Shown: positions 1 to 63,281 of the stretch, piece after piece
Layout: every line of letters begins with the position of its first letter
Numbering within the stretch: position 1 is the stretch's first letter
Assembly: GCA_029547025.1 (NCBI GenBank)
Contig: JAKPQA010000170.1
Span: 1-63,281, forward strand
Length of the DNA: 63,281 bases
Reading direction: 5' to 3'
Origin: Armatimonadota bacterium
Lineage (GTDB): Bacteria; Armatimonadota; Zipacnadia; UBA1398; JAKPQA01
Translations under genes and position numbers: made by a program
Notes under the pieces: model-generated
The model's input: only the letters and a program-made list of their open reading frames with translations
The model's database searches: none
What the model was told of the DNA's origin: nothing

Positions 1-93
1 ACCATGGCGATCCTGCAGACGCTCTTCGGGACGTGGTCACTCCGCGGCCTCGACCCCCTCGAAGCCTGCATGGCTATGCTTGCCTCCGCCTGA
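1..93 (+). CDS. C-terminal end of an unidentified protein (partial)
   Basis: Frame 1 is open from the first base and ends at TGA 91-93, giving 30 residues with the core LFGTWSLRGLDPLEACMAML. The LRG..PLEA.. ending faintly recalls the C-termini of some transposases, but 30 residues cannot establish that. The next gene is on the same strand 117 nt downstream. The 94-209 gap shows no clear promoter. It could equally be a chance open frame at the window edge. Confidence 0.3.
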   Translation, partial: TMAILQTLFGTWSLRGLDPLEACMAMLASA

Positions 94-209
94 CACCCCA
101 CGCCCACACCAACTTCACCCACACCAACTCTGAGCTCTCACGGTGTTCAGGCCAGACAGGTGGCGGCCCTCTCGCGCCGAACCATCGCCGCAGTGAGGGA
201 GCGTGGCCC

Positions 210-1532
210 ATGCATTCGCGGGTTAGGCTTGGGAGTGGGAGGCTGTCTCGTCGCGAGTTGCTCCAAGGATCGCTCGGGGCTGCCGCGCTCTGGGCGGGGA
301 GGAGTTCGGCGATGGCAGCACCAATCGTCGGCGACAGGCTGTGGCTCTGGGGTCACCCGGCGGGGTGCCATACGCGGAGCCAGGATCAGTGGGGCATCCC
401 CGGCGTGTCGACGATCACCCCCGCCGAGGCGGCCCGGCTGATGGGCATTCGCAACCTGATGATGGTCCGCTACGAGCTCGAGCCCCGGCCTCCCTTCGCG
501 GCCGAAGCTCGCGAGCTGCAGGGCCTCGATCAGGTTCTCTGGTCCGTCGAGGGGGGTGGCGGCGACGACGTGGACGCCGTCCTTGCCCTCGCTGGCCGCA
601 TGCCCAACCTCCGAGGCATCCTGATGGACGACTACTTCGGGCGGGTCCCCAGGCCCGCCATGTGGCTGGCGGCGAACGGCGCGGATTTCCCCGTGACGCT
701 GACGCTGCGGCTTGCTCAGCCCGTCGCGGCAACGGCTCTGCGCCTGGTGCAGTCGGCATGGACGACCGGCGACTACCGAACCGCCGATTACGCGGTCGAC
801 GTCTCGGCCGACGGCCATCAATGGGAGGAAACCGCGCGCGGTACCATGCCGAACGAGCCCAGTGCTGAGGCCGAGGTGCCTCTCCCCGGCCGCCCCTGCG
901 CGGCGGTGAGAGTACGCATCCTCGGCACCCACGACCAGGCCGGCGCCCGGAGTTGTGGCCTCACGGCAGCTCACCTCGTCGCCGGCGGGGTAGTGATCAC
1001 TGAAGGCGTCACCGCCGAGGCATCCTCTGAGTACCCGGGCCATCCGGCGTCGAATCTGCTCGCCGACGATCGGGGTGAACCAACAGGCCCCTTCTCGCTG
1101 TCAGCGTTGCGGGCGCTGCGTCACAAGCTCGACTCGGCCCCACTACCCCTCGAACTGCATGCGGTGCTGTACACCCACGAGCTTCAGCTGGGCCAGTGGC
1201 TCATGCCACATATCGAGGTCTGCGATGCCGTCTCTCTCTGGACTTGGCGCGCGGAGGAGCTCGCGCGGCTCCCTGAGAGTCTCGATCGTTGCGAGGCGAT
1301 CATCGGAGACAAGCGCAAGCTGCTTGGCTTGTACATGTGGGACTATGGCAACAAGGCACCCATGCCGCTGTCGCTCATGGAGCGCCAGTGTACCCTGGGT
1401 CTCCAATGGCTTCGGTCGGGCCGCGTCCAGGGACTGATCTTTCTCGCGAGCTGCATCTGCGATCTTGGGCTCGAGGCCGTGGAGTGGAGCCGCGAGTGGA
1501 TCCGAATGCACCAGGCCGAGGTCCTCGGCTAG
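210..1532 (+). CDS. Tat-exported TIM-barrel-like protein with an inserted F5/8C-type domain
   Basis: The 440-residue product starts at ATG 210, after an AGGGAG sequence, so that a twin-arginine signal (SRRELLQG, then an Ala/Leu-rich stretch to about residue 36) lies at the N-terminus. The open frame extends upstream to 33, but that extension precedes the signal and is unlikely to be translated. Residues 40-155 and 290-440 look like halves of an alpha/beta barrel (GILMDDYFGR; LLGLYMWDYG). Between them lies a stretch resembling a coagulation factor 5/8C (discoidin) carbohydrate-binding domain (TADYAVDVSADGHQWEE). This suggests a secreted glycan-active protein, but no enzyme family was recognised and catalytic residues are unassigned. 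Its stop overlaps the convergent methyltransferase by 4 nt. Confidence 0.75.
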   Translation: MHSRVRLGSGRLSRRELLQGSLGAAALWAGRSSAMAAPIVGDRLWLWGHPAGCHTRSQDQWGIPGVSTITPAEAARLMGIRNLMMVRYELEPRPPFAAEARELQGLDQVLWSVEGGGGDDVDAVLALAGRMPNLRGILMDDYFGRVPRPAMWLAANGADFPVTLTLRLAQPVAATALRLVQSAWTTGDYRTADYAVDVSADGHQWEETARGTMPNEPSAEAEVPLPGRPCAAVRVRILGTHDQAGARSCGLTAAHLVAGGVVITEGVTAEASSEYPGHPASNLLADDRGEPTGPFSLSALRALRHKLDSAPLPLELHAVLYTHELQLGQWLMPHIEVCDAVSLWTWRAEELARLPESLDRCEAIIGDKRKLLGLYMWDYGNKAPMPLSLMERQCTLGLQWLRSGRVQGLIFLASCICDLGLEAVEWSREWIRMHQAEVLG

Positions 1533-2677
1533 TCGAGCTCCAGAATCAGCCCCTTCAGGTATTCAGTCTTGCGGAACGAGAGTAGGACCGGATGGTCCTG
1601 CGGCTGGGCGAGCCGCCTGAGGATGCGGCAGGGCCGGTCTCCAGCCGCTTCGGCCACGAGAGCGTCCAGGCGCGATCGGTCTATGGCCCCGCTGCAGGAG
1701 AACGTGGCCAGGACGCCTCCCGGCCGCACCAGGCGCATTGCCCAGGCCTGGAGCTTCCGGTATGCCCGTTCCGCCGTCGCCCGATCGCCGTCCGGCGCGA
1801 GCATCTTCGGGGGGTCGAGGACCACAAGCCCGTAGCTCTTGCCGGCGCTCCCCAGCCGCTTCAGCACATCGAATGCGTCACCCTCAGTCCGCTCCGCCCG
1901 GCCGGCATGCCCCGCCAACTCCAGGTTCCGCCGGGCCAGCTCGAGGGCCCGACGCGACCCGTCCACCAAGTGAGCGCTGACCGCGCCGGCGGCGAGACAC
2001 GCCACGCTGAAACCTCCCGTGTAACAGAACACGTCCAGCACGCTGACGCCGTCCGCATACTCGGCAACTGCCTGCCGGTTCTCCCGCTGGTCGCAGAACC
2101 ACCCGGTCTTCTGCCCGCCTCGCGGGTCCACGACGAACGAGTGTGGCGGCTCGTGTATCTCGATGAGCTCGGGGGGTTCGGCGCCGCAGACCGTGGTCAG
2201 GCCATCGACGGTCCGAAGGCTCACGCCGTGGGCATCCGTGGACGAGCACAGCTCCTCACAGACGGGCCCGAGGTAGGGCCGCAGCGCCGGGCATTCCAGC
2301 TCAGCGACCAGATGGCCCGCGTACGCGTCCACCACCAGGCCCGGGAGGCCATCGGCCTCGCCAAAGACGAGCCGGTACGCGTCCACCCCGGCAGCGCGGA
2401 TCCGCTCGCGCCGTTGTGCGGCGCGCCGCGCCAGGTCGCAGAACAGCGCGGGTGTGACGATATCCTCGGAGCGCCAGCTTACCAGCCGCAGCGGGAACCG
2501 GGGGTCGCCGGTCCACAGACCCCAGGCCAGGAAAGCGCCCCGGTCGTCGACCAACCGGGCTGCGGTGCCCGTCTGGGCCGGCCCCGTGTGCCGCCGTACC
2601 ATCCCGGCATCGACCCAGGGATGGCGGGCGATCACCTGCGCCACTCGGTCGGCGCGGATAACGACCGGGTCGGCCAT
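1529..2677 (-). CDS. rlmI: Class I SAM-dependent rRNA (cytosine-C5) methyltransferase, RlmI/COG1092 family
   Basis: This 382-residue protein has the family's usual length and order: an N-terminal PUA-like RNA-binding region (residues 1-75), a linker, and a Rossmann methyltransferase domain. Seen motifs are the SAM-binding VLDVFCYTGGFSV, the DPPK motif, and a FSCSG segment near the C-terminus, where the family's catalytic Cys sits. The expected role is methylation of a cytosine in 23S rRNA in the cytoplasm. The start codon directly abuts the stop of the upstream response-regulator gene (no gap), so the two are probably co-transcribed and translationally coupled. RlmI is the nearest named member; related subgroups such as RlmK-like or YwbD cannot be excluded. 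Confidence 0.88.
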   Translation of the reverse strand: MADPVVIRADRVAQVIARHPWVDAGMVRRHTGPAQTGTAARLVDDRGAFLAWGLWTGDPRFPLRLVSWRSEDIVTPALFCDLARRAAQRRERIRAAGVDAYRLVFGEADGLPGLVVDAYAGHLVAELECPALRPYLGPVCEELCSSTDAHGVSLRTVDGLTTVCGAEPPELIEIHEPPHSFVVDPRGGQKTGWFCDQRENRQAVAEYADGVSVLDVFCYTGGFSVACLAAGAVSAHLVDGSRRALELARRNLELAGHAGRAERTEGDAFDVLKRLGSAGKSYGLVVLDPPKMLAPDGDRATAERAYRKLQAWAMRLVRPGGVLATFSCSGAIDRSRLDALVAEAAGDRPCRILRRLAQPQDHPVLLSFRKTEYLKGLILELD

Positions 2678-3436
2678 CTACCCCTCCGCGTCAGGCCACG
2701 ACTGAAGGAAGCGCTGCAGCCGCGACACGACGCTGGCGATCTCACCATAGCGCCCGATGGCCGCAGTGAGCCGCCCCTGAGCCAGATACCGTGACACCTC
2801 GCCCGCGGGCTTGGCCAGCGAGTCCACCCCCAACACCGCGGCGGCTCCGTGGATCCGCGTGGCGATCACCCGGGCCTCGGCCGTCCTGCCGGAGCCCAAT
2901 GCCTCGGCGAGCGGCACCAGCGCTTCCTGTGCCTCCGCCGCCAGATCAGCCAGGGCCCGGAAGCCGGCCTTCGGGTCGGGCCCGTGACCCAAGTGGGTGG
3001 CCACGGCCACGGGATGGAAGTCCGACGCGGCCAGCGCCTGCTTCTCGAGTCGGTCCAGTCTCTGGGCCAGCACCTGGGCGTTGGCCGGCTTCACGAGGTA
3101 GTCCTGGACTCCCGCCTCGATGGCCTCCTCCACCAGTTGCCTGTCCGCCGCGGTTGAGTACACCAGGATGGGTACATGAGCGGTCCGGGGGTCCAGCCGA
3201 ACCATGCGCGCAAACGTAAGACCATCCATTCCCGGCATCAGGATATCGGTCACGATCGCATCGACGGGCAGATTCCTCAGCACGTTGAGCGCCTCTTGTC
3301 CGTCGGCGGCCGTGGCAACCCGATGGCCGCCCTTCTCGACGGCAGCCGTTACCAGACGACGCAGAAGCTGGCTGTCATCCACCACGAGCACCAGCATCGG
3401 CCGCCCCTGAGCGGCCACGCTTCCCCCGGCTATCAT
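2678..3436 (-). CDS. Response regulator receiver domain fused to an Hpt-like domain
   Basis: ATG 3436 follows a near-perfect GGGGGAGGTG Shine-Dalgarno sequence, giving 252 residues; the open frame runs further upstream but lacks a better start. Residues 14-130 form a CheY-type receiver with acidic pair D20/D21, phospho-acceptor D64 in TDILMPGMDG, S/T at VYSTA and K116 in LVKPAN. Residues 160-245 are helical with H196 in IHGAAAVLG, resembling a histidine phosphotransfer domain. No DNA-binding or enzymatic output domain is visible, so it probably works as a phosphorelay intermediate. A partner kinase is not adjacent; the hybrid kinase at 11379-14327 is the only one in the window. It abuts the rRNA methyltransferase gene downstream. 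Confidence 0.82.
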   Translation of the reverse strand: MIAGGSVAAQGRPMLVLVVDDSQLLRRLVTAAVEKGGHRVATAADGQEALNVLRNLPVDAIVTDILMPGMDGLTFARMVRLDPRTAHVPILVYSTAADRQLVEEAIEAGVQDYLVKPANAQVLAQRLDRLEKQALAASDFHPVAVATHLGHGPDPKAGFRALADLAAEAQEALVPLAEALGSGRTAEARVIATRIHGAAAVLGVDSLAKPAGEVSRYLAQGRLTAAIGRYGEIASVVSRLQRFLQSWPDAEG

Positions 3437-3583
3437 GTGACACCTCCCCCGTGGTCCGTGCGGGCAGGCGGGCGACCGGCGCGCCCGCGACACGCGGCAG
3501 CCCCCTCGCGGAGGACCTGCAATCGCATGCGCTGAATGCCACCCCACATGGGCCCCTGGGCCCACACTGACAGGAGAGTGTCC

Positions 3584-6121
3584 GTGGCCGCCTCAATGAA
3601 CCGGCGCCAGTTCCTCCGTGCCGGCGCCTGTACTGCGCTGGCTGCTTCCGCTCTTGGTGCTCAGGAGGCTCGCCCCATGCTTACCATCGCCCGACAGGGC
3701 CACAGCGACTACTCCATCATGTGCCCTGAGAACGCGTCGCCATCCCAGGCACATGCGGCCCGCGAACTCCAAGCGTTCATCTCACAGATGACGGGCGCCG
3801 CCCTGCCGGTGATCTCGGACGCGATGCCTCTTCCCAAGTGTGCCATACTCCTGGGCCACACCCGGTACACCGCCAGCATTCTGGCAGATACCAATTCCGA
3901 GACCCGGCTCGGAGACGATGGCTTTGCCATCCGCACCGCCGGCCCTCATCTGGCCATCCTGGGGGGCCCCATTCGCGGCACGCTGTACGGAGTCTATGAG
4001 CTCCTCGAACACTACTGGGGCTGCCGGTGGTACTCCACCTTCCACAGCGTGGTGCCCAAACACGACCCGCTCACGCTACCCGAGATCGACGACCTCCAGG
4101 TCCCGGCGTTCGCCATGCGCGAGCCCTTCTGGTTCGAGATGCTCGACGGCGACATGGCCGCGCGCAATCGCGTCAACGGCAGCAACATGGGGCTCGAGGA
4201 GAGGCACGGGGGGAAGATCCGGTTCGGAGGCGGCCTATTTGTGCATACATTCTATCATCTCGTGCCGCCCGACGAGTTCTTCGCGGACCACCCCGAGTAC
4301 TTCAGCCTCATCGATGGAGAGCGGCGCGTCGGGTTTTCTCAGCTTTGCCTCACCAATCCTGATGTTTTGCGCATCGTCACCGAGCGCGTGCTCGAACGCA
4401 TCCGCCGCGATCCAAGCGCCAAGCTGTTCAGCGTGAGCCAGAACGACTGGGACGGACACTGCACATGCGATGCCTGCATGGAGATCGAGCAGGCTGAGGA
4501 ATCCCCCGCCGGCACCCTCATCTGGTTTGTGAACCAGGTAGCCGAGGCCGTCGAACGCGAGTTCCCCGATGTCTGGATTGAGACCCTCGCCTATCAGTAC
4601 ACACGCAAGCCGCCGAAGTCCATCCGGCCCCGGCACAACGTGGTGCCGCGGATCTGCACCATCGAGTGCGACTTCTCGGCCCCCCTCGATGTCAGCACAT
4701 ACCCTCAGAACCAGAGCCTCGTTGAACACATGCGCGGCTGGTCCGCCCTCAGTGACAAGCTCTATGTCTGGGACTACACCACCAACTTCCACAACTACAT
4801 CGGCCCGCACCCGAACTTCCCGGCATTGCAGGGCAACATCCGCTTCTTCCGCGATAACCACGTCGTGGGCCTCTTCGAGCAAGGGGCAGCCGAAGGGCCT
4901 CACGCCGAGTTCGGCGAGCTCCGTGGCTGGCTTCTCGCCAAGCTCTTGTGGAATCCGGATCAGCCCATCCAACCCCTGCTCGACGACTTCTTCACTGGTT
5001 ACTATGGTGCCGCCGCCGGCCCCATCCGCCAGTACTTCGATGAGCTCCAGAAGCTCCCGGGCGCGGCCGGGGCGACGCTCCGCATCTTCGACTCGCTCCG
5101 CAACCCGTGGCTGAACCTCGAGTTCGTTGAGCGGGCCGAGGCGCTCTTCGCCGAGGCCGAGCGGCTGGCGTCCGGCGACGATGCCCTGCTCTACCGCGTT
5201 CGCATGACCGGCATTCCGGTCTTGTGGGCCCGCACCCGGCTGATGCCGGAGCCCTGTCGGCGCTATCGGGTCGACGGGGACCGCCTCGTGCTGTGCGAGC
5301 TCGATCCGGCCTACCGGCGCGCCGGGGCCGAACTGCTCTGCCGCATTCACCAGGGCAAGGTCCGCATCCGCGAGTACAACGGCTATCACACCCAGGCCCT
5401 CATCGACCTGACCGGCGAGATCGAGGGTTTCCCGCTGACCACGCTCTCGGCGGAAACCATGACACTCTCCACGGCCCCCGGATGCGGGGGCAGCGCCGTC
5501 GTATGGGGCGACGTCGGAGGCCCCAACTGGCTCTGCCCCGAGCTCGGCGGCGTCGAGATCATCGACCGCCACGATTCCCCGCAGGTCCCGAGCTTTTCTG
5601 AGTACGACGTGATCGATGCGGGCGATGCCTACATCAACCTCCGGGAGAAGGAGCCCATCGCGGTGTGGGGGCCGCAGACCAAGGAGCGCCTCGGCCAGAC
5701 CCGCGAACTGCGGCTCACCGACGGGAGCCTGCGAGTCACACACACCTTCAGCATGGAGCGGCAGACCCGCTCCGTATCCCCGGCGGTCCGGATGGCGCTG
5801 CGGGTGGGGGAGTTGAGCCAGGTGCGCGTGGAGTGGCCCGAGGGCGGCCACATGGAGCTGGCGCTCGCCGAAGGTGAGGCATCGCGCACGTTCGATCTGC
5901 CCGACACTGCAGGCGCTGCCGCGCGGTTCGCCGTGACCCCCGTCGCCGGCGGCGGCAGTCTGAGAGTCTCGCTGTCCGAACCGGCGACTGCTGGCGTCTG
6001 CGTGCATCTCGACCGCGAGGCCGCGGGGGCCGTCCTGGTGGCCCGACTGCCTCAGCGAGAGGTCGGGCCGGGCAACCCACTCGTGGTCACGGCCACTCTG
6101 GGGGCAGACGCGGGTGGATAG
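3584..6121 (+). CDS. Secreted DUF4838 glycoside-hydrolase-like protein
   Basis: GTG 3584 lies 7 nt after AGGAG and is the best-spaced start; ATG 3596 in the same frame is the alternative. The protein (about 845 residues) opens with a Tat-type signal (MNRRQFLRAG...). Residues 30-150 resemble the N-terminal domain of GH67/GH20-type enzymes (HAARELQAFI, GTLYGVYELLE). The following barrel carries DUF4838 hallmarks: HTFYHLVPP, SVSQNDWDGHCTCDAC and YVWDYTTNFHNY. The C-terminal about 300 residues are beta-rich. An exported role on acidic or amino sugars is likely, but the reaction is not known for this family. It overlaps the next gene by 8 nt, so the pair should be translated together. Confidence 0.82.
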   Translation: MAASMNRRQFLRAGACTALAASALGAQEARPMLTIARQGHSDYSIMCPENASPSQAHAARELQAFISQMTGAALPVISDAMPLPKCAILLGHTRYTASILADTNSETRLGDDGFAIRTAGPHLAILGGPIRGTLYGVYELLEHYWGCRWYSTFHSVVPKHDPLTLPEIDDLQVPAFAMREPFWFEMLDGDMAARNRVNGSNMGLEERHGGKIRFGGGLFVHTFYHLVPPDEFFADHPEYFSLIDGERRVGFSQLCLTNPDVLRIVTERVLERIRRDPSAKLFSVSQNDWDGHCTCDACMEIEQAEESPAGTLIWFVNQVAEAVEREFPDVWIETLAYQYTRKPPKSIRPRHNVVPRICTIECDFSAPLDVSTYPQNQSLVEHMRGWSALSDKLYVWDYTTNFHNYIGPHPNFPALQGNIRFFRDNHVVGLFEQGAAEGPHAEFGELRGWLLAKLLWNPDQPIQPLLDDFFTGYYGAAAGPIRQYFDELQKLPGAAGATLRIFDSLRNPWLNLEFVERAEALFAEAERLASGDDALLYRVRMTGIPVLWARTRLMPEPCRRYRVDGDRLVLCELDPAYRRAGAELLCRIHQGKVRIREYNGYHTQALIDLTGEIEGFPLTTLSAETMTLSTAPGCGGSAVVWGDVGGPNWLCPELGGVEIIDRHDSPQVPSFSEYDVIDAGDAYINLREKEPIAVWGPQTKERLGQTRELRLTDGSLRVTHTFSMERQTRSVSPAVRMALRVGELSQVRVEWPEGGHMELALAEGEASRTFDLPDTAGAAARFAVTPVAGGGSLRVSLSEPATAGVCVHLDREAAGAVLVARLPQREVGPGNPLVVTATLGADAGG

Positions 6122-8591
6122 GGTCCCCCAGTCTCCGGTACAGCGGACGGAGGCCGTGCGAGCGGGCATGGCCGCACTCTTGCTCGCCCCCCTGCTACTG
6201 GGCGCCGCAGGGGCAGATGAAGTGTGGGTCGTCGCCCGGGAGCTTCCGCAGGCCTTCGGGCGAAGGCCTGCTGTCCAGGATGCCCTCGAAGCGGCCGGCG
6301 TCCGCTACCGGCTCTTCGACGACGTGGGCGACCTGCCACCCCTGAGCCCGCAGGCGCGGGCCCTCTTCCTGTGCGCGGTGGACTACCCGGATCCTGTCCG
6401 GCTGCCTCGGCGAACGTGCGCCGCGCTTGAGTCGTGGGTCGCCGGCGGAGGCCATCTCTACGCCGAGTACTGCCAGCCCGACGGGGGCCGTCGCCTTTTC
6501 GGTGTGCCGACGGCTGGCCACCCCGTGCTGGCCCGACACGAGCGGCTGGCGCTCACGGGCGAGTGGCCCGAGGCCGGCCCGGCAGGCTGCCTACTCGATG
6601 AGCACATGTCCTACGCTCTGCAGCTGCAGCCGCCTGAGGCCGGAGTCGAGGTGGCCCGTTACGGCCGGCACCTGGGTACGTACACGCGCACCGAGGTCGA
6701 GACCGGCTACGCCGTCATCGTCGACCTGGGGCGCGAGGTAACGGTCGCATCGGTCTCACAGCGCTTCGGTGCCGGGCGACCGGAGTATGAACCCGAGAGC
6801 GTTGAGGTCAGCCTGTCCACCGACGGGGTGACGTTCCACACGGTCGGCAGCGCTACTGGGCCGTTCAAGGCAGGCGTCGCGGCAATCACGGCAGATGGGT
6901 TGGCCGCTCGCCTGGTGCGCATCCGTTGCCAGAAGTGGAAGCGCAGCCCGGTCACCGACTTCCTCTTCATGGGTGAGATCGAAGTTCGTGATCCATCCGG
7001 CGCCAACGTCGCGCTCAACTGCCCCTACACGTTGGCTCCCATGCCGGACACGGCCTACGGCGACGCGGGCGGGGAGCTGACGGACGGCCGCATCGACGGC
7101 GAGTACCCCGACGGCTTGTCCGTTGGTTGGGCGACGCGTTCGCCCGCCGCCGAGTGGGCCGGGATTGTGGCCCGGCCCTGGGGAGAGGGCCGGGCCATCC
7201 TCGCCAGCACGGCCCTCAGCGACAGCGCGCGCAGGCACTTCCGCCCATCCCTTGCGTGGTCCCAACTCTGGCGTGCCATAGTCACCCGCACGGTCCCGGG
7301 GGCCACAGTGCCGGCCCCTGACCCGCCGTCCACGCCCGCGATACACATCGAGCCCTCGCAACGGCGAGAGGCCTACCGGCGGGCCCTCGACCGCAATCTG
7401 TTATGGTTCGTGCGCAGTGGCATCATGCCCAGAGCCGACGGCTCGCTCGGCGTGCACAGCGCCCTTGCCCTGTCCGCCCTATTCGGCGGCCCCGTGGAGG
7501 AGCTGGCCTCGTCCTATCGCTGCGACTGCAACGCCATGACTCTCAAAGCGCTGTGGCTCTACGGCGACGTCACAGGAGACGGCCGCTGGCATGACCGTGC
7601 CCTTCGCATGGCTGAGCTTCTCGTCGGTCACCAGTTCTCCGATCCCTCCCTGCCGCGCTTCGGTGGCTTCCCGTGGCTCGACGTCCATGCTGACGCCAGC
7701 TTCCCCTGGGACGACAACACGCGGATCGCGAACGTCCTCCTCTGGCTCTGGGAGCGCACGGGTGACAGGCGGTGGCTCATGCCCGCTCTGCGCAACACTG
7801 AGCTTGCCCGGGCCCTTGCCCGTGAGGACGATGGCGTCATTGCGGGGCAATGGGTCGACCCCGTGGAGCTTGACCGGATCGGGAGGCAATCCTGGCGGGA
7901 CCGAGCCTCGGGTGCCGGCTACCCGGCGTTCGACATCCAACGCTGGGCCGGTGCCGCGCTCGCGACGCGTGACCCGGTCTACCGGGCGCTGGCGCGACGC
8001 GTCTGCGAAGTCCACGGCGGCTCGGTGGGCTCCTTGGGCATGGCGCACGCCGCTCGCATCCTGGGTACCCCGGATGCCGCTCGGTCCCTGGCCGGCTACT
8101 GGGCCCGCTACCTGGCTGATCCCGACGTGCGCCGTTACGGTGTCATGCGCCTCCGAGGACCCGGCTCCTACGAGTGGGCGTTCGAGAATGACTGCTCCAT
8201 CAACACCCTTGCCGGCGAGCCACTCACCGACCAGCTCTACCAGACCTCGTGGGATGCGCTGGCCGCCTGGGCGGCATACAAGGCCATCGGCGACCCGGCT
8301 TGCCGCGAGGCGTTCGAGGGCATCGCCGACTACCTGGTCGCCATCCAATGTGCGGATCCCGATCCGCGGCTCGACGGGTGTTGGATGCGCGGATTCGACT
8401 TCGAGGCCTGGGAGTACTTCGGCGCACCCTACGACCCCAACTACGGTCCCTATCATGCATACTCCGGGTGGATGAACGCCATTATCGATACCGCTCTGGC
8501 CCAATACCTGCTGGACGAGAGCCCATACCCGGTCGGCCGCGACCCAGATACCGTACACCGTGTACTGGCGGAAGTCCGGGCCGAGCGCTAG
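6114..8591 (+). CDS. Secreted F5/8C plus alpha/alpha-toroid glycosidase-like protein
   Basis: The longest supported start is GTG 6114, overlapping the previous stop by 8 nt as expected for translational coupling. GTG 6156 and ATG 6168 are in-frame alternatives that still keep the hydrophobic signal ([15 protein letters not shown]). From the 6114 start, residues 35-170 look like a GATase-like domain ([21 protein letters not shown]). Residues 185-295 resemble a discoidin domain ([19 protein letters not shown]). Residues 420-815 are helical repeats with Trp-rich turns, typical of six-hairpin (alpha/alpha)6 glycosidases. The substrate is unknown. Location and coupling suggest it acts with the DUF4838 protein on the same extracellular glycan. 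Confidence 0.77.
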
Positions 8592-8614
8592 CGGCGCCAG
8601 GGGGCGAGACGCGC

Positions 8615-8998
8615 GTGCAACCCGCGTTCCTCGTGCGACTTCGCATGCTGAAGCAGCACGTGCACGCCCTCGCGCTCGCGTGCCGGCATCCGCGGACCCC
8701 GTGGTACGCGAAGGCGTGGGTCGCGCTCGTCGTCGCCTACGCGCTGAGCCCGATTGACCTGATCCCCGACTTCGTCCCCGTGCTCGGCGCGGTGGACGAC
8801 CTCGTTCTGATGCCCTTGGGTATCTGGGTTGGCCTTCGCCTCGTCCCGCCGGAGGTGATGGCCGAGTGCCGCGAGGCCGCCGCCGGTACGGCATACCGGG
8901 TACGCGGGGCACTGGTGGCCGCTGCCGTGGTCATCGTCATCTGGCTCGCCTGCGCCATAGGCATCGGGTTGTGGCTCTGGGCATACCGGCGGAGCTAG
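8615..8998 (+). CDS. YkvA/DUF1232 family small membrane protein
   Basis: The 127-residue product carries the DUF1232 signature: [20 protein letters not shown] followed by [16 protein letters not shown] second hydrophobic segment near the C-terminus ([20 protein letters not shown]) should span the membrane. GTG 8615 is chosen because it keeps the full family length; ATG 8645 is an in-frame alternative, and neither has a strong Shine-Dalgarno. The function of this widespread family is not established. It follows the toroid gene by 23 nt and ends overlapping the convergent DUF6259-like gene by 4 nt. Confidence 0.85.
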
Positions 8999-11184
8999 GC
9001 CCCGGCGACCAGCGCGATACTCAGCGGCGGCAGGGCGATGTCGAGTGCTCCGTCGTCCGTGCGCCTCTCGCGTTCGAGTGTGTCGGACGCACAGACCACC
9101 TCGGTCACGGCGCCGGACAGGCGTTGGTCGGCGATGTGCACCGCCCGCGCGGCCGTGGTCCAGTTGGCCAGGACTACTCCGAATCGCCCATCGGGCGCCC
9201 TCCAGGCCGCGTGGGTGACCGCTGGCACGGCGTGGCGCCGCCCTTCCCACTCCCATTCCTCGATGCGGACGCCCTCCACACGGGCCGGGCGCTGCATGCG
9301 GCCGTAGACGAGAAAGGGGCGGCCCGCGCCGCGACGCATGGCCGTGACCACACGGATCATCTCCAGCGCATCGTCGTTGCTGCCCACCTTCGGTTCCCAC
9401 AGCGCCCAGTTCGGCGTGTCCCGGTTCAGGAGCGTGCCGTCTCCCGTCATGACGGCGCCGGGTATCTCGCCCAGCACACCGTTCCACGCCGTGCGGATGG
9501 GTAGATGGTACGGCTCCGCTCCCCACCCCATCATGCCGTGCATGATAATGCACTCATGAAATAAGTAATGGTACAGAGGAATGAAGTCGGGACACCCGGT
9601 TCCTGGCGGACTCACCCGCACGTCGGCCTGCTGGAACAGCGGCAGGCAGAACTCGGCGCACGGCTGCTCCACAGACTGAATGACCCCAGCCGCTCCGGCC
9701 TCCCTCGCGATGTGGCCGAAGCCCTCGATCAGCGACGCCATGGCTTCCGACATCCACTTGCCCGGCATGGGCCAGTGCTGATGGTCATCGGCGAAGCACG
9801 GGAACGTCGCGGCGTTGACGTTCTGGTCGAAGTACTGGATCGACTCCAGCCCCCAACCGATCAGTCGGCGCACGAAGTCCATCGCGATCTGCCGGGTCGG
9901 CTCTGCTCCCATACAGCACGCGTAGCTCGGCCGCCACCCGGCATCCCATCCCTCGGACCAGAGACGGCCATCGCTGGTACGGCATACGCCCAGTTCGCCC
10001 TCGTTCTGGCGGAAGTACTCGTCGCCCTCGTAGCCACAGCACAGGTGCCGTGTCACCCACCGCGTGCCATTGCAGAAGGATCCCACATGCCACCCACGCG
10101 CCCGGGCCTCGCGAGCGAACTCGGACACGTGCTCCTCACCGCCGACCGGGGGGAAGCAGTCCGGGTACACCCAGGGCCCCCCGCGCTCCCACGACATGAT
10201 CACGGGCACCAGGGGAGCCGCCACGCGGTCCGAAATGGCCTGCAGGCGCGGCAAAGTCTTGCGGAGGGGGATGAACCCTTCGATGGGGGGTGCGGGGCCG
10301 TCGTCGAGGTAGCCTTGCAGCCGCAATGTCACATGCACCGGCGAGTCCAGCAGCCACGGGGGTACGTCCGTCCGCTCGGCCAGCGAGCGGAACCAGGGCT
10401 GCTTCGAGCTCCACTCGCGGTAGAGGTCCGCCGCCTCGTACCAGTCGCCCTCGAAGCTCCGCAGCACCGTCTCGTAGGGCAGCGTGCGCTCTCCTGCTTC
10501 GGCCCAATCGCCCATGTGGGCCACACCGAGCCGGACTCCGTCGGCACGACGAGACGCACGCAGGCGCTTGATGTGACCTTCCCGGTCCTCGCACGCGAGG
10601 TACACGCCGGCCCGCCCGCCGCAGGTCGCCAGGAACTGGGCGAACACGCTCCCCGGGTAGTGCGCCGTGTCGCCGTTCTCGGGCGTGAGCTGCCACAGAC
10701 CGGGCGAGTCCTCCGGCAGACTCTCGAGCCCCGCTCCCTCGATCAGGCGGCCGAAGGCAAACGGCTCCACGACCGAAGACACCTCAGACCACGGCACCAC
10801 GATCACGGGCATCTGCAAGTCGACGACCCGCACGCCGTGACCCGCCCGCACCGACGCCGACCAGCGAGTAACCGGCCAGGCCTCAGACGCCCGGATGGTG
10901 AGGCACACCTCCAGGTCGAGAGGCCCCACGCCCTGGTACACCAGGCGCACTAGCGACTCGGAGCCGGCCCGATCCACGGAGGCCACGACACTCCGGGCCT
11001 TCGTCGAGTCCGTCCAGCGGTACACCCCGTCGCCGTCCAGGTGGTGCAGCATGAACGCACAGCGACCACACTCAGACTGCAGCTCCGTGCCTGGCGCCCC
11101 CAGGGGCCGGAACTTCGTAATGGCCCCGGTGGCCTCATCGACTGTGAGTGCGTCTCTGGAAGTGCGCAGGTGGATCTCGCCCAT
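8995..11184 (-). CDS. Large glycoside-hydrolase-like protein (DUF6259-like)
   Basis: ATG 11184, 9-10 nt after GAGGTG, gives 729 residues. The open frame continues 177 nt upstream, but that stretch is Arg-rich and has no ribosome site. The N-terminal about 230 residues are beta-rich ([20 protein letters not shown]). A barrel follows with [34 protein letters not shown] and a C-terminal beta domain. No signal peptide is seen, unlike its neighbours, so a cytoplasmic or unusual export route is possible. The layout matches DUF6259-type proteins found in glycan-degrading bacteria. The family name is from recollection of those motifs, and the enzymatic activity is unassigned. Confidence 0.72.
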
Positions 11185-11378
11185 GCGAACACACCTCGAC
11201 GTAGTGGTCTGCCGGCCGGTTCCCGCTCGACGAACCGGGATCCTCCCACGGGGAACCTCGGCCGGTCCCTCCACGCTGGATCTTGCATACGGATGCAGCA
11301 CAGGTGTACGGCACTGACCGGCCGAAAGCACGGGCCGAACTGCCCCGCCGCCGGTCGACATTGTTGAGGTGTTCGCCG

Positions 11379-14327
11379 TTGGCCCTAGTAGATCTACTGG
11401 CCCGCGATGATGTGCCCGAGCACGTGAAGCAGGCCATTCGCGAGGAGCTCGACGCCGCCCGCGAGAGCGAGGAGCGCTATCGGCTCCTCGCCGCCAACGC
11501 CACCGACATGATCATCCGCCTGGCGCCGGACGGCACCATCATCGACGTTTCGCCGTCCAGCCGCCATCTATCGGGCTACGACCCCGCCGAGCTCATCGGC
11601 CGGTGCGGCCGCGACTTCGTGTACCCCAACGACTTGGGGACACTCCTCCGCGCTCAAGAGGCCCTCCTCGACCGTCCGGAGGCACAGACGATCGAGTGGC
11701 GTTTGATCCACAAGAACGGGGCCCCGGTGTGGATCGAGACGACCACCCAAGCCGTGCGTGGCCCCGAGGGTACCATCACCGAGTTCGTGGCGGTCGGCCG
11801 CGACATTAGCGACCGCAAGAGAGCTGAGGACGAGCTCGCCAAGCGCCTGGACCTCGAGTCGCGCGTCTCGCACATGTTGGGCTCTCTCATACAACTGCCC
11901 CCCGGTGAGCTCGACAACGGCATCCGCGAGGCCCTGGAAATGCTCTCCACGTCGGTGGGGGCCCAGCGGGCGGGCGTGTTCGTCATCGACCGCGCCGCCG
12001 GGACCGCCGCGCGGACGCACGGATGGTCGGCTCATCCCGAAGATGCCTGGGATCGAGGCACACTGGCCATCGATACCGAGTTGTTCGCCCACTCGATCCG
12101 CCTGATGGAGCGGGGTGAGATCCTGCGCGTGTCCCGCCCCACCGACCTTCCCCGCTCCGCCGTGGGGGAGCAAGCCCTGTGGGATGCGGACGGGTTCCGG
12201 GCGGGCCTGTTCTTCCCGTTGGGCAGTGGGGAGACCCTCTACGGCGCTCTGGGCTTCTACGGGCCGACCGGGCGAGAGTTCGCATGGCCCGACCACTTCA
12301 TCTCCCTTGTCACCGTCGTGGCCGATGCCCTCCTCGCACTGCTCCGCCGGCGAGAAGCCGAGGAGGCCCTCATCGAGCGCGAGGCGCGGTTGCAGAGCGT
12401 CTTCCGCTCCGCCCCGGTAGGCATCGGGCTCACTCGCGACCGCGTCATACTCGAGGCCAATGACCGGCTGTGCGAGATGACCGGCTACGCCCGAGAGGAA
12501 CTGCTCGGCCAGAGCGCCCGAATGCTCTACGGCAGTGACGAGGCCTATGAGGTGGTCGGCCGAGAGAAATACCGCCAGATCCGCGAGCAGGGTACCGGAA
12601 CCGTCGAGACGTGCTGGCGGCGTAAGGACGGCACGTTCATCGATGTTCTGCTCAGCTCCACACCACTCCATGGCTCGGAGGGATCTGGAGAGATCACCTT
12701 TACGGCACTCGACATCACGGCCCGCAAGAGCGCTGAGGCCGAGCTCCGCAGAACTCAGGGGCTGCTTCAGGCGGCGATCGATCAGTCCTCGTCCGGGATC
12801 GTCATCGCCGATGCGCCGGACGTGCGCGTTCGCATGGTCAACGCCGCAGCCGCCAACTTGCGCGGTAGAGAGCCCGAACCCGTCTCGGGCGACCCGGGCG
12901 AGCGGGCGACATGGCAGTGGCATGCCAGACGCCCCGATGGCACGGCCATTGCCTTCGGGGACCTCCCCCTGGCCCGCGCCATCCAGCGTGGTGAGGTGGT
13001 GCGAAACCAGCTCCTGATCGTCCAGGGCTCGGATGGTGGCGAGCGATGGATCTCGGCCAACGCGGCACCGGTCCGCGACGCCGACGGCACCGTCCGTGCC
13101 GGCATCGTCGTCCTCAACGACATCACCGATCTGCGCCGCGCCGAGGAGGAGAGGCGTCAGCTCGAGGCCCAAGTCCAGCACACCCAGAAGCTCGAAAGCC
13201 TCGGAGTCCTGGCCGGAGGCATCGCCCACGACTTCAACAACATGCTCGTCGGCGTGCTCGGAAACGCCGCCATGGCGCTGGCCCAGTTGGGTCCCGAGTC
13301 ACCGGCCCGGAACTGCTTGGAGCAGATCGAGACGGCCGCTCTGCGGGCCGCGGATCTGGCCAAGCAGATGCTGGCCTACTCCGGGAGAGGGCGTTTCGTC
13401 GTCGAGACCCTCGACCTCGCTCGACTGGTCGAGGAGATGAGCCACCTGCTGGAGTCATCCATCTCCAAGAAGGCCGTGCTCCGGCGCGAACTGGAGCCCG
13501 GCGTTGCCATCGTCGAGGGCGACGCGACCCAGCTCCGGCAGATCGTGATGAACCTCATCACGAATGCATCCGAGGCCCTCGACGACGATCCCGGCGTCAT
13601 CACCATCGCCGCCTCCGTGATCGAGGCGGATCGCGAGTACCTCCTGACCACCTACATCGACGACGATCTGCAGCCTGGGCGATACGTGGCCCTCGAGGTG
13701 TCAGACACCGGTCACGGCATGGATGAAGACACCAAGTCTCGCATGTTCGACCCGTTTTTCAGCACCAAGCGCACCGGCCGGGGCCTCGGCATGGCTGCTG
13801 TTCTCGGCATCGTTCGTGGCCACGGGGGCGCCATCAAAGTCTACAGCGAACGCGGCCGGGGAACGTGTGTCAAGGTCCTCCTGCCTTGCGTTGAGCCAAG
13901 CGTCCCATCGGCCATGAACGGCACGTCTGACACCTCAGCTCCCGGCTCAGAGGTGCTCTCGGGGACCATTCTGGTCGCCGATGATGAGGAGGCCGTCCGG
14001 CAGGTGACCCGCCTCGCCCTCGAGATGGCCGGCTTCACCGTCATCACAGCCGCCGACGGCGAGGAGGCCGTCGAGTGCTTTGCCGCCCACGCCTCCGAAG
14101 TGCGGGCCATCCTGCTGGACCTGAGCATGCCGAAGATGAGCGGTGATGAGGCGTTTGCTGCGATCAAGCGGATCCGTCCCGACGTCCCGGTCATCCTCTC
14201 CAGTGGCTTCAACGAGCAGGATACCACCAACCGCCTCGCGGGCCGGGGCCTCGCCGGGTTCATCCAGAAACCCTATCGGCCCACCGAACTCATCGAGAAG
14301 CTCCGCCAACTGCTCCGAGGCGCCTGA
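11379..14327 (+). CDS. Hybrid sensor histidine kinase: PAS-GAF-PAS-PAS-HisKA-HATPase-REC
   Basis: TTG 11379 lies 7 nt after GAGGTG and is the best start; upstream in-frame TTGs lack a ribosome site. The product (982 residues) has no membrane segment, so sensing is probably cytoplasmic. Domain order: PAS (33-150, RYRLLAANATDMIIRL), GAF (155-315), PAS (325-450, NDRLCEMTGYAREELLG), PAS (455-580), HisKA with H617 in GIAHDFNNML, HATPase_c (NLITNASEAL, SDTGHGM, GRGLGMAAVLGIV), and a C-terminal receiver with D914 in LLDLSMPKMSG and K in FIQKPYRP. It should autophosphorylate and pass phosphate to its own receiver, then to an Hpt protein. The response regulator-Hpt at 2678-3436 is a candidate partner, by inference only. 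Confidence 0.9.
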   Translation: MALVDLLARDDVPEHVKQAIREELDAARESEERYRLLAANATDMIIRLAPDGTIIDVSPSSRHLSGYDPAELIGRCGRDFVYPNDLGTLLRAQEALLDRPEAQTIEWRLIHKNGAPVWIETTTQAVRGPEGTITEFVAVGRDISDRKRAEDELAKRLDLESRVSHMLGSLIQLPPGELDNGIREALEMLSTSVGAQRAGVFVIDRAAGTAARTHGWSAHPEDAWDRGTLAIDTELFAHSIRLMERGEILRVSRPTDLPRSAVGEQALWDADGFRAGLFFPLGSGETLYGALGFYGPTGREFAWPDHFISLVTVVADALLALLRRREAEEALIEREARLQSVFRSAPVGIGLTRDRVILEANDRLCEMTGYAREELLGQSARMLYGSDEAYEVVGREKYRQIREQGTGTVETCWRRKDGTFIDVLLSSTPLHGSEGSGEITFTALDITARKSAEAELRRTQGLLQAAIDQSSSGIVIADAPDVRVRMVNAAAANLRGREPEPVSGDPGERATWQWHARRPDGTAIAFGDLPLARAIQRGEVVRNQLLIVQGSDGGERWISANAAPVRDADGTVRAGIVVLNDITDLRRAEEERRQLEAQVQHTQKLESLGVLAGGIAHDFNNMLVGVLGNAAMALAQLGPESPARNCLEQIETAALRAADLAKQMLAYSGRGRFVVETLDLARLVEEMSHLLESSISKKAVLRRELEPGVAIVEGDATQLRQIVMNLITNASEALDDDPGVITIAASVIEADREYLLTTYIDDDLQPGRYVALEVSDTGHGMDEDTKSRMFDPFFSTKRTGRGLGMAAVLGIVRGHGGAIKVYSERGRGTCVKVLLPCVEPSVPSAMNGTSDTSAPGSEVLSGTILVADDEEAVRQVTRLALEMAGFTVITAADGEEAVECFAAHASEVRAILLDLSMPKMSGDEAFAAIKRIRPDVPVILSSGFNEQDTTNRLAGRGLAGFIQKPYRPTELIEKLRQLLRGA

Positions 14328-14359
14328 GCGCGGTCCGCGCACCGGCTCGATCACTGGCC

Positions 14360-16102
14360 CTAAGGCTCAGCGAGCACGGCCTCCGTCTCCCCCGGCGGGA
14401 TCACCGGGATCGTCACGTGCGAGGGGTACTGACCCGTGTGGCAGACCGTCTGCTCGGCCACGCGTGGCTCGGTGTCCGTCCCCGGCGGGTTCCCCGTGTT
14501 GAGGTTGCGGTCCCACAAAGGAAAGTTGCTACTCGTAACCTGAAGCCGAATGTGGTGGCCCTTACGGAACACGTTGCTCGTGGGCTGGAGCTCAATGGTG
14601 TACTCGAGCACCCGGTTGGGCTCCACCAGCTCGGGATGGGCCCAGTCGCGCTTGCGGTACCGGGCACGGATAACACCCTCGGTAATGTGGATGGACCTCC
14701 CATCGGGGTACACGTCAGCCAGCCGAGCCACGAAGTCCGTGTCGCGCGCCGATGTGGAAGCGAAGAGGGTCACCGTCACCGGGCCCGTGACCTCCGTATC
14801 CTCGTCCAGCTCGTCAGTTGTATAGACCAGTACATCGTCGCGCCGCTCGTTCGTCCTCTGGTCGTACGGTCCCGGGAGCGCCAGCTCGTACAGGCCCGGG
14901 TTGTACGGTCCCACCGAATGGTTTCCCCCCAGGGTCGGCACCGGGCGGTCCGGGTCATAACGGTAGCAGTCGGGCGGTTCCGTCCCTGGCGCTACAGGGG
15001 AGAGCTTCCCGTCGGCCAGCGATGAGCCAGCTCGGCCGGACGAGTGCAGGTAGAGCCTCGTGTACTTGGTGCGCGCCAGCGGCCACTCATACTCGTTCCG
15101 CCACCGATTGGTCCCCATGACGAAGATCCGGATGGGCGCGTGCTGGAAGTCGGTGGGACTCCCGCCCCCGAGCAGACACTCGAGCCACCGCTGCGTGCTG
15201 TCGTTCTCGAGAAGGGCGGCGTCACCGAAGTCGATCTGGCCCAGCTGTGTCTGTGCGTTGATGCCGTGCGTCCAGGGCCCGACGATGACGCGGTGGCTCG
15301 CCGCAGCCTCCGGGCTCGGAGCGGACTCGACGAGCGCCTGGTAGTTGCGGAATGTCTCACCAGGATAGTAGTCATACCACCCGCCCGTCAGCAGCACGGG
15401 TGCCGTGACCCGCCCCATGGTCTCTCGGACGCTCAGAGCCTCCCAGAACCCGTCGCGCCGGTCGTGCATCACATAGTCGCGGTAGGCCCGCACGGGGCCG
15501 CAGCCAGCCCGCTCGTCCATCGTCAGCAGCGGCAGGCTCCGCAGAAGCCTCCCGACGTCGAAGGCCGGCAGCAGCCCGGCGCTGCTGGTCCGCGAGGCCA
15601 CCTCGAAACACAGCCAACTGAACGTCAGTGCCAGGCTGAACGCCCCGCCGCAGTAGTAGGCGTTCCGCCACAGGTCGCCCGCCATGAAGCGCGGGTTCAG
15701 GGCCGCCAGACAGGGGCTTCCCGTGGGCGCAACGTAGAACTGAGTCGCCGCGAGGTAGGAGTCGCCGAACATGCCGATGCGCCCGTTGCACCACGGCTGG
15801 GCCGCCATCCACTCGAGCGTGTCATAACCGTCGTTGGCCTCGTGGGCGAAGGGGTACCACTCGCCCTCGGAGCCGTACCGCCCGCGGCAGTCCTGGATGA
15901 CAAACGCGATGCCGCGATCGGTGAACTCGGGCCCATAGGTGCCCGTGCGGTTGTAGGCCGTGCGGATGAGTACCGCTGGGAATGGCCCGTCGCCGGCCGG
16001 CAGCGCGACCGTGGCCTCGAGCCGGACGCCGTCGCGCATCGGAATCGCCACGTTCTGCATCAGCTTCCCGTGGCGTGTCGTGCCGAAGGGTCTCTGTGGC
16101 AT
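14360..16102 (-). CDS. CocE/NonD family alpha/beta hydrolase (X-Pro dipeptidyl-peptidase S15-like)
   Basis: The frame is open up to 17620, but family similarity begins at VAIPMRDGVRLEAT, so ATG 16102 (580 residues) is used; ATG 16060 is possible. The alpha/beta-hydrolase domain shows the nucleophile motif GMFGDSYLAATQF (S115) and the acid/base His in GPWTHG near residue 300. The C-terminal domain (ETEVTGPVTVTLFASTSARD) is the jelly-roll typical of cocaine esterase and glutaryl-7-ACA acylase relatives. Members hydrolyse esters, amides or X-Pro dipeptides, and the substrate cannot be read from sequence. No signal peptide is seen. It faces the barrel gene at 16268 across a short region containing a GC hairpin. 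Confidence 0.87.
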   Translation of the reverse strand: MPQRPFGTTRHGKLMQNVAIPMRDGVRLEATVALPAGDGPFPAVLIRTAYNRTGTYGPEFTDRGIAFVIQDCRGRYGSEGEWYPFAHEANDGYDTLEWMAAQPWCNGRIGMFGDSYLAATQFYVAPTGSPCLAALNPRFMAGDLWRNAYYCGGAFSLALTFSWLCFEVASRTSSAGLLPAFDVGRLLRSLPLLTMDERAGCGPVRAYRDYVMHDRRDGFWEALSVRETMGRVTAPVLLTGGWYDYYPGETFRNYQALVESAPSPEAAASHRVIVGPWTHGINAQTQLGQIDFGDAALLENDSTQRWLECLLGGGSPTDFQHAPIRIFVMGTNRWRNEYEWPLARTKYTRLYLHSSGRAGSSLADGKLSPVAPGTEPPDCYRYDPDRPVPTLGGNHSVGPYNPGLYELALPGPYDQRTNERRDDVLVYTTDELDEDTEVTGPVTVTLFASTSARDTDFVARLADVYPDGRSIHITEGVIRARYRKRDWAHPELVEPNRVLEYTIELQPTSNVFRKGHHIRLQVTSSNFPLWDRNLNTGNPPGTDTEPRVAEQTVCHTGQYPSHVTIPVIPPGETEAVLAEP

Positions 16103-16143
16103 CCGGGGGTGCCCCCATCGGGATGATGCACGGCGGGTTCCCC

Positions 16144-16171
16144 GTTCGGGGGCTGCGCCCCTGCGCCGAAC
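16144..16171. other. Nested GC-rich hairpin between divergent genes
   Basis: GTTCGG at 16144-16149 pairs with CCGAAC at 16166-16171, and the interior holds GGGGC-TGC-GCCCC, giving a long stem in the 165-nt gap between the divergent CocE-type hydrolase and the glycosidase-like gene. A second small stem, GGGGG/CCCCC, lies directly upstream of the hydrolase start codon. There is no T-run, so it is more likely a folded leader or a repeat than a terminator. Confidence 0.4.
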
Positions 16172-16267
16172 GCCCGCCTGCGTGTGGCGGGAGGCCCCCA
16201 GGCCAGTCGCGCCGAACCGCGCGGCCACACGAACTCCGCGGTTCCGGCGGTCCGGGAGGCATCCGAC

Positions 16268-17374
16268 ATGCTCGCTCTGCGAGTCGCAAACATGGTTCTG
16301 GCATTGGGCACAGGGTTCGCCTCGGCGCAGACCTGGCAGATGGACGAGTTCATGATCGGAGGCTGGGGCGGGCCTGTCGATGAAGTCACGGCCAAGGCAT
16401 TCGTCGATGCCGGCTTCAACGCGTGCATGGGCAAGGTCGAGCACCTCGAGCTGTGCCGAGCGCACGGGCTGAAGGCCATCCTGTTCGACGCCACCCCCGA
16501 GTTCGCCAGGGAGCACCAGGGCGACGAGGCCATCTGGGGCTACTACGTGCAGGACGAACCCAAGCCGGAGCAGTTCGTCGAGGCCGGACAGCGGCTCGCC
16601 GCGTTTCAGGAGGCCGACCCCACGCATCCGGGGTACATCAATCTGATGTCTTGGATGCCGATCGCCAATTACTTCGAAGCCGTGCCCGCACGCTTTCTGA
16701 GCTATGACTACTACCAGTGGTGGTGGGGGACCGCGAACCACTTCACCCAGCTCGCGGCCTACCGCCAGGGGGCGCTGGACGCCAAGGTCCCGCTCATCTG
16801 CTGGGTTGAAGCCAATGCCGACAAGCGCTATGAATGGGGTGAAGCCGGTGCCGGCTACCTCCCCGACAACAAGGCCAAGCTGCGGCAGAGCGTGTTCACG
16901 GCCCTCGCTTACGGGATGAAGGGCATTCAGTGGTTCACCACTGGGCTGGTGTTCAACCAGGATGGTTCCCTCACCGAGTCGGGCAAGGACGTCCAAGCCA
17001 TCAACGCCTCCCTCCGAATGCTGGGGCCCATCCTCATCCGGCTCCGGTCGGATGCGGTGTGGCAGACGGAGCCTTTGCCCCTCGCCGGCGAGCCGCTGCC
17101 CGCCGCGGGGCCAGTCGCCACGGAGTCCCCCGACCTCGTCATCGGCTCTCTGGTCGACGATGCCGACAGGTCCCGCTACCTGCTCGTCGTCAACCGCGCG
17201 GTCGACCGAGCCCAACTGGCCGACGTGACCCTTCGCGGCCTGTCGGCCGGCGCCGAACGGCTCGACCTTCACACGGGCAGATGGCGCGATCTGGGCCGCC
17301 CGGCCGAGGATGGCACGCTCCGTACCGAACTCCGGCTCGACGCAGGTGACGGCAAGCTGCTGCGGGTGCGCTGA
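16268..17374 (+). CDS. Secreted glycoside-hydrolase-like TIM barrel protein
   Basis: ATG 16268, 8 nt after GGGAGG, yields 368 residues beginning with a classical signal peptide (MLALRVANMVLALGTGFASA|Q). The barrel shows ITs beta-strand/loop landmarks AIWGYYVQDEPKPEQF (a carboxylate-bearing DEP motif common in uncharacterised secreted glycosidases), FLSYDYYQWWWG and GMKGIQWFTTG. A small C-terminal beta domain follows (YLLVVNRAVDRAQLADVTL). The enzymatic reaction is not known. The layout recalls beta-galactosidase-like proteins, with the Glu in DEP as a plausible catalytic residue by analogy only. It is a single-gene unit, and the downstream 276 nt hold a repeat copy and a promoter rather than a gene. 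Confidence 0.75.
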   Translation: MLALRVANMVLALGTGFASAQTWQMDEFMIGGWGGPVDEVTAKAFVDAGFNACMGKVEHLELCRAHGLKAILFDATPEFAREHQGDEAIWGYYVQDEPKPEQFVEAGQRLAAFQEADPTHPGYINLMSWMPIANYFEAVPARFLSYDYYQWWWGTANHFTQLAAYRQGALDAKVPLICWVEANADKRYEWGEAGAGYLPDNKAKLRQSVFTALAYGMKGIQWFTTGLVFNQDGSLTESGKDVQAINASLRMLGPILIRLRSDAVWQTEPLPLAGEPLPAAGPVATESPDLVIGSLVDDADRSRYLLVVNRAVDRAQLADVTLRGLSAGAERLDLHTGRWRDLGRPAEDGTLRTELRLDAGDGKLLRVR

Positions 17375-17484
17375 GTGCCCCGCCGAGCTGAGCGATCTCG
17401 GTGGCACGGGCGCCGGCCGCATGAACTCGGGTACGTATGGCCGCGGGCTGTGGGGACGAACGGCGCCCGAGCGGAGTAGCAGCC

Positions 17485-17525
17485 GTGTCGGTCTGAGTGC
17501 CGCGCCTGCGGCGCGAAGGATGTCG
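17485..17525 (+). repeat. Degenerate copy of the CCTGAG...GCGAAGGAT dispersed repeat
   Basis: The segment reads as a diverged version of the element at 40654-40695: GTCTGAGTGCCGCGCCTGCG followed by GCGCGAAGGATGTCG. About 60 nt further left both copies also share GGGTACGTATG, so the related tract may be about 120 nt long. It occupies the 17375-17650 gap, which has no convincing gene. Confidence 0.55.
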
Positions 17526-17613
17526 ACGCTGGGATCCTCAGGCTGACACCCCAGGCCCAGTATGGGCCCCGGCATACCGACTGACCGCTCTCCGGCCTCG
17601 AGCATCCAGCTCG

Positions 17614-17643
17614 TTGGCACGGTCGTTCACCCGGTGCTACAAT
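17614..17643 (+). promoter_or_regulatory. Sigma70-like promoter TTGGCA-N18-TACAAT
   Basis: The -35 TTGGCA (17614-17619) and -10 TACAAT (17638-17643) are each five of six matches to consensus, with an 18-nt spacer. The ATG of the PEP-CTERM ORF begins only 8 nt after the -10, so transcription would start at or within a base or two of the start codon, giving a leaderless mRNA. This is a sequence-only prediction. Confidence 0.5.
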
Positions 17644-17650
17644 CCAGAGC

Positions 17651-18019
17651 ATGCCGCTTAGGGAACTCCCGCCCACGACGCGGTCACTCATGTTGGGTGC
17701 CGACGAGGTGGGTCATGTGGTGGACCTGGAGTTGGGTCCGGGGGTGTATCTCGACGATGGGCGCAGCGAGGCTGACTTCGAAGCCGATCTGGAAGCCTAC
17801 TGGAGCGATCCCTATCATTTCGGGGTCCCGACCGGCTCGCCGTTGTCTGCCACGTTCTGCCTGGACCTGATGCTCGCGGGGTCGGGAGCCTGGGACATCC
17901 ACTACGACGGTGAGGTGTGGGCCCAGGAGAGCCGCACGCCGGAGCCGGGGGTTGCAGCGCTGCTCGCCTTCGCCGGGTGTGTGCGGCTCGTGGCGCGCCG
18001 AAGACGCCGGGCCGACTGA
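17651..18019 (+). CDS. Short PEP-CTERM protein lacking a signal peptide
   Basis: The 122-residue ORF ends in a textbook PEP-CTERM tail: TPEPGVAALLAFAGCVRLV followed by a six-residue basic run. In other bacteria such tails direct membrane sorting and cleavage by an exosortase (XrtA/EpsH family), which is not in this window. The body (GVYLDDGRSEADFEADLEAY; WDIHYDGEVW) matches nothing recognised. PEP-CTERM proteins normally also need an N-terminal signal peptide, and none is present here. It may therefore be a 5'-truncated remnant, or its true start may be elsewhere. A strong predicted promoter abuts the ATG. No Shine-Dalgarno is visible. Confidence 0.6.
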   Translation: MPLRELPPTTRSLMLGADEVGHVVDLELGPGVYLDDGRSEADFEADLEAYWSDPYHFGVPTGSPLSATFCLDLMLAGSGAWDIHYDGEVWAQESRTPEPGVAALLAFAGCVRLVARRRRRAD

Positions 18020-18109
18020 CTGTGGGCGGTGCCGAGGCCGAGGACTGTGCCCCGTGTGGGGTAGTTCGCGCACCCGGGCCCGTCCAGGGCCTCGGCGCCC
18101 TCGTCTGCC

Positions 18110-18763
18110 CTACGGCACCGCCTTCTCGATGAGAACGAGAACAGTCCATCCGCCTGTGAAGCGAGTCCCCGGCCCGAAGCCGTCGTCACCCGTGCCCGTG
18201 CCCCTACCGTCGCGCGAGTGCAGCGGCAAGGGGTAGTTCAGCCAGTGCTCGCTTGTGCCGGGCCACGGGGAGTCGAACCCAAGCACGTCGGCCATGTTCC
18301 AGCCCGAGGTCAGCTCGAGCTTCTTGCCGTCCGGGGTGAGGGGCTTGATGGAGGCAATGACCGACCACTCGTGCTTGCCGTCGCCGGTCACGCCCTTGAC
18401 CGCCACGGGGTTGGAGCCCGGCTTCATACACATGCTGTACACGGGCCCAACGGTGGCCACGAGCCCGGGATGGATCTTGGGTCCGTATGCCTCGGCCAGG
18501 GCCACGCGGTCGTAGAAACCGTCACCATCCTCGGGCGCGAAGGAGAACGCCCCCGAACGGACATCGGCGAACTCGCGCGGGTCTAGGCCCTCCGCTACAC
18601 TCACTGTGATGATCCGGAACGAGACCACGTAGGCCGCCGGAGCCTCGGGCTCCTGCGGCTGGTCCTGCGCCCCCGCGGGCAGGCAGACTGTGGCGGCCAT
18701 GGCCACGATGGCGACGGCAACAGCGGTTCGGCGGACGAGCTCTACGATGCTCGGAGACCACAT
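18110..18763 (-). CDS. Exported protein of unknown function
   Basis: ATG 18763 follows GAGGGGAG by 9 nt and begins a clear signal peptide (RRTAVAVAIVAMAATVCLPAGA|Q). The mature about 185 residues (PAAYVVSFRIITVSVAEGLD, VYSMCMKPGSNPVAVKG, GTRFTGGWTVLVLIEKAVP) look like a small beta-rich domain. The opening strand and the late GTRFTGGWTVLVLI faintly recall outer-membrane secretin or TonB-adjacent strands, but this is not enough to assign a family. The next gene upstream on the same strand (18849) is also a small exported protein 86 nt away, so the two may form an operon. Confidence 0.68.
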   Translation of the reverse strand: MWSPSIVELVRRTAVAVAIVAMAATVCLPAGAQDQPQEPEAPAAYVVSFRIITVSVAEGLDPREFADVRSGAFSFAPEDGDGFYDRVALAEAYGPKIHPGLVATVGPVYSMCMKPGSNPVAVKGVTGDGKHEWSVIASIKPLTPDGKKLELTSGWNMADVLGFDSPWPGTSEHWLNYPLPLHSRDGRGTGTGDDGFGPGTRFTGGWTVLVLIEKAVP

Positions 18764-18848
18764 GCTGGCACGCTCCCCTCTAGGATGCGCGGGCAGTGGC
18801 GGTCTCTGGCCTGCCGCTGCCCGCGCAAGGCAGCCTATCGCTGCTCGG

Positions 18849-19425
18849 CTACGGCGCTGGGGTGTTGATCTGGGTCACGTCCGAATCCCCCTGGACTTCC
18901 TCGCCCATCGCGTACTGCTTGTCGGGGTCCGCCGGAGGTGCGGGCGGAGGGGGTGGGTACTGCACCGAGCAGACGTCTGGCCTTGCGGTCGTCGCGGCCA
19001 CGAACGCATAGGATCGGGGACCCGAGTCCGGTGGGATGTACCAGGACTTGAGGATCGGGTTCGGGGAGGAGTACATCGTCACGGCCGCATTCCGCGTGTA
19101 GGTGTACTGGTAGTGGCCATTCGAGACCCGGTCGCTCTGCGCCCAGGAGGGATACTGCTCCCAGTCGAGCCGGAGCCTGCATGGCAGGTAGTTCGCTTGC
19201 GAGGTGTTGAACACGGCTTTGTGTTGCGTAGCACCGGTCACGAGCTGGCCTGCCGCATACGTGCCCGTGGTCGGCGAGAAGACCTTCGATGTGACGAGCA
19301 CCACTGTGGGTAGGACAACCTGAGCCGAGCACATGGTGCTTGTCATCACCAACAAAGCCAGCGCAGCGACGAGGGTCCCAGGCCAAGATACCGGGGAACT
19401 AGCTCTCTCTCTCTCTCTTGGTCAT
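18849..19425 (-). CDS. Exported proline-tailed protein with an out-of-frame start: candidate phase-variable gene
   Basis: The main frame (18849 to about 19420) encodes an exported protein whose signal peptide reads ASSPVSWPGTLVAALALLVM then TSTMCSA|Q. The mature part includes SQANYLPCRLRLDWEQYPSW and a PPPPPAPPADPD tail. That frame has no usable start before the signal peptide; the nearest is a weak in-frame TTG at 19355, inside the hydrophobic core. A well-formed start exists at ATG 19425..19423 (AAGGGATGGAG upstream, promoter at 19485-19514), followed by MTKRERE. It reads into eight AG units and then hits a stop. One added AG unit, or two lost, would join MTKRERER to the signal peptide. Read as sequenced, the gene is in an OFF state or the repeat is miscounted. 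Function unknown. Confidence 0.65.
19403..19418 (-). repeat. (AG)8 dinucleotide tract after the start codon (CT on plus strand)
   Basis: Eight CT units on the plus strand (AG on the coding minus strand) sit 5 nt after ATG 19425..19423. Dinucleotide tracts of this kind slip during replication, and each unit changes the reading frame of the signal peptide that follows. No comparable microsatellite was noticed elsewhere in this GC-rich window. Confidence 0.9.
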
Positions 19426-19484
19426 TCAACTCCATCCCTTCAGCGCGTGATCGCCATAGCTTATGACACCAACACAGGCAGGTA

Positions 19485-19514
19485 ACCATACGGCCTGGAC
19501 GACCTGTTGGTCAA
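19485..19514 (-). promoter_or_regulatory. Sigma70-like promoter for the AG-repeat gene
   Basis: On the minus strand TTGACC (19514..19509) and TATGGT (19490..19485) are separated by 18 nt. Transcription would begin near 19478, about 50 nt before ATG 19425, leaving room for the AAGGGATGGAG ribosome site. This supports ATG 19425 as the intended start of the repeat-containing gene. Confidence 0.5.
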
Positions 19515-19623
19515 GTAGTCTATAGGTCGGTGCGAAGCCGATGAACGCAGCCCCCCCACCCAGGGATCCGCCACGGCACCGCGAACCCTTCCGCGAGAGA
19601 CCACCCGGGACGGGAGAGACGCC

Positions 19624-21597
19624 ATGAACTGGTACGCGCGCGTCACGCGGAAGATGCACTTCGACATGCACACTCCGACTGCCGTGGAGGACGTGGGAGT
19701 CGACTTCGACGCCGAGCGGTTCGCCGACGAACTCGAGGCCGCCGGTGTCGAGGCCATCTGCTTCTTCGCCAAGTGCGCCTACGGCTGGAGCTACTACCCC
19801 ACCCGGGTGGGCCGCAGGCACCCCCACCTGGTTACCGATACCTTCCCGCCCGCGGTCGACGCCTGCCATCGGCGTGGTATCCGCGTGCTCGGCTACTACC
19901 ACGTCAGCGGATGCGAGTGGGCCGGCGATCACCCCGAGTGGCATGGCCGCAACGCCGACGGCTCCTCGCAGGGCGACGGCTCGATCCCCTACTCACTTTG
20001 CCCCATCGGCCCGGCCAGCGACGAGCTCATCATCCCTCAGTTGGTCGAGATTGTGACCCTCCAGCCCGCCGACGGCCTGTTCCTCGATGACCTCATCGGC
20101 TGGAAGACCTGCTACTGCGAGTCCTGCCGCGCCGGCTTCGGCCGCACCATGCCGGCTGGGCCGGCCGACGAGGGGTGGGATGACTACCTGGCTTGGCGCC
20201 GTGCCGCGGCGTCAGCGTTTTTCGGGCGCGCGGCCGCGGCCGTCCATGCCGCGCGGCCCGATGCCCTGTTCGGCGTCAACTACGCGGGTTCGTACCGGCA
20301 CCCGGACTTCCTGCCCCCGGGCCTCGACTACCTTACGGCCGATGTGCCCGAGCCCGAAAGCAGCTCACTCAACGCCAGCCTCCTGCTCCGCCAGCACGCG
20401 ACCCAGCCATTGCCGTGCGATGCCATGAACTCGCGCATGGTGCACTGGTGGGCCGACTGGACCCAGAAGCCCGTCACGGCCATCCGGCAAGAGTTTGCCA
20501 CCGTGCTCGCCAACGGCGGCACGACGTTCCTCGGCGACATCTGCTATCACCGCACTGCCATGCCCGATCCCGCCGTGCTCGCCAATGCGGGCCGGGCATT
20601 CGCCCTCGCACGCGAGGTCGAGCCGTGGGTCCACGACGCCGAGCCGGTCCCCGACATCGCCATCCTCAACAGCGCCGCGTCTCACTATTTGTCGTCGCGG
20701 AGCCCGAACGCCGACCCAGTTCCCGTCAAGGGCGTCCATCTGGCGCTGCTCGAGGCGGGCTTGCACACCCACATCCTCACCGAGGCGACCCTGGCAGAGC
20801 ATCTGCCGGCCTACCGGGGCCTGGTGGTGCCCGAGCAGGCCCACATCTCCGCGCAGGCGTGCAATGCCATACGCGAGTTCGTGCGCGCCGGCGGCGGGCT
20901 TGTCGTCGTCGGTGACTCGCCTCTCGCCGATATCCTCGGCGTTGAGCGCATCGGGACATTCGACGACGACCGCGCCTACCTCGTGTGTGAAGCGCCCGAC
21001 CTGTCCCCGCGCGACGAGGCCGCTTGCCCTCCCCGGCTCGTCCATGGCCGGGGCATCCGAGTGCGGCCCACGACCGCCGAGGTGCTGGCACCCCACGTGG
21101 CGCCGTTGGGGGGCGGGCCGCCTCACTCGGGCCCACCCCCTGACAGACCCAGCGGCGATCCGGCCATCACCCTCAATGACTATGGGGGCGGCCGGGCTGC
21201 ACTGGTCGCCCTCCCCGTGGCCACTGACTACTTCGGTCGAGGGCACGCGGCGCTCGCGCCGCTCATGGCGGGCCTCGTTCGCCGGGTCTGCACACCCCTG
21301 GTCGAGGTCCGCACTCCGGCACCCGTCGAGGTGTCGCTGCTGCGCCGGGGATCCTCTCTGCTGGTCCATCTGGTGAACTATACGGCTTCACGCCACCCGG
21401 GCCGGCCGGCCACCGTCGACCACATCACGCCCGTGCACGAGGTGGTCGTACGCCTACGCCTCGCAGGAGAGCCGCACTTGGTGGGCGGCAGCGATGAGGC
21501 TTGGGCGGCCGTCCAAGTTGAGGGCGGGCTGGACCTGGTGCTGCCACGTCTGGACCTGTGGGCCTGCGCTGAGGTGAGTCTGGCCGGGGCCCCGTAG
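19624..21597 (+). CDS. Glycoside-hydrolase-like protein with beta-galactosidase trimerisation-type domain (GHL6-like)
   Basis: ATG 19624 follows GGGAGAG. The 657-residue protein starts NWYARVTRKMHFDMHTP, a motif of the hypothetical glycosyl hydrolase 6 group and its fucosidase-like relatives. The barrel has RGIRVLGYYHVSGCEW, DGLFLDDLIGWKTCYCESC (an acidic strand end plus a CxxC-like loop) and WTQKPVTAIRQEFATVLANG. Residues about 345-450 form a Rossmann-like domain (VKGVHLALLEAGLHTHIL, AYRGLVVPEQAHIS) like the trimerisation domain of GH42 enzymes. No signal peptide is present, so it probably acts in the cytoplasm on imported sugars, or uses an unusual export route. The reaction is unassigned. 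Confidence 0.8.
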   Translation: MNWYARVTRKMHFDMHTPTAVEDVGVDFDAERFADELEAAGVEAICFFAKCAYGWSYYPTRVGRRHPHLVTDTFPPAVDACHRRGIRVLGYYHVSGCEWAGDHPEWHGRNADGSSQGDGSIPYSLCPIGPASDELIIPQLVEIVTLQPADGLFLDDLIGWKTCYCESCRAGFGRTMPAGPADEGWDDYLAWRRAAASAFFGRAAAAVHAARPDALFGVNYAGSYRHPDFLPPGLDYLTADVPEPESSSLNASLLLRQHATQPLPCDAMNSRMVHWWADWTQKPVTAIRQEFATVLANGGTTFLGDICYHRTAMPDPAVLANAGRAFALAREVEPWVHDAEPVPDIAILNSAASHYLSSRSPNADPVPVKGVHLALLEAGLHTHILTEATLAEHLPAYRGLVVPEQAHISAQACNAIREFVRAGGGLVVVGDSPLADILGVERIGTFDDDRAYLVCEAPDLSPRDEAACPPRLVHGRGIRVRPTTAEVLAPHVAPLGGGPPHSGPPPDRPSGDPAITLNDYGGGRAALVALPVATDYFGRGHAALAPLMAGLVRRVCTPLVEVRTPAPVEVSLLRRGSSLLVHLVNYTASRHPGRPATVDHITPVHEVVVRLRLAGEPHLVGGSDEAWAAVQVEGGLDLVLPRLDLWACAEVSLAGAP

Positions 21598-21697
21598 TTG
21601 GGCCGGCGCAGGTTCGGCGAACACCAGCCGGGAACACTGAGTCGGCTTGTGGGGAATCCGCTGATCTGGGGCCCGGGTCGGCCTCGAATGGGGTACC

Positions 21698-22795
21698 ATG
21701 CGCATCGGCCACGTTACATTCAGCTACCACCCAATCACCGGCGGGGGTGACACTTACCTCGCCGAGTTGCTGAAGGTGCTCGAAGCCGACGGCCACGACC
21801 AGCGCGTCTACCAGCGTCCCGTGCCCGGCCCGCCACCGGACGGCGTGCGCTACATACCCGACCCCCTGGGCTGCCGGCTCCGCCGCGGGCAGTTCTGGAC
21901 AGTACCCCTGGGCCTCCGCCGCCTGCGCGGCGAGTTGGCCTCCGAGGACATCCTTATTGCTCACTACCCAAACTACCATTGGGCCATCGAGTGGCACCCG
22001 CGTACCGTGCTCATCTCGCACGGCGTGTTCTGGGATGACCGGCCCGGGGCGCTGCGCAGCCAGATCAAGCGCCGTCTCGCACTTCGGGCCTACCGGTCCG
22101 CGGGGCAAGTCGTTGCCAATGACACCTTCTACCTCCGCGAGATGGGCGAGGATGTGCCCATTGGTGCGGATCCCTTTGTCGAGGTGGCCCCCGGCCGATG
22201 GTTCATCCCCAACTGCGTGGACACCGAGAGGTTTCGGCCGGTGATGCCGATGGAGGGGCTGTCCCGCCTGGCTCCGGTCCTTGTGCCCCGCAACCTGTTC
22301 CGCAATCGGGGCGTTCACCTGGCGATCCAGGCTTTCGCGCTTCTGGCGCCGGACTTCCCCGAGACCAACCTCGTCGTGGTCGGGGCGGACTCCCAGCCCG
22401 AGTATCGCGCCGAGTGCGATGTCCTGGTCCGCCGGCTCGGTCTCGAAGCCCGCGTGGTCTTCTACGGCCCGGTGAGCTGGCGGCGCATGCCGCAGATCTA
22501 CTCGTCCGCCCGCGTGACTGTGATCCCGTCGCTCAGCGGCGAGGGCACCTCACTCGCCGCGCTCGAGTCCATGGCCTGCGGGACGCCCGCCGTGACCACG
22601 GCCGTCGCGGGCCTGCTCGACCTGCCGGCTGTCCACGCCGATCCCCGCCCCGCGCCCCTGGCGGCCGCCCTGGGCCAGGTGCTTTCCGACCGCGACCGCG
22701 TCGCCGCCGACCAGGCCAGAGCTGTCCGCGAGCGGTTCAGCCTCGATCGGTGGGCCGAGGCCTGGCTCAGGGTGGTCCGGGCGGTGGCGGAGTGA
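21698..22795 (+). CDS. Family 4 glycosyltransferase (GT-B fold)
   Basis: The 365-residue protein begins with the glycine-rich N-terminal strand of GT4 enzymes (MRIGHVTFSYHPITGGGDTY). It carries the C-terminal EX7E-type signature GEGTSLAALESMACGTPAV, which contacts the sugar-nucleotide donor. A retaining transfer of a sugar to a lipid-linked or surface glycan acceptor is expected. No membrane segment is seen. The ribosome site before ATG 21698 is weak. Its stop overlaps the GTG start of the next glycosyltransferase by 4 nt, so the two are translationally coupled and probably build the same surface polysaccharide. Confidence 0.9.
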   Translation: MRIGHVTFSYHPITGGGDTYLAELLKVLEADGHDQRVYQRPVPGPPPDGVRYIPDPLGCRLRRGQFWTVPLGLRRLRGELASEDILIAHYPNYHWAIEWHPRTVLISHGVFWDDRPGALRSQIKRRLALRAYRSAGQVVANDTFYLREMGEDVPIGADPFVEVAPGRWFIPNCVDTERFRPVMPMEGLSRLAPVLVPRNLFRNRGVHLAIQAFALLAPDFPETNLVVVGADSQPEYRAECDVLVRRLGLEARVVFYGPVSWRRMPQIYSSARVTVIPSLSGEGTSLAALESMACGTPAVTTAVAGLLDLPAVHADPRPAPLAAALGQVLSDRDRVAADQARAVRERFSLDRWAEAWLRVVRAVAE

Positions 22796-23649
22796 TCTCC
22801 GTCTGCATCGTGAACTGGAACACCCGCGACCACCTGCTGGCGTGCCTTGCCAGCGTGGCCGAGAGCCGAGCCAGCGCCCCCCTGGAGGTCGTGGTTGTCG
22901 ACAACGCGTCGACCGACGGCAGCGTCGAGGCCGTCCGGCGTGACCATCCGGATGTGAAGCTGATCGCCAACGGCGAGAACAGGGGCTATGCGGCAGGCAA
23001 CAACCAAGCCATTGCCGCCTCCACGGGCGAGTTCGTGGCCCTGCTCAACCCGGATGTCGTTCTCCCACCCGACGGCCTGGAGGCCATGGCCGAGTTCCTC
23101 CGCACTCACCCGGAAGCCGCTGGAGTGGCGCCGAAGCTGATCCTGCCCGATGGCTCCGTGCAGAGGTCCGTCAGGGACTTCCCCGGCCCGCTGGAGGTGT
23201 TCTGCGAGCTGACGAGGCTCTCCCGCGTTTTCCCGCGGAGCCGGCGGCTGGCCCGTTACTGGTTGCCGGACCTCGACTACGACACACCGCAGCCCGTGCC
23301 CCAGCCCATGGCGAGCTGCCTCATGCTGCGCCGCTCGGACCTGGAGCGCCTCGGCGGCTTCGACGAAGCATTCCCCATCTTCTTCAACGATGTCGACCTC
23401 TCATACCGGCTCCATCTTGCTGGAAGACTCACCTACCTCCTCTCCAGCGTGTGCGTCCGCCACTTCCACGGAGCCTCCACGCGCCAGGTGCGTCGGGAGA
23501 TGGCCTGGGAGTCGGCCCGAAGCCTCTGCGCCTACTACCGGAAGCACTATCATGGGCGCCTCTCGCCTCTGATCTACTACCCGCTGGTGAGCCTCATCCG
23601 CCTCGCTGGTATTGTGCGCTGGCTGGCGTCCGTATCACCGCGGCGCTGA
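22792..23649 (+). CDS. Family 2 glycosyltransferase (rhamnosyltransferase WbbL-like)
   Basis: GTG 22792 overlaps the upstream TGA (GTGA) and opens directly on the family's first strand (ISVCIVNWNTRDHLLACLAS); the frame is open upstream, but that part is a shadow of the GT4 gene. The 285-residue product shows VVVVDNASTDGS, the donor/metal site LLNPDVVL, SCLMLRRSDLERLGGFDE and IFFNDVDLSYRL, all typical of GT-A enzymes of the WbbL group. An inverting transfer, possibly of rhamnose, to a surface glycan is likely, but the sugar is inferred from family only. Confidence 0.9.
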   Translation: MISVCIVNWNTRDHLLACLASVAESRASAPLEVVVVDNASTDGSVEAVRRDHPDVKLIANGENRGYAAGNNQAIAASTGEFVALLNPDVVLPPDGLEAMAEFLRTHPEAAGVAPKLILPDGSVQRSVRDFPGPLEVFCELTRLSRVFPRSRRLARYWLPDLDYDTPQPVPQPMASCLMLRRSDLERLGGFDEAFPIFFNDVDLSYRLHLAGRLTYLLSSVCVRHFHGASTRQVRREMAWESARSLCAYYRKHYHGRLSPLIYYPLVSLIRLAGIVRWLASVSPRR

Positions 23650-23736
23650 CCGTCCATTGGCCCAAGGGTTCGGTGGCTCGCGTGCCGAATGTACTTCCCG
23701 TCAGTCCCGGACCCACCTGGGATAGGGGGACATCCC

Positions 23737-23964
23737 ATGCGAGTGCCCCGAAGCCGCCTGGAGATCGCCCAGACCCACGAGGGGAAGAAGTCGCAGCACG
23801 GATGGCTCGTGATCAACGTGGCGGGCCTGGAGCTTGAGGGCGTGTCGAGGATCCATGTGAACCTCGATGAGGTGGAGGCGCTGAGGACCAAGCGCGATGC
23901 CGTGTCGTCGCGCCTGGCCGAGCTGTTCGGTCCGGCCAACGATGATGACCTGATTCCGGAGTAG
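23737..23964 (+). CDS. Small hypothetical protein coupled to the VirB11-like ATPase
   Basis: ATG 23737 lies 6 nt after GGGGGA, giving 75 residues (RVPRSRLEIAQTHEGKKSQH, then a strand GWLVINVAGLELEGVSRIHV, then a charged helix). No known family was recognised. The stop codon shares one base with the GTG start proposed for the ATPase, so the two are almost certainly co-translated. The short beta hairpin followed by a helix could be an adaptor or a partner subunit for that ATPase, as an inference from coupling alone. Confidence 0.65.
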   Translation: MRVPRSRLEIAQTHEGKKSQHGWLVINVAGLELEGVSRIHVNLDEVEALRTKRDAVSSRLAELFGPANDDDLIPE

Positions 23965-24713
23965 TGCTTGGCTCGATGAATGATGTCGGAACGCGGAATC
24001 TGCTGGAGATCGAGGCCCTCAACCAGCGCGGTGGACGGATGCTCAGCTTCGTGGATCTGGTCGACGCCGGGACGATGTCGGCCGATCTGGCCGCCTTTCT
24101 GCTGGCGGCGGTTCGCTCCGGTGCGAGCTTCATCACCGGGGCTCGGCCGGGCGGCGCAGGCAAGAGCACGGTCCTCGCCTCCCTGCTCTCCTTCCTGCCG
24201 CCGGGCGAGCGCATCGTATGCGTCGCCGGGCGAGACCTGAACTCGCTGCCCCCCCACGCCTGCCTGCTGGCGCACGAGATCGGCGATGGCCCCTACTACG
24301 GCTATATCTGGGGCCGCGACGTGGGTCGCTGGCTCGGCCATGCTCGAGACGGCACGCGAGTCGCCTCGTGCATCCATGCCGACACCATTGACCAGGTCTA
24401 CGACGTCTTCGCCAGCCCGGCGCTGGCCATTCCGCGCGATGACTGGAGTCTGTTGCGCCTCGCCGTCTTCTTGCATGTGGACCGCCAGTCGGGTAGCATC
24501 CGTCGGAGAGTCTCTACCGTCTACTGGACACCCCCTGGCCGAGACTGGCCCCAGGTGGTATTCCGCTGGGATCCGGATGGAGACCGGTTCCTTCAGGAGT
24601 GCGATCCCGGCCTGGACGGCGGTGAGTGGGACCGGGCCCGAGTGGATATCGATCGGGTGTTCCATCGAGGCCTGAGGCAGCTTGGCGAGGTTCGCGACGC
24701 ATTGTCGCCATGA
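23964..24713 (+). CDS. Minimal VirB11/CpaF-like P-loop ATPase
   Basis: The 249-residue protein (GTG 23964; ATG 23976 is an alternative) has Walker A GARPGGAGKST at residues 59-69 after a helical segment (DLAAFLLAAVRSGASFIT). A later acidic strand reads ERIVCVAGRDLNSLP, and an ASCIHADTIDQVYDVF segment matches the conserved His box (T/S-x-HA) of secretion and pilus ATPases. Typical CpaF, VirB11 or PilT proteins have 330-450 residues and an N-terminal domain that is missing here. The window holds no other secretion or pilus gene. Its role is open; a stand-alone motor working with the 75-residue partner is one reading. Confidence 0.7.
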   Translation: MLGSMNDVGTRNLLEIEALNQRGGRMLSFVDLVDAGTMSADLAAFLLAAVRSGASFITGARPGGAGKSTVLASLLSFLPPGERIVCVAGRDLNSLPPHACLLAHEIGDGPYYGYIWGRDVGRWLGHARDGTRVASCIHADTIDQVYDVFASPALAIPRDDWSLLRLAVFLHVDRQSGSIRRRVSTVYWTPPGRDWPQVVFRWDPDGDRFLQECDPGLDGGEWDRARVDIDRVFHRGLRQLGEVRDALSP

Positions 24714-24862
24714 GTGGCGGAACCTTCGCGGCCGACGGCAGTTGAGGTACACGGGCACGCGTCGACTCCACCGCAGAGTGCTGTTCCAGATCCGCAGTCG
24801 GGGCCAGCCCCCCCACCTTGGGTGGTGCGGCGGCCCACATACACATGAGGAGTTGTCACCGA

Positions 24863-25465
24863 GTGAGAGCCCCAGCAGTTGTCCCCATGGCCGCCATTGC
24901 CCTCGTGATGCTCGGCGTCGGGCATGCGTTGGCCGTTGTCGGCAATCCCGTGGCGCTGACCGAGCAGGCGGAGGCCTACGAGCTCAAAGGCCAGTACTCG
25001 AGTGCTGCCGCCGCTCGCGACCGGGCTGTGAGCTATGCCAAGAGAACGCTCGAATCGCTCAAGTCCAGCAACTCGGCCGCCGCGAAGCGCGATCGAGCTC
25101 TGGCGCAGAGCCTCATCGCCGAGAACCAGCGTTGGGCAGCCGAAGACCGGGCTGGCGGCGGGAAGCTCGTTCACGTCAAGGAAGAGATGCAGTTCGTCGC
25201 CGCCAAGCTCCAGCCCGTGAAGGCTCTGGAGAGCCGTTACCAGCAGCTCAAGGCTAAGGGTGCCAACAAGGACGCAGAGTCGGCGCGTCAGCAAGCCGTG
25301 CAGCAAAGAAAGGCCTTCATTGCGACGCTAAATCAGAAGATCAGCGCTCTGGACGGCATGGTTAACCGGAAGGAGAAGGGCTGGGAGGCCCGCAAGATAG
25401 AGGCTGACTACTACCGGGGCGTGCTTGCCCGCTGGCAGTGGTCTCTTGCGACGCTGTCCGCCTAG
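24863..25465 (+). CDS. Exported coiled-coil protein of unknown function
   Basis: GTG 24863 is 10 nt after AGGAG and opens a clean signal peptide (RAPAVVPMAAIALVMLGVGHALA|V); an ATG at 24845 lacks a ribosome site. The mature part (about 175 residues) is almost entirely charged helix with long heptad-like runs (ALTEQAEAYELKGQYSSAAA; KALESRYQQLKAKGANKDAE), predicting an elongated coiled coil in the periplasm or at the surface. No family was recognised. It follows the ATPase gene by 149 nt on the same strand and precedes the propeller gene by 121 nt, so operon membership is possible but not shown. Confidence 0.75.
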   Translation: MRAPAVVPMAAIALVMLGVGHALAVVGNPVALTEQAEAYELKGQYSSAAAARDRAVSYAKRTLESLKSSNSAAAKRDRALAQSLIAENQRWAAEDRAGGGKLVHVKEEMQFVAAKLQPVKALESRYQQLKAKGANKDAESARQQAVQQRKAFIATLNQKISALDGMVNRKEKGWEARKIEADYYRGVLARWQWSLATLSA

Positions 25466-25586
25466 GTCCGCCGGCCCACTTGGGTGCCGTTACCGTTTGG
25501 CGTTTCCGTGCGTTTCTTGATTGGGTCCCGGTCCGGCCGGGGATTGTGTTAGCTCGGCCGCCTCATCTGTGGAGGAGCGAGTAGCG

Positions 25587-27110
25587 TTGCATAGTGCCTA
25601 TTCCGTTGTACTTACTCGCCGGTCCGCCCACCGCGGACTGGCGCTCTTGGGCGCGGCTTGGCTCGCCAGCGTCGCCACTCCAGCCCATGCAGTGGTTCCG
25701 GGGCTCTTCCAGCCGCTCCAACAGCTCATGGCGGTGCTCCCGGGTATCCTCGCCATGGCCTTTGCGGGTGTCCTCCTCTGGTTCGGCTCGGTGCGCCGGT
25801 TCATCGGGCACTGGGCCCGGGTTCTCATCAGGCGACCCAAGTTGGCCGGAGCCCTCGCCGTGGTGATCGCTGTGGCGGTCCCGGGTTATGTGGCCCTCTC
25901 CACTCGTGGTGTTCGTGCGGCGGCCGACTCCGGCCCGACCAATGCCGACTGGCCTTGCTTCCGCGGGAACATCGCCCGAACCGGCCACGTCGACGACGTC
26001 GCTCCTCCCAAGGCGCCCCGGGTCATCTGGAAGTTCCGCGAGCTCCTGCCTACCGACCACGAACCATTCAGCAGCTCGCCCGCCGTGGCCGACGGCAAGG
26101 TGTACGCCGCTTCCTGGGGTGGGGTTCTTTACTGCTTCGACGCCGCCACCGGTGAGCGAAAGTGGACCTGGAAGTCCGAGACTGGCATACCCATCCACTC
26201 ATCACCGGCGGTGGCTAATGGCCGCGTGTACGTCGGTGAGGGCCTTCACATGGATGGCGACTGCTCGCTGTACTGCATCGCCGAGGACGCTCAGGGCCAG
26301 CCGACGGTGCTCTGGAAGTATACATCAACTTCCCACATGGAATCCAGCGCGCAGATCGTCGACGGCAAGCTGTACACCGGTGCCGGAGACGATGGAGTGC
26401 TCTGCCTCAACGCCGACACCGGTGAGCTCATCTGGCAGTATGCCGGGGTCCATTCCGACTGCGCCCCTCTCGTTGCAGACGGCCGGTGCTACTTTGGCAC
26501 TGCGTACAGCTTCGATGCACCGCGCCGGCTGATCGCCGTCGACGCCGGAACCGGGGCCGAGATCTGGCATGTGGACTACGAGTACGACGTCTGGGGTGCG
26601 CCGGCCGCCGACGGAGACTTCATCTACGTTGGCATCGGCAATGGTAATGTCGATATCAGCGATGAGAACCCGTACGGTGAAGTCCAGTGCCTCGAGGCCG
26701 CCACGGGCAACATCGTCTGGTCCTTCAAGCCCAAGGACAGCGTCCTCGGTGCGGTAGCGGTGAGCGATGGCAAGGTCTTCGCCGGCTCCCGCGATGGTAA
26801 CCTCTACGCTCTCGACGCAAAGACAGGTGCCCAGGTCTTCGCCTTTGCCACGTCGTCGCCGGACGACCCCAAGGCCATCGTGTCGTCCCCGGCCGTGACA
26901 GATGGCCAGGTTATCTTCGGGTGTGAGGATGGCAAGCTCCGCGGAATCGACGCGGCGTCTGGCCAGCTTGTCTGGGAGTTTGATGCAGGCAGCCTCGACT
27001 CGCTTGCGCCTACCGATGCCCGTATACTCCCCTCCCCGGCCGTTGCCGGCGGTCGCGTGTACGTGGGCTCCGACAACTTCTTCTTCTTCTGCGTGGGCGA
27101 CGCGGCATGA
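25587..27110 (+). CDS. Membrane-anchored PQQ-type beta-propeller protein
   Basis: TTG 25587 lies 9-11 nt after GGAGGAG and leads into a signal sequence (HRGLALLGAAWLASVATPAHA); upstream in-frame starts have no ribosome site. The 507-residue protein has two further hydrophobic segments (about 46-66 and 87-107), then from residue 120 a propeller opening with DWPCFRGNIARTGHV. It is built of repeated [S]SPAV.[DN]G.VY....G.LY..[DN]..TG blocks like BamB/PQQ-repeat domains. The propeller should lie outside the membrane. No quinoprotein dehydrogenase cofactor signature was found, so a scaffold or sensor role is as likely as an enzyme. It overlaps the next gene by 4 nt (ATGA). Confidence 0.83.
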   Translation: MHSAYSVVLTRRSAHRGLALLGAAWLASVATPAHAVVPGLFQPLQQLMAVLPGILAMAFAGVLLWFGSVRRFIGHWARVLIRRPKLAGALAVVIAVAVPGYVALSTRGVRAAADSGPTNADWPCFRGNIARTGHVDDVAPPKAPRVIWKFRELLPTDHEPFSSSPAVADGKVYAASWGGVLYCFDAATGERKWTWKSETGIPIHSSPAVANGRVYVGEGLHMDGDCSLYCIAEDAQGQPTVLWKYTSTSHMESSAQIVDGKLYTGAGDDGVLCLNADTGELIWQYAGVHSDCAPLVADGRCYFGTAYSFDAPRRLIAVDAGTGAEIWHVDYEYDVWGAPAADGDFIYVGIGNGNVDISDENPYGEVQCLEAATGNIVWSFKPKDSVLGAVAVSDGKVFAGSRDGNLYALDAKTGAQVFAFATSSPDDPKAIVSSPAVTDGQVIFGCEDGKLRGIDAASGQLVWEFDAGSLDSLAPTDARILPSPAVAGGRVYVGSDNFFFFCVGDAA

Positions 27111-29521
27111 CACCGCCGATCTGGCGGCTGGATGACATCCCCGACGATGCGCTGTCCGAAGCCGGCGGCAAGGCACTGAATCTCGGGCGCCTCCGGCGCG
27201 CGGGCTTTCCCGTCCCCGATGGCTTCTGTCTGACTGCGTCGGCCTACCGGCTGGCGGGCGGGCAGAGCGTGCCGGGGCACATCGCCGCAGCTGCCTGCCA
27301 GGCCTATGACGCGCTGGGTGGCGGGCCTGTGGCCGTGCGAAGCTCTGCCACGGCCGAGGACCTCCCCGAGGCCAGTTTCGCTGGGCAGCAAGAGACCTTT
27401 CTGAGCGTCGAGGGCCACGAGGCACTCATCGGCGCGATCGGTGCCTGCTGGGTTTCTCTCCACGGCGAGCGTGCCCGTGCCTATCGCTTGGAGCAGGGCA
27501 TCGCCGAGGACGACCTGGCGATGGCCGTGGTCGTGCAGCGCATGGTGGCCGCTCGTGCGGCTGGCGTGCTGTTCACCATCGATCCGTCGACTGGCGACGC
27601 GAACCGGATGGTGGTCGAGGCCGTCGCCGGACTGGGCGAAGCCCTCGTTTCCGGTCACGCCATACCCCAGCGGTTCGTGATCCGCCGGACCGACGTTTCG
27701 TTGCAGGAGGGACCGGCCGGCGCTCCTCTCCTCGACCGGGGTCAGCTTTCGGCCCTGTGTGAGCTTGGGGCGCGGATCGAGGAGTCGCTGGGCGGGCCGC
27801 AGGACATCGAATGGGCTATCGATGACGACGGGCCCAAGATTCTGCAGGCACGCGCAGTGACTGGCCTCGGGCGACAGGCGGAGCTGCTGGCACTCATCGA
27901 CGAGGAGCGCCAGCGGCTCAGCGAGGAGGCGGGCGGCGTACCCACGGTCTGGAGCAGCTATCAGGCGGCCGAGGTCGTCCACGCACCCCTGCCCATGACC
28001 TTCGCCGTCCTCTCTCGATGGCTCTCGCATGCCGGGGGTCACGGCGCCGCCCACCGCGCGCTGGGCTACTCGCCTGAAGACACGGGCCGCAGTGTCCTCG
28101 AGCTCATCTGCGGTCGTGCCTACTACAACCTCAACGAGGAAGCCCGGTCATACCTGACTGGCGTCCCCTATGCGCCCAACGTCGCAGCCATCAAGGCGCA
28201 TCCCCCGTCTGCCGCCGAGGCCGTGCCCGAGCTTCAGGCCACGCAGGCTGGCTGTGGGTTCATCTTCGCTCTGCCCGCGGTGATGTGGAGACTATCCAGA
28301 GCGGTCTCGGTCCAGCGCCGGCTCAAGGCGACGTACGTCACCGAGCTCACGGAGCGCGTCTTCCCCGAGTTCGAGTCCTACATCGAGCGCGAGCGGGCGG
28401 TCGACCTCTCGCGGCTCGACGCGCGGGAACTTGTGGACACCATTCTTCGCTGGATCGACCACCTCGCTTGCGACTTCGGTCGGCACGCGATTCAGCCCTC
28501 CATCCTGGCGGGCGAGGCTCTGCTCGGTGTACAGCGTACGCTGTCTCGGTCGATGGACGCCGACGCCGCGAAGCAGGTAGCCCGCCAGCTTGTGTCGGGC
28601 GATGAGGGCAACCGGACGACCGAGGCGGCTTACCGGCTGTGGCAGGTCGGCAACGGCGAGGTGTCGCTGGAGGCCTTTCTGGAGGAGTTTGGACATCGGG
28701 CGGCCGGCGAGCTCGAGCTGGCAACACCGCGTTGGCGGGAGGAGCCCGAACAGGTGCGGGCCATGGCCGAGGCACTGCGCGGAACCGCTTGTCCCGCTCG
28801 ACGCGTCGATGAGGCCCGCGCCCGGCGCCAAGCCGCTCAGGCCGATGTGGAGCGGCAACTCGGGTCGCGCGCCGCCACACTCCGCGCCGAGCTCGATGTG
28901 GCCCGGCGCTATGCCCCGTTCCGTGAGAACCCCAAGCACTACTTCCTGATGGAGTACGAGCTGATCCGAGCCGGATTGCTCGAGTTGGGTAAGCGTTGCG
29001 GTATCGACGACGGCGTGTTCTACTTGGTTCCCGACGAACTACCGCGCCTCGCGGCCGGCGAGGATCTGGGCGACCGGATCCGGCAGAGGCGCCGGCGGCG
29101 CCGGCTGGCCCTGCAGGTGCCCGTGCCCGAGGTGATCTTCAGCGATGACCTGGAGGCCATCGGCCGGCCGCAGGCCACTGCTGCCGCCGAAGGGGCGCTG
29201 TCAGGCTTGGGGGTGTCCAGCGGGAGTGTGACGGGTGTCGCTCGCGTGCTCGGCCACCCGGGCGAGGGCGCGCAGTTCCGTGAGGGCGAGATCCTCGTGG
29301 CGCCCTCGACAGACCCCGGCTGGACGCCCATCGTCGTCCGGGCCGCGGGGCTTGTGCTTGAGAAGGGCGGCATGCTCTCGCATGGGGCGGTCGTCGCCCG
29401 CGAGTACGGCCTCCCGGCTGTCACCAACGTGCATGAGGCCACGACGGTTATCCGCACGGGTTCCCGGCTCCGCATCGACGGGACCGCGGGCCGTGTCGAG
29501 GTTCTGGAGGGACCCGCATGA
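27107..29521 (+). CDS. PEP-utilising phosphotransferase (PEP synthase / rifampin phosphotransferase-like)
   Basis: The 804-residue protein has an ATP-grasp N-terminal domain typical of PEP synthases (GKALNLGRLRRAGFPVPDGF; AVRSSATAEDLPEASFAGQQ; VLFTIDPSTGD). A helical central region spans about 290-690, and the C-terminal swivelling domain carries the phospho-His in LEKGGMLSHGAVVAREYGLP. The C-terminal PEP/pyruvate TIM barrel of true PEP synthase and PPDK is missing. This order matches the rifampin phosphotransferase group, which phosphorylates a small molecule held by the central domain. The physiological substrate here is unknown. The 4-nt overlaps on both sides tie it to the propeller and gmhA genes. 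Confidence 0.86.
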   Translation: MTPPIWRLDDIPDDALSEAGGKALNLGRLRRAGFPVPDGFCLTASAYRLAGGQSVPGHIAAAACQAYDALGGGPVAVRSSATAEDLPEASFAGQQETFLSVEGHEALIGAIGACWVSLHGERARAYRLEQGIAEDDLAMAVVVQRMVAARAAGVLFTIDPSTGDANRMVVEAVAGLGEALVSGHAIPQRFVIRRTDVSLQEGPAGAPLLDRGQLSALCELGARIEESLGGPQDIEWAIDDDGPKILQARAVTGLGRQAELLALIDEERQRLSEEAGGVPTVWSSYQAAEVVHAPLPMTFAVLSRWLSHAGGHGAAHRALGYSPEDTGRSVLELICGRAYYNLNEEARSYLTGVPYAPNVAAIKAHPPSAAEAVPELQATQAGCGFIFALPAVMWRLSRAVSVQRRLKATYVTELTERVFPEFESYIERERAVDLSRLDARELVDTILRWIDHLACDFGRHAIQPSILAGEALLGVQRTLSRSMDADAAKQVARQLVSGDEGNRTTEAAYRLWQVGNGEVSLEAFLEEFGHRAAGELELATPRWREEPEQVRAMAEALRGTACPARRVDEARARRQAAQADVERQLGSRAATLRAELDVARRYAPFRENPKHYFLMEYELIRAGLLELGKRCGIDDGVFYLVPDELPRLAAGEDLGDRIRQRRRRRRLALQVPVPEVIFSDDLEAIGRPQATAAAEGALSGLGVSSGSVTGVARVLGHPGEGAQFREGEILVAPSTDPGWTPIVVRAAGLVLEKGGMLSHGAVVAREYGLPAVTNVHEATTVIRTGSRLRIDGTAGRVEVLEGPA

Positions 29522-30090
29522 GAGATGTCATCCGCTCCTCATTCACCGAAAGCATCGCCCTGCGAGAGCGCACGCTCGAGGAGCTTGCCGGCGCCATCGA
29601 GGAGGCTGCCGTGGGCTCCATCACGCGGGTGCGCAACGGCGGCACCGTGTTCGTGTGCGGCAATGGCGGTAGCGCGGCGGACGCCCAGCACATTGCGGGT
29701 GAGTTGGCCGGCCGGTTCCGCCGCGAGCGGGACCCGCTGCCTTCGATCTGCCTCAGCGCCAACTGCAGCACCCTTACGGCCATCAGCAACGACTACTCGT
29801 TCGAAGAGGTCTTCAGCCGGCCGCTGGCCGGCCTGGCACGCCCGGGTGACGTGCTCTGGGCCATGTCCACCTCCGGCGCCTCCCCCAACGTTCTCCTCGC
29901 GCTCCAGGTGGCCAAGCAGCGGGACCTCTACCGGGTTGGGTTCAGTGGGGCTGGCGGTGGCCCCATGGCCTCACTGTGCGATGTGTGCCTCGCTGTGCCC
30001 AGCCGCGACACCGCGCGCATCCAGGAGGTCCACGTCACCATCGCGCATATCCTGTGTGAACTCATCGAGGCGCAGTGCTGCGGGGGATAG
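29518..30090 (+). CDS. gmhA: Phosphoheptose isomerase (sedoheptulose-7-phosphate isomerase)
   Basis: The 190-residue SIS-domain protein matches GmhA in length and key motifs: NGGTVFVCGNGGSAADAQHI, the catalytic Glu in GELAGRF, MSTSGASPNV, and the catalytic His in TARIQEVHVTIAHILCELIE. It converts sedoheptulose 7-phosphate to D-glycero-D-manno-heptose 7-phosphate, the first step toward heptose for LPS or surface glycans, in the cytoplasm. It overlaps the PEP-utilising enzyme by 4 nt. The later steps (hldE, gmhB) are not in this window. The upstream GT4 and GT2 genes are plausible users of the product. Confidence 0.92.
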   Translation: MRDVIRSSFTESIALRERTLEELAGAIEEAAVGSITRVRNGGTVFVCGNGGSAADAQHIAGELAGRFRRERDPLPSICLSANCSTLTAISNDYSFEEVFSRPLAGLARPGDVLWAMSTSGASPNVLLALQVAKQRDLYRVGFSGAGGGPMASLCDVCLAVPSRDTARIQEVHVTIAHILCELIEAQCCGG

Positions 30091-30134
30091 GGGCGTGCCG
30101 GCGGTCGCCGTCGTGAGGCTGTAGGCCAAGGGCA

Positions 30135-32204
30135 CTACGGGAGCCTGACCCGTGCCGTCGCGGCGTCCGGTGCGTTGGTGGGCACGCTCTCGAGCCACTG
30201 CACCACGCCGGCCGATTCCCCCAGCGATGGTACCGCTAGTGCACGACCGGCCTGGATGTGGTAGTTGTCGTCGATGATCAGATCCATCTCGACATCGCTC
30301 AGCCCCGAGAGAGGCGACGGCTCGGTGATCGAGCCGGGCCCCGTGCTCATGCTGACCGTGTCCGTCTTGCCCGTCGCCCCAGCCGAGAGCCTCAGGCGAA
30401 TGTAGAGCGTCCGCGGCGGCTCGACGACAACCCCCGAACTGTGCGTGCCCGTGTCGAAGCGCAGCTGAGCCGTGCCGGCAACGTACGAGCCGCCGACCGT
30501 CGGCGGCCCGAATGCCAGGTTCCCTCCGCCCGCATACTGGTGGTACCGTGTGGCGTACTCCGGGTTGTCGCCCCCGGTGACCGGCCAGGTCTCCGACCAC
30601 TGGCCGCTCGCCGACCATGTGCCACTCGAGTCCTGCCCGACTGAGAGACCGGACTCGTAGTGGTCGAACTGCGCCAGCGGGTACCGCCATCGCTGATCGG
30701 CTGGCTCGCGCCGGTAACCATGCACGTCAAATCGCAAATGGATCAGCAGGTCGAACTCGTCCGTGCACGCCCCGTCGAAGTAGTCCAGAGCATAGTGCAC
30801 GCGCACCCACCAGGACGTCAGGGGCACGACATTGCTCCTGTGCCCTCGGTGGGCCAGCTGGACATTGCCGGAGAAGCCGGGGCCGGTCGCCGGGATCTCA
30901 CATGTGACCTCACAGGGCGTCCACGACAGCACGCGGAGCGAGGTGCCATCGAGGGTGACGCTCCTCTGGCCCTCCCCCGGGTCGTCGCCGAACTGGCCGA
31001 ACACCGTCAGATGGCTGGTGCCCGGAGGGGCGTCGTCCGGGAGTTCATCCACTTTGGCGAACTCGATGCTGGGCGCCAACGCCCCACAATCGCCAGTCGG
31101 TCCGGGCGTGAATACCAGTGTGGGCACGGTTGGGTTGACGATGAGGTCACGGCCGCAGGACGCCTCAGCAGCGCTCGGCATGATGCCCGTTGGGTTGCGG
31201 TGCCATCCTCGGGTGACCAGGTCGGAGTAGGCTCGCGCATAGTCGAATGGCCGCTGGGGAGGCACCTCGGACGCCGTCGTGGCGTTCGCGCCAAGCATGC
31301 GGTCGAACATGAAGAGCGCCGCCCGCGCCGACACCCAGTCGAGTACCGCTCCGGTCCAGCCCGCGTAAAGCGAAGCTCCGGCGTCGAAGCAGGCCTCTCG
31401 GAACTCCCGGTCGTTGCTGTAGCACGCGTCAACGTAGACCAGGCTGTTCGGGCCGAACCTCATGTGGTCCCGGACGAACTTGGCCGTGATGGCATACCGC
31501 CGCACCCGAGTGGTGGGAGTCCCGAGGCAGTCGAGAATCATCAGAGAGTGGTCCTTCAGATCCGACTCGTAACGCCGGTCATTCTCATCGGTGACGGGCG
31601 TGGTCGTCATGAGGCAGAACAGCGGGCCCTGGCCGCGTTCGGCCACGCCTCCCCCGCCATGGGTGCTGATGAAGAAGACGCCGTCCTGGCCCTGGACGCT
31701 TCGCAGCCTCTCTACGGTGGGGTTCTCGAGATCGGCACTCACATCGTACCCGGCCGACCTCAACCAGTCGCGGAGCCACGGCGTTGCATCGACGTAGCCC
31801 GAGAGGCACTGGAGCACTCGAGCCTTGCCCACGGGCTGCCCCGTGCGCAGCGTGCCCGTGCACCCTCGGTCCCCGACAATGGACTCACCGGCAGTCGGGG
31901 GCGGATCGTCGCGGAAGACCAGGATCCGGCCGTCCACGAATCGTGCCCACGTGCAGCCATACTCCTCGGATACGCCCGACTCCGCGAACTCCGGACGGGA
32001 TCTCATGTACGCGGCCACCGACGCCAGCGTGGCTGCATGGTCCCCTCCCGGCAGCGAAGCCGCATGCGCCTCAACGGCGTCGATGGCGTCGGACCGCTGC
32101 TGGAAAGTCAAGTCCCCCGCCGTGACCGTCCCCGGCCCGCATCCTGCCGAGACCAGAGCGAGAGTCAGGACCAGCAGGCATACGCCGCGCGCGTGGCGCC
32201 ACAT
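30135..32204 (-). CDS. Lipoprotein with a caspase/gingipain-like (clan CD) His-Cys dyad and IPT/TIG-like domain
   Basis: ATG 32204 is chosen because it places the lipoprotein signal (CLLVLTLALVSAGC, acylated Cys 22) at the N-terminus; the 56-residue upstream extension is Arg-rich. Residues 90-330 contain GVFFISTHGGGG (H182) and SLVYVDACYSND (C261). That His after a hydrophobic strand and Cys in a D-A-C-x-S turn are the arrangement of clan CD peptidases such as gingipain and caspase-like proteins. Residues 385-475 resemble an IPT/TIG immunoglobulin-like domain. The C-terminal about 220 residues are beta-rich. It is predicted to be a surface- or periplasm-facing lipid-anchored endopeptidase; activity is inferred from the dyad only. 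Confidence 0.72.
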   Translation of the reverse strand: MWRHARGVCLLVLTLALVSAGCGPGTVTAGDLTFQQRSDAIDAVEAHAASLPGGDHAATLASVAAYMRSRPEFAESGVSEEYGCTWARFVDGRILVFRDDPPPTAGESIVGDRGCTGTLRTGQPVGKARVLQCLSGYVDATPWLRDWLRSAGYDVSADLENPTVERLRSVQGQDGVFFISTHGGGGVAERGQGPLFCLMTTTPVTDENDRRYESDLKDHSLMILDCLGTPTTRVRRYAITAKFVRDHMRFGPNSLVYVDACYSNDREFREACFDAGASLYAGWTGAVLDWVSARAALFMFDRMLGANATTASEVPPQRPFDYARAYSDLVTRGWHRNPTGIMPSAAEASCGRDLIVNPTVPTLVFTPGPTGDCGALAPSIEFAKVDELPDDAPPGTSHLTVFGQFGDDPGEGQRSVTLDGTSLRVLSWTPCEVTCEIPATGPGFSGNVQLAHRGHRSNVVPLTSWWVRVHYALDYFDGACTDEFDLLIHLRFDVHGYRREPADQRWRYPLAQFDHYESGLSVGQDSSGTWSASGQWSETWPVTGGDNPEYATRYHQYAGGGNLAFGPPTVGGSYVAGTAQLRFDTGTHSSGVVVEPPRTLYIRLRLSAGATGKTDTVSMSTGPGSITEPSPLSGLSDVEMDLIIDDNYHIQAGRALAVPSLGESAGVVQWLESVPTNAPDAATARVRLP

Positions 32205-32399
32205 GACCAGCCCCCCCGGGTCCCCGGCGAAGACCCCGCGGGCGCGATGCCCGCGGCCCTCCAACGGTTTCGGCGCAGCCGAGCCGGTGTCCTTTGGGAT
32301 CCGTTGGTCGCGCCGGCCTCGCCGTGCTCTCCGAGGAGCGCCGGCCTGGCGAGTCGAAGACTCCGGCGGCACCTCTTCCTCACGCCAAGGAGGCCCGAG

Positions 32400-33446
32400 A
32401 TGTCACGGGTTCCCGACAACGACTTCGACCGCCTGCGAATGGCCCTCACACTCACCGGCAAGCCGGACCGCGTGCCGCTGATGGAGCTCGACGTCAGCCG
32501 CGCGGTCATGGGAGCCTACCTCGGCCGTCCCATTCGGGGCATCGAAGACATCGTCGAGTTCCACGTGCAGGCCGGGTACGACTTCGCGCCCACCCAGGTG
32601 GGCCTCATGCGTGTGGGGAGCCCGATCGCCACCGAGGCCACCACCGTGAAGTCGGCGCACTATGGCGTCTACTCCGACGAGCCCACCGCTCGCGAGTGGG
32701 CAGCCGAGGGCCGCGGTGTCGTCGCCACGCACGAGGACATCGATGCCTTCGCCTGGGATCACGGCCACGCACTGGACCTGACGGTCCTCGACCAGGCCGC
32801 AGCCGTCCTTCCCGAGTCCATGCAGCTCTTCGCCATAGTCGGCAAGGTCTTCACTGCGGTGTGGATGCTCATGGGCTTCGAGGGGTTCGCGTTCGCACTG
32901 AAGGAGAATCCCGGAGTGGTCGGTCGCCTGTTTCGAATCGTGGGGGAGATCCAGCTTGAGGTGGTGCGACGCGCGGCCGCGCACCCGGCTGTTGCCGTGC
33001 TGGTCCACCCGGATGACATCGCCTATACCGAGGGGCTCATGGTCCACCCCGACATACTCCGCGAGCACGTGTTCCCCTGGTACCAGCGCATGGGAGAGGT
33101 GTGTCGGGCCCACGGGAAGATCATGATCTACCACTCCGATGGCGATCTTTGGCCGGTCTTTGAGGACATCATCGCGTGCGGCTTCAGTGCCGTCCATCCA
33201 CTCGAGCCCAAGGCAATGGACGCCCGCGAGGTGAAGTCCGCCTATGGCGACCGGCTGTGCCTGCTTGGCGGCGTCGAGCTCGATCGGCTATCGCGCGGCA
33301 CACCCGGGGAGATCCGGCACATGTCGAGCGAGATGATCCGCGACCTGGCCTACGACGGCGGCTACTGCCTGGGCTCATCGAACTCGGTGACCGACTACGT
33401 CCCGCTCGAGATCTACCGGGCAATGATCGAGACCGTGTGGCTTTAG
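32400..33446 (+). CDS. Uroporphyrinogen decarboxylase family protein (HSDG variant)
   Basis: ATG 32400 sits 6 nt after AAGGAGG (348 residues). The UroD/MtaA-type barrel shows DRLRMALTLTGKPDRVPLME, HPDDIAYTEGLMVHPDILRE and GKIMIYHSDGDLWPVFEDII. The corrinoid methyltransferase branch of this family (MtaA, MtbA) binds zinc through H-x-C; here the Cys is Asp (HSDG). A Cys appears later in GGYCLGSSNSV. The long upstream open frame (from 30660) is a shadow of the lipoprotein gene. Haem synthesis is unlikely because true HemE motifs are absent. Demethylation or another C1-type reaction is possible, and no corrinoid protein is adjacent. Confidence 0.82.
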   Translation: MSRVPDNDFDRLRMALTLTGKPDRVPLMELDVSRAVMGAYLGRPIRGIEDIVEFHVQAGYDFAPTQVGLMRVGSPIATEATTVKSAHYGVYSDEPTAREWAAEGRGVVATHEDIDAFAWDHGHALDLTVLDQAAAVLPESMQLFAIVGKVFTAVWMLMGFEGFAFALKENPGVVGRLFRIVGEIQLEVVRRAAAHPAVAVLVHPDDIAYTEGLMVHPDILREHVFPWYQRMGEVCRAHGKIMIYHSDGDLWPVFEDIIACGFSAVHPLEPKAMDAREVKSAYGDRLCLLGGVELDRLSRGTPGEIRHMSSEMIRDLAYDGGYCLGSSNSVTDYVPLEIYRAMIETVWL

Positions 33447-33541
33447 GAGTCTCCCGGCGCCTGGAGCTCGCGGGTTCCTCCCGGCACCCCTTCGCAACCC
33501 GGCCCATGGGTCCCTGGAGCCTCAAGATACCGCCAATGCAC

Positions 33542-35638
33542 CTACTCCCCCTCCCATGGCGGCCGCACCGTCGTCACCACCGGCCACGACGCCCGCAGGG
33601 GGCTCTCGTAGAGCCCGATCCGCTCCGTCGGGATGCGCTGGAAGCCAAGCTTCCACGCCGGTGAGTCCTCGCGCAGGCGAAAGTCGCCCCCTTCGGCATC
33701 GACGAACAGCGGATCCACGCCCACCAGGTTGTCGACGAGCTCGACGCCCGGCCTCGCGCTCTCCTCGATCTCATCCCAACTGCCGCCCCAGCAGATGTTC
33801 CGCGCCACCAGGTTCCCGCGCGGCTGGGCGTAGTTGCCATCCAGATAGGTCAGGAGCTGCGGATAGCGGCTCCGCCAGGGCTCCTCGCGGTACGGCACGG
33901 CCTCGAGGCGCTCCCTCATGATCGGCACCGACGCCGCGGCCCAGTTCATCATGCGGGCATCGACGTGCAGCGCCGGGTTACAGTCGACGAAGATGTTGTT
34001 CTCGACCACGTTGTCATGCCCGCCCCCGATGAACGCAGCCCGCGGCACCTTGTAGAACACGTTCCCGTAGATGGTGGCCGAGCAGAACATGTCATCGAGG
34101 TAGACGCCGTTGCACCCCCTGTTCTGGAAGCCATAGACGTGATGGAAGTAGTTGTGGCGGATCATGTGCCCGCGCATGGCCGGGTCGTAGCCCGCATACA
34201 TGATGCCCGCATCATTGGCACTGTGGACCACGCTGTGGATCTCGTTGTACTCGAACACGTGATCGTTCCCGCCCCACATGATGGCCATGTGCGGGCCATC
34301 GTTGATCAGGTTGTGCGTCACGCGGTTGCCCACGCCGTTCACCTGCACGGCGGGCTTGCAGATGGGGTTCCACCGGCCATAGCGCCAGATGTGGCAGTTG
34401 TCGACCGACAAGTTCGCGGGCGTCAGTGATGGCCGGTCACCACCCGACAGGATCACGCCGCCATCGGCCGTATTGTAGATGTCGCACCCGGCCACGCTGC
34501 TGTCGCGCCCCGAGAGCTCAACGGCCCACGCGCCCGTGTTGCGGATGACGCACCCGGCGATCTGAACATCCTCCGCGTCTCTGATCGACAGCCCAGTGCC
34601 CTGGCAGCACTCGAAGGTGAACCCGCGGAATGTCACGTGGCGGACGCCCTGCATCGTCACGAGCCCCGGCAGCACCGACACCGAGACTGGGCTCCCGTCG
34701 ATGGGCGAGGGCGGCCAAATGTAGAGGATGCCGGAATCGCGATCGAGATACCACTCGCCCGGCTGGTCGAGCTCGGGCAGCAGGTTGTAGGCGTAGTAGT
34801 ACATCCCGTTGCGGAACCCATAGGCGTGTTGCGGCGTGGGTTCGAGAGTGATGATGCGCTCTGTGGTGTCGATGCTCTTCACCTTGAGGCGCTGGTCGGC
34901 CCAGTCCCAGAACCAGTAGCCCTCGAGCATGACGTCCTTCTCGCGGGTCCAGCGCTGTGGCCGGTCGCCCTCGTAGCGGAAGATACCCTCCATGCACCCT
35001 CGGGTGCCCCGGATGTCCTGCGGCGTCGTCCCGAGCACTTCGGGGATGGTGATGAAGCCTTCGTTGGGGTAACGGGCCAGTGTCATGGGCTCGTTGCCGA
35101 AGAAAACCTCGAGCCCGGGTCGCGAAGCCCCCCAGCTCTGCCCGGCCTCCATGGCGGGGAAGTCGGTCATCCCGAGAGCCTTCAGGTCCGCCTGGAGGAC
35201 GCTTCCCCGTGCCGCTGGATCGAGTCGGTCGAGCACGGCGGCATCGGTCACCCGAGTCCAGCCGGTCACCACTCGCCCGCCGACGACCCGCACCTCGCTG
35301 CCCGGCCGAGCGCGGTAGACGATGGGGCAGTCGGTGGTGCCGCTGTCCTCGGCGGTGAGGGCGAACGGCTGCTGAAGCTCATAGACGCCGCCGTCGATGT
35401 GAACCACCAACCCGCCGCGCGGGAGTTGGCCCGCGGCCTTGAGCTTCCGCACCTCGTCGCGCGCGCGCTCCAGCGTGCGGAAGGGCCCGTCCTTACCCCC
35501 CTTGGCAGGCTCGGCCATACGGCCGCTCCATGCATCGTTGCCCTGGGTCGAGACATACACCTTGGATGCCGTGCGCGCCGGCGCCGCACCGAGAGACGCC
35601 ATGATCAGCGCCGCCCCCAGACTCGTGTATGCACACAT
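33542..35638 (-). CDS. Secreted right-handed parallel beta-helix protein
   Basis: ATG 35638 follows GGAGGA by 8 nt and begins a signal peptide (CAYTSLGAALIMASLGAAPA). The 698-residue protein starts KVYVSTQGNDAWSG, then has regularly spaced short strands with Asn/Gly turns (GLSIRDAEDVQIAGCVIRNT; NRVTHNLINDGP; HDNVVENNIFVDCNPAL). These are the hallmark of pectate-lyase-type beta-helices, about residues 325-640. Such proteins cleave or bind acidic polysaccharides, and the substrate is not readable here. It is divergently transcribed from the glycosidase-like gene at 35952 and may share regulation with it. Confidence 0.84.
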   Translation of the reverse strand: MCAYTSLGAALIMASLGAAPARTASKVYVSTQGNDAWSGRMAEPAKGGKDGPFRTLERARDEVRKLKAAGQLPRGGLVVHIDGGVYELQQPFALTAEDSGTTDCPIVYRARPGSEVRVVGGRVVTGWTRVTDAAVLDRLDPAARGSVLQADLKALGMTDFPAMEAGQSWGASRPGLEVFFGNEPMTLARYPNEGFITIPEVLGTTPQDIRGTRGCMEGIFRYEGDRPQRWTREKDVMLEGYWFWDWADQRLKVKSIDTTERIITLEPTPQHAYGFRNGMYYYAYNLLPELDQPGEWYLDRDSGILYIWPPSPIDGSPVSVSVLPGLVTMQGVRHVTFRGFTFECCQGTGLSIRDAEDVQIAGCVIRNTGAWAVELSGRDSSVAGCDIYNTADGGVILSGGDRPSLTPANLSVDNCHIWRYGRWNPICKPAVQVNGVGNRVTHNLINDGPHMAIMWGGNDHVFEYNEIHSVVHSANDAGIMYAGYDPAMRGHMIRHNYFHHVYGFQNRGCNGVYLDDMFCSATIYGNVFYKVPRAAFIGGGHDNVVENNIFVDCNPALHVDARMMNWAAASVPIMRERLEAVPYREEPWRSRYPQLLTYLDGNYAQPRGNLVARNICWGGSWDEIEESARPGVELVDNLVGVDPLFVDAEGGDFRLREDSPAWKLGFQRIPTERIGLYESPLRASWPVVTTVRPPWEGE

Positions 35639-35951
35639 CGGCAATCTCCTCCATCGGTGGCGGCCGCCAACCCGCGCACCACACAGCCCATCCGAAGTCA
35701 GGCAGTTGCACTTCCAATGCTCTCAGACCTCCCTGCCGCGCACCACAGACGCTCCACACGCGGTCGGCATCGGCCGGGTACTCGCCGGCGGCGCGGACCT
35801 TCAACTCACGAACGCCGCAGGCCTCGGCGGGCAGGCCCACCCCGCTTGGCGGCAGAAGCTCCCGAGCACCGGGGCTCCCGGCTCGAGGGCTTCGGTGCGG
35901 CCTTTCGCCCAAGCGCGGTGGCAACCGACCGAGTTAGAGGAGCAGTCCGCC
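35639..35951. other. Divergent intergenic region (313 nt), no gene seen
   Basis: This gap lies between the divergent beta-helix (minus) and glycosidase-like (plus) genes. It holds the two ribosome sites (GGAGGA for the minus gene, GAGGAG at 35937-35942 for the plus gene). The open frames through it are GC-driven shadows, and no convincing -35/-10 pair or operator was found. Confidence 0.5.
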
Positions 35952-38228
35952 ATGAAGGTTGTCGAAACGATCCCCTTCGCATCGGAGCTCATCGGCCCGC
36001 TGCATACCCAGTCCTACCGCCGCGCCGGCGCTGTGGCTCGCCCCGGCGAGATCGAGCTCGGCGCCCCGTGGGCCATCGCTCGCCAGGACGATGGCCCAAT
36101 CGTCTGCGCGGCCGAAGAGCACCTCGCGGGCTTCCTGGAGGGGTCGATGGGGGCTCCGCTTGCGGCATCGGGCGGCAGACCCATCCGCCTTCGTGTCGAC
36201 GAGTCGCTCGATGCCAATCCCGAGGTCCACCGGGTGAGCGTCGCCGAGGGCGCCATCGATGTCGTGGGTGCCGGGCCCATCGGTGTGCTGCAGGGCGTCT
36301 TCCACCTCGAGGCCCTGATGCGGGAACGCGGGGGGCCCTACGTGCCGCTCGGCGAGACCACGCGCCGGCCGCTCTTCGCTCACCGTATCCACCGCTCGGC
36401 GCTGTCGCCCTTCTACGTCGAGGAGCTCACCGGCTTCGACGGCCCACCCTTCGACCTGCGCTCGTGCGGACTCGCGGTTCGCTATCCGGCTTGGACCGAG
36501 GAGGACGCCGGACCTCAGACGTACTACCACGACAACCACCTGCTGCGGATGCTCGAGCACGGCATCAACGGCATCTGGCTGCGCGGTGCGCTGCGCGAGT
36601 TCGCCCGAGTGAGCATCTTCCCCGAGCTCGGCGCCCGGTCCGACGCCATCCTCGAACGGCTCTGCGACCTCGTGGCGCGTGCCCAGGGCTTCGGGATGAA
36701 GGTCTTCCTGTATCTCAACGAGCCCATGGGGTTCCCCAGCGACAGCCCCTTCTGGCAGCGCTACCCACATCTCGCCGGTGTCCCCACGCGCCACGCCGCG
36801 GTCCGTACCTTCTGCACGAGTCAGCCCGAGGTACTGCAGTACCTCCGCGAGGGAACGCACTATGTGTTCGGCCAAGTCACGGGGCTGGCAGGCGTCATCC
36901 TCATCTCCGCCTCCGAGTACCCGAGCCACTGCTACTGCCATCAGTCGCGCCCCGATGACTCGGCCGAGCAGCGGCGGCTGATCGAAGAAGGCTTCCTCTG
37001 CCCGCGCTGTGTCTCGCGCACGCCCCAAGAGGTCGTCGCCGAGGTCATCACATCGATCCGCGACGGCGTGAAGTCCGCCAACCCGGCGGCCGAGGTCATC
37101 GCCTGGAACTGGAGCTGGTCCTTCTACGAACCCGACCCGCAAATGGGCATCCTCACCCGTCTGCCCGAGGATGTTATCGTCATGGGCGACTACGAACGCG
37201 GGGAGCCGACCCGCGCACTCGATTTCGACTACGAGAACGACGAGTACAGCATCAAGGTCGTCGGCCCCTCGCGCCGCTTCTGCGGTGTGGCCGAGTTCCA
37301 GCACAGCCGCGGCCGTCCGGTGTACGCGAAGATCCAGATCGGCACGACGCACGAGAACCCGAACGTGCCCTACTTGCCCACGCTGCAGAAGGTGGCCGCC
37401 AAGTTCCAGACGCTGCACGCCACCGGCGTGACGGGCATGATGATGTGCTGGAACTTCGGCAACGTGCTCTCGCTCTCGACCGAGACGGCACGCGAGTTCT
37501 CGTGGGATCCGGCGCCCACCAGCATCGAAGAGGGACTGCTCCGCGTCGCCACGCGCCACTTCGGCCCCGAGGCGGCACCCGACGTCGTTGCGGGGTGGGA
37601 TCGCATCTCCCGCGCGCACGACGACTTCCCCGGGAGCATCCCGGTGATGTACTACGGCCCCATCTCCCGCGCGCCGTCGTTCGCCTTCGAGTTCGACCGA
37701 ATCGGCAAGGCCTTCCCGAACTCGTGGCTGCTCGACGAGGACCCTCGGGGCGATATCGTCGGCGAGTGGACCTCACCCTTCGGCGGCCCCAAGGTGGTCG
37801 AGTGCTACCGCGCCGTCGCCGCCGGCTGGCAGGAGGGCGTCGATCGGATGCGCCGCGGCCTCGCCAAGGCTCAGGGCGAGGATCTTGAGCGCCTCGACCG
37901 GGAGATCGGTGTCGCCGAGATCTGCCGGATCCAACTCGCGTGCTCCGCGAACCTGATCGACTTCCTGATGGCGCGAGACGCGTTCCTGGGAGCTACCAAC
38001 GCCGCAGAGAAGCGCTGCCTGCTCGACCGCATGGAGGCCCTGTGCCGGGATGAACGGGCCACCGCCGCGCTGGCCATCCCGCTCTGCGAGGCCGACTCGC
38101 GTCTGGGATGGCACGGTGAGGCCTATGGGCCGATGTTCACGCCGGAGCTGATCCGGGCGAAGCTCGCAGGCCTCGATGACATCCTCACCCGCCGCATCCC
38201 CGAGGAGAGAGCGAAGCTCGATGGCTGA
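35952..38228 (+). CDS. Glycoside-hydrolase-like protein with GH67-type N-terminal domain
   Basis: ATG 35952, 9 nt after GAGGAG, gives 758 residues; the longer open frame starting at 35439 overlaps the beta-helix gene and is not used. Residues 1-130 resemble the N-terminal beta-alpha domain of GH67/GH20 enzymes (GAIDVVGAGPIGVLQGVFHL). The barrel follows: HRIHRSALSPFYVEELTGF, HGINGIWLRGALREFARVSI, FGMKVFLYLNEP, ASEYPSHCYCHQ plus a later FLCPRCVSRTP, and VTGMMMCWNFGNVLSLSTET. The C-terminal about 180 residues are helical. No signal peptide is evident. The overall plan is shared with the DUF4838 protein at 3584 but they are not close copies. The reaction is unassigned. Confidence 0.76.
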   Translation: MKVVETIPFASELIGPLHTQSYRRAGAVARPGEIELGAPWAIARQDDGPIVCAAEEHLAGFLEGSMGAPLAASGGRPIRLRVDESLDANPEVHRVSVAEGAIDVVGAGPIGVLQGVFHLEALMRERGGPYVPLGETTRRPLFAHRIHRSALSPFYVEELTGFDGPPFDLRSCGLAVRYPAWTEEDAGPQTYYHDNHLLRMLEHGINGIWLRGALREFARVSIFPELGARSDAILERLCDLVARAQGFGMKVFLYLNEPMGFPSDSPFWQRYPHLAGVPTRHAAVRTFCTSQPEVLQYLREGTHYVFGQVTGLAGVILISASEYPSHCYCHQSRPDDSAEQRRLIEEGFLCPRCVSRTPQEVVAEVITSIRDGVKSANPAAEVIAWNWSWSFYEPDPQMGILTRLPEDVIVMGDYERGEPTRALDFDYENDEYSIKVVGPSRRFCGVAEFQHSRGRPVYAKIQIGTTHENPNVPYLPTLQKVAAKFQTLHATGVTGMMMCWNFGNVLSLSTETAREFSWDPAPTSIEEGLLRVATRHFGPEAAPDVVAGWDRISRAHDDFPGSIPVMYYGPISRAPSFAFEFDRIGKAFPNSWLLDEDPRGDIVGEWTSPFGGPKVVECYRAVAAGWQEGVDRMRRGLAKAQGEDLERLDREIGVAEICRIQLACSANLIDFLMARDAFLGATNAAEKRCLLDRMEALCRDERATAALAIPLCEADSRLGWHGEAYGPMFTPELIRAKLAGLDDILTRRIPEERAKLDG

Positions 38229-38308
38229 GCGCAGCGCGCGGAGGCCAGGAAACAGGGCGACCCACTCGTCGCCTGGCCCGACCACGCGTCAGCGGAGGGG
38301 GTCGGCGC

Positions 38309-40186
38309 CTAGAACGGGACTGTGTAGGTGAAGGTGAGTTGCACGCCCCGGTCGCCGCCGCCGTGTCCGCAGCCTTGATCCCAGGTCTCGTGTACCAGAT
38401 CGGTGTGACCGGCCTCGTCGCTGATGTAGATCGCCTGGAGACCGCTGCAGTGCCCGTAGGTGTCTCGAACCTGGAAGGTGAGGACGTCCCCCTTCTTGGC
38501 CTTGAACACGGCTGGGCCTTTGGTCCCCGACATCCCGTACCCGGTGGTGTACAGGACCTGCGTGCCCTTCAGGATGTCGAGGTTGTCGTCGACGCCGAAG
38601 CCACTGGACGCGCCGCCCTGTCCGTGCACGGTGTACTGCTTCTCGGGCTCCTCGATGTTGAGACCGAAATGGCCCAGGGCGGGCTGGCTGCCCAGGGTCA
38701 CCTCGATGCGGGCGGCGAGGATCTCCGGCTCATTGGGTGACTTGATCGTGCACTGTGAGTTGTGCACGCCAGACGGGGTGAGCGTTGCCACGGAGCTGGG
38801 GGTGAGCGCCCAGGTGGCGGATCCATGGCCGGCACCGTGTTCCCCACCTCCGAAGCCCCAGTAGGCTGGGGGTTCGAGAGCATCCTTGGCGATGTTGAAC
38901 GCACAGAGCTCCACAGTGAGGGTGTAGTCGGGCTCCATGACGATGACGGGTGGGTTGATGTTGTACCGTTTGAGCAGCCCACCCTCGTAGGGTGTCTTGA
39001 GCCCCAAGTAGCACACCATGCAGTAGTTCTCGGCGCTCTGCATCACGAAGGCGTACTGCCAGAAAACCTCCTCCGCCTTCTGCGGGACGATCTTGAGCAG
39101 GTTCCAGACGATGACGCCCGTCAGGATGGCCTTCTCCTTCAGCCCGGCCGCGGTGAGGCCGATGGCCGACATCACGGTGGGGTTCACGATGGCGAACATG
39201 TAGTCGATGAACTTGGTGAACAGCGCGCGCATCTGGGCCCACTTCAAGCAGAACCACACGGCGCCAATGGCCTTGGCGCGGAACCATTCTGCCGTGTAGG
39301 CCGCGGGGCTCTTGAACTGGTTCATGCACTGGACACAGCCGGGATCGCCGCCGTCGGCGCCGAGGTAGCGCGGGCCGGCAGGGCCGGCTCTCACCCCCGC
39401 GGCGGTTGCGGCGCCCGCCAGGCCCTGCGACATGGCGTCGATGCCCAGGCCCTCGGCGTCGGCCGGAACGGCCCACGCGAGCACCAAGAAGGCTCCAGCG
39501 GAAGCCTCGGCGTCAACCTCGATGGTCCACGTGCCCGCCTCCGGGCCCACGACGAGGAGCCCATCGGTCGGTCCTGGCGGCGTGTCGGACGCCGGGATCG
39601 CGTTGGTGAGGCCGTCGATGGTCTCGCGGTAGGTGTCGACCTGGTCCGCGAGGCCATCGGGCAGCCCGGGGAGGGTCCCCTCGGGATCGCCGTTCTTGAG
39701 CCGCGATAGGAGCTCTGCCACGTCGTCATCGGACGGCTGCGCAGGCAGCTCGCCGGCGATGGAGTCGGCATAGGCCTCGAGGGCCGGATCCGTGGTAGCG
39801 GAGGCCAGATCGGCCTCCGTGAAGCCTGTAGCGGCCAGCGCGCTCTCGCCGAGGGTGATGGTCCGCTCGCCGCTGGGCGAGGTCAGCCTCACGCTCGCCC
39901 CTGTGAGGTTCGCGCCGGCCTGATCCGCGCAGGAGGAGACAAACAAGAAGGCCGAGTCGGCGGGAACGGTGAGCGACTGGCTGTCCTGCCACGCCGCACC
40001 ATCGCCAACGCCCAGGGCTGCCGCCGCCGCGGACGTGGCGGAAGCCCCAGTGGTGACGATGCCGCTGGTGGCGGCAGGCGGGTTCACCGGGTTGCCGCCG
40101 CCACACCCGCCCAGAAGGGTGAACAGGAGAACGGAGATGAGTGAGAGCGCAGTGGCCCTCGCACCGCGCGAATGCCTGTGGCGCAT
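38309..40186 (-). CDS. Large lipoprotein of unknown function with two CxxC motifs
   Basis: ATG 40186, 9 nt after GGAGG, gives 625 residues with a clear lipobox (LISVLLFTLLGGC, acylated C28). Residues 30-130 are Ala/Ser/Thr-rich with a PPC-like beta domain (LTVPADSAFLFVSSC). Residues 215-300 hold a second such domain (GLLVVGPEAGTWTIEVDAEA). A helical region then carries GCVQCMNQF and, later, NYCMVCYLGL, two CxxC motifs set around hydrophobic helices (FIDYMFAIVNPTVMSAIGLT). The C-terminal about 110 residues are a beta domain. The cysteine pairs could form disulfides or bind a metal. No family recognised; the upstream frame extension is a shadow. Confidence 0.7.
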   Translation of the reverse strand: MRHRHSRGARATALSLISVLLFTLLGGCGGGNPVNPPAATSGIVTTGASATSAAAAALGVGDGAAWQDSQSLTVPADSAFLFVSSCADQAGANLTGASVRLTSPSGERTITLGESALAATGFTEADLASATTDPALEAYADSIAGELPAQPSDDDVAELLSRLKNGDPEGTLPGLPDGLADQVDTYRETIDGLTNAIPASDTPPGPTDGLLVVGPEAGTWTIEVDAEASAGAFLVLAWAVPADAEGLGIDAMSQGLAGAATAAGVRAGPAGPRYLGADGGDPGCVQCMNQFKSPAAYTAEWFRAKAIGAVWFCLKWAQMRALFTKFIDYMFAIVNPTVMSAIGLTAAGLKEKAILTGVIVWNLLKIVPQKAEEVFWQYAFVMQSAENYCMVCYLGLKTPYEGGLLKRYNINPPVIVMEPDYTLTVELCAFNIAKDALEPPAYWGFGGGEHGAGHGSATWALTPSSVATLTPSGVHNSQCTIKSPNEPEILAARIEVTLGSQPALGHFGLNIEEPEKQYTVHGQGGASSGFGVDDNLDILKGTQVLYTTGYGMSGTKGPAVFKAKKGDVLTFQVRDTYGHCSGLQAIYISDEAGHTDLVHETWDQGCGHGGGDRGVQLTFTYTVPF

Positions 40187-40653
40187 GAACGCTCGCCTCC
40201 GAAGGCCACAGCCGGTCAACCGGGCCTCCCGGCGCGTGGCCGTGATCACGCCTGCAGTGACGGCTCGCCGACGCTTGGCCGGAGGAGCAGGCTCGCGAGG
40301 CCGCGGGATCGGCGGAGCTCTCGCCGCGCGTGTTTGCACGATGGTTCCCCGTTGGCGACAGAAACCCTCCATTCCCGCGACAGAGCCTCCACGCCACCAT
40401 CGGGCCACGCCGCTTCCACAGGCTCAGGGGGGAGCTCTCGGGCGACCGGCCGGTCGCCCTTACGAGGCGGGGCCGTGGAGCATCTCGGGGACACCGCCCC
40501 AAGTCACGCGGGAGGCGGCGCAGCACCTGCCCCCGCTGGCCCATCGAGGGTCGTCGAGGGGTTCGGGCGGACTGAAGTCCGCGCTGCATGGACTTGGGTA
40601 CGTATGCCTACTGGCTGCGGCAGGACGACCGCTGCTCGGGCGTGCCGCCAACG

Positions 40654-40695
40654 GTGTCATCCTGAGTGCCGCGCCCGCGGCGCGAAGGATCTCGG
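40654..40695 (+). repeat. CCTGAG...GCGAAGGATCTCGG dispersed repeat
   Basis: The element reads GTGTCATCCTGAGTGCCGCG then CGCGGCGCGAAGGATCTCGG. Related sequences are at 17485-17525 and 54504-54545 in the same orientation and at 54606-54642 in the opposite one. Its two halves are partly self-complementary (CGCG core), as in many palindromic intergenic repeats. It is non-coding. Confidence 0.65.
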
Positions 40696-41000
40696 TCAGA
40701 ACCGGCCACGCACCGAAGGCACGGGGCTCGCACAGCCCCCGCAGCGACTGAACCACGGATCGAAACCGCGGCATCTGGCGCTACCATTGGCCGTGACCGG
40801 TCCGTGGCGCGGCCGTCTGGCCTGCGGCCCGCCCCTGGCCCGGTAGACCCGCCGGGGAGTCGGCCGCAGGCCGACGACGTTCCCCACCGCCGCGCACGAC
40901 CCCCAACCCCGTCGGCCCTGAGGAGCGCGCGGTGGCGTGCGGTGGGCGCGTCACGAGAAGGCAAGACCGGGCCCTCCAACCACAGCCGCCCCTGCTCTTG

Positions 41001-41210
41001 GTGTCATCCTGAGCGCGTGAACGGTCGTTGCCCGCAGGCCGAGGCCAGAACACGGTCGAAAACCGGTGACAGTCACGAATGGCACGCACTTAGGGTCGGC
41101 ACCCACGCCCCCCCAACCGTAGGCGAGGCTTCAGCCTCGCGCGGAGTGGCTCTACAGGCCATTGTGAGCCGAGGCTAAAGCCCCGGCTACAGAGGTGATG
41201 CGACATACAC
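41001..41210 (+). repeat. Long intergenic repeat, copy A (about 210 nt)
   Basis: This aligns end to end with 54270-54479. Both begin GTGTCATCCTGAGCGCGT, share GCCCGCAGGCCGAGG, then AACCGG.GAC and ACGAA..., and end with ATTGTGAGCCGAGGCTAAAG. Two palindromes stand near the end: GCGAGGCT-TC-AGCCTCGC, and GCCGAGGCT-AA-AGCCCCGGC with one mismatch. The copies differ at many positions elsewhere, so they are old rather than recent duplications. It lies upstream of the aldo/keto reductase gene. Confidence 0.75.
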
Positions 41211-41422
41211 CTCTGGCATTGGGCTTAAGTGCGGACCATTCTTACCTGTCCCCGGTTTCCGATGGCCCTCTGCCGCGGCAGAGAGCTCCGTCCCCTCGTC
41301 GTCAGCCATCCGCCACGAGAGGAATCACCAGGGCCTGCGCGAAGCACGCCCCGTGCCACCAGGCTACTGGGGCGGCCCCACTCCGCGGGCGGCCCCGTTT
41401 CAGCAAGGGGGATTCCACTACC

Positions 41423-42547
41423 ATGGCAGGAGAGAAGACTCGAAGGGACTTCCTTCGGGACACGGCGCTTATGACAGCCGGCGCATTCCTGGCAGGCTCG
41501 GCGGCACGCAACGCGGCCTGCGCTGCCGACCAGGATATCGACCCGTCGCTGATCCGGAACTACAACCCGGGCATGCGCTATCGCCGGCTTGGGAAGACCG
41601 GATTGTGGTTCTCCGAGATCAGCCTGGGCGGGCACTGGCGGAACCGCGACGGCTCCCGCTTCTGGAACGAGTTCTCGGAGGAGGTTGTCCCCGACGATGT
41701 CCGGAGCAACCGCACCGAGGTCGTCGACAAGTGCATTGAGCTGGGGATCAACTACGTGGATCTGACGACTCCCGCTGAGTGCCTCGCGTACGGCGCCGCA
41801 CTCAAAGGCCGCCGCGACGCCATGTTCGTGGGCGCCGATAACCACATGCTCGGCCCACGCAACCGCGAGAACATCACGGTGGAGAAGCAGATCTTCAACT
41901 GCGAGGAATGCATCCGCCAGCTCGGGTTCGATTACCTCGATATCTGGCGGATCCAGGCGGACATGGGCGGCAGGAACTCCGACGATGACGTGAAGATCTG
42001 CGTCGAGGCTTTCCACAAGCTACACGAGCAGGGCAAGGTTCAGTTTCTTGGCTTCTCGTGTCACAACCGCGACTGGCTCAAGCATCTCATCGAGACCTTT
42101 CCCGAGGTGTCCATGGTGGTCTTCCCATATACGGCGAAATCCGCCACGCAGGAGGCCGATCCCGGCCACGGGGCCGATCAGAAGCAGAGCCTGTTCCCGG
42201 CCCTCGCCGATCGCGATGTGGGCTCGGTCTGCATCAAGCCCTTCGGTGGTGGATCGCTGTTTCGGAAGCAGAACATCGTGTTCGGCCAGGACATGGAGGG
42301 CAATGCGGAGGACCACGAGATCGCACAGCTCACCCTGGCCTACATCGTGTCGAACCCCTACATCACATGCAGCGTGCCGGGCATGACCAGCGTGGCCGAG
42401 GTCGTGAACAACGCCGCGGCCTCGAAGCGCGCTCAAGAGCTCCTCAAAGGCGAGGCCTCGCTCGATCGACTCAACGACCACGCCGACCGCATGATGGCCA
42501 GCCTACCGCATGACTACCAGTGGCTCCACGACTGGGTCCGCGTGTAG
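41423..42547 (+). CDS. Tat-exported aldo/keto reductase-like protein with an altered catalytic tetrad
   Basis: ATG 41423 follows AAGGGGGA and encodes a Tat signal (TRRDFLRDTALMTAGAFLAG) on a 374-residue protein. The AKR barrel starts at MRYRRLGKTGLWFSEISLGG and includes ELGINYVDLTTP, ALKGRRDAMFVGADNH and FDYLDIWRIQAD. Active AKRs use Asp, Tyr, Lys (in ATK) and His (in xxH.PD). Here the Lys position reads VGADN and the His position reads RIQAD, so Lys and His appear lost. Export of a NADPH-dependent enzyme would itself be odd. It may use another cofactor or be non-catalytic. A tetrahaem cytochrome gene follows on the same strand. Confidence 0.82.
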   Translation: MAGEKTRRDFLRDTALMTAGAFLAGSAARNAACAADQDIDPSLIRNYNPGMRYRRLGKTGLWFSEISLGGHWRNRDGSRFWNEFSEEVVPDDVRSNRTEVVDKCIELGINYVDLTTPAECLAYGAALKGRRDAMFVGADNHMLGPRNRENITVEKQIFNCEECIRQLGFDYLDIWRIQADMGGRNSDDDVKICVEAFHKLHEQGKVQFLGFSCHNRDWLKHLIETFPEVSMVVFPYTAKSATQEADPGHGADQKQSLFPALADRDVGSVCIKPFGGGSLFRKQNIVFGQDMEGNAEDHEIAQLTLAYIVSNPYITCSVPGMTSVAEVVNNAAASKRAQELLKGEASLDRLNDHADRMMASLPHDYQWLHDWVRV

Positions 42548-42548
42548 T

Positions 42549-42600
42549 CTACCCCCTGCCCATCGGGAGCCGCCCCCTTTCTACGGGCGGAGAGGGGTAG
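42549..42600 (+). terminator. Bipartite GC stem-loop between aldo/keto reductase and cytochrome genes
   Basis: CTACCCC (42549-42555) pairs with GGGGTAG (42594-42600), and inside it CCGCCC (42570-42575) pairs with GGGCGG (42585-42590). There is no T-run after the stem, so it is at best an atypical terminator; it could be a palindromic intergenic repeat. Confidence 0.4.
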
Positions 42601-42670
42601 GGGATGAGGTGTTATTTGGCGGGGCCGGAGCAGCCGTCCGGCCCCGCTTGGTGTGAGGAGGATCCGCTCC

Positions 42671-43150
42671 ATGACCTGCAACAAGGCCCATCTGGCCGCC
42701 CTCGCAGCTGTCCTCGGCCTCGTCGCCCTCGCCGCCTGGCCGCAAGACGGCGGATCAACCATGGACCCCGCCGTCCCCGCGGGCACACCGCCCAACATCG
42801 CGCTCGACGTCACCGACAACTGGGCCTGCCTCGTCTGCCATCTCGACTTTGAGACCGAGACACTCACCGCCCAGCACGCCGATGTGGGCATCTCCTGCTC
42901 GCGCTGCCACGGCCCCTCCGACGCCCATCAGCACGACGAGATGTCGGCCACAACCCCCGACTTCCTCTTCGGCCGCCTGGAGATCGAGCCGCTCTGTAAG
43001 AGCTGCCACCCGACGGGACACAAGGATCAGACGAAGGTCGACGCCTTCCTGGCAGAGTGGCGCGGCAAGCAGCGCCCGAACGGCCGGACCATCCTGGACT
43101 CCTCGGTATGCACCGACTGCCATGGGGAGCACGCGTTACCGAAGAAGTAG
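42671..43150 (+). CDS. Periplasmic tetrahaem cytochrome c
   Basis: ATG 42671 lies 9 nt after GAGGAGG and begins a signal peptide ([20 protein letters not shown]) on a 159-residue protein. Four c-type haem sites are visible: CLVCH (53-57), CSRCH (76-80), CKSCH (109-113) and CTDCH (147-151). Extra histidines ([17 protein letters not shown]) could be distal ligands. It should carry electrons in the periplasm after haem attachment by cytochrome c maturation proteins not present here. The preceding exported reductase-like protein is on the same strand, 123 nt upstream, with a stem-loop between them. Confidence 0.9.
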
Positions 43151-43273
43151 GGCGATGGGCCCGGCACCACCCGGTGGCAGCGGCTGGACGCTCCGAGAGC
43201 CGCCGGCGGATCTGGGTTGCCGCCACTACCCTCGGCCCGCAGAGCACCCGCCCGTTGCCCTGCCGGCCGTTCC

Positions 43274-43302
43274 TTGACGCTCGGACATCGCACTGCTATT
43301 CT
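43274..43302 (+). promoter_or_regulatory. Sigma70-like promoter TTGACG-N17-TATTCT upstream of ilvD
   Basis: TTGACG (43274-43279) and TATTCT (43297-43302) are spaced by the ideal 17 nt. Transcription would start near 43310, about 95 nt before the ilvD ATG. The same TTGACGCTCGG opening recurs at 48848 before the Gfo/Idh gene. No T-box, leader hairpin or other leader regulator was recognised in between. Confidence 0.6.
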
Positions 43303-43404
43303 CCCCACTCAACCCGACGGCCCGCGCGCGAGTGCCGTGCTTGTGCGCGCTGGCTGTGCTTAGACCTACCCCCTTACTTGTGCTGCCCTTCGGGAGATGC
43401 GGCG

Positions 43405-45069
43405 ATGAAGAGCGATGCAATGAAGTCCGGCGACGAGGGAATGCCCCGCCGCGCACTGATCCACGCCACGGGTCTCACGCACGATGAGATTCGAAAGCCC
43501 TTCGTGGGCATCGCCTCAAGCTTCAGCGACCTGGTGCCCGGCCACACCGGTATGCGCGATCTCGAACGCTTTGTCGAACGCGGGATTCACTCCGCGGGGG
43601 GCGTGGGCTTCGTCTTTGGGGTTCCGGGCGTCTGCGATGGCGTTGCCATGGGACACGTGGGAATGCAGTATTCGCTCCCCAGCCGAGAGATCATCGCCGA
43701 TATCATCGAGTGTGTGGCTCAGGCCCATGCACTAGACGGTCTGGTTCTCCTGACGAACTGCGACAAGATCACACCGGGGATGATCATGGGCGCCGCCCGC
43801 CTGGACATTCCTGCGGTCGTTGTCACCGCGGGGCCAATGCTGTCCGGACGGTACGGTGGCCGGAAGCTCGATCTGGTCCGGGACACGTTCGAGGCGTTGG
43901 GGCGACTGCGCGCCGGCACGATGGACCGGCACGAGTTCGAGTGTCTCGAGGTCGAGGCATGTCCCGGCGCTGGCTCCTGCCAGGGGTTGTTCACCGCGAA
44001 CACCATGGCATGCCTGACGGAGGCGATGGGGCTGTCGCTGCCATACTGCGGCACAGCCCTTGCGGTATCGGCGGAGAAGCGTCGCATCGCCCATGACAGC
44101 GGCGAGGCGATCGTGCGGCTCATCCGCGAGGGCATCACCATCCGCCAGATACTGAACTCGAAGGCCATCGATAACGCCCTACGCATCGACATGGCCCTTG
44201 GGGGATCCACCAACACGGCGCTCCACATCCCTGCCATTGCCATCGAGGCGGGTCTGGAGCTGCCACTCGAGCGGATCGATGCCATCAGCCGCGAGACCCC
44301 GCACATCACCCATCTGCGTCCGGGCGGCGACCATATGATGGAGGACCTGCACTGGGCGGGAGGCATTCCCGCCGTGCAGAACGTGCTGGGAGACCGTTTG
44401 GCCGACAACCCGACTGTCTCGGGCATGTCGGTCCTCGAGATCGCCGCGCGCGGCCGAGTCACCGATGCCAACGTGATCCACTCGGTGGCCAATGCGTACC
44501 ATGCGGAGGGCGGCATCGCCGTGCTCCGTGGGTCGCTGTGCCCCGATGGCGCCATCGTCAAGCAGTCCGCTGTGCCCGAAGCTCAGCGGGTGTTCGAGGG
44601 CCCTGCCGTTGTGTTCGATGGCGAGCAGGCGTCGCTCGAGGCCCTGGCCGAGAAGCGCATCCAAGCCGGGGACGTGGTCATCGTCCGCTATGAGGGGCCC
44701 AAGGGTGGCCCGGGCATGCGGGAGATGCTTCGCGCGACGGCCGAGCTGGCCGGCCTCGGGCTCATGGACAAGGTGGCGCTCATCACCGATGGACGGTTCT
44801 CGGGCGGCACCCGGGGGCTATCGATCGGGCATGTGTCGCCCGAGGCAGCCGAACGAGGGGCTCCCATCGGGCTGGTGAGAGACGGCGACCGGATCCGCAT
44901 CGACCTCGACAAGCGGCGCGCCGACCTGCTCGTGGACGGCGCTGAGCTGGCCAAGCGACTCGAGGGTTGGCAGCCACGGACACCGGCCATCAACCACGGC
45001 CTCCTGGCACGCTACGCACGCAGCGTACGAAGCGCGAGCTTCGGCGCCACCTACGCCCCCCCCGAGTAG
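43405..45069 (+). CDS. ilvD: Dihydroxy-acid dehydratase
   Basis: ATG 43405, 8 nt after GGGAG, gives 554 residues, the normal IlvD length; the longer frame from 43057 is not used. It dehydrates 2,3-dihydroxy-isovalerate and 2,3-dihydroxy-3-methylvalerate in valine, isoleucine and leucine synthesis in the cytoplasm. Fe-S cluster cysteines appear in [10 protein letters not shown] and [20 protein letters not shown]. Also seen are [26 protein letters not shown] and the C-terminal [20 protein letters not shown]. It leads the ilvD-ilvB-ilvN cluster behind a predicted promoter; ilvB follows 95 nt later. Confidence 0.95.
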
Positions 45070-45164
45070 GGCGGGGCGGCCGGTGCCAGGGTACCATTGC
45101 GCCCCGAGCGGTCCGCGCAGCAGTTCCCACCGAGCGCCGGCAGCCATGGAGGTTCGATAGCCCT

Positions 45165-46844
45165 ATGATCACCGCAGCGGAGGCCCTCGTGCAGGGCCTG
45201 AGCCGCGCTGGCGTGGACGTCATCTTTGGCATCCCCGGCGGCGTGCTGATCCCCATCTACGACAAACTGCTCGACGCCTGCCAGAGCGGCGCGCTTCGCA
45301 ACATCCTGGTTCGCCACGAACAGGGCGCCGCCCACATGGCGGACGGGTACGCCCGGGCCAGCGGCCGTGTCGGTGTGTGTGTCGCCACCTCGGGGCCCGG
45401 GGCCACCAATCTGGTCACCGGTATCGCCACCGCGTACATGGACTCGGTGCCCATCGTGGCCCTCACCGGCCAGGTGCGCACCTCGGTCATCGGCACCGAC
45501 GCGTTCCAGGAAGCGGACATCTTCGGCATTACCATGCCCGTGGTGAAGCACAGCTACCTGGTGAAGCGTGGACAAGACCTGCCCCAGATCCTGTGCGATG
45601 CCTTCTACATCGCGTCATCGGGGCGGCCCGGGCCCGTGCTGATCGACATTCCGGCGGACGTCTCCGTCGCGCCCTTCGAGCCGGTCGTGCCCGAGGGGCC
45701 TGACACGCCGGGGTACCGGCCCACGGTGCGTGGCAACTACCGGACCATTCGTCGCGCGGCGGAGGTCATCGCCGAGGCCCAGCGCCCCCTGCTCTATGTG
45801 GGCGGCGGCGCCGTCAGCTCGGGTGCGGCCGACGAGGTGCGGAAGCTCGCGGAACTCACCAACATCCCGGTGTTCACGACCTTGCTCGGCAAGGGCGTGT
45901 TCCCCGAGACGCATCGCCTGTCGCTGGGTATGGCGGGCATGCACGGCACGGCCTACGCCAACTACGCCATTCAGGAGAGCGACCTGCTGATCGCCATCGG
46001 TGCACGGTTCGATGATCGTGTGACCGGCGACCTGAAGAAGTTCGCCCCCATGGCCCGCGCCATTCACATCGATGTCGACCCGGCCGAGATCGGCAAGAAC
46101 GTCTCCGTGACCGTACCCATCGTCGGTGACTGCAAGACGGTGCTGGCCGAGATGATCCCCATGGTCAAGCCCCGCGAGGCCGACCACTGGAATGCGCGGT
46201 GCGACGACCTGAAAGCGCAGTACCCGCTGCGGTACAAGCAGTCCGCAGATACCATCATGCCCCAGCAGGCCATTGAAGAGCTCCATCGGCTCACCTCGGG
46301 GGAAGCGATCGTGGTCACGGGCGTGGGCCAGCACCAGATGTGGTCGGCCCAGCACTACCTGTGCTCTCGCCCGCGCCAGTTCCTCAGTTCAGGTGGGTTG
46401 GGAACGATGGGGTACGCGCTGCCTGCGGCCCTGGGGGCCCAGGTGGCTTGCCCCGACCAGCTCGTCGTGGCCATCGATGGCGATGGCAGCTTCCAGATGA
46501 CGCTCCAGGAACTGGCCACGGGCGTGGCCGAGCGGCTGCCCGTCAAGGTCATGATCCTGAACAACGGGTACCTCGGGATGGTCCGCCAGTGGCAGGACCT
46601 GTTCTACAGCAAGCGCTACTCCGGGGTGGATCTGGCGGGAAGCGTGGACTTCGTGAAGCTGGCCGAGGCCTATGGCGCCGTGGGCCTACGCGCCACGAGA
46701 CCGGACGAGCTCGTACCGACGCTCGAACGGGCCATGGCGGTCACCGACCGCCCCTGCGTCATCGACGTGGTCGTGGACCGCGAGGCCAATGTGATGCCCA
46801 TGATCCCATCGGGCAGATCCGTCGACGACATGCGCTTCGAGTAG
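45165..46844 (+). CDS. ilvB: Acetolactate synthase large subunit
   Basis: ATG 45165, 11 nt after GGAGGT, gives 559 residues (family usual about 560); the upstream open frame is a shadow of ilvD. The ThDP-dependent enzyme condenses pyruvate with pyruvate or 2-oxobutyrate, the first common step of branched-chain amino acid synthesis. Seen: FGIPGGVLIPIYD, the catalytic Glu in VRHEQGAAHMADGYARASGR, SGPGATNLVTGIATAYMDS, and the ThDP/metal motif AIDGDGSFQMTLQELAT ending in LNNGYLGMVRQWQ. It is separated from ilvN by 25 nt, so both subunits come from one message. Confidence 0.95.
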   Translation: MITAAEALVQGLSRAGVDVIFGIPGGVLIPIYDKLLDACQSGALRNILVRHEQGAAHMADGYARASGRVGVCVATSGPGATNLVTGIATAYMDSVPIVALTGQVRTSVIGTDAFQEADIFGITMPVVKHSYLVKRGQDLPQILCDAFYIASSGRPGPVLIDIPADVSVAPFEPVVPEGPDTPGYRPTVRGNYRTIRRAAEVIAEAQRPLLYVGGGAVSSGAADEVRKLAELTNIPVFTTLLGKGVFPETHRLSLGMAGMHGTAYANYAIQESDLLIAIGARFDDRVTGDLKKFAPMARAIHIDVDPAEIGKNVSVTVPIVGDCKTVLAEMIPMVKPREADHWNARCDDLKAQYPLRYKQSADTIMPQQAIEELHRLTSGEAIVVTGVGQHQMWSAQHYLCSRPRQFLSSGGLGTMGYALPAALGAQVACPDQLVVAIDGDGSFQMTLQELATGVAERLPVKVMILNNGYLGMVRQWQDLFYSKRYSGVDLAGSVDFVKLAEAYGAVGLRATRPDELVPTLERAMAVTDRPCVIDVVVDREANVMPMIPSGRSVDDMRFE

Positions 46845-46869
46845 GCGACGCGACGAAAGGAGAGCAGCG

Positions 46870-47355
46870 ATGACCCACACGATCACCGCCATCGTGCAAG
46901 ACCATCCGGGTGTGCTCGCTCGCGTCGCCGGGCTGTTCGCGCGGCGCGGCTTCAACATCGCCAGTCTGTCCGTGAACCGGACCCACCGGCCGGGGATGTC
47001 TCGCATGGTCATCTGTGTCGACGGCGACCAGCTGACCCTGGAGCAGATCACGAAGCAGCTCCACAAGCTCGTCGAAGTGCTCAAAGTCTGGGACCACGTC
47101 GACGACCCCGTCGTCCAGCGCGAGCTGGCGCTCATCAAGGTCGACGCCGACGCGCGAACACGATCCGAGATCTTCCAGATTGCGACCATCTTCCGGGCGC
47201 AGATCGTCGACGTATCGGATCGCACCGTTACCATCGAGTGCACCGGCCTAACGGACAAGATCGACGCGCTCGTCCGGATGCTTGAGCCCTTTGGGATCAA
47301 GGAGACGGCACGCACCGGGCGCGTTATCCTGGTGCGGGGGTTCCAGGACACCTAA
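46870..47355 (+). CDS. ilvN: Acetolactate synthase regulatory (small) subunit
   Basis: ATG 46870 follows AAAGGAG by 7 nt. The 161-residue product has the N-terminal ACT domain (TAIVQDHPGVLARVAGLFAR then RGFNIASLSVN), which binds valine for feedback inhibition, and the conserved second half (VDVSDRTVTIECTGLTDKID). It activates and regulates the large subunit encoded just upstream. ilvC and leuA, often next in such operons, do not follow; a small membrane protein does, 21 nt downstream. Confidence 0.95.
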   Translation: MTHTITAIVQDHPGVLARVAGLFARRGFNIASLSVNRTHRPGMSRMVICVDGDQLTLEQITKQLHKLVEVLKVWDHVDDPVVQRELALIKVDADARTRSEIFQIATIFRAQIVDVSDRTVTIECTGLTDKIDALVRMLEPFGIKETARTGRVILVRGFQDT

Positions 47356-47376
47356 ACACACGAACGGAGCCGCGCC

Positions 47377-47739
47377 ATGGGGTCGGAGACCATGCCCGAG
47401 CTGATCACGCGGGAAGCCTTCGACATGGGCCTCAAGGTGTTCTCCATCGCGGTGTTCGTGGCGTGCCTGACCACCGGCGCGGTGTGGGGAGCGAGAACCG
47501 GGGCCGCCAAGCGAGGACTCATGCTTGGCGGCCTCTCTTCGCTTCTGGCCCCCCTGATATACGGACTCTGGCTCTTCTACTGCCACAACGTGGCCTACGA
47601 CCCCGCCACGGGTACCGCCGGGCTCCACAAGGTGAGTGTCCTGCTGATGCACATCGCCGTCTTCTCGGCCGTCGGCATCGCCATCGGTCTCATCGCGGCG
47701 GGGGTCACCCGACGGCGCCCTCGGACCACCAGGCAGTAG
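47377..47739 (+). CDS. Small three-helix membrane protein of unknown function
   Basis: ATG 47377, 7 nt after GGAG, gives 120 residues. Three hydrophobic stretches are visible (FSIAVFVACLTTGAVWGA, LGGLSSLLAPLIYGLWLFY, LLMHIAVFSAVGIAIGLIAA), with a loop HNVAYDPATGTAGLHKV between the second and third. No family was recognised. Its 21-nt distance from ilvN and shared strand suggest it belongs to the ilv message, but nothing ties it to amino acid synthesis or transport. Confidence 0.68.
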   Translation: MGSETMPELITREAFDMGLKVFSIAVFVACLTTGAVWGARTGAAKRGLMLGGLSSLLAPLIYGLWLFYCHNVAYDPATGTAGLHKVSVLLMHIAVFSAVGIAIGLIAAGVTRRRPRTTRQ

Positions 47740-47785
47740 GGCCGACCCGCCGTCGCGCGGGAATTGCCGCGTGATCTGCCATCCG

Positions 47786-48781
47786 TCATCTGCCCTGCCG
47801 CCAGTGCGGCGAGCGCACGTCGCCGTCGTCCGGGGCGACGATCGAAAGGCCCTGGCCGTCGACACTCACCGTATGCAGCATCCGCCGGCCATCCACTGTC
47901 GCGGCGAAACACACCCGCTGCCCCCCGGGCGAGAAGGCTGCCTCATACGTCTCGGTGCTCCCCGAGTGCAGCCGAGCAATCCCTCCCGTGGCCACGTCGA
48001 GCACACACAGCTGGAAGCAGAGGGCGTCACCGCTCAGGTCGGCCCGGTCCACCAGCAGCAGGCCACCATCGGGCGAGAACGCCAGGGGACGATCGAACCG
48101 GGTCGATTGGTCCATCTCCCGCGACTGGCGGGAAGCCAGCTCCATGATGTACACCCGTGGGTCATCGCTGGCGAAGGGCATGCGGTAGGCGATACGGGCC
48201 CCGTCTGCCGATACCACAGCCTGGCAACCATAGGGCACCACGAGCTCGTCGGGTCCGCCCTCGACGCTCGCAAGGTGCAGGCCGATCTCCTCATCCTCTT
48301 CGCGGGCCCCGGTCTCATAGATGAACTGGGGCCCACCCGCGACCCACTGGCCGCGGTCGCCCCGGGCGACCACCCGGGTCCGGCACGACGGCAGATCTAC
48401 CAGAACCACCCGCCCCCCACCCGAGTAGAGCAGGGCCGACGAATCGGGGCGGAAGCCAAGGCAGCCCACCCGTTGGTTCCGCCCGCGGATGACATCCACG
48501 GCCATGGTTGTCGCGGCATCCACCTGCACGTACACGTGGCTGATGAACGCTGTTCCGCGGACCCACGCCATGGTCACGCCGTCGGGGGCCAAAGCCACGT
48601 CCTGCAGGGCCATCCGCGCGTGCGCAAGCTGCACCTTGTTCGTGCCATCGGGAGAGATCAGATAGGCGAACGGGCCCGAGCAGTAGGTGATCAGCCCCTC
48701 GCTCGCCGGCGAGTCCGCGGCCGTGGCGTGGCCACCCACCAGTGCCATGCTCAGGCTTGAGAGGAGACACCAGGCACGCAT
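47786..48781 (-). CDS. Exported TolB-like (PD40/WD40-like) beta-propeller protein
   Basis: ATG 48781 begins a signal peptide (AWCLLSSLSMALVGGHATA|A) on 331 residues. PD40-type repeats are visible as variants of ..SPDG.....V....: YLISPDGTNKVQLA, ALAPDGVTMAWVRG, FRPDSSALLYSG, SADGARIAYRMP, FSPDGGLLLVDR and FSPGGQRVCFAA, consistent with a six-bladed propeller. Such proteins scaffold complexes in the periplasm. No TolB N-terminal domain is present, so it is not TolB itself. The ribosome site is weak. It converges with the preceding small membrane-protein gene. Confidence 0.82.
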   Translation of the reverse strand: MRAWCLLSSLSMALVGGHATAADSPASEGLITYCSGPFAYLISPDGTNKVQLAHARMALQDVALAPDGVTMAWVRGTAFISHVYVQVDAATTMAVDVIRGRNQRVGCLGFRPDSSALLYSGGGRVVLVDLPSCRTRVVARGDRGQWVAGGPQFIYETGAREEDEEIGLHLASVEGGPDELVVPYGCQAVVSADGARIAYRMPFASDDPRVYIMELASRQSREMDQSTRFDRPLAFSPDGGLLLVDRADLSGDALCFQLCVLDVATGGIARLHSGSTETYEAAFSPGGQRVCFAATVDGRRMLHTVSVDGQGLSIVAPDDGDVRSPHWRQGR

Positions 48782-48847
48782 GATACGCTGATTCTCGCAC
48801 GCCCCCAGGGGTGCGTCAACGGCGTCACGCGCCCGTGGGCGCTAGGG

Positions 48848-48876
48848 TTGACGCTCGGCCGGACCGTGGGTACGCT
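48848..48876 (+). promoter_or_regulatory. Sigma70-like promoter TTGACG-N17-TACGCT
   Basis: TTGACG (48848-48853) and TACGCT (48871-48876) are 17 nt apart. The -35 and the following five bases (TTGACGCTCGG) are identical to those upstream of ilvD. The -10 keeps only the key T, A and final T. It should drive the Gfo/Idh gene starting at 48951. Confidence 0.45.
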
Positions 48877-48950
48877 TCCGGCGGCCCACAGGCGATGGAC
48901 GGCCCCGCACGGGCGGGCGGCCGCCATCCAGCTCCCGAGGAGGTTCCACC

Positions 48951-50210
48951 ATGAATGATTCGGATCACGGCGGGATGTCCCGTCGCACGTTCCTAAGAAC
49001 CGCTACTGTTGCGGCGGCCGCTGCCGGGGCTTTCGGCCTCACGCGCCGCGGCGACGCGCAGGACGAGCGCCCCCTGCGGGCCGGACTCGTCGGGTGCGGC
49101 GGGCGCGGCACCGGGGCGGCCCACGACTTCCTCAACTCGTCCAAGAACGTGACCATCGTCGGCCTGGCCGACGCGTTCCAGAATCGGCTCGACGGCGCTC
49201 GCCAGAGCCTCAAGGACGACAAAGGCATCGACATCGCGGACGACCACTGCTTCGTCGGCTACGATGCGTATGAGAAGCTCATCGGCCACGAGGATGTCGA
49301 TATCGTCCTCCTGGCTACACCTCCGTTCTTCCGCCCCGCCCACTTCGCGTGTGCCGTCGACGCCGGCAAGCACGTGTTCATGGAGAAGCCCATGGCCGTC
49401 GACCCCGTCGGTTGCCGCGAGGTCATGGATGCCGCCGCCAGAGCCGATCAGAAAGGCCTGTCGGTCGTCGTTGGCACCCAACGGCGCCACCAGAAAGGGT
49501 ACCTGGAGTGCCTCCAGCACGTCCGCGATGGCGCCATCGGCGACATCATCGGCGCCCGGGCTTACTGGGTCGGAAGCCCGCTTGGGGGATGGGATCGCAC
49601 GGACCACCCCACCGACCTCGACGAGCAGGTTCGCTCCTGGTTCCACTGGACCTGGCTGTCGGGTGATCACATCGTCGAGCAGCACGTCCACAACATCGAC
49701 GTCTGCAACTGGTTCGTCGGCAAGCATCCCGTGCGCGCCCTCGGCTTTGGCTTCCGGGCTCGAAAGACGTACGGAAACCAGTACGACTTCTTCGCCGTCG
49801 ACTACGAGTATGACAACGGTGTCCACATGGACAGCCTCTGCCGCCAGATCGCCGGATGTGACCAGAACGTCTCCGATTGGGTCATCGGCACCAAAGGCGT
49901 CGCCAACTGCGGCGGTCACATCATGGACCACTCCGGGAAGACCATCTGGCAGTTCCAGGGCGACCAGCCCAACCCGTACGTGCAGGAGCACGCCGACCTC
50001 GTCGACTCCATCCGCAACGGGACCCCCATCAACGAGGGTAAGGAAGTCATCGAGTCCGTGATGACCGCCGTCATGGGCCGCATGTCGGCATACACCGGCA
50101 AGGCCGTGACCTGGGACCAGGCCATGGAGTCGAACATGCGCCTAGGGCCTGAGGAGTGCGTCTCCGGCGCGACCTACGTCGCCGATCCGTTGCCGGTACC
50201 GGGCGAGTAG
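48951..50210 (+). CDS. Tat-exported Gfo/Idh/MocA family oxidoreductase
   Basis: ATG 48951 follows AGGAGG. The 419-residue protein starts with a Tat signal (MSRRTFLRTATVAAAAAGAF) and has the NAD(P)-binding Rossmann domain (RAGLVGCGGRGTGAAHDFLN). The family's catalytic EKP motif lies in GKHVFMEKPMAVDP. The substrate-domain acid/His stretch includes DHIVEQHVHNIDVCNW. Secreted members are common in planctomycete-like bacteria and act on glycosides or sugars, using a tightly bound cofactor loaded before Tat export. The specific substrate is unknown. It is followed 32 nt later by a Tat-exported sugar isomerase, probably in one operon. Confidence 0.9.
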   Translation: MNDSDHGGMSRRTFLRTATVAAAAAGAFGLTRRGDAQDERPLRAGLVGCGGRGTGAAHDFLNSSKNVTIVGLADAFQNRLDGARQSLKDDKGIDIADDHCFVGYDAYEKLIGHEDVDIVLLATPPFFRPAHFACAVDAGKHVFMEKPMAVDPVGCREVMDAAARADQKGLSVVVGTQRRHQKGYLECLQHVRDGAIGDIIGARAYWVGSPLGGWDRTDHPTDLDEQVRSWFHWTWLSGDHIVEQHVHNIDVCNWFVGKHPVRALGFGFRARKTYGNQYDFFAVDYEYDNGVHMDSLCRQIAGCDQNVSDWVIGTKGVANCGGHIMDHSGKTIWQFQGDQPNPYVQEHADLVDSIRNGTPINEGKEVIESVMTAVMGRMSAYTGKAVTWDQAMESNMRLGPEECVSGATYVADPLPVPGE

Positions 50211-50242
50211 CCCGCCCAACCGGCGAAAGCGAGGGGTGAGGC

Positions 50243-51154
50243 ATGTCCGTAACCCGAAGACAGTTCCTGGCCGCGGCCTCGGCGAGCGGCGCGAGTCTTC
50301 TCGCCGGCGGGGCGGCCATCACCGCCGCGCGGGGCGAGAGGACTGAAGGCATGCTCAAGCTGGCCAGCCAGGAAGGGCGCATCCCGGGCGATTCGCTCAA
50401 GGAGAAGATCGACCGCATGGTCGAGTGGCAAATGCAGGGCATCGAGTTCGGCGGCGGCGGGCTGCCCGACCGGGTCGACGAGATCGAGAAGGCGCTGGAA
50501 GGCAGTGGCATCGAGGTGGCCGCCATCTGCGCCGGCTTCCAGGGCTGTATCATCAGCGACCAGGAGTCGGAACGTCAGAAGTGCATCGATACGATGAAGC
50601 CGCTGCTCGAAGCCGCTGGCGTCATTGGAGCCACCGGTGTCATCCTCGTGCCTGCCTTCCACGGTCAGACCAAGCTCTCGAACGCCGAAGCCCGGCCGAT
50701 CCTCGTGGACCTGCTCAAGCAGCTCGGCGAGTACGCGGTCAGCGTCCGCTCCCGGGTGCTGCTCGAGCCCCTGAACCGCGGCGAGTGCTTCTTCCTGCGA
50801 CAGCTCGCCGATGGAGCAGCCATCTGCCGCGATGTCGATAGCCCGGGCGTCGCCCTGATGGGCGACTTCTACCACATGAACATCGAGGAAACGAGCGATC
50901 TCGGCGCGTTCCTATCCGGCGGCCAGTACGTGCATCATGTGCACCTGGCATCACGCCGGCGCGTGCTGCCCGGGCAGGATGAGCGCAGCTTTGTGAGCGG
51001 GTTCCGCGGGCTCAAGCTCATCGGCTACCAGGATCACTGCAGCTTCGAGTGCGGCTGCGATGGCGACCCGATGGTCGAGATACCCAAGTCCCTGGATTTC
51101 CTCCGTCGGCAATGGGACGAGGCCACTGTCCCGGTGGGGGTGGCGGACGTCTAG
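50243..51154 (+). CDS. Tat-exported sugar phosphate isomerase/epimerase-like TIM barrel
   Basis: ATG 50243 follows GAGG-type purines; the 303-residue product starts VTRRQFLAAASASGASLLAG, a Tat signal. The barrel belongs to the xylose-isomerase-like (AP endonuclease 2) group: GIEFGGGGLPDRVDEIEKAL, GVILVPAFHGQTKLSNAEAR, SRVLLEPLNRGECFF, VALMGDFYHMNIEE and FECGCDGDP. Glu, Asp and His in these segments are the expected metal ligands. It is 32 nt downstream of the Gfo/Idh gene, suggesting joint modification of an extracytoplasmic sugar. Its downstream hairpin (51188-51225) may end the message. Confidence 0.88.
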   Translation: MSVTRRQFLAAASASGASLLAGGAAITAARGERTEGMLKLASQEGRIPGDSLKEKIDRMVEWQMQGIEFGGGGLPDRVDEIEKALEGSGIEVAAICAGFQGCIISDQESERQKCIDTMKPLLEAAGVIGATGVILVPAFHGQTKLSNAEARPILVDLLKQLGEYAVSVRSRVLLEPLNRGECFFLRQLADGAAICRDVDSPGVALMGDFYHMNIEETSDLGAFLSGGQYVHHVHLASRRRVLPGQDERSFVSGFRGLKLIGYQDHCSFECGCDGDPMVEIPKSLDFLRRQWDEATVPVGVADV

Positions 51155-51187
51155 AGGCTCTGCAGCCAGCACGACCGACAAGAGCGA

Positions 51188-51225
51188 GGAAGCAGGGGCC
51201 GGCGCCTTGCCCGTCCCCTGCTTCC
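51188..51225. repeat. Hairpin repeat, copy 1 (perfect 11-bp stem)
   Basis: GGAAGCAGGGG (51188-51198) pairs perfectly with CCCCTGCTTCC (51215-51225) around a 16-nt loop. It stands 34 nt after the sugar isomerase stop and could act as a terminator hairpin, though no T-run follows. A diverged copy lies at 51419-51451. The rest of the 331-nt gap 51155-51485 shows no gene. Confidence 0.7.
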
Positions 51226-51418
51226 TGGTGACGAGCAGACCCATGGCTTGCAGCCCCCCCGCCCATGCGGCCCACGGCCTCCACGCCGCGGGGTCGGTCG
51301 GGAATCCAAAGGCGCTCCCGTCGCCTCGCCTCAGCCTGCTCAGCGGTGGGCCCCCAAGGGGCCCGCGCGGACGGCTGGTGTGACGGCCATGTCCGGAGGC
51401 CCTCTTGGCATGGGCGCG

Positions 51419-51451
51419 GAAGCAGGGGGCGGGCGGCTCGCCCGTCCCCCG
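51419..51451. repeat. Hairpin repeat, copy 2 (diverged)
   Basis: GGAAGCAGGGGGCGGGCG and CGCCCGTCCCC form a stem with one wobble pair. The left arm and loop resemble 51188-51225, but the right outer arm has diverged (GTGCGC instead of TGCTTCC). It sits 35 nt before the start of the LamG glycosidase gene, where it could fold over the leader. Confidence 0.55.
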
Positions 51452-51485
51452 TGCGCATACCGGCCACCCCGAGGAGGCACCCGCC

Positions 51486-54161
51486 GTGAACATGGGTCTC
51501 GCCGTCTTCAGTACCGCCGCTCTAGCCCTCTGCGCCCTGGCCGCTCCGGCAGACGATGCGGCGCCGCCGGCCGAACAGCAGCACCCGAGTTGGTGGGGCT
51601 CCACGGAGGGGATATCCGAGGCCGTCCTCGCACCGTGGACCCCCGTGCGCCGGCAGGGCAGCGAGGTCCGCGTTTGGGGCCGGTCGTACCGCTTGGGCGC
51701 GCTGCCCCTCCCGGCCGAAATCGAGACCGCCAACGAGTCCATCCTCGCGGGACCCATCACGCTCGAAGCCGTCGTCGACGGAAAGCGCCAGAGCTGGCGC
51801 CCTGACGGCGCACTCCACGTCGACTCGGCCCGGCCCAACCGCCTCGTAGTCACCGCCCGTGCGGTCTCCGGGCTCCTACAGTGCGTCGGCCACGTCACCA
51901 CCGAGTACGACGGGCTGCTCCGGTCAGACCTGGTGATCCAGCCCGAGGGCGCACGGCAAATCGACCACCTGAGCCTCGACGTGCCCATCCGGCCCCAGTT
52001 CGCGCTCTATCTGTACACGTTCCCGGGCCAGTGGGGCAGTTCACGCAACGCCCGAGCGCTGCCCGAGGGCGACTGGGCCTCGCCCTTCAAGCCCATGGTC
52101 TGGATCGGCGACAACGATCGTGGGCTCGAGTGGTTTGCCGAGTCCGATGAGGGGTTCCGTCTGGCCGATGCCAATCGCGCCCTCGAGATCATCCGGTCGG
52201 CCGATGCCATCACGCTCCGTGTGAACCTCGTCACGGCACCCCTGCCGGCCGAGAACCTCGAGTTCAGCTTCGGGTTCCAGGCTACGCCCGTGAAGCCGCT
52301 CACCCCCGATGTCTGGGACTACCGCATCTGCCATCACGGTGGCTACGGCATCGAGAGCCAGCCGTGGAAAGCCCCGGCGACGGTCACCTATCGCGCCGAA
52401 GGGCACATCGACCTGAGCCAGGGCACATTCGAGGCATGGGTCCGGCCCCGGTTCGATACGCAGCCCCGCGTTGACCCGGACGACCCCGCCCGCGGCGCCC
52501 TGAACCGCAACCTGTTCGATGTGCTTTTTGCTGACAGCAGCCGCATCGGCTTCTACTGGAACATTGACGACCTCGGCATGCGCGTCTACTGCCGCCAGGG
52601 CACCAACACGTTTCCCGTGATCCTCGGCTCACGGGCGGCGTGGCAGCGCGACGAGTGGCACCACGTCGCCTTCACGTGGGGTGAGCGACTGGCCATATAC
52701 TTGGACGGCGCCCTGGTGGCCGAGACCGCCCATCGCGGCCTACTCGATGCGCCGCTCAGGGATGCTCGCATCGTCCTGGGCGAGGGCGAGTCCGAGTTCG
52801 ACCTGGATGAGGTCCGCATCTCGGATGTCTCTCGCGACGCGTTTGACCTGACGCACGCGCCCGAAGCCGACGCGCACACGCTGCTCCTCGACCACCTCGC
52901 GCTCGATCCGGGTGCAACCCGCAGGACGTCGCCGGCCAGAGGCGAGGGGGGCGTGGCGACCGGTTGGGTCGTCGGCGAGGGCCGTTTCGGGCCGGCCCTG
53001 GCCCGGCCGGACGAGGCCGCCCAGATGACCCTTCTGGACCGCCTCGCCCAGCTGGGCGTTCGCACACTGGTGTTCCACGAGCACTGGACGGACATCCAGA
53101 ACTACACCAGCACCACCCATGGTGACCAACTCCGCAGCCTGGTGCGAGCGTGCCACGACCGCGGCATGAGACTCCTGCTCTACTTCGGCTATGAGATCTC
53201 CGACATCGCGCCCGAGTTCGCCGCCTACGCCGATGAGATGCTGGTTGCGCCCCGCCAGGGCGGCTACACGCGGCAGCCGCCGCAGACCGCCTACATTGTC
53301 TGCTACCAGAGCAAGTGGCAGGACTTCATGGCCCAAGGCATCGCCCGCGTGATGGACGAGTACGACATCGACGGCGTCTACCTCGATGGAACCGAGTATC
53401 CCTGGGGCTGCGCCAATACGCGCCACGGATGTGGCTACACGCGCCCCGACGGCACCATCGGCACCACCTGGAGCATCTACGGGGCGCGGGAGATGCTGCG
53501 CCGGATCTACACCATCGTGAGATCGCGCAAGCCCGACGGCCAGGTCAACGTCCACAACTCCACCTGCATGGCCATGCCCTCCCTCGCATTCGCCACGAGT
53601 AGTTGGGACGGCGAGCAGCTCGGCGGCATGGAGCCGGGACCCGACCCGCTCACCGTCCTCCCGCTCGACACCTTCCGCTGCGAGTTCATGGGGCGCCAGT
53701 GGGGCGTCCCCGCCGAGTTCCTCTGCTACGACCGCCCCTACACGTGGAGCCAGGCCCTCTCTTTCACTCTGCTGCACGATGTCCTGGTCCGAGGGAGCCT
53801 GGGCGGCAGCCTCGAGGCCGAGTCCAAGCTGTGGCACGCCATGGACGACTTCGGCCGGCACGAGGCCACCTGGTTGCCCTACTGGGATAATGGCCGCTAT
53901 GTCACCCTCGGGCCCGATGCCTCCATCAAGAGCAGCCTCTACTGGCGCCCGGGCAAGGGCGTGGTCGCCGTGGTCTCCAACCTCGGGCCCAAGGCCTCGA
54001 ATGCCGAGGTCAGACTCAACACCGCTGCCCTGAAGCTCGTCGGTGACCTCCAGGCCACAGACATCCTCTCTGACGACCCGGTCGACATCAGTCGCGACGG
54101 CCGAATGTCTTTCCCGCTGCCTTCCTTTGGCTTCCGAGTCGTGTGGGTGCGGGAGCAGTAG
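51486..54161 (+). CDS. Secreted glycoside-hydrolase-like protein with an inserted LamG lectin domain
   Basis: GTG 51486 is 9 nt after GGAGG (ATG 51492 is an alternative) and opens a signal peptide (GLAVFSTAALALCALAAPA). In the 891-residue protein, residues 40-290 are a beta-sandwich region. Residues about 310-450 look like a LamG/concanavalin A-like domain (LSQGTFEAWVRPRF, WHHVAFTWGERLAIYLDGAL). A TIM barrel follows (GMRLLLYFGYEIS, YDIDGVYLDGTEYPWGCAN). The C-terminus has a Greek-key beta domain (PGKGVVAVVSNLG). It is likely an extracellular enzyme on polysaccharide; the Asp in VYLDGTEYP is a plausible catalytic acid by analogy. No close named family was recognised. Confidence 0.78.
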   Translation: MNMGLAVFSTAALALCALAAPADDAAPPAEQQHPSWWGSTEGISEAVLAPWTPVRRQGSEVRVWGRSYRLGALPLPAEIETANESILAGPITLEAVVDGKRQSWRPDGALHVDSARPNRLVVTARAVSGLLQCVGHVTTEYDGLLRSDLVIQPEGARQIDHLSLDVPIRPQFALYLYTFPGQWGSSRNARALPEGDWASPFKPMVWIGDNDRGLEWFAESDEGFRLADANRALEIIRSADAITLRVNLVTAPLPAENLEFSFGFQATPVKPLTPDVWDYRICHHGGYGIESQPWKAPATVTYRAEGHIDLSQGTFEAWVRPRFDTQPRVDPDDPARGALNRNLFDVLFADSSRIGFYWNIDDLGMRVYCRQGTNTFPVILGSRAAWQRDEWHHVAFTWGERLAIYLDGALVAETAHRGLLDAPLRDARIVLGEGESEFDLDEVRISDVSRDAFDLTHAPEADAHTLLLDHLALDPGATRRTSPARGEGGVATGWVVGEGRFGPALARPDEAAQMTLLDRLAQLGVRTLVFHEHWTDIQNYTSTTHGDQLRSLVRACHDRGMRLLLYFGYEISDIAPEFAAYADEMLVAPRQGGYTRQPPQTAYIVCYQSKWQDFMAQGIARVMDEYDIDGVYLDGTEYPWGCANTRHGCGYTRPDGTIGTTWSIYGAREMLRRIYTIVRSRKPDGQVNVHNSTCMAMPSLAFATSSWDGEQLGGMEPGPDPLTVLPLDTFRCEFMGRQWGVPAEFLCYDRPYTWSQALSFTLLHDVLVRGSLGGSLEAESKLWHAMDDFGRHEATWLPYWDNGRYVTLGPDASIKSSLYWRPGKGVVAVVSNLGPKASNAEVRLNTAALKLVGDLQATDILSDDPVDISRDGRMSFPLPSFGFRVVWVREQ

Positions 54162-54269
54162 GGCAAGCCCCGCCGGCAACGCCGCGAAGCCGAGGCGGGT
54201 GACCGTCGCCAATGGTACGCGCCTGACGCCGATTCCGACCCGCGGGCCTTGCTCAGACCACAAGCTAGG

Positions 54270-54479
54270 GTGTCATCCTGAGCGCGTCTACGAGCGGTGC
54301 CCGCAGGCCGAGGTCCGCAGACGGCCGCGAACCGGGGACCGCCACGAACGATACGCGCTTAAGGCCGGCACCCGCGCGCCCCCGACCGTAGGCGAGGCTT
54401 CAGCCTCGCGCGAAGTGGCTTCGCAGGCCATTGTGAGCCGAGGCTAAAGCCTCGGCTACGAAGGGAATCAGACATGCGC
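54270..54479 (+). repeat. Long intergenic repeat, copy B (about 210 nt)
   Basis: Homologous to 41001-41210 along its whole length, from GTGTCATCCTGAGCGCGT to the GACAT near its end. The second palindrome here is perfect: GCCGAGGCT-AA-AGCCTCGGC. The first (GCGAGGCT-TC-AGCCTCGC) is identical in both copies, which suggests selection on, or shared origin of, the hairpins. Confidence 0.75.
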
Positions 54480-54503
54480 CTTCGGAGCTCGCCAGATGCG
54501 GCC

Positions 54504-54545
54504 GTGTCCTTGGGAGCGCACCGTCTGCGGAGCGAAGGATCTCGG
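54504..54545 (+). repeat. GCGAAGGATCTCGG element, direct copy
   Basis: GTGTCCTTGGGAGCGCACCG then GCGGAGCGAAGGATCTCGG; related to 40654-40695. Together with the inverted copy at 54606-54642 it could fold into a long hairpin closed by CGAAGGATCTCGG and CCGAGATCCTTCG. Confidence 0.6.
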
Positions 54546-54605
54546 CTCGAACCGGCGGAGCGCCGAAGGCATCGGCCCGTGCCCACGTCTGGAGGCCGTT
54601 GCCGG

Positions 54606-54642
54606 CCGAGATCCTTCGTCGCTGACAAACCTCGGGATGACC
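54606..54642 (-). repeat. GCGAAGGATCTCGG element, inverted copy
   Basis: On the minus strand this reads GTCATCCCGAGGTTTGTCAG then CGACGAAGGATCTCGG, matching the ends of the direct copies. It faces the copy at 54504-54545 with a 60-nt gap. Confidence 0.6.
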
Positions 54643-54878
54643 CCATCGCCAGTGGTGCGAGGGAGATCCCCTGGCCGGCTCGCGTGAGCGCCGCACCCCC
54701 GCGGCGAGCCCCGGGTCTGCAGCATTCGCTGCAGTCACCCATGCCTTGGCTTCCGGGACCGTGACTGACGCCGGCTCCCGCCCGGAGATCCGACCCATCC
54801 CCGCTTCCCCCGCGTCACCGGTATACTCCTGGCAGGCGCAGCCGGCGTGCCCGGCGCACTTCGAGGAGCCCAGGGCCC

Positions 54879-56030
54879 ATGGCCAGTCTCGACATCCTCC
54901 GCGACCCGGCAGAGCTGGAGCGTTTCGCCGGCCAGTGGCCCGATGCGGCCCAGGCTGACGGAGGAGCCGCTCTCGGCACCAGCCTGCTCTGGATCGAGTC
55001 CTGGTTCGCGGCATTCGGCGCCGAGGGCGCCCCCGAGATCTGGTCGTTCTCGGAGACTGGGCGCTGGCTGGGTGCCATCCCGCTCGTCCGCCGCCGCGAG
55101 CCGAGCCCATGGCGCGTGTCGCCCCGGCTCGATGTCCTGGCCGGCGCCGCCAACGTGCATACGCCCGACTACGGCATCGCCGGCCCATCGCCGGATCGCG
55201 TGCTCGATGCCTTCTGCCGGGAGCTGGCCGCAAGGCGGCACCGCTGGGATCGAGTCATCCTGACGAGAATCCCGGCGGCATCCGCGCTCGCGACCGATGG
55301 GCCTCGTGCCTTCGCCTGCCACGGGCTGAGCTGGCTGCGACTCCCCACGGCCTTCCAGGCCAAGATCCCCACCGGTCAGGGCGAGGATGCGTGGGCGGCC
55401 GCCCGCCGCAGCCTCGTCAGGAAGACCGGCCAGTACCGACGAGCCCTGGAGCGCCAGGGCGACCTGCGGTTCGACATGATCTGCTCCCCGCCCGGGTCCG
55501 ACACGGCCTTCGAGCAGTTCACGACCCTCGAATCCGCCGGCTGGAAGGGCGCCCGCGGGTCCGCCATCTCGTCGTCGGAGGTCACGCGACGCTTCTACTC
55601 GACCCTGGTGCGTCGAGCTGCCGAGGACCGCTCGCTCCGTCTTAGCTTGCTGCGCCTCGACGACAGACTGATCGCGGCCAGTCTGGCCGTCGTGTCGGGC
55701 GGCACCGTCTACTGGCTCAAGTCCGCATTCGATGAGTCCCTCGCCCGCTGGTCGCCGGGAAACGTCGAGCATCTCGAGGCCCTCCGGCGCTGGTTCGCCG
55801 ACCCCGAGATTCGCGAGATCGACATGGGCGCAACGCTGCCCGGTGACACCAAGGAGCGCTGGGTCCATGAGCGTCGCCCCGTCTACGCCATACATCTCTT
55901 CGGGCGGCGCCCGTCATGCCGGGCCATCCGCTGGGACCTGGCCGCGCGGGCGTACCTGAAGCGTTCGCCACTTGGACAGGCTGTCGAGGCGCGCCGGGCC
56001 AGGCGCCGCGGCTCTGGCCGCAACCTGTAG
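54879..56030 (+). CDS. CelD/BcsL-type GNAT acetyltransferase (FemAB-related)
   Basis: The 383-residue protein starts at ATG 54879 after GAGGAG. It has the double-GNAT layout of the CelD/BcsL and FemAB-like group: SLLWIESWFAAFGAEGAPEI, a central KIPTGQGEDAWAAARRSLVR, and the conserved second half with FTTLESAGWKGARGSAISSS, LRLDDRLIAASLAVVSGGTV and WSPGNVEHLEALRRWFADPE. Members transfer acyl or aminoacyl groups to polysaccharides or lipids. Its target is unknown. It is monocistronic as seen, preceded by a repeat region. Confidence 0.83.
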   Translation: MASLDILRDPAELERFAGQWPDAAQADGGAALGTSLLWIESWFAAFGAEGAPEIWSFSETGRWLGAIPLVRRREPSPWRVSPRLDVLAGAANVHTPDYGIAGPSPDRVLDAFCRELAARRHRWDRVILTRIPAASALATDGPRAFACHGLSWLRLPTAFQAKIPTGQGEDAWAAARRSLVRKTGQYRRALERQGDLRFDMICSPPGSDTAFEQFTTLESAGWKGARGSAISSSEVTRRFYSTLVRRAAEDRSLRLSLLRLDDRLIAASLAVVSGGTVYWLKSAFDESLARWSPGNVEHLEALRRWFADPEIREIDMGATLPGDTKERWVHERRPVYAIHLFGRRPSCRAIRWDLAARAYLKRSPLGQAVEARRARRRGSGRNL

Positions 56031-56115
56031 ACCAGGGCGCACCCCGCCACCCGCCGTCCGCGCCGAGCACCGGCGCCCGGTGTCTGGTGCCGTCCCGTCC
56101 GCCCTCGCTCTCTGC

Positions 56116-58755
56116 CTACGCCCCTCCGTCCTCGATCCGCACGCCGCGTGGGTCGGCCACCCACTTCAGCCCTCGCCCGGCAACGGTCTCGATCACGGGT
56201 GGCAGGCCGTCGGGGGCCGACGCCCGCCTCAGTGCCCGAACGAGTTGAGACTTCTGGTCTCGTACCCGCTGCGCGTCCGACGGATCACGGAAAGGTAGCG
56301 CACGCGCCAACTCGGCGTAGGAGATGACGACGCCCGGCGACCCGGCGAGCCTCAGCAGCAGCGCGAACTGCGGACGCGTGAGCCGTACTGGCTGGGCGCG
56401 GACTGTCACACGCCGGCGCGAGGGATCCAGTACCAGCCACGCGGCATCGGCTGCCGCGGCGGGAGCGACCTTGCCAGCGCTGGGCGCGCGCGAGACCGCA
56501 CCGTCGAACGGCGTCGCGCGGCGCCTCCGCGCCAGGTAGGCGCCCGCCGCGCGCCAGAGCGCCTCTGCCACGGGCACGGGCATCGCCTCGGCCAGGGCGT
56601 CGATGCCGGCCGCCCGGACGTCCTGGGGAGTCGTCACGCCCATCGCCACCAGGTCGCGCAGGTGATCCCGCCCCACGCCTGCCACCGACAGCTCCGCCAG
56701 CTCGGACGCGGCCGCATTGCCCCCCGAAGTCAGCCGCGCCGATAGCTCCCGCAGGTGCCTCGACACCCCCTGGGCGGCGGGCCCCGGCTCGGGTGGAAGC
56801 TCGGCGCACGCCTGTGCCAGGCGGGCGAGATCGCGGCATAGCCGCTCCACGGCACCGCCCAACGCCCGATGCCGTTGCTCGATGACGGCCGTCGGCTCCT
56901 CGCCGATCCAGTCAGCCGCCGCCAGGGCCACACGCTGCGCCAGCGCCAACTCGGGGGCACTGAGCATCGCCAGTGGGCTCAGATCGCCGGGTTCCTCAAA
57001 CCCTTCGGCCACCAGCCGCCCCTGGTAGGCCCGGTCCCACTCGCCCGGGTCCAGACCGAACCGCGGGAACGGGAGCGGCACCGCCTCAAGACCCGCGGCC
57101 GCCAGACCAAGAAGCACCTCCAGCTCAGGCCCCATACTCTCCACGAGGTCGGCGGCAAGACCAGCCAGCGACATCGCAGTCGTGGGCGGTATGCCCCAGC
57201 GAGCCGCCGCCCTCAGCGCCGCCGAGCCCCGCAGCGCAGTGGAATCCCCCGTCACAAGGCCCCGGTCCCGCAGGGCGGCGACGGCTGCCGCAACATCCCC
57301 CTCGCTGCAGAGCCCCGACGCGCAGGACCAGCTCCCCGCGTAGACTCGGATCACTTCGGCCTCGGCCATCGGGCCCTGCTGGCCGATGAGGCGTCCCACT
57401 GCCACCGCCAGAGCGTCGCCGGTCAACGTCGGCAGTGCCGGCCCGGGGCGCGATTCCACATACTCGGCCAGCAGCCGCTCGCGCTCCAGCACACTAGTCG
57501 AAGCCAGAATGCACCGGCCATAGCGCCCGGCCGCCCCCGGTCCCGGCCGGCCCGCCCGACCACCCATGTTCTCCACATCGGCCGCCGTGAGCGGGGGGAT
57601 GGCCACACAACCTCCCTCCGACGGGCTCCGGCCCAGGTCGATCAGCACGTTGTCCATCGGGAGGTTCACGCCCATGGCCAGCGTGCTCGTGGCGCACACG
57701 ACGCGCAGGCGTCCCTCCCGGGCCCAGCGCTCCACCAGAAACCGCAGCTCGAAGGTCATGTCGGCGTTGTGGAACCCGACACCGTGCGGCGCCGTCCGCG
57801 CCAGCAGCCCAGCGGCCGCCGAGGCCTCGGCCCGCTCCAGGTCGCCCAGGAAGCCCGCGTCGTCCACCCGCGGAAGCGCACGCGCCAGCGTGTCCGCCGT
57901 CGCGAAACACTCCGCCTTCTCCCGAACGAACAGCAGCACGCTCTCGCCCGACGATGCCAGCGATAGGGCACAGGTCAGCAGGTCCTGCCGCTTGCCGTCG
58001 CCCGTGTCGAGCTCATCCAGCCCACCCTGCCAGCCCTCGGGGACGAGCCGCTCCTCGCCCCACAGACCGCTGTTGTGCTCGCGGTAGTAGAACACCCCGT
58101 CGCCGAGTACCCCTTTGCGCAGCTCAACGGGGCGCATTGCCCCACGGACCACCTCCGCACCGAGCCACTCCGCCAGTCCGTCGGCCCCGCGCAGAACCGC
58201 CGACAAGCCGACGACCTGCTCCGGCACCCCCCGGGCCCGCAGGCGCGTCAGCAGATCCTCCAGTGCCGCTCCGCGGCCGGGATCGGCCAGAAGCTGCAGC
58301 TCGTCCACCACCAACGCCGCGCCCTCGAGCCAGCGCGATGGGCCCGCGGCGAGCAGGGCCAGGAGCTTCTCGGGGACCGTCACCGCCAGGCTGAACGCCC
58401 CACGGATCACGTCCCGGTCGGTGGTGCGGCGATCGCCCGTCGAGAGCAGGCACCGCAGACCCAAAGGCTCGTACGCAGCCGAGAGGTCGTGCCACTTCTC
58501 CTCGGCCAGTGAGCGTGTCGGCACGAGGATGATCCCTCGCCGACCATGCGTCGCGGCTCGCAGAGCCGCCAGCTCGCCGATGAGGGTCTTCCCCGAGCCC
58601 GTGGGGGCGCACACGACTAAGCTCCGGCCCTCCAGCAGCCCATGCTCGGCCACGGCCCGCGACTGGACCTCCAGCAGATCGGCACCGAACCGGTGCTCGA
58701 GCACCGGGATGAGCGCCGGGGGGAGTCCGTACTGCGTGAGGGCGGCGATCCGCAT
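56116..58755 (-). CDS. Ski2/Hel308-like superfamily 2 helicase with C-terminal PhoB-type winged helix
   Basis: The 879-residue protein has Walker A (CAPTGSGKT), a variant motif II (VVDELQ in place of DExH), ATSTLAMGVNLPMDN and MGGRAGRPG, in the order of Hel308/Ski2 helicases. A helical region follows, then a helix-hairpin-helix (about 690-730, AELSVAGVGRDHLRDLVAMG). From about 773 to 870 there is a domain with the spacing of OmpR/PhoB winged helices (PVRLTRPQFALLLRLAGSPG, VISYAELARALP, RVRDQKSQLVRALRR, IETVAGRGLKWV). Such a fusion is unusual for this helicase family. It may couple DNA unwinding to binding of a specific site. The promoter (58790-58818) holds a palindrome. Confidence 0.83.
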   Translation of the reverse strand: MRIAALTQYGLPPALIPVLEHRFGADLLEVQSRAVAEHGLLEGRSLVVCAPTGSGKTLIGELAALRAATHGRRGIILVPTRSLAEEKWHDLSAAYEPLGLRCLLSTGDRRTTDRDVIRGAFSLAVTVPEKLLALLAAGPSRWLEGAALVVDELQLLADPGRGAALEDLLTRLRARGVPEQVVGLSAVLRGADGLAEWLGAEVVRGAMRPVELRKGVLGDGVFYYREHNSGLWGEERLVPEGWQGGLDELDTGDGKRQDLLTCALSLASSGESVLLFVREKAECFATADTLARALPRVDDAGFLGDLERAEASAAAGLLARTAPHGVGFHNADMTFELRFLVERWAREGRLRVVCATSTLAMGVNLPMDNVLIDLGRSPSEGGCVAIPPLTAADVENMGGRAGRPGPGAAGRYGRCILASTSVLERERLLAEYVESRPGPALPTLTGDALAVAVGRLIGQQGPMAEAEVIRVYAGSWSCASGLCSEGDVAAAVAALRDRGLVTGDSTALRGSAALRAAARWGIPPTTAMSLAGLAADLVESMGPELEVLLGLAAAGLEAVPLPFPRFGLDPGEWDRAYQGRLVAEGFEEPGDLSPLAMLSAPELALAQRVALAAADWIGEEPTAVIEQRHRALGGAVERLCRDLARLAQACAELPPEPGPAAQGVSRHLRELSARLTSGGNAAASELAELSVAGVGRDHLRDLVAMGVTTPQDVRAAGIDALAEAMPVPVAEALWRAAGAYLARRRRATPFDGAVSRAPSAGKVAPAAAADAAWLVLDPSRRRVTVRAQPVRLTRPQFALLLRLAGSPGVVISYAELARALPFRDPSDAQRVRDQKSQLVRALRRASAPDGLPPVIETVAGRGLKWVADPRGVRIEDGGA

Positions 58756-58789
58756 GGGCAGGCTACCTCACTCGCGTCGCTGTCCTTTC

Positions 58790-58818
58790 AGTATAGCAAA
58801 CACGCGTTTGCATGTCCA
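58790..58818 (-). promoter_or_regulatory. Extended -10 promoter of the helicase gene
   Basis: On the minus strand TGGACA (58818..58813), a 17-nt spacer and TATACT (58795..58790) preceded by TGC form one of the best sigma70 promoters in the window. The ATG (58755) is about 35 nt after the -10, and GAGGTAG lies before it. Confidence 0.65.
58796..58811. promoter_or_regulatory. Candidate operator palindrome inside the helicase promoter spacer
   Basis: GCAAAC-ACGC-GTTTGC (plus strand) is a 6-bp inverted repeat with a 4-nt centre that fills most of the spacer and touches the -10. A repressor bound here would block RNA polymerase. The binding protein is unknown; autoregulation by the helicase's own winged helix is possible but unproven. 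Confidence 0.5.
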
Positions 58819-58876
58819 GCACGGATTCGCGAACCCGGGCTACCCCACTGCCGCGCCTCATGGGCCGCCTCGGCCG

Positions 58877-58905
58877 TTGACGCCCCTTCAGCCCCGTGCT
58901 AGCCT
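58877..58905 (+). promoter_or_regulatory. Sigma70-like promoter TTGACG-N17-TAGCCT
   Basis: TTGACG (58877-58882) and TAGCCT (58900-58905) with a 17-nt spacer lie 49 nt before the UroD-family ATG (58955), in the divergent gap shared with the helicase gene. It has the same -35 and spacing as the promoters at 43274 and 48848. Confidence 0.45.
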
Positions 58906-58954
58906 TCCGCCACCCCCACCTGGGCCAAGCCGCTTTGGAGAGGTACGTGGTGCC

Positions 58955-60016
58955 ATGACCTCGCGTGAGCGCGTCCTCCTCGCCCTCGACCACAAAGAAG
59001 CCGATCGCATCGCCATCACCGACGGGCCCTGGGGAACCACCATCGCCCGCTGGCACCGGGAGGGACTGCCCGAGGACAAGTCCCCCCATGAGTACTTCGG
59101 CTTCGAGTTCGGTGGCACCGGCTGCGACGGCAGTCTCCAGCTCCCCTCCGAGGTAATCGAAGACACACCCGAGTACTCGATCGCGCGCAACGCCGATGGC
59201 GCGACGGTCAAGAACTGGAAGAGCTCCACCTCCACGCCGGAGCTTCTTGGGTTCGCCATCAACACCCGCGCCAAATGGGAGGAGCACCGCGACCGCATGG
59301 CGTGGAACGATACGCGCGTCGACTGGGACAACGCCCTCAAGAGCCACAACGCGGGCCGGGAGGCGGGCCTATTCTGCCCCTATGCCGCCGCAATTGGCTA
59401 TGACCGCACCGCCATGCTCGTGGGGCCCGAGGACCTGCTCATGGCCTTCGTCGAGGATCCCGACTGGGTTCGCGACATGTTCCGCGCCAACGCCGAGCTG
59501 AACATCAACGCCATGGAGGAAATGATGGCCCGTGGCTTCGTCTTTGATGGTGTCTTCTTCTACGACGACATGGGCTACAAGCATCGCCCCTTCTTCTCGC
59601 CCCGCGCCTACCGCGAGGTTCTGATGCCCTACCACAAGCGCCTGTGCGACTTCGCCCACGGCAGAGGACTCAAGGTCATCCTGCACTCCTGCGGCAACGT
59701 GAACCAACACGTGCCGGCGCTCATTGAGGCTGGTTTCGATTGCCTTCAGCCCCTCGAAGTCAAGGCGGGGATGGACCTGGTCCAGCTCAAGAAAGACTAC
59801 GGCGACGTGCTCGCTCTCATGGGCGGCATCGACGTCCGCGCCATGGCCGATCCCGACCCTGCGGTCATCGAGCGCGAGATCGCTACCAAGATCCCCATCG
59901 CCAAGAAGGGTGGCGGCTATATCTACCATTCCGACCACTCGGTACCCGACAACGTCAGTTTCGCCCAGTTCTGTCGGACCATCGAGCTGGTCCTCAAGTA
60001 CGGAACCTACACGTAG
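58955..60016 (+). CDS. Uroporphyrinogen decarboxylase family protein (HSCG, MtaA-like)
   Basis: ATG 58955 follows GGAGAGG; the longer frame from 58115 is a shadow of the helicase gene. The 353-residue barrel (MTSRERVLLALDHKEADRIA; FDGVFFYDDMGYKHRPFFSP) carries VILHSCGNVNQHVPALIEAG, the H-x-C zinc site of methyltransferases MtaA/MtbA. The second ligand cysteine of those enzymes is not obvious (GGYIYHSDHSVPDN). A methyl- or C1-transfer role, or a related decarboxylation, is possible. Its partner is not in the window. Compared with the paralogue at 32400, it keeps the zinc Cys. Confidence 0.84.
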   Translation: MTSRERVLLALDHKEADRIAITDGPWGTTIARWHREGLPEDKSPHEYFGFEFGGTGCDGSLQLPSEVIEDTPEYSIARNADGATVKNWKSSTSTPELLGFAINTRAKWEEHRDRMAWNDTRVDWDNALKSHNAGREAGLFCPYAAAIGYDRTAMLVGPEDLLMAFVEDPDWVRDMFRANAELNINAMEEMMARGFVFDGVFFYDDMGYKHRPFFSPRAYREVLMPYHKRLCDFAHGRGLKVILHSCGNVNQHVPALIEAGFDCLQPLEVKAGMDLVQLKKDYGDVLALMGGIDVRAMADPDPAVIEREIATKIPIAKKGGGYIYHSDHSVPDNVSFAQFCRTIELVLKYGTYT

Positions 60017-60125
60017 GGACGATCGACAGGTCACCCGGAGCAAGACGGGCGGGGTAGGCCCCGCCCCGACGCACGGCGGTCCGTGTCCGCCTCCGGAGCC
60101 AAGCCATCGAAGGATGCTTCAGCCT

Positions 60126-62873
60126 ATGCCAGACAACAGCCATCGGGGTCCGGTGAGCCGGCTGCCGGACGGCGCGCGTCCCGGCCTGGATGCCGCCGAC
60201 CCCCTGGCATACGGGACGGACGTCTCGAAGTTGCTGGCCGGCGCGGCCACAGCCGACCTCGCCGAGGTCGTGATGGACCAGCGGCGGCGGCTCCACGAAC
60301 GTCCCATGCGGCGCTCGGGCCTGGCCCTGGCTGCCCTCGAGACCGCCCTCATCGACGCCGCCGTCGGTGAGATCCTCCGGCGCGCGTGGGACCAGGTCGA
60401 TGCCGAGGGCCACCACTGTGGCGAGTCCAAACGGTGCCCCGTCGTCATCGGCGCCCTCGGGAGCTACGGCCGCCGCGAGCTCATGCCTCATTCCGATGTC
60501 GATGTGCTCGTCGTGGCGCCCGAGGGCAACCGGCCCGGATGCGACCAACTCGTGCGGCTGGTCTACCACGGCATCTTCGACATACTCGCACAGGGAGTGA
60601 AGCTCCAGATCGGCTACTCCTGCCGATCGCCCGAGACCCCCGGCGAGCTCGACCACAAGACACAGACAGCCCTGCTCGATCTGCGATGGGTCGCGGGCAG
60701 TGCCGACTACTTGCGCGAGTTCGAGGCGGCGCTCGACGAGCGGTTCGATCGCGCCGCATTCCTGCTCGCGCTGGCCTCCGAACGCGACCAGGCCCGACTC
60801 GATGAGACGCCAGAGCTCTACCGCATCGAGCCCGACCTCAAACGCGGCCCCGGCGCCCTGCGCGACTTCCTCTCTGGGCTCTCGCATGCCCGCGCTGCTT
60901 TCCGGATCCGCGGGCCGGACAGCCTCGACCAGCTCGCCGCCCAGTCCGTGCTCTATGACCGCGAGCTCCGCGAGCTCCAGGACGCGCTCAGCCAAGTCCT
61001 CGGCGAGCGCCGCGCGCTTCACATTGTGGCCGCCCGCCCGGCTGATGTGCTCTATGCGTCCCTCCAGGAGCAGGTGGCGGCCTTCCTGGGCTACGCCGGG
61101 CTCGGCGGACTCACCGGTGTGGGCCAGCTCCTGCGCGACCACTACCAGGCCGCCCGCTGCCTGCACCACTACAGCCGCGTTCTGTGCCGGCGGAGCCACG
61201 CCGCCCGCGTCCGGGTCGGCGGCGGGTTCATTGTCTGCGAGCGCGAGGTCCGACACCCAGTGCCGATGGAGGTGGTCTCCTCGCCCGAGCTCTCCGTCGC
61301 CGCCATCGCTCTGGCCCACGCCTACCGCGTGCCCATCGGCGCCGACCTTGCCGACGCCATTCGCCTCTGTGCCGATCGTCTTGAGCCTGCCAAGGCCCCG
61401 TCTCCCGCCGCCGCCGGCCTGGTCCAGATCCTCAGCCCCGACGGCCAGCCCGATGTCGCGATGCGCTACCTGCGCGATCTGGGCCTCCTGGGCCGGCTCA
61501 TCCCCGAGCTCGGCCGGTGCGAGGACAGGATCCCTTCCGATCCCAGCCATGAGTACGCCATCCTCGAACACAGCCTCCGGGTCGTCGAGCAAGTGGTGGC
61601 CCTGGAAACCACGGCCGATCCCGCTCTGGCCGCTCTGCGGAAGGTCTACACATCATTGTCGGGAAGCGCGCGGCGCGCTCTCCTCCTTGCGGCGCTGATG
61701 CACGACACCGGCAAGGTTGTCGACTCACGCGATCACAGCACCGCCGGAGCCATCGTGACCCGCAATGTGGGATACCGGCTGGGCTTGCCTCCCGCCGAAG
61801 TCGACCGGGCCGCCCGGCTGGTCGAGATCCACCTGCAGATGGCCCAGACCTCACGCCTCAAGCCATTGCACGAGCCCGGCACCGTCCTCGAGTTCCGCGA
61901 GGTGGTCCGCGACGCCGAGACGCTCGAACAGCTCTACCTGCTCACCTATGCCGACACCAAGTCGGTCGGCCGGGGCGTCTTCCGGGATATCGAGAGCCAC
62001 CTACTTGAGGAGCTTTACGCCAAGACTCTGGCCGCCCTCGCCGACGGCATGCAGCCCACCGACCTGCGGGAGGCGGCCCTGGCCATCACCGAGCGCGCGG
62101 TCCGCGAGATCCGGTTCCGCGATATCTCCGAGGACCGCGTACGCGAGCATTGCCAGCTCATGCCTCCCGCCTACGTCGTCAGCACACCCATGGAAGCCAT
62201 CGCCTCTCACATCATGATGGTGCGTGACCTCGTGGCCGACCGGGCGCCGGTCATCGATGCGTATAACCCGCGAGACGCCGCCTACACGGAGCTCACAGTC
62301 TGCGCGTACGACGATCCCCAGCCGGGCCTGTTCGCGAAGGTCTGCGGTACGCTGCTCTCGAACGGGATCGACATCCACTCGGCCGCCATCCACACCCGCG
62401 GCGGGCCCGAGCCCATCGCGCTCGATACACTGCTCATCGGGTGCGGCGATGAACGCCTGCCCGATGACGTCCTCCAGCGTACCGTCGCCGATCTGCGTGC
62501 GGTGCTGGGGGGCCAGGTGACCGTCCGGTCGCTGCTCGAACGGCGACGACGCGTGCCCGCCGATGCAGTCGAGCTGATCAGTCTCTGCCTGAAGAACCCG
62601 GTGGCCGAGAGTCACACCGTCATCGAGGTCAGAGCCAAGGACGCCCGTGGGTTGCTCTACCGGCTCTGCCGAGCCATCGCCCAGTGCGGGCTCGACCTCC
62701 ACTCGGCCCAGGTGACCACCTGGGCGGGGAACGCTGTCGATTCCTTCTACGTCACCCACCCGGGCGGTGATCGGCTGTCCGACGCCAGCCTCGAACCCAT
62801 GGCCCAGCGCCTGCGCGCCGCCATCGAGGGAACAACCCCTCACGACACACCTGCCGGAGAGGTGCCCACGTAA
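60126..62873 (+). CDS. glnD: Bifunctional uridylyltransferase/uridylyl-removing enzyme (PII regulator)
   Basis: ATG 60126 follows AAGGA, giving 915 residues (family usual about 850-950); the frame upstream to 59724 lies inside the UroD gene. Domain order is that of GlnD: nucleotidyltransferase (GALGSYGRRELMPHSDVDVL), a GlnD-type helical domain, an HD phosphohydrolase (LMHDTGKVVDSRDHSTAGA), and two ACT domains (ELTVCAYDDPQPGLFAKVCG; VIEVRAKDARGLLYRLCRAI). It should uridylylate PII when glutamine is low and deuridylylate it when high, controlling nitrogen assimilation. No glnB or glnA is adjacent. Confidence 0.93.
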   Translation: MPDNSHRGPVSRLPDGARPGLDAADPLAYGTDVSKLLAGAATADLAEVVMDQRRRLHERPMRRSGLALAALETALIDAAVGEILRRAWDQVDAEGHHCGESKRCPVVIGALGSYGRRELMPHSDVDVLVVAPEGNRPGCDQLVRLVYHGIFDILAQGVKLQIGYSCRSPETPGELDHKTQTALLDLRWVAGSADYLREFEAALDERFDRAAFLLALASERDQARLDETPELYRIEPDLKRGPGALRDFLSGLSHARAAFRIRGPDSLDQLAAQSVLYDRELRELQDALSQVLGERRALHIVAARPADVLYASLQEQVAAFLGYAGLGGLTGVGQLLRDHYQAARCLHHYSRVLCRRSHAARVRVGGGFIVCEREVRHPVPMEVVSSPELSVAAIALAHAYRVPIGADLADAIRLCADRLEPAKAPSPAAAGLVQILSPDGQPDVAMRYLRDLGLLGRLIPELGRCEDRIPSDPSHEYAILEHSLRVVEQVVALETTADPALAALRKVYTSLSGSARRALLLAALMHDTGKVVDSRDHSTAGAIVTRNVGYRLGLPPAEVDRAARLVEIHLQMAQTSRLKPLHEPGTVLEFREVVRDAETLEQLYLLTYADTKSVGRGVFRDIESHLLEELYAKTLAALADGMQPTDLREAALAITERAVREIRFRDISEDRVREHCQLMPPAYVVSTPMEAIASHIMMVRDLVADRAPVIDAYNPRDAAYTELTVCAYDDPQPGLFAKVCGTLLSNGIDIHSAAIHTRGGPEPIALDTLLIGCGDERLPDDVLQRTVADLRAVLGGQVTVRSLLERRRRVPADAVELISLCLKNPVAESHTVIEVRAKDARGLLYRLCRAIAQCGLDLHSAQVTTWAGNAVDSFYVTHPGGDRLSDASLEPMAQRLRAAIEGTTPHDTPAGEVPT

Positions 62874-62875
62874 GC

Positions 62876-63281
62876 ATGGATGACGCGACACTCCTGATGG
62901 AACTCGAGGCCGTAGCCAGGAAGCTCGAGGTCCGTGTGCGCTACGAGGATATCCACACCCCCGGCGGGCTCTGCACCGTCCGCGGGCAGCGGATGATCAT
63001 CCTGCCCAGGGCCTATGCCGCTCGCGATCGCGCCGCCGTGCTGGCCCGCGAGCTCTCCGCCCTCGACCACCAGGATCTCTTCATGCCGCCGCAGGTCCGC
63101 GAGGCGCTCGAGTCCGGGGCCCTCGAAATGGCGCGAGCCCGCCGCTCAGTCCACCCAAACGCGGTAGTTCGGCTCCGCCCGACGGCGCGGCCGTCTGGAG
63201 AACCAGACCCGGGTCATCCAGAACCCCACGACGAACCCGAACACATGGGCGAACCAAGCCACGCCGCCGCCCGCGATGCCG
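62876..63281 (+). CDS. Hypothetical protein, runs off the window
   Basis: ATG 62876 lies 2 nt after the glnD stop and is preceded by GGAGAGGTG. The frame (MDDATLLMELEAVARKLEVR; MIILPRAYAARDRAAVLARE) looks coding to about residue 90, then becomes Pro/His-rich while overlapping the convergent rhomboid tail. No stop occurs before the end of the window, so the true end is either a lost stop (sequencing or frame error near 63140) or a long overlap. The function was not recognised; the short alternating helix/strand pattern with conserved acidic residues suggests a small soluble protein. Confidence 0.5.
   Translation, partial: MDDATLLMELEAVARKLEVRVRYEDIHTPGGLCTVRGQRMIILPRAYAARDRAAVLARELSALDHQDLFMPPQVREALESGALEMARARRSVHPNAVVRLRPTARPSGEPDPGHPEPHDEPEHMGEPSHAAARDA
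63146..63281 (-). CDS. Rhomboid-family intramembrane serine protease, C-terminal end (partial)
   Basis: The minus strand is open from the window edge to TGA 63148..63146 and ends GIAGGGVAWFAHVFGFVVGF then a basic tail (SRRPRRRAEPNYRVWVD). The AHxxGF helix with its His is the last catalytic segment of bacterial rhomboids, which pair it with a Ser outside this window. The catalytic Ser and the substrate cannot be seen. It overlaps the open frame of the previous gene. Confidence 0.72.
   Translation of the reverse strand, partial: GIAGGGVAWFAHVFGFVVGFWMTRVWFSRRPRRRAEPNYRVWVD

Follow-up and report, generated by a model that had tools for sequence, protein, structure and literature searches.

A putative slipped-strand translational switch shared by three paralogous operons of an Armatimonadota genome

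Repeat switches at start codons are known mainly from pathogens; the repeat is a tetranucleotide in the lic2A-type loci of Haemophilus influenzae and a pentanucleotide near the 5′ end in the opa genes of Neisseria. In the oipA (hopH) gene of Helicobacter pylori, a CT-dinucleotide repeat lies in the 5′ part that encodes the signal peptide, 5–11 CT units are found among the patterns, and a change in unit number shifts the frame (PMC10564699). At lic2A-type loci, several starts lie upstream of the repeat, and their different frames can grade expression (PMC4235727), and the opa loci of Neisseria are subject to phase variation (PMC5953494).

The locus analysed here lies in a window of 63,281 nucleotides, which is contig C202 of an Armatimonadota genome. 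Its gene A resembles oipA in that a tract of the same AG/CT dinucleotide type occupies the 5′ signal-peptide region of a gene for a predicted exported protein. Unlike in oipA, the tract stands right 3′ of the ATG, the host belongs to the environmental Armatimonadota, and the change in length is a proposal of the present study. The two genes are also unrelated by sequence family: A had no Pfam match above chance level, and hence none to the outer-membrane families Hop (oipA) of H. pylori or Opa of Neisseria. As in lic2A-type loci, two starts (ATG_a and ATG_b) precede the repeat in different frames, whereas the lic2A-type gene encodes a glycosyltransferase of a host-restricted pathogen, and one paralog of A (C295, named like the others by its contig) has lost the second start. 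The dispersed paralogs of A, each bearing a separate repeat close to its 5′ end, recall the opa genes, in which such an arrangement gives independent switching and combinations, although opa products are beta-barrel adhesins and not homologous to A. Hence, the mechanism itself is known from oipA-like genes of H. pylori, and within the literature searched the protein family and the phylum are new for it. The initial annotation of this DNA had regarded such a structure as unexpected in this kind of genome, and indeed our literature search gave no paper joining Armatimonad* and phase variation.

On the minus strand, the window reads GAAGGGATGGAGTTGAATGACCA(AG)8CTAGTTCC... at this locus, and translation from the ATG at 19425 gives MTKRERERELVPRYLGLGPSSLRWLCW and then meets a stop. 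This ATG (MTKRERE...) is out of frame with the signal-peptide ORF ending at 18849, whose frame is shifted by +1 from it (Table 1). The start, the (AG)8 and the ORF are present as the initial annotation had described them, with start and ORF in different frames, and its statement that one unit added or two removed would restore the frame agrees with the lengths at which the main start is in frame. It had also described the start region as intact; a promoter and a ribosome-binding site were found there, but the second ATG had been overlooked. In alignment, ATG_b falls on the start codon of C49, a paralog without a tract, and ATG_a is also present in paralog C298, with ACG in its place in C295. 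With both starts, two of the three phases could be open at C202. The mature frame of C202 contains no ATG, GTG or TTG before the hydrophobic core, the first such codon (TTG 19355) lying inside the core, and no NTG start 3′ of the tract preserves the signal core. Cleavage of the signal peptide is probably after CSA, as judged by inspection. A comparable tract was absent from all 100 shuffles of the window, and Rfam gave no match at window positions 17000–21000.

Table 1. Features of the gene A–gene B locus in the window (n, number of AG units)
Feature	Coordinates	Strand	Remarks
Gene A, secreted Ig-like protein (predicted)	18849..19425	-	assembled state out of frame with its own ATG; structure model pLDDT 76
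(AG)8 tract, proposed slippage switch	19403..19418	-	pattern scan, shuffles
ATG_b, main start codon	19423..19425	-	in frame with mature ORF at n = 6, 9, 12
ATG_a, second start codon overlapping ribosome site	19433..19435	-	in frame at n = 7, 10
TGA overlapping ATG_b (ATGA)	19422..19424	-	closes mature frame upstream of tract
GGAG ribosome-binding site	19430..19433	-	4 nt before ATG_b
Sigma-70-type promoter TTGACC-18-TATGGT	19485..19514	-	sole promoter match in region
Signal peptide region	19323..19422	-	hydrophobic core LVAALALLVMT at 19341-19373
Gene B, secreted partner (predicted)	18110..18763	-	85 nt downstream of A

The whole genome (6.3 Mb, a draft of 369 contigs) was scanned for similar tracts. 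Repeats of (AG)8 or longer occurred at only three places, which are C202 (n = 8), C295:15246-15265 (n = 10) and C298:56696-56711 (n = 8), and the same three places were returned when the threshold was lowered to (AG)6. Every one of these tracts stands directly 3′ of the start codon in a paralog of gene A. A first-order Markov estimate gives about 0.003 (AG)8 and about 0.7 (AG)6 per genome; the C202 tract is far beyond chance, and the three tracts exceed the genome background and recur in one family. With 8, 10 and 8 units in the 5′ coding region, all three tracts reach the cut-off of at least 8 units for dinucleotide repeats of phase-variable genes, which was taken from PMC5953494. Elsewhere in the class (45 further genomes), (AG)6+ tracts were rare, short and scattered at unrelated places with no common position. 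One of them, an (AG)7 in genome G042 (L041:1501-1514), precedes a predicted lipoprotein gene (MMSVRSC...LVVGGCSG), at about 40 nt from its start, and could be an independent 5′-UTR repeat; another, an (AG)8 in genome G025 (L045:115-130), is near a contig end and has no obvious relation to a start codon.

Two other repeat types, (AC)6 and G10+, were sampled by pattern. The search found no (AC)6 in the genome and only four G10+ runs (L056, L057, L058 and L059), none of which resembles a start-codon switch by eye. One of these runs (C116:38936) is directly 3′ of a dispersed element beside the A paralog of C116, and another, on C288, lies within what appears by eye to be a reading of a KaiC/RecA-type ATPase.

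When the ORF of C202 was used as query, four paralogs were found in the genome, on C295 (63% identity), C298 (55%), C49 (44%) and C116 (32%). The three paralogs with tracts share 55–63% amino acid identity, and the two without tracts, C49 and C116, begin with ordinary starts in frame. Among the tract paralogs, four-fold sites are 35–39% identical versus 31–33% expected at random, and NG86 estimates gave dS >1.4, dN of 0.31–0.39 and dN/dS of about 0.2–0.28. Near-random identity at four-fold sites, high dS and low dN therefore indicate that these are old copies, near-saturated at silent sites, whose coding parts are under purifying selection. Despite this divergence, all 26 AG units (52 bases) of the three tracts are perfect. 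In each of the three, the -10 box ends at -66 relative to the tract, a -35 box of TTGAC- or TTGC-type precedes the -10 box by 16–18 nt, and the GGAG...GAATGA segment is kept, with no recognisable likeness in the alignment of the remaining intergenic DNA.

In the assembly, the three tracts differ in phase. C202 (n = 8) lacks an in-frame start; C295 (n = 10) has no in-frame ATG and only TTG or CTG 3′ of the tract; in C298 (n = 8), ATG_a is in frame and ATG_b is out of frame. A phase table for n = 5–12 indicates that gaining or losing units switches an intact ORF into and out of frame with an intact start, less cleanly in C295, in which a plausible signal peptide could begin at a TTG 8 nt past the tract whatever n is. 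Internal stops are absent from A and B at the tract loci. A switching locus would show just this pattern, in which promoter, ribosome site and repeat are kept and phase is not.

We consider it likely that the (AG)8 acts as a slipped-strand (simple-sequence-repeat) translational phase switch and belongs to a small contingency family of three paralogous A–B operons. This reading is supported because all (AG)6+ tracts fall in one paralog family, the coding parts are under selection, and promoter and ribosome site are kept while the phase is not. What the initial annotation had guessed from a single locus is thus backed by three loci of a diverged family. According to our model, the number of 2-nt units separating the start codon from the signal peptide would rise or fall by slippage during replication, and A would be made and exported in one (from ATG_b) or two (from ATG_b or ATG_a) of the three phases. 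In the on phase, A would be exported from ATG_b, or from ATG_a at C202 and C298, where output from ATG_a would probably be lower owing to its poor spacing to the ribosome site. In the off phase, a short peptide and no A would be made, possibly with polarity on B. Tract length would then vary between cells, and this polarity would couple the regulation of B to that of A. The genome encodes MutS1, which would slow slippage of dinucleotides, and hence the switching rate may be modest; loss of mismatch repair as the origin of the repeats was rejected, MutS1 being present.

Several observations have to be weighed against a slipped-strand switch. Besides the presence of MutS1, the lack of length changes at the dinucleotide tracts of Neisseria (PMC5953494) counts against it, and its weakest point is the TTG 3′ of the tract in C295. 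This TTG, which yields a good signal peptide, would also suit a tract kept for another role, either as a purine-rich translation enhancer or standby site, as an Arg-Glu-rich beginning of the signal peptide, or as a site of programmed ribosomal or transcriptional slippage, with full protein made at any n. The position of the tract, always immediately 3′ of the start codon, and the weak likeness of AG runs to Shine–Dalgarno sequences point the same way. However, C202 offers no start past its tract comparable to that of C295, the tract-free paralogs start ordinarily, and Arg-Glu can be encoded without AGA, which is rare here (2.3% of Arg codons, 18 of 793 in the window genes counted), and we judge such a role unlikely. 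Programmed frameshifting as the main reading was rejected because the same shift would be expected in each copy, yet the shift needed from ATG_b differs between paralogs (+1 in C202 and C295, +2 in C298).

The fragmented state of the draft agrees with an assembly or sequencing miscount of tracts whose true lengths are fixed and in frame, and the initial annotation had noted that a miscount would look the same as a switch. But the same kind of error would be needed independently at two or three loci, and it leaves unexplained both the confinement of long AG tracts to one gene family and the purity of the tracts at near-saturated divergence. A miscount at one locus does not explain a pattern of three loci, and we regard a miscount as very improbable. 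It is hardly credible that the out-of-frame copies are decaying pseudogenes: two of the three copies lack an in-frame ATG, as decay might produce, but neither A nor B contains internal stops, dN/dS is well below one at the values given above, and promoter and ribosome site are conserved. From the conserved elements, purifying selection and unconserved frame taken together, pseudogenes, miscounts and programmed frameshifts therefore fit poorly, and a selected slipped-strand family fits best.

The pair of genes appears to be confined to this lineage. A pattern scan of 84,980 GTDB r220 genomes gave no relatives of A, nor were any found in IMG/VR; in the 45 class genomes (the class has 46 species in our genome set) and in 290 phylum genomes there were none that convinced, the marginal matches carrying stops or spanning short stretches. 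For B, convincing relatives were likewise absent from the class genomes, the phylum genomes and IMG/VR. The divergent neighbour of A (19624-21597) encodes a GHL6-type glycosyl hydrolase according to Pfam, and its sole matches, at 70% identity, were in two Armatimonadetes MAGs named K_DeepCast, which we take to come from Lake Tanganyika; on this basis the genome most likely belongs to the Armatimonadota. Among the window genes compared, the glycosyl hydrolase was the only one in common with these two relatives, and neither A nor B was present in their compared flanks. The host lineage is presumed to be free-living.

On balance, and with less assurance than for the switch itself, we favour the view that an uncultured, presumably free-living member of the Armatimonadota carries a multi-locus slipped-strand contingency family, in which three dispersed operons for a lineage-specific secreted Ig-like protein and a secretin-like partner would take combinatorial states. 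If so, a small phasome would exist beyond host-associated bacteria, with phages or predators, and not host immunity, as its possible shaping force. A family with repeats at three loci in an environmental phylum offers a direct test case. Such a lineage-specific exported pair would be worth switching off in part of the population; a phage receptor or an exposed structure may be imagined, which is speculative.

About 150–160 residues make up the mature A protein, which is predicted to contain a beta-sandwich domain and also has a proline-rich linker and, at its C-terminus, a conserved motif. Its structure model is an Ig-like beta sandwich, for which PDB matches were weak and generic (arrestin or Ig-like). 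A hydrophobic signal segment is present in all five A paralogs, and A may be surface-exposed or secreted. Of the five A loci, four (C202, C295, C298 and C49) have B next to A, and a further copy of B is on C12. B appears to be a small, single-domain, secretin-like protein with a predicted signal peptide (paralogs L032-L036). In a comparison of its fold with the PDB, the 12 best matches were without exception chains of the secretin from the Salmonella needle complex (E about 1e-4, probability 0.91–1.0), with TM of only 0.27–0.37; the Pfam secretin profile was not matched, and the single weak Pfam match was DEC-1_N.

In addition, a repeat element about 220 bp long is dispersed in the genome, at L036:2299-2558 (C12), L016:5708-5932 (C116), L013:7857-8081 (C295) and window positions 33469-33538, with 97% identity between C12 and C116 and 78–86% elsewhere. 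On C116 it stands in place of the C-terminal part of the A paralog; on C12 it is followed by the C-terminal end of an A gene (GDYTTWES...SQITVPSP) and then by the B gene. These junctions reflect either a rearrangement mediated by the element or sequences joined at the repeat during assembly.
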